A stretch of DNA of 8,607 bases from Candidatus Borrarchaeota archaeon (GTDB taxonomy: Archaea > Asgardarchaeota > Sifarchaeia > Borrarchaeales > Borrarchaeaceae): the NCBI GenBank assembly GCA_016840645.1, contig JAEORY010000147.1, positions 1 through 8,607 on the forward strand, read 5' to 3'. A model generated the notes under the pieces. The model ran no database searches, had not been told where the DNA came from, and saw only the letters and a program-made list of their open reading frames with translations. Positions 1 to 8,607 of the stretch are shown piece by piece. Each line of letters begins with the position of its first letter. Position 1 is the stretch's first letter. The translations under genes and the position numbers were made by a program.

Positions 1-86
1 TCGAGATTCCCTCACATCCTTCGAAAAAGCGCCTCTAGGACGTTTATAATCTCTTTATATAATGTTCTTGTTGATCAAAAGTGTAT
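1..86 (-). promoter_or_regulatory. Possible leftward promoter for a gene beyond the left edge
   Basis: Read on the minus strand, a TATATAAAG-like element lies at about 54-62 and a second TATAA at about 44-49. About 35 bases further on, AAGGATG (16-22) and GAGGGA (7-12) look like ribosome-binding purine runs close to the window edge. This would suit a leftward gene whose start lies just outside. The same stretch is also the downstream flank of the DJ-1-like gene, and AT-rich DNA gives TATA-like strings by chance. No coding sequence can be assigned inside the window. Confidence 0.25.
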
Positions 87-659
87 TCAGTATATATATT
101 CAATTTCTTCGGCAACAAATTTCTTGGCATCGCCCCCAAACAAGACCTCCACCAAATAAAGTGCCATATCCATGCCAGCAGTAACTCCTGCTGATGTGAT
201 AACATTTCCCTCGACCACAAATCGTTCTTTGACCATTTCTATTTTTTCATAGTTATCGAGTTCACTAAGGACACCTTTCCATGTCGTAGCCTTTTTTCCA
301 TCAAGAATCCCTGCTTCTGCTAAAATAAACGCTCCTGTACACACTGAAGTGGTATATTTTGCTGTTTCAGCAGTTTTTAATATGAAATCTCTTAGGATTT
401 CGTTGTGCATCTCCTTTCTTCTTCCGTCGCCTCCAGGAATGAGTAACACATCAATTTTCGGGGTGTTTTCTAATGAAAAATCAGGCATTACTTTTAGATT
501 GTTTGCACATTTCACTAGTTCTTTTTTTTCCGCAATTGTGAACACATTAACTCTTTTCTCTTTCAAATCATAAGTGTTTAAGATTGAAAAAACTTCGTAA
601 GGTCCAACAAAATCCAATTCTTCTGCGCCATTGAAAATTAATATACCAAAATTGATCAT
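87..659 (-). CDS. DJ-1/PfpI family protein, isonitrile-hydratase-like
   Basis: A 190-residue single-domain protein of the class I glutamine-amidotransferase-like (DJ-1/PfpI) fold, full length for the family. The nucleophile elbow is SVCTGA, with Cys107 followed by Thr108, and is continued by the conserved stretch around LAEAGILDGKKATTW. An N-terminal LDFVGPYEVF supplies Asp16, and PGGDGRR (75-81) is the usual glycine turn. The Asp near position 16, Cys-Thr pair and GPYEVF string match the isonitrile hydratase/AraC-regulator-type branch better than human DJ-1 or PfpI protease; I recall Asp, Cys and Thr as the key residues of Pseudomonas isonitrile hydratase. There is no DNA-binding domain. The ATG is supported by a GAGGGAG purine run a few bases upstream. 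It is divergent from the DNA methyltransferase. The real substrate is unknown; a glyoxalase or amidase-like role remains possible. Confidence 0.85.
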   Translation of the reverse strand: MINFGILIFNGAEELDFVGPYEVFSILNTYDLKEKRVNVFTIAEKKELVKCANNLKVMPDFSLENTPKIDVLLIPGGDGRRKEMHNEILRDFILKTAETAKYTTSVCTGAFILAEAGILDGKKATTWKGVLSELDNYEKIEMVKERFVVEGNVITSAGVTAGMDMALYLVEVLFGGDAKKFVAEEIEYIY

Positions 660-663
660 AATT

Positions 664-671
664 CTCCCTCG
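664..671 (-). promoter_or_regulatory. Ribosome-binding site of the DJ-1-like gene
   Basis: On the minus strand CGAGGGAG ends four bases before the ATG at 659-657. It is a good anti-16S match and supports that start. A TATA-like ATTAATTATACA at about 691-703 lies close upstream, so the mRNA leader would be short. Confidence 0.6.
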
Positions 672-713
672 AAATTTGGTTTAATAAATGTATAATTAAT
701 ATTGCGATAGTTA

Positions 714-733
714 CGTGAAAATTGTCTTTCACG
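714..733. repeat. Inverted repeat between the divergent DJ-1-like and methyltransferase genes
   Basis: CGTGAAA (714-720) and TTTCACG (727-733) are exact reverse complements separated by six bases. The repeat sits in the divergent intergenic region, just upstream of the candidate TATA box of the DJ-1-like gene (about 691-703) and about 30 bases upstream of that of the methyltransferase (762-768). Its location suits an operator or activator site serving either gene. A competing pair, TTGCG (702-706) with CGCAA (732-736), overlaps it. The six-base arms CGTGAA/TTCACG recur at 5125-5143. No regulator gene is recognised in the window. Confidence 0.5.
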
Positions 734-761
734 CAATGAAAAATAGTATGATAACTGATCC

Positions 762-768
762 ATATAAC
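762..768 (+). promoter_or_regulatory. TATA box of the DNA methyltransferase gene
   Basis: ATATAAC lies about 32-38 bases before the ATG at 800. With archaeal spacing, transcription would start near 790. There is no ribosome-binding sequence directly before the ATG (the nearest purine run is about 20 bases away), so a leaderless or very short-leader transcript fits. Confidence 0.45.
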
Positions 769-799
769 AATCAAGAAGAAAGTCGTTAATCTTGAACAA

Positions 800-1681
800 A
801 TGCAGAGGATTAAATTGAACAATACTAGCGAAAACGATGATCAAAAAACTAAGAAAAGAGAAAATAGACTAAATGATCTTACCGGGGCAGAATGGGTGCA
901 ATTCTCAAAATCTGTGTGGAGATTCAAACAACCAGTTAGAAATAATTATGGACATCCGGCAATCTTTCCTGAGTTTATTGCAAAACGTTTGATAAAGATG
1001 TTTACTAAGAGAGGAGATTTTGTTTTTGATCCAATGGTTGGAATTGGAACAACCGTTGTTGTAAGTAGAAACTTAGATAGAAGTGCCTTAGGAATAGAAT
1101 TATCAGAAAAATGGTCAAATATTGCTAAGGGAAGACTGGAAGAAAGTCCTAAACCTATAGAGACTTGGTTCGACTCTGATGAAATAACGAGAATATCTAA
1201 TTATCACAAAATAATCTACGATGATGCAAGAAACCTTCTTTCTCATGTTGAAAAAGAATCTGTAGATTTTTGTTTGACATCACCGCCCTATTGGATCGGA
1301 CTTCATGGAATAAACGGTAAATATACAGGACAAACTGAAAAAGAATGGAAAATTTATAGTGAAGATTCCAGAGACTTGGGCAATATTCGAAACTACAACG
1401 AATTTATTTCTGAACTTGAAAAAATCTATAGACTTGTTTTTGAAGTATTAAAAAATGGGAAGTATTTTGTGGTCATAGTTCAGGATTCTCGAAGAGGGTC
1501 AGAAGTATTTACTATACATATTGATATGATTCGGATCTGTAAAGAAATTGGTTTTGAATATCAAGACATGATTATATGGGAGCATCCTCATTATACAACT
1601 CGTCCTTTAGGATATCCGACTACTATGGTAATTTCTAGGGTTCACGACTTTATATTGGTTTTTAGGAAACCCAAAAAATAA
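800..1681 (+). CDS. DNA methyltransferase, N4-cytosine or N6-adenine type (SPPY)
   Basis: A 293-residue SAM-dependent amino-methyltransferase of the N6_N4_Mtase family. In order: an N-terminal LTGAEWVQFSKSVW segment (27-40), a motif X-like HPAIFP (52-57), the SAM-binding motif I FDPMVGIGTT (76-85), the acidic motif II ALGIE with Glu100, and the catalytic motif IV TSPPY (160-164). The end, HDFILVFRK, is typical of the family. The order X-I-IV, without a large block between I and IV, resembles the gamma arrangement. SPPY is commonest in N4-cytosine enzymes, but target base and site cannot be read from sequence. The protein is short, so any target-recognition region must be small, probably around 165-200. 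No restriction endonuclease is adjacent, so it may be a solitary methylase or part of a system outside the window. It is more AT-rich in appearance than the mtmB region, which could mean transfer. Confidence 0.87.
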   Translation: MQRIKLNNTSENDDQKTKKRENRLNDLTGAEWVQFSKSVWRFKQPVRNNYGHPAIFPEFIAKRLIKMFTKRGDFVFDPMVGIGTTVVVSRNLDRSALGIELSEKWSNIAKGRLEESPKPIETWFDSDEITRISNYHKIIYDDARNLLSHVEKESVDFCLTSPPYWIGLHGINGKYTGQTEKEWKIYSEDSRDLGNIRNYNEFISELEKIYRLVFEVLKNGKYFVVIVQDSRRGSEVFTIHIDMIRICKEIGFEYQDMIIWEHPHYTTRPLGYPTTMVISRVHDFILVFRKPKK

Positions 1682-1752
1682 AAAAAAGATGCTTAATTTC
1701 GCCGTATAATTAGAACATTATGCAAAATCCAGAAATTTGGGTTTTAAATTTT

Positions 1753-1920
1753 TTAGATATAGTTCCAGAAGTATTCAACGTATTCTGGGGAATTAAGTAT
1801 CCTAGTATCTGAAGGCAAGTGAATGTAGTTGCCCGAAAATCCTGTATACTTACTCGAACCAGATTCATAGACCCAGCCACATCTATCGTGTTCAGTTTCT
1901 CCATTTATAGAAGAAACCCA
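1753..1920 (-). pseudogene. Possible decayed gene end, start-less open frame
   Basis: This minus-strand frame is open for 55 codons between TAA at 1921-1923 and TAA at 1753-1755 and has no upstream ATG, GTG or TTG start; its only TTG is about half-way in. Its translation has a protein-like composition rich in Gly, Tyr, Trp and Glu, for example CGWVYESGSSKYTGFSGNYI and SPEYVEYFWNYI. That is more natural-looking than the alternative frame with an ATG at 1904. It may be the C-terminal relic of a gene. I recognise no family, and a chance open frame is a real possibility. Confidence 0.2.
1765..1788. repeat. Small inverted repeat
   Basis: CCAGAA (1765-1770) and TTCTGG (1783-1788) pair exactly. With one bulged G the stem can extend by TA/TA, leaving a seven-base loop. 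It lies just after a T-run downstream of the methyltransferase stop codon. It could be an RNA 3' structure or chance. Confidence 0.3.
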
Positions 1921-1947
1921 TTACTTTAGTTAAAGTAATTTAACTAA
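1920..1947. repeat. Two overlapping AT-rich inverted repeats
   Basis: The first dyad pairs ATTACTTTA (1920-1928) with TAAAGTAAT (1931-1939), nine-base arms and a two-base spacer. The second pairs TTAGTTAAA (1926-1934) with TTTAACTAA (1939-1947), nine-base arms and a four-base spacer. The two share the middle segment, so only one hairpin could form at a time. The block sits in a convergent region, which suits a terminator or a protein-binding array rather than a promoter operator for either flanking gene. Confidence 0.45.
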
Positions 1948-2080
1948 TGCAACAGAAGTTTAAATTCCTTCTACGCTTTGATAATTGATATAATGACTAA
2001 GAATGCTTAATTTTTAGCCTATCTTGAATAAGTAATAAAATACAATGATCTGCTAACTTGACTTGATGTTTTTCCTATAC

Positions 2081-2494
2081 TTATATTTCGATTTTAAACT
2101 TCTCTCGAATCAGATTCTTTATTGCGTTTATAATTTCAGTCGCTTCTTTAATTAAGCGTTCACCATCTTCTCTAGTATAGAAAACAATTACGGCATAATC
2201 ACTTGTTTGCCTTGCTTCAAATAACTCATTAAGAGCTCTTCCAATAGTTGATGGAAGCAGTCCTTCTTTTACCACCTTTAGTCCAAACATAGTAACAATT
2301 CCCTGATGAGTTTTTGGAGATATACCTAGAAGGTGGAGAAGAGCCTTTGATGCTAAAAAGGCTGCGTAATATGCTCTACTTATCGCATCATCAATTCTAT
2401 CTTTTTCTAAAAGAATTTGGGCACTTGTAAGTTTTCCCTCACCACGTATTATAAGCTGTTTTGCTGTTTCTATTACTTCGTCCTTTTTTCCCAA
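2081..2494 (-). CDS. HEPN domain protein, toxin partner of HEPN/MNT pair
   Basis: A 137-residue all-helical HEPN-domain protein (PF05168-like), the toxin or RNase-like partner in HEPN/MNT modules. The hallmark helix SRAYYAAFLASKALLHLLG lies at 39-57 and the second conserved helix LFEARQTSDYAV at 91-102. HEPN RNases usually carry Rx4-6H; here Arg95 is followed by SDY (98-100) and no His, so classical RNase activity is doubtful, although Rx3DY-type sequences are common in this branch. Tyr100 is a candidate site for modification by the MNT partner. The start is TTG, overlapping the end of the MNT gene by 22 bases; it is supported by GAGGGG about eight bases upstream and gives the usual N-terminal length. 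No in-frame ATG gives a complete domain. It is the second gene of a minus-strand operon. Confidence 0.85.
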   Translation of the reverse strand: MGKKDEVIETAKQLIIRGEGKLTSAQILLEKDRIDDAISRAYYAAFLASKALLHLLGISPKTHQGIVTMFGLKVVKEGLLPSTIGRALNELFEARQTSDYAVIVFYTREDGERLIKEATEIINAIKNLIREKFKIEI

Positions 2495-2814
2495 ATTATT
2501 TTCCCCTCTTCTTTTATAGTTTCATATAATGGTTCTATAGCATTTTCAAATTCCTTTGGTGTTAAATATATTGCAGGAATTACAACACCTGTTTCAGCAA
2601 ATATCGTTTCTCTGAAGTGTGAGAAAAGTTTTCTGGTAGTTTTCTTGTTTTCTGTAATTAAAAGAAGATCAATATCACTTAGAGGGCTAAAGTCATCACG
2701 AGCTACCGATCCAAAAAGTATTATTTCAATTAAATCGCTATCTATCAATGGAAACTCTTCTGAAATTTCTTTTAGTATTTTGTCTTTGTAGAGCAGCAGC
2801 AAAGAAACCACCAT
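2473..2814 (-). CDS. MNT-type nucleotidyltransferase, antitoxin partner of HEPN/MNT pair
   Basis: A 113-residue minimal nucleotidyltransferase of the DNA polymerase beta superfamily. The active-site signature is GS-x10-DxD: Gly35-Ser36 in LFGSVARDD and Asp47/Asp49 in LSDIDLLL. A third catalytic carboxylate, usually in a later strand, is not evident in VVIPAIYLTPKEFE (77-90), as in several related minimal enzymes. In studied HEPN/MNT systems the MNT protein neutralises the HEPN toxin by adding AMP to a tyrosine near its active site, and the pair is co-transcribed; the 22-base overlap here fits that. The ATG lacks a clear ribosome-binding site. A TTG at residue 5, preceded by GGTGG, is an alternative start. 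The gene is divergent from the mtmB operon. Confidence 0.85.
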   Translation of the reverse strand: MVVSLLLLYKDKILKEISEEFPLIDSDLIEIILFGSVARDDFSPLSDIDLLLITENKKTTRKLFSHFRETIFAETGVVIPAIYLTPKEFENAIEPLYETIKEEGKIIWEKRTK

Positions 2815-2866
2815 TTCGTATCGTATCTTTTTATTCTTCTTATCTGTATTTTAACTGATGCATTTG

Positions 2867-2876
2867 TTTTATATAG
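2867..2876. promoter_or_regulatory. TATA-like element between divergent MNT and mtmB genes
   Basis: TTTTATATAG on the plus strand reads CTATATAAAA on the minus strand. The minus-strand version is the better TATA box and would give a leader of about 30 bases for the MNT gene. For mtmB the same element would give a leader of about 90 bases, so a nearer, weaker box (for example the ATTATTTAAT run at 2896-2905) may be used instead. Confidence 0.35.
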
Positions 2877-2974
2877 AGTTATGTTACATTCTTGGATTAT
2901 TTAATTGCAGTAATAATTCTTTAGCTTATCTTTAAGTTGTATGGAAATTCGTTTAATTAATTGGAGAACAAAAG

Positions 2975-2981
2975 AAGGATG
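2975..2981 (+). promoter_or_regulatory. Ribosome-binding site that sets the mtmB-like start
   Basis: AAGGATG lies six bases before ATG 2988. The identical heptamer lies nine bases before the start of the downstream corrinoid gene (4381-4387). It sits too close to, or overlaps, the in-frame TTG 2961 and ATG 2979 alternatives to serve them. Confidence 0.5.
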
Positions 2982-2987
2982 AGGCTA

Positions 2988-4367
2988 ATGTCCGAACCGA
3001 AACTATTAGACATAATTAGAAAAGCCGAAACTGGTCCTATCTGTATGGAAAAAGACTTTGATTTTAGTATTATGAGATTGAAACTCAAAGAAGTTATTGC
3101 AGAGTATGATATTAGATATGATCCAGATATTTTGGTTCCATCAGACGATAGTTTGGCGGACGCTGTGTTTAACGCCGCTTTGGAACTTTATTTAGAAACA
3201 GGCACCTATTGTTTAAGTACACATCGACAAATCAAGTTTGAGGAAGATGAGATAACGGAAGCATTGCATAATGCACCAAGTCAAATTACTTTCGGCGCTG
3301 GCACTGATGAAAGAATAATGACCAATAGACGGATAGAAGATCAAAAACCTCCTCTATGTTTAACTTCAGGTGGCTGCGAAATCTCTGAGGACATTTATGC
3401 AAAAGTAGTTCAGAGTCTTGCACAAGAACCTCTAGCTGACACAGTAAGTGGAGGATATCCGTTAAAGACTATATTTGGAATGGTACCACGAGCAGGCACT
3501 CCTATTGAGATTTTAGCTTCTACTTATAATCTAATCTATGCAAAAGAAGGAACGAAGAGAGCAGGTCGCCCATTAATTGGATTTCATAATCTGATAGGGA
3601 GTGCCCTGTCAGAGGCCTCGTATATCAGTATGGATCAACCAGAACTTGGTGTGAGACCTGTGGATGGAATGCTCATCGCTACCCTTGCTGAGCTTAAAAC
3701 AGATTACAGTCAACTCGCTAAGGCTTTGTACTACTCTGAACACAATGATGTCTTAATAGGAGGCGTGTATGTGCCGTTAATGGGAGGATATGCAGGAGGA
3801 CCTGAAGGAACCGCCATAGTTACCCTAGCACATCATCTACAGGGAGTCCTTACTTATAATGTCGCTTATTCGGACTTTCCGCCTCTGCATCTCAAGTATT
3901 CTTGTTCTACCGCTCCTGAAACCATTTGGGTTGCTAGTATTGTGTGCCAAGCTCTTAGTCGAAATACTCATCTGCTTACCGCTTCAGAGGCTATAACAGC
4001 AGCAGGTCCATGCACTGACATGTGCTTATACGAGGTAGCTGCAAGCAGCTTAATGGGTAGTGTTTCTGGCTGTCATATCAATAATGCATCGGCAGCTAAA
4101 AGCCAGTATTCAGATCGTAATACTGGAATGGAAGCCAGAATGGGCTGCGAAGTCGGTCATGCTGCCACTGGCATGAAAAGGACCGATGCCAACGAACTTG
4201 TGACCCAAATAGTGTCTAAGTATGAACAAAACTTAAAAAAACCACCACTTGGGCTTACATTTCAGGAATGTTATGATTTACAGACTGTAAGACCCACTGA
4301 AGAACATGTTAATATTTTTACACGAGTCAAAAAAGAACTTGGAGATCTTGGACTCGAATTTAAATGA
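2988..4367 (+). CDS. mtmB-like: MtmB-family (monomethylamine methyltransferase-like) corrinoid methyltransferase lacking pyrrolysine
   Basis: A 459-residue relative of monomethylamine:corrinoid methyltransferase MtmB (about 458 residues), which moves a methyl group from the amine to the cobalt of its corrinoid protein in the cytoplasm. Matches run the full length: YLETGTYCLSTHRQIK near the N-terminus, AGRP (192-195), GGYAGG, AGPCTDMCLYE, TGMEARM, and the C-terminal TFQECYDLQTVRPTEEH. In Methanosarcina MtmB, pyrrolysine (amber codon) follows AGRPGMGV; here the aligned codon is CAT for His200, and the frame has no amber codon. From memory of that protein, Glu229 and Glu259 align with Leu229 and Val260. 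The fold is therefore conserved but the substrate-activating site is rebuilt, so the methyl donor may not be monomethylamine. ATG 2988 was chosen over TTG 2961 and ATG 2979 because of its ribosome-binding site and family length. It is followed at 29 bases by the corrinoid protein gene. Confidence 0.9.
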   Translation: MSEPKLLDIIRKAETGPICMEKDFDFSIMRLKLKEVIAEYDIRYDPDILVPSDDSLADAVFNAALELYLETGTYCLSTHRQIKFEEDEITEALHNAPSQITFGAGTDERIMTNRRIEDQKPPLCLTSGGCEISEDIYAKVVQSLAQEPLADTVSGGYPLKTIFGMVPRAGTPIEILASTYNLIYAKEGTKRAGRPLIGFHNLIGSALSEASYISMDQPELGVRPVDGMLIATLAELKTDYSQLAKALYYSEHNDVLIGGVYVPLMGGYAGGPEGTAIVTLAHHLQGVLTYNVAYSDFPPLHLKYSCSTAPETIWVASIVCQALSRNTHLLTASEAITAAGPCTDMCLYEVAASSLMGSVSGCHINNASAAKSQYSDRNTGMEARMGCEVGHAATGMKRTDANELVTQIVSKYEQNLKKPPLGLTFQECYDLQTVRPTEEHVNIFTRVKKELGDLGLEFK

Positions 4368-4396
4368 TTTGCTTATGTTTAAGGATGTGTTTAAAA

Positions 4397-5050
4397 ATGG
4401 AGAATCTATTCGAAGCATTAAAGAATGCTGTGGAGAAATACGAACCTGAAAAGGCAAAACAAGTTGCTAAAGAAATCGTAAATGCCCAGATTGACCCATT
4501 AAAAGCAATCGATGAGGTTTTAGTCCCTACAATGGAGCAAATAGGTGAGAAATTCGACAAAATGGAAATTTTTCTCCCTGAGCTTGTGGTTGCTGCTGAA
4601 GCGATGCAAGCTGCTACTTCTATTTTGATGGAACCACTTAAAACATCCACTGAACTTCCAAAAACAAAAGGCAAGGTTGTACTAGGAACTGTGTTTGGAG
4701 ATGTTCATGACATTGGAAAGAATATTGTCAAAGTGATGATGGAAGTTTCTGGTTTTGAAGTATTTGACTTAGGAAATAAGGTTCCTTCAATGCAATTTAT
4801 CGAAAAGGCAATAGAAGTGAATGCTGATATAATTGCTCTTTCAGCTTTAATGGCAACTACGATGGGATCTCAAAAAGAAGTGCTTGAACTACTAGAAGCA
4901 CTAGGAAAACGAGATGACTACATAGTGCTTATTGGCGGCGCTCCAACGACACCTGCCTGGCAAGAGGAGATTGGTGCTGAGGGGTGGGCAGAAACGGCTG
5001 CTGGAGCGGCAAAGATTGCAGCTCAATGGATGAAAGAAAAAGGGAAATAG
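4397..5050 (+). CDS. mtmC-like: Methylamine-type corrinoid protein (MtmC/MtbC/MttC family)
   Basis: A 217-residue cobalamin-binding protein that accepts the methyl group from the preceding methyltransferase and passes it to a second enzyme. An N-terminal four-helix cap domain (about 1-85) carries PTMEQIGEKFDKMEIFLPEL. It is followed by the B12-binding Rossmann domain with the base-off ligand motif GDVHDIGKNI (101-110), where His104 is the lower cobalt ligand, then SALMATTMGSQ (149-159) and VLIGGAPTTP. All expected B12-contact motifs are present, so it should be functional. The start at ATG 4397 is supported by AAGGATG at 4381-4387 and by family length; an in-frame ATG at 4364 overlaps the mtmB stop but has no ribosome-binding site and adds an unlike extension. 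It is co-transcribed with the mtmB-like gene, although methanogens usually place mtmC first. Confidence 0.9.
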   Translation: MENLFEALKNAVEKYEPEKAKQVAKEIVNAQIDPLKAIDEVLVPTMEQIGEKFDKMEIFLPELVVAAEAMQAATSILMEPLKTSTELPKTKGKVVLGTVFGDVHDIGKNIVKVMMEVSGFEVFDLGNKVPSMQFIEKAIEVNADIIALSALMATTMGSQKEVLELLEALGKRDDYIVLIGGAPTTPAWQEEIGAEGWAETAAGAAKIAAQWMKEKGK

Positions 5051-5124
5051 AGAATTTGGTCTCCTTGACATCTCAATCGTTGTTTATTTCTAACTCAGTC
5101 AAATAATTTTCTGGTTTTTACAGG

Positions 5125-5143
5125 CGTGAATTAAGGTTTCACG
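5125..5143. repeat. Inverted repeat upstream of the lipoprotein gene, related to 714-733
   Basis: CGTGAA (5125-5130) and TTCACG (5138-5143) are exact reverse complements with a seven-base spacer. The arms are the same as those at 714-733, where the spacer between these six-base arms is eight. It lies about 45 bases upstream of the TATA box at 5189-5196 and about 75 bases after the corrinoid gene stop. It may be a regulatory site. It could also be part of the corrinoid transcript 3' end, where short T-runs lie at 5107-5119. Confidence 0.4.
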
Positions 5144-5188
5144 ATTGATTCTTTCTGGAACCTTTCTGAACTGCATCTGCTATCAACG

Positions 5189-5196
5189 TTTATATG
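5189..5196 (+). promoter_or_regulatory. TATA box of the DUF4097-like lipoprotein gene
   Basis: TTTATATG follows AACG. Expected initiation is near 5215-5220, leaving a leader of about 50 bases that contains the CGAGG ribosome-binding site at 5256-5260. Confidence 0.5.
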
Positions 5197-5255
5197 TCAG
5201 TGTCAACTATACTTATGTTTTACTATGGATTTCTGAAAAATAGGATGTAATTTAT

Positions 5256-5260
5256 CGAGG
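5256..5260 (+). promoter_or_regulatory. Ribosome-binding site that decides the lipoprotein start
   Basis: CGAGG is one base before ATG 5262 but seven bases before ATG 5268. Normal spacing therefore favours 5268. Confidence 0.5.
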
Positions 5261-5267
5261 AATGAAA

Positions 5268-6092
5268 ATGGCACACAATTATAGGATCGCATTGGTAATG
5301 ATTTCTATTCTGATTGCCATGAACCTTGCAGGATGTGTACAACCAACCGTTGCTCAATACACCTCTGAGGAATTTCAACAAAGCTATGATGTAGCTGCTG
5401 GAACAGTACTGACAGTTGATAATCAAAACGGAAACATTATCGTTGAAGCATGGAATAACGATGACGTTGAAGTGTATGCCGAAAAAGTGACTCAATTTGG
5501 GCAAAGTGAACTGGACAAAGTCAGTATCGAAGTGACCACTGGAAATGAAATGACCGTCAAGACGACATATACGAACCTGTTTTGGTTTTTTAGTCATCCT
5601 AGAGTGACTGTGAATTACAGGATAAAGGTCCCGACAGATGTATCTGTCGAGCGCCTAGAAACTACGAACGGGGGTATTTCATTGGAGGGAACCACAGGAG
5701 ACGTAACTTTAATCAGCTCCAACGGCAATATAAACGTGAATGACGTTGACGGCTCTGTGGATGCCGAGACCACCAACGGCGGCATTACAATCAAAGATAC
5801 CACAAATGTTCGTACGGCAGAAACAAGCAATGGCAGAATTACGGTAGAAATCCCGTCTCTTAGTAGCAATGTGGAAATCAAAACTACAAATGGAGCAATT
5901 ACTGTCTATGTTTCCGAGGGCCTAGATGCTGACCTTTCGATGTCGACAACAAATGGGGTGATAACAATTCACGATGTTCAATTAGACTTAGAATCTTCCT
6001 CGGCGACCAGCGTTGAAGGCACTATGGGAGACGGTGGCTATGATCTTACCATTGAGACAACAAACGGCAGTATTGACCTTTACAAGTTATAA
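5268..6092 (+). CDS. DUF4097-like secreted lipoprotein with Asn-Gly beta-solenoid repeats
   Basis: A 274-residue exported protein. The N-terminus has a hydrophobic signal segment (about 6-19) ending in the lipobox LAGC, with Cys23 as the likely lipid-anchored residue, so the protein probably sits on the outer face of the membrane. The mature part fits DUF4097 (PF13349-like): repeated units of the form TTNGxIT(V/I), with Asn at about 54, 134, 152, 170, 188, 208, 229 and 266. The first consecutive spacings from 134 are exactly 18 residues, then 20 and 21, as expected for coils of a right-handed beta-solenoid with an asparagine ladder. Function of the family is not established; adhesion or envelope roles are suggested by name only. 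ATG 5262 is an alternative start adding two residues. It is monocistronic, with its own promoter and a strong T-rich end. Confidence 0.8.
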   Translation: MAHNYRIALVMISILIAMNLAGCVQPTVAQYTSEEFQQSYDVAAGTVLTVDNQNGNIIVEAWNNDDVEVYAEKVTQFGQSELDKVSIEVTTGNEMTVKTTYTNLFWFFSHPRVTVNYRIKVPTDVSVERLETTNGGISLEGTTGDVTLISSNGNINVNDVDGSVDAETTNGGITIKDTTNVRTAETSNGRITVEIPSLSSNVEIKTTNGAITVYVSEGLDADLSMSTTNGVITIHDVQLDLESSSATSVEGTMGDGGYDLTIETTNGSIDLYKL

Positions 6093-6140
6093 GAGAGGTT
6101 AGTAGGATAAGTAGGAGTAGGAAGCGTCGGTTTTCTCAAC

Positions 6141-6161
6141 TTTCCTTTTTTTTATTTTTTT
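6141..6161 (+). terminator. T-rich terminator after the lipoprotein gene
   Basis: Two long T-runs separated by a single A follow TTTCC, about 50 bases after the stop codon. No GC-rich hairpin precedes them, which fits archaeal T-tract termination. Confidence 0.6.
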
Positions 6162-6253
6162 ACCTGAGAATGATCTTGTAGTGGTAGCGAAATAGAGCGT
6201 TTTCCTGAAAGAAACTGTCAATTTTAGCATATATAAGAAATATAGAACAAATC

Positions 6254-6261
6254 AAAAAAAA
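6254..6261 (-). terminator. T-run terminator of the acyltransferase gene
   Basis: Eight A on the plus strand give eight T on the minus strand, about 33 bases beyond the acyltransferase stop. With 6141-6161 it makes a back-to-back termination zone between convergent genes. Confidence 0.5.
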
Positions 6262-6293
6262 GAGGGGAAGATAGCTTCAGAAGAGTTTTGCAA

Positions 6294-7463
6294 TTATGCG
6301 CTTTTTTTCTTTAGACTCATGCCGAATAAGAACCGAAGCACGTTGATTTGTCTAATTGGCACTAGTAAAATAGCTATTATCGCGAATGATACTGAGAAGA
6401 TGATGAAATATTTTATCATCACAATTGTGGTCATACTGACTACAAAGAAGGCTACTGCAACGATTATAGCCTCATGAAGGACATAGAATGGTAAGACAAG
6501 TTCATTTGAGAACTGTAAATATCTATGATTGAAACTCAGGAATCTGCGCCCTAAGCCAATTAAAGCAATCACCCAACACCAGCCATTAAAAGACCAAAGT
6601 GGCGTAAATAAAATATAGCCGCTCATTGTACCAAGATATTCTACACCAAGTGTTACAAAAATAACAAGAATAAGAACACTGGTAATAATACCTATTATAA
6701 GCGCCATTAAGCCATTCTTGTCTATGGACTGCATGAATTGTGAATTAGAAGCTACCACGTATGCTAGTATGAAAAAAGTCAGATACGTGGGCAATTTCCA
6801 GCCTCCGTAGCCGGATGGGAACACAAAAAAGGGCGGAATCGCAGCTAAATCCACAATAATCAAGGGGATCGCAAGTAAGAAGATTCCTCCTCGTCTATTG
6901 CAAATTGTTGCTAGTTTTGAGATTTTGTCATCTTTTTCTCGCAGATACTTGAAAAAATGTACTGTTATCAATGAAAACACGAAAAGCCAGAAAAGATACC
7001 ATAGATATATTCCCTGATTTGCTCCAGCAAAATAGGTCAACCTGGGAACTAAATCTAAAGGAAAACCGTAAAGGAAGTAGTCCCAAAAGTAGCCTTCAAA
7101 AAAGGATCCTGTATAGTAGCCATTAAAAACTGAAGTAAAGTAAACATGCACATAGAGGATTGTAAACAAAGCAAAAATGAAAGGAACCATGAGTCGCAGG
7201 AATCTCGTCTTAGTGAATTGTACAACACTCCGTTTACCCAGAGAAAAATAAGTCGCCATTCCCGAAACTACAAAAAACATCGGCATAATCCATCCTGTCA
7301 CGAAGACATTAACCAAAGTAAATACTGGATCTGGTGGTCCGGGATTCATGATGTGCCATGGAGTAATGATGAAAGGTCTTCCGCTATGGTAGAAAAAAAT
7401 CGTGCCCATCGCAATGACTCTCAGCCAATCAAGCCAATACCATCTTTCGATAGTGCGGCTCAT
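6294..7463 (-). CDS. Acyltransferase-3 family integral membrane protein, OpgC-like
   Basis: A 389-residue polytopic membrane protein with about ten hydrophobic segments, of the acyltransferase-3 family (PF01757), which transfers acyl groups, often acetyl or succinyl, onto exported polysaccharides or lipids. The N-terminus has the family signature WLDWLRVIAMGTIFFYHSGRP with the conserved His26. This is followed by WH (36-37), WIMPMFFVVSGMATYFSLGKR (58-78), the Arg/Lys-rich loop FTKTRFLRLMVP (83-94) and, late in the protein, LPFYVLHEAI with His330. The WH and MPMFFVVSG arrangement resembles bacterial glucan succinyltransferase OpgC (MdoC) more than the OatA type. The start ATG 7463 is preceded seven bases upstream by GGTGAG (7471-7476); a TTG at 7478 would add five residues and lacks such support. 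Acyl donor and acceptor are unknown. No glycosyltransferase is adjacent. Confidence 0.85.
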   Translation of the reverse strand: MSRTIERWYWLDWLRVIAMGTIFFYHSGRPFIITPWHIMNPGPPDPVFTLVNVFVTGWIMPMFFVVSGMATYFSLGKRSVVQFTKTRFLRLMVPFIFALFTILYVHVYFTSVFNGYYTGSFFEGYFWDYFLYGFPLDLVPRLTYFAGANQGIYLWYLFWLFVFSLITVHFFKYLREKDDKISKLATICNRRGGIFLLAIPLIIVDLAAIPPFFVFPSGYGGWKLPTYLTFFILAYVVASNSQFMQSIDKNGLMALIIGIITSVLILVIFVTLGVEYLGTMSGYILFTPLWSFNGWCWVIALIGLGRRFLSFNHRYLQFSNELVLPFYVLHEAIIVAVAFFVVSMTTIVMIKYFIIFSVSFAIIAILLVPIRQINVLRFLFGMSLKKKSA

Positions 7464-7519
7464 GTCTTTACTCACCAATCTCTATAAGATAATGAAATTT
7501 TTTATTAAGTGAATAAAAG

Positions 7520-7546
7520 AGTCATATTATATAAGTCATATAAAAA
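7520..7546 (-). promoter_or_regulatory. Promoter region of the acyltransferase gene with a short direct repeat
   Basis: On the minus strand, CTTATATAAT (7526-7535) and TTTTTATATG (about 7537-7546) are both TATA-like and would give leaders of about 40-50 bases. On the plus strand AGTCATAT occurs at 7520-7527 and again at 7534-7541, a 14-base period overlapping the TATA boxes. Elsewhere in the gap, TTTCAATTGAAA (7592-7603) is a perfect palindrome, and ACGCT/AGCGT arms (7552-7556 with 7564-7568) form a weak dyad in the 3' flank of the radical SAM gene. Confidence 0.4.
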
Positions 7547-7613
7547 GAAACACGCTGGAAAAAAGCGTATTTATAAGATATTAAGAGTCAATTTCAATTG
7601 AAAATGCCCTAAA

Positions 7614-8607
7614 TCAACTAGTTGCCTGAAAAAATCGACTCGATTTAAAGCCGTATATTCCGCATTTGACAGGATCTTCTCCCATAAGATTTTTACTATA
7701 CTGAAGGGCTCTAAACCGACATCCTCCTTTACAATCCGCTAGATGTGGGCAATCCAGTTCTCGGCAATTCAGAGCATCGAGTCCCCAGATCCAATTGTCC
7801 TTGATTTTTTCCCAACAGGAAAAAAGAGGATTGGTCTGAATATTGCCAACGGGTTGATCCTCAAAAAATCCACATTTTGCAACATCGCCGTTACTCATTA
7901 TGGCAGCCAGATGCGCTCCACAAGCATAGATATTTGAACTGTCCTCAAACGTATAACCCCAACCATATTCTTTCAAGGCCCTTGCAGCGTCTTCTATTGA
8001 TGCTTGAAGATCTAAATTCTCTAAAAAATCTCCTGATGGCGATGGAGCATCTAACATCCAACTTTCTATATTCATATCTTTGAGAATTTGTTCAAGTTCT
8101 GATAATTCGTCAATATTCTCTTTATGAACCATGGTTGCTACGCTTACCCGAATACCAAATGACTGTAATGTTTTAATTGCTTCAATAGATCTTTCAAACG
8201 CCCCTTTCATGTCTCGAAAACGATCATGGCTTTTAATTCCATCAATGCTTATCTGAACCTCATGCACAAGATCTTTTAGGCGTTCTGCAGTCTCTTTATC
8301 AATTAGCAAACCATTTGACAGAAGAATCTTTCGTATTTTGTAGTTTCTAATATTTTCTAGGAATTCAAAGATCTTTGAATGAAGGAGTGGTTCTCCACCA
8401 GATATGAGAAGTTTCAATCCTTGCATTTGATCGAGTTGCCGAACTATTTCGAGTAGAATCTGCAGATCTAACTCAATTGGAGCACTTTTATCAAGATAAC
8501 AATGAAGGCAAGTTAAGTTACATTTCGTGGTAACATGCAAAAGTAAGGTTCGTAAACTTGGGAGTGTTGATTGATCTACGGAATAAAAAGGGAGTTCCGA
8601 TGCCTTT
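7614..8607 (-). CDS. Radical SAM/SPASM protein, 5' end cut by the right window edge
   Basis: A partial radical SAM enzyme. The cluster-binding motif is CNLTCLHCY (CX3CX2C, 8499-8522), followed by ISGGEPL (GGEP, 8388-8399), LLSNGLLI, and a strand with EVQISIDG. The C-terminal SPASM domain (about 7662-7922) has Cys in the order C-x10-G-x4-C, C-x4-C-x5-C-x3-C, and a last C, seven in all, enough for two auxiliary 4Fe-4S clusters. A TTG at 8540 directly before the Cys motif is not a credible start: the frame stays open to the edge and encodes LPSLRTLLLHVTTKCN, typical of sequence before the first cluster motif. SPASM enzymes often modify ribosomal peptides, or mature enzyme subunits or cofactors; no precursor peptide gene is visible here. 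The acyltransferase lies downstream on the same strand, 150 bases away, with its own promoter. Confidence 0.85.
   Translation of the reverse strand, partial: KASELPFYSVDQSTLPSLRTLLLHVTTKCNLTCLHCYLDKSAPIELDLQILLEIVRQLDQMQGLKLLISGGEPLLHSKIFEFLENIRNYKIRKILLSNGLLIDKETAERLKDLVHEVQISIDGIKSHDRFRDMKGAFERSIEAIKTLQSFGIRVSVATMVHKENIDELSELEQILKDMNIESWMLDAPSPSGDFLENLDLQASIEDAARALKEYGWGYTFEDSSNIYACGAHLAAIMSNGDVAKCGFFEDQPVGNIQTNPLFSCWEKIKDNWIWGLDALNCRELDCPHLADCKGGCRFRALQYSKNLMGEDPVKCGIYGFKSSRFFQATS

Follow-up and report, generated by a model that had tools for sequence, protein, structure and literature searches.

A pyrrolysine-free MtmB-family methyltransferase with a conserved histidine at the pyrrolysine site in an Asgard archaeon close to Candidatus Borrarchaeum

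Pyrrolysine was discovered in MtmB, and it is held to activate methylamine. Four further residues of MtmB, Glu229, Glu259, Gln333 and Tyr335, are presumably placed around the pyrrolysine ring, with a role in pyrrolysine enzymes that we take from crystal work. In MtaB, the donor is activated by zinc. Members of the MtmB family without pyrrolysine have also been described; MtqB from Methanococcoides methylutens Q3c, reported in 2026, is a demonstrated pyrrolysine-free MtmB homologue that methylates cob(I)alamin from tetramethylammonium and choline and weakly from methylamine, does not use trimethylamine or glycine betaine, and possesses an aromatic, sulfur-rich pocket (PMC13044021). The same report notes that non-pyrrolysine MtmBs occur across the Asgard archaea (PMC13044021), and for a bacterial pyrrolysine-free MtmB a role outside monomethylamine metabolism has been proposed, according to the available part of that report (PMC9768040). 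Among the many pyrrolysine-free MtmBs, MtqB is the one demonstrated answer to the question of function that we found.

Here, we analysed an mtmB-family gene at positions 2988..4367 (plus strand) of a stretch of DNA of 8,607 nucleotides (hereafter the window, meaning the whole stretch). An earlier note on this DNA had described the gene as a full-length MtmB relative without an internal amber codon, and this description held: the frame is open over 459 amino acids, with the purine-rich AAGGATG just 5' of the ATG at 2988 and a TGA stop at 4365-4367, and its product matches the whole PF05369 profile (379.6 bits, the cut-off being 25; profile positions 4-450 of 450). PF05369 is the only family listed by the Pfam scan at E up to 0.001, with no match to a profile of the MttB/MtgB family, and the NCBIfam scan of this protein returned no model at the same limit. 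A phmmer search of the PDB sequences returned only the entries of Methanosarcina barkeri MtmB1, with which the protein shares 34% identity (BLAST); against 1tv2 and 1l2q (E ~5e-81) residues 8-458 align on 11-458, and His200, encoded by CAT at 3585..3587 (plus strand), lies under Pyl202. The segment AGRPLIGF-H pairs with AGRPGMGV-X without a gap before the site, the sole nearby gap following it, and a MAFFT alignment of 220 rows paired His200 with Pyl202 again, as the earlier note had proposed. The AlphaFold2 model (67-row alignment; pLDDT 95.9, pTM 0.94) superposes on the MtmB structures, which are its best Foldseek matches (1l2q, 1nth and 1tv2; TM 0.95, 1.9 A), followed in the ranking by MttB and MtgB with TM about 0.5. 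Its predicted strands include 124-126, 152-154, 198-201, 227-231, 256-260, 294-297, 331-336 and 363-368; His200 sits in strand 198-201, Cys124, Thr152 and Ser154 are also in barrel strands, Tyr261 is just past a strand, Cys306 lies beyond strand 294-297 and Asn181 falls within a helix.

The source of the window is an Asgard archaeon that belongs to Candidatus Borrarchaeum or is closely related to it. Among the eight proteins most similar to the window's MtmB (P0002-P0009; 89-94% identity), one is named Candidatus Borrarchaeum, and the genome scan gave matches in B. yapensis (93%), B. weybense (91%), a Hodarchaeon (74%), a Bathyarchaeon (44%) and Candidatus Formimonas warabiya (33%). The histidine codon, read as DNA in seven genes of the clade including the window's, is CAT in six and CAC in one. 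Comparison of the gene with six orthologues gave dN of 0.037-0.194 and dS of 0.24-2.16, which shows that the window's mtmB is under purifying selection; a decayed gene was ruled out, as dN is well under dS in all six comparisons.

His200 is not a stray substitution but part of a conserved set that is common to three clades of His-type MtmBs, which are found in both archaea and bacteria and make up about a quarter of the rows that we collected. This collection of 438 rows was drawn from three similarity searches together with genome searches; it contains some genes twice (as protein and as locus) and leaves out proteins below 380 or above 600 amino acids and genome matches with fewer than 330 aligned residues. 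Its pyrrolysine column holds Leu (115 rows), His (112), Ile (54), Met (36), Asn (32) and Pyl (7), with other residues in the rest. Counted in the 112 His rows and in the 319 other rows without pyrrolysine, the set comprises Ser154 (codon 3447..3449; strand 152-154 of the model; 112/112 versus 9/319), Asn181 (3528..3530; helix 172-191; 112/112 versus 30/319), Tyr261 (112/112 versus 18/319), Asn201, the second residue of an 'HN' motif (3588..3590; 111/112 versus 38/319), Cys306 (3903..3905; after strand 294-297, a one-residue bridge in the model; 110/112 versus 26/319) and Cys124 (3357..3359; strand 124-126; 104/112 versus 50/319), all encoded on the plus strand. Thr152 shows a similar distribution (109/112 versus 7/319) and is present in all seven amber rows as well.

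Glu229, Glu259, Gln333 and Tyr335, kept in 7/7 amber rows, are Leu, Val, Glu and Ile in the window's protein. By the 220-row alignment, the codons on the plus strand are those of Leu229 (3672..3674), which replaces Glu229, of Val260-Tyr261 (3765..3770), which replace Glu259-Gln260, and of Glu334 and Ile336 (3987..3995, in strand 331-336), which replace Gln333 and Tyr335. Pyrrolysine and these four companions were exchanged together in the window's clade, as the proteins listed at 59% identity or more show: histidine is at the pyrrolysine site in 66/66 of them, the window's own included, and across the 63 full-length ones the five places read His, Leu, Val, Glu, Ile (55 proteins) or His, Ala, Ile, Glu, Ile (eight), with Glu334 and Ile336 both retained in 63/63. 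These identity-picked counts (66/66 and 63/63) are the fair ones, since the 69-row group was picked by its five-residue signature and is uniform by definition. The other two His groups have Ala, Asn or Ser at the place of Glu334, and several other clades have Trp, Tyr or Phe at that of Ile336. Near the amber clade there are pyrrolysine-free rows (L031, L077, P0124 and P0125), some of which have Glu229; such signatures (IESFY, TEMLW, TEVLW and FEAYY), which keep Glu229 and lack pyrrolysine, possibly represent an intermediate state.

The lack of an amber codon, for which the earlier note had suggested searching the family, is general among its Asgard members: PF05369 gave 39 matches in 25 of the 227 genomes of the phylum, of which none has an internal TAG (0/39) and one an internal TAA. 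In the phylum of the Bathyarchaeon G004, where 48 of 398 genomes have a match, TAG lies inside two of 78 matches, and in the class of F. warabiya, with matches in 7 of 43 genomes, inside four of 20. PylS scored above the cut-off in both Borrarchaeum genomes and in F. warabiya and was not found above it in the Hodarchaeon G003, the Bathyarchaeon G004, G053, G054, G055, G008, G056 and G046; the window's clade is thus represented in four of the latter genomes as well (G003 and G053-G055). MtbB (PF09505) was detected in two of six genomes tested, namely in B. weybense, with one TAG, and in B. yapensis, where the match is partial, lies at a contig end and has no TAG. These results agree with a 2021 study whose available part gives MtbB as the sole gene with an in-frame UAG in the window's class (PMC9723677). 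Hence, the window's MtmB lacks pyrrolysine in a lineage that is able to make it. The two Borrarchaeum mtmB orthologues (L008 and L009) end in TAG, which is used as a stop there despite the presence of PylS in these genomes and of the in-frame TAG in the MtbB of B. weybense.

An unrooted tree of 98 representative rows, computed with twelve pocket columns masked, unites the amber MtmBs in one clade (five rows, support 100/100), and pyrrolysine changes once on it. The window's clade (four rows, 100/100) lies outside the amber clade, within a 32-row clade (100/99) that consists of the three His types, a Met type and a Lys/Gln type, contains no amber rows and leaves the mutual order of these types open. 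The earlier note had suggested testing whether the His variant forms a clade of its own; in this tree the window's clade has full support, and the three His types are not separated from the Met and Lys/Gln types. A tree in which all His rows are joined (plus one nested Cys row) was not rejected (p-AU 0.50), and one gain of the histidine and several gains are both compatible with these data.

Directly downstream of mtmB, the window encodes a B12-binding corrinoid protein of the MtbC/MtgC type (4397..5050, plus strand; PF02310 and PF02607), which starts at the ATG at 4397 or at an ATG at 4364 that overlaps the mtmB stop. Its DVHDIG presumably corresponds to the DxHxxG cobalamin motif. Against NCBIfam, the protein matched MtgC, pyl_corrinoid and MtbC, with MtgC best and all three below their own cut-offs. 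The order of mtmB followed by the corrinoid protein is the same in the window and in both Borrarchaeum genomes, where no further neighbour informative of the substrate was found among the ten additional proteins scanned, which cover part of these loci. There was no transporter among the nine window proteins scanned; at the Borrarchaeum loci, an MFS transporter is located 5.9 kb from the pair in one genome and a ZIP transporter 3 kb from it in the other, with genes between, and an MFS transporter without a specific family lies upstream on the same strand in two of the four further Asgard genomes that have this enzyme (G003 and G053-G055). In these four, the orthologue is within 4 kb of a second mtmB, which is of the Lys type in the three that were typed. 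RACo-family corrinoid activators gave matches in five of six genomes, two each in the two Borrarchaeum genomes and none in G003, and MtrH homologues in two of six, the Borrarchaeum pair (six and five matches), with no MtrH match in G003 and G053-G055.

An Ada-type alkylation sensor and Ogt are found near the His-type mtmB in three of the four other Asgard genomes: in G054 and G055 the genome's only such sensor and an Ogt gene stand between the His-type mtmB and the second mtmB, and in G003 some 2-3 kb separate both from the His-type mtmB. In G046, a genome with no His-type copy among its matches, the distance between Ada and mtmB is 7.7 kb; in G053 and G056 Ada is not near the gene, and the two Borrarchaeum genomes, which are closest to the window, gave no Ada match. 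Overall, among the 11 genomes searched, four of the six that bear Ada have their only copy next to an Ogt-like gene and no more than about 8 kb away from an mtmB (L061:40-1108, L058:10324-11419, L057:10336-11404 and G046:C236:15858). This proximity points to a methyl donor or by-product that is reactive, or else to an inherited gene order. Other features of these surroundings include a toxin-antitoxin-like pair upstream of the window's mtmB on the opposite strand (2081-2814, minus), in which a HEPN protein (2081-2494) overlaps an MNT-type nucleotidyltransferase (2473-2814), and, in two Asgard genomes, a protein that weakly matches PF14196 (ATC hydrolase family) and is encoded no more than about 2 kb from the His-type mtmB (L071:9798-10307, below the cut-off, and L061:6227-6943, just above it).

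Arrangements of a different kind surround other MtmB paralogues. Among the 48 genomes with a match in the phylum of the Bathyarchaeon G004, about 18 carry two different paralogues (types xLLDW and NxLDY where typed) as a tandem on the same strand, with fewer than 150 bases between them (e.g., G259:C1:18047-20769), and in G422:C78 both are within a single open frame of 961 codons; a heteromeric MtmB is possible in these cases. Other non-pyrrolysine MtmBs of Borrarchaeum, G008, G314 and G423 adjoin genes of ECF-like vitamin transporters (L064:9256-15036, L073:3766-9543, L070:4458-9397, L134:3020-8383 and L135:7535-12897; the S component was assigned by Pfam for L064 and by locus similarity for the rest). 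Genes for a mandelate-racemase-like enolase and for a thiamine-diphosphate enzyme flank the Lys-type MtmB paralogue of Borrarchaeum, in an order that is kept in G179 (L063:6777-11445, L072:200-5512 and L129:2089-7451) and that, to our knowledge, resembles no known methylamine operon.

Taking these observations together, we consider it probable that the window's protein is a corrinoid methyltransferase that works with the downstream corrinoid protein on an activated, probably quaternary, methyl donor. Judged by its family, fold and partner, it would serve as MtxB, the methyltransferase that acts first, in a corrinoid methyl-transfer pair: its TIM barrel would take up a small methylated compound, one methyl group would pass to the Co(I) corrinoid carried by the neighbouring protein, the demethylated product would be released, and a second methyltransferase, in Borrarchaeum perhaps of the MtrH type, would hand the methyl group onward. 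The enzyme uses no pyrrolysine and is not a standard monomethylamine methyltransferase. Since pyrrolysine, Glu229, Glu259, Gln333 and Tyr335 are all replaced, pyrrolysine chemistry cannot run as it does in MtmB, and the different methyl donor postulated in the earlier note is therefore likely. With no pyrrolysine to activate the donor, the substrate should bring its own good leaving group, for which MtqB is a precedent; hence, the donor would most likely be pre-activated, chiefly a methyl compound that is quaternary or cationic in another way, as in the case of MtqB. The top NCBIfam match of the corrinoid partner, below its cut-off, is MtgC of the glycine betaine systems, in line with such a donor. 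Further points in favour are the purifying selection on the gene and, in both Borrarchaeum genomes, the retention of the pair and the RACo and MtrH matches; points against are that no transporter was found among the nine window proteins scanned, that G003 and G053-G055 gave no MtrH match and that G003 gave no RACo match. His200, Tyr261, Cys306, Cys124 and Glu334 may contribute to the pocket; however, a site poor in aromatic residues (Ile336) is unlike the MtqB pocket as described.

The polar His/Tyr/Cys set differs from the aromatic cage that would be expected for a quaternary amine, and hence we also entertain a catalytic or metal site, in which His200, Cys306 and Cys124, with Tyr261 and, in the window's clade, Glu334, would coordinate a metal, zinc for example, or serve in acid/base catalysis and so activate an uncharged donor, e.g., a methyl thiol, a methylated alcohol or a methylamine held without pyrrolysine. 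The histidine, Ser154, Tyr261 and Cys306 are at or just past different strands and co-conserved (110-112 of 112 His rows against 9-26 of 319 other non-pyrrolysine rows), which speaks for such a site, but Cys306 is beyond its strand, common descent alone can preserve a residue set, Glu334 is not shared by the other two His groups and Cys124 is missing in eight of 112 His rows. On balance, we regard this explanation as unlikely, and we hold it to be at least as doubtful that the His-type MtmBs as a whole represent a third way of methyl activation, with a His200-Tyr261-Cys306 site (together with Cys124 and Ser154) that would employ a metal or acid/base catalysis and neither pyrrolysine nor a plain cation cage. 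The histidine-assisted mechanism offered in the earlier note is a possibility. That monomethylamine is still demethylated, with histidine standing in for pyrrolysine, appears improbable: family and fold are the same and MtqB keeps low methylamine activity without pyrrolysine (PMC13044021), but the four companions of pyrrolysine are gone too, and the sister genomes, with PylS and one amber MtbB, indicate that nothing known barred the use of pyrrolysine.

A methyl halide or another reactive methylating agent as the donor is, in our view, slightly more improbable still. The position of Ada and Ogt close to mtmB in G003, G054 and G055, and of Ada near the mtmB of G046, would fit it, as would the dichloromethane response of F. 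warabiya, in which, according to the available part of the report, a non-pyrrolysine MtmB topped the fold change of all proteins on dichloromethane versus glycine betaine (PMC9768040). Yet gene order can persist by common descent, Ada is not near the gene in G053 and G056 and has no match in the two Borrarchaeum genomes, and none of the eight F. warabiya copies belongs to the window's clade. The insertion of pyrrolysine after all, through another codon or a misread TAG, is refuted for practical purposes and has in our estimate next to no chance of being right; pyrrolysine machinery is present in the lineage, but the codon is CAT or CAC in 7/7 genes, the residue is histidine in 66/66 listed proteins, and PylS does not exceed its cut-off in four genomes that carry a member of the clade. 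We thus retain the corrinoid methyltransferase for an activated, probably quaternary, donor as the favoured reading.

In the window's clade, pyrrolysine and its four companions are exchanged together although close relatives of this lineage have kept the ability to make pyrrolysine. The exchange names residues to probe, and the donor, if found, would tell what these Asgard archaea live on. Moreover, the existence of a single amber clade among many pyrrolysine-free ones bears on how pyrrolysine was recruited. The window's protein resembles the MtmB of Methanosarcina (1L2Q, 1NTH and 1TV2) in family, full length, fold (TM 0.95) and corrinoid partner, but differs from it by the lack of pyrrolysine, by the replacement of Glu229, Glu259, Gln333 and Tyr335 with Leu, Val, Glu and Ile, and by an identity of only 34%. 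With MtgB and the other non-pyrrolysine members of the MttB family (2QNE and 9YCE) it shares the absence of pyrrolysine and a corrinoid partner, and it would work alike, although it belongs to a different sequence family (TM about 0.5). The non-pyrrolysine MtmB of F. warabiya, induced by dichloromethane according to the available part of the report (PMC9768040), is of the same pyrrolysine-free MtmB family, but none of the seven non-pyrrolysine copies of that bacterium has histidine at the site (0/7) and all are outside the window's clade. MtqB is likewise a pyrrolysine-free MtmB homologue with a corrinoid protein, in a host that also decodes pyrrolysine; its pocket is compared here by its published description, and the name Methanococcoides did not appear among the best 120 each of 975, 343 and 413 matches, most of these 120 without a name, when proteins were searched with three queries, namely the MtmB of the window, an Asgard copy close to the amber clade and a F. 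warabiya copy. We found no description of a His-type MtmB pocket in the titles and abstracts of the literature searched, most subscription papers lying outside it. Hence, the proposal in the earlier note of a pyrrolysine-free counterpart within the MtmB family holds in that the protein lacks pyrrolysine, belongs to the family proper and is followed by a corrinoid protein, but it is not the first of its kind, given MtqB (PMC13044021): pyrrolysine-free MtmBs are already known, also from Asgard archaea and in one case with a function, and what is new here is the histidine constellation.
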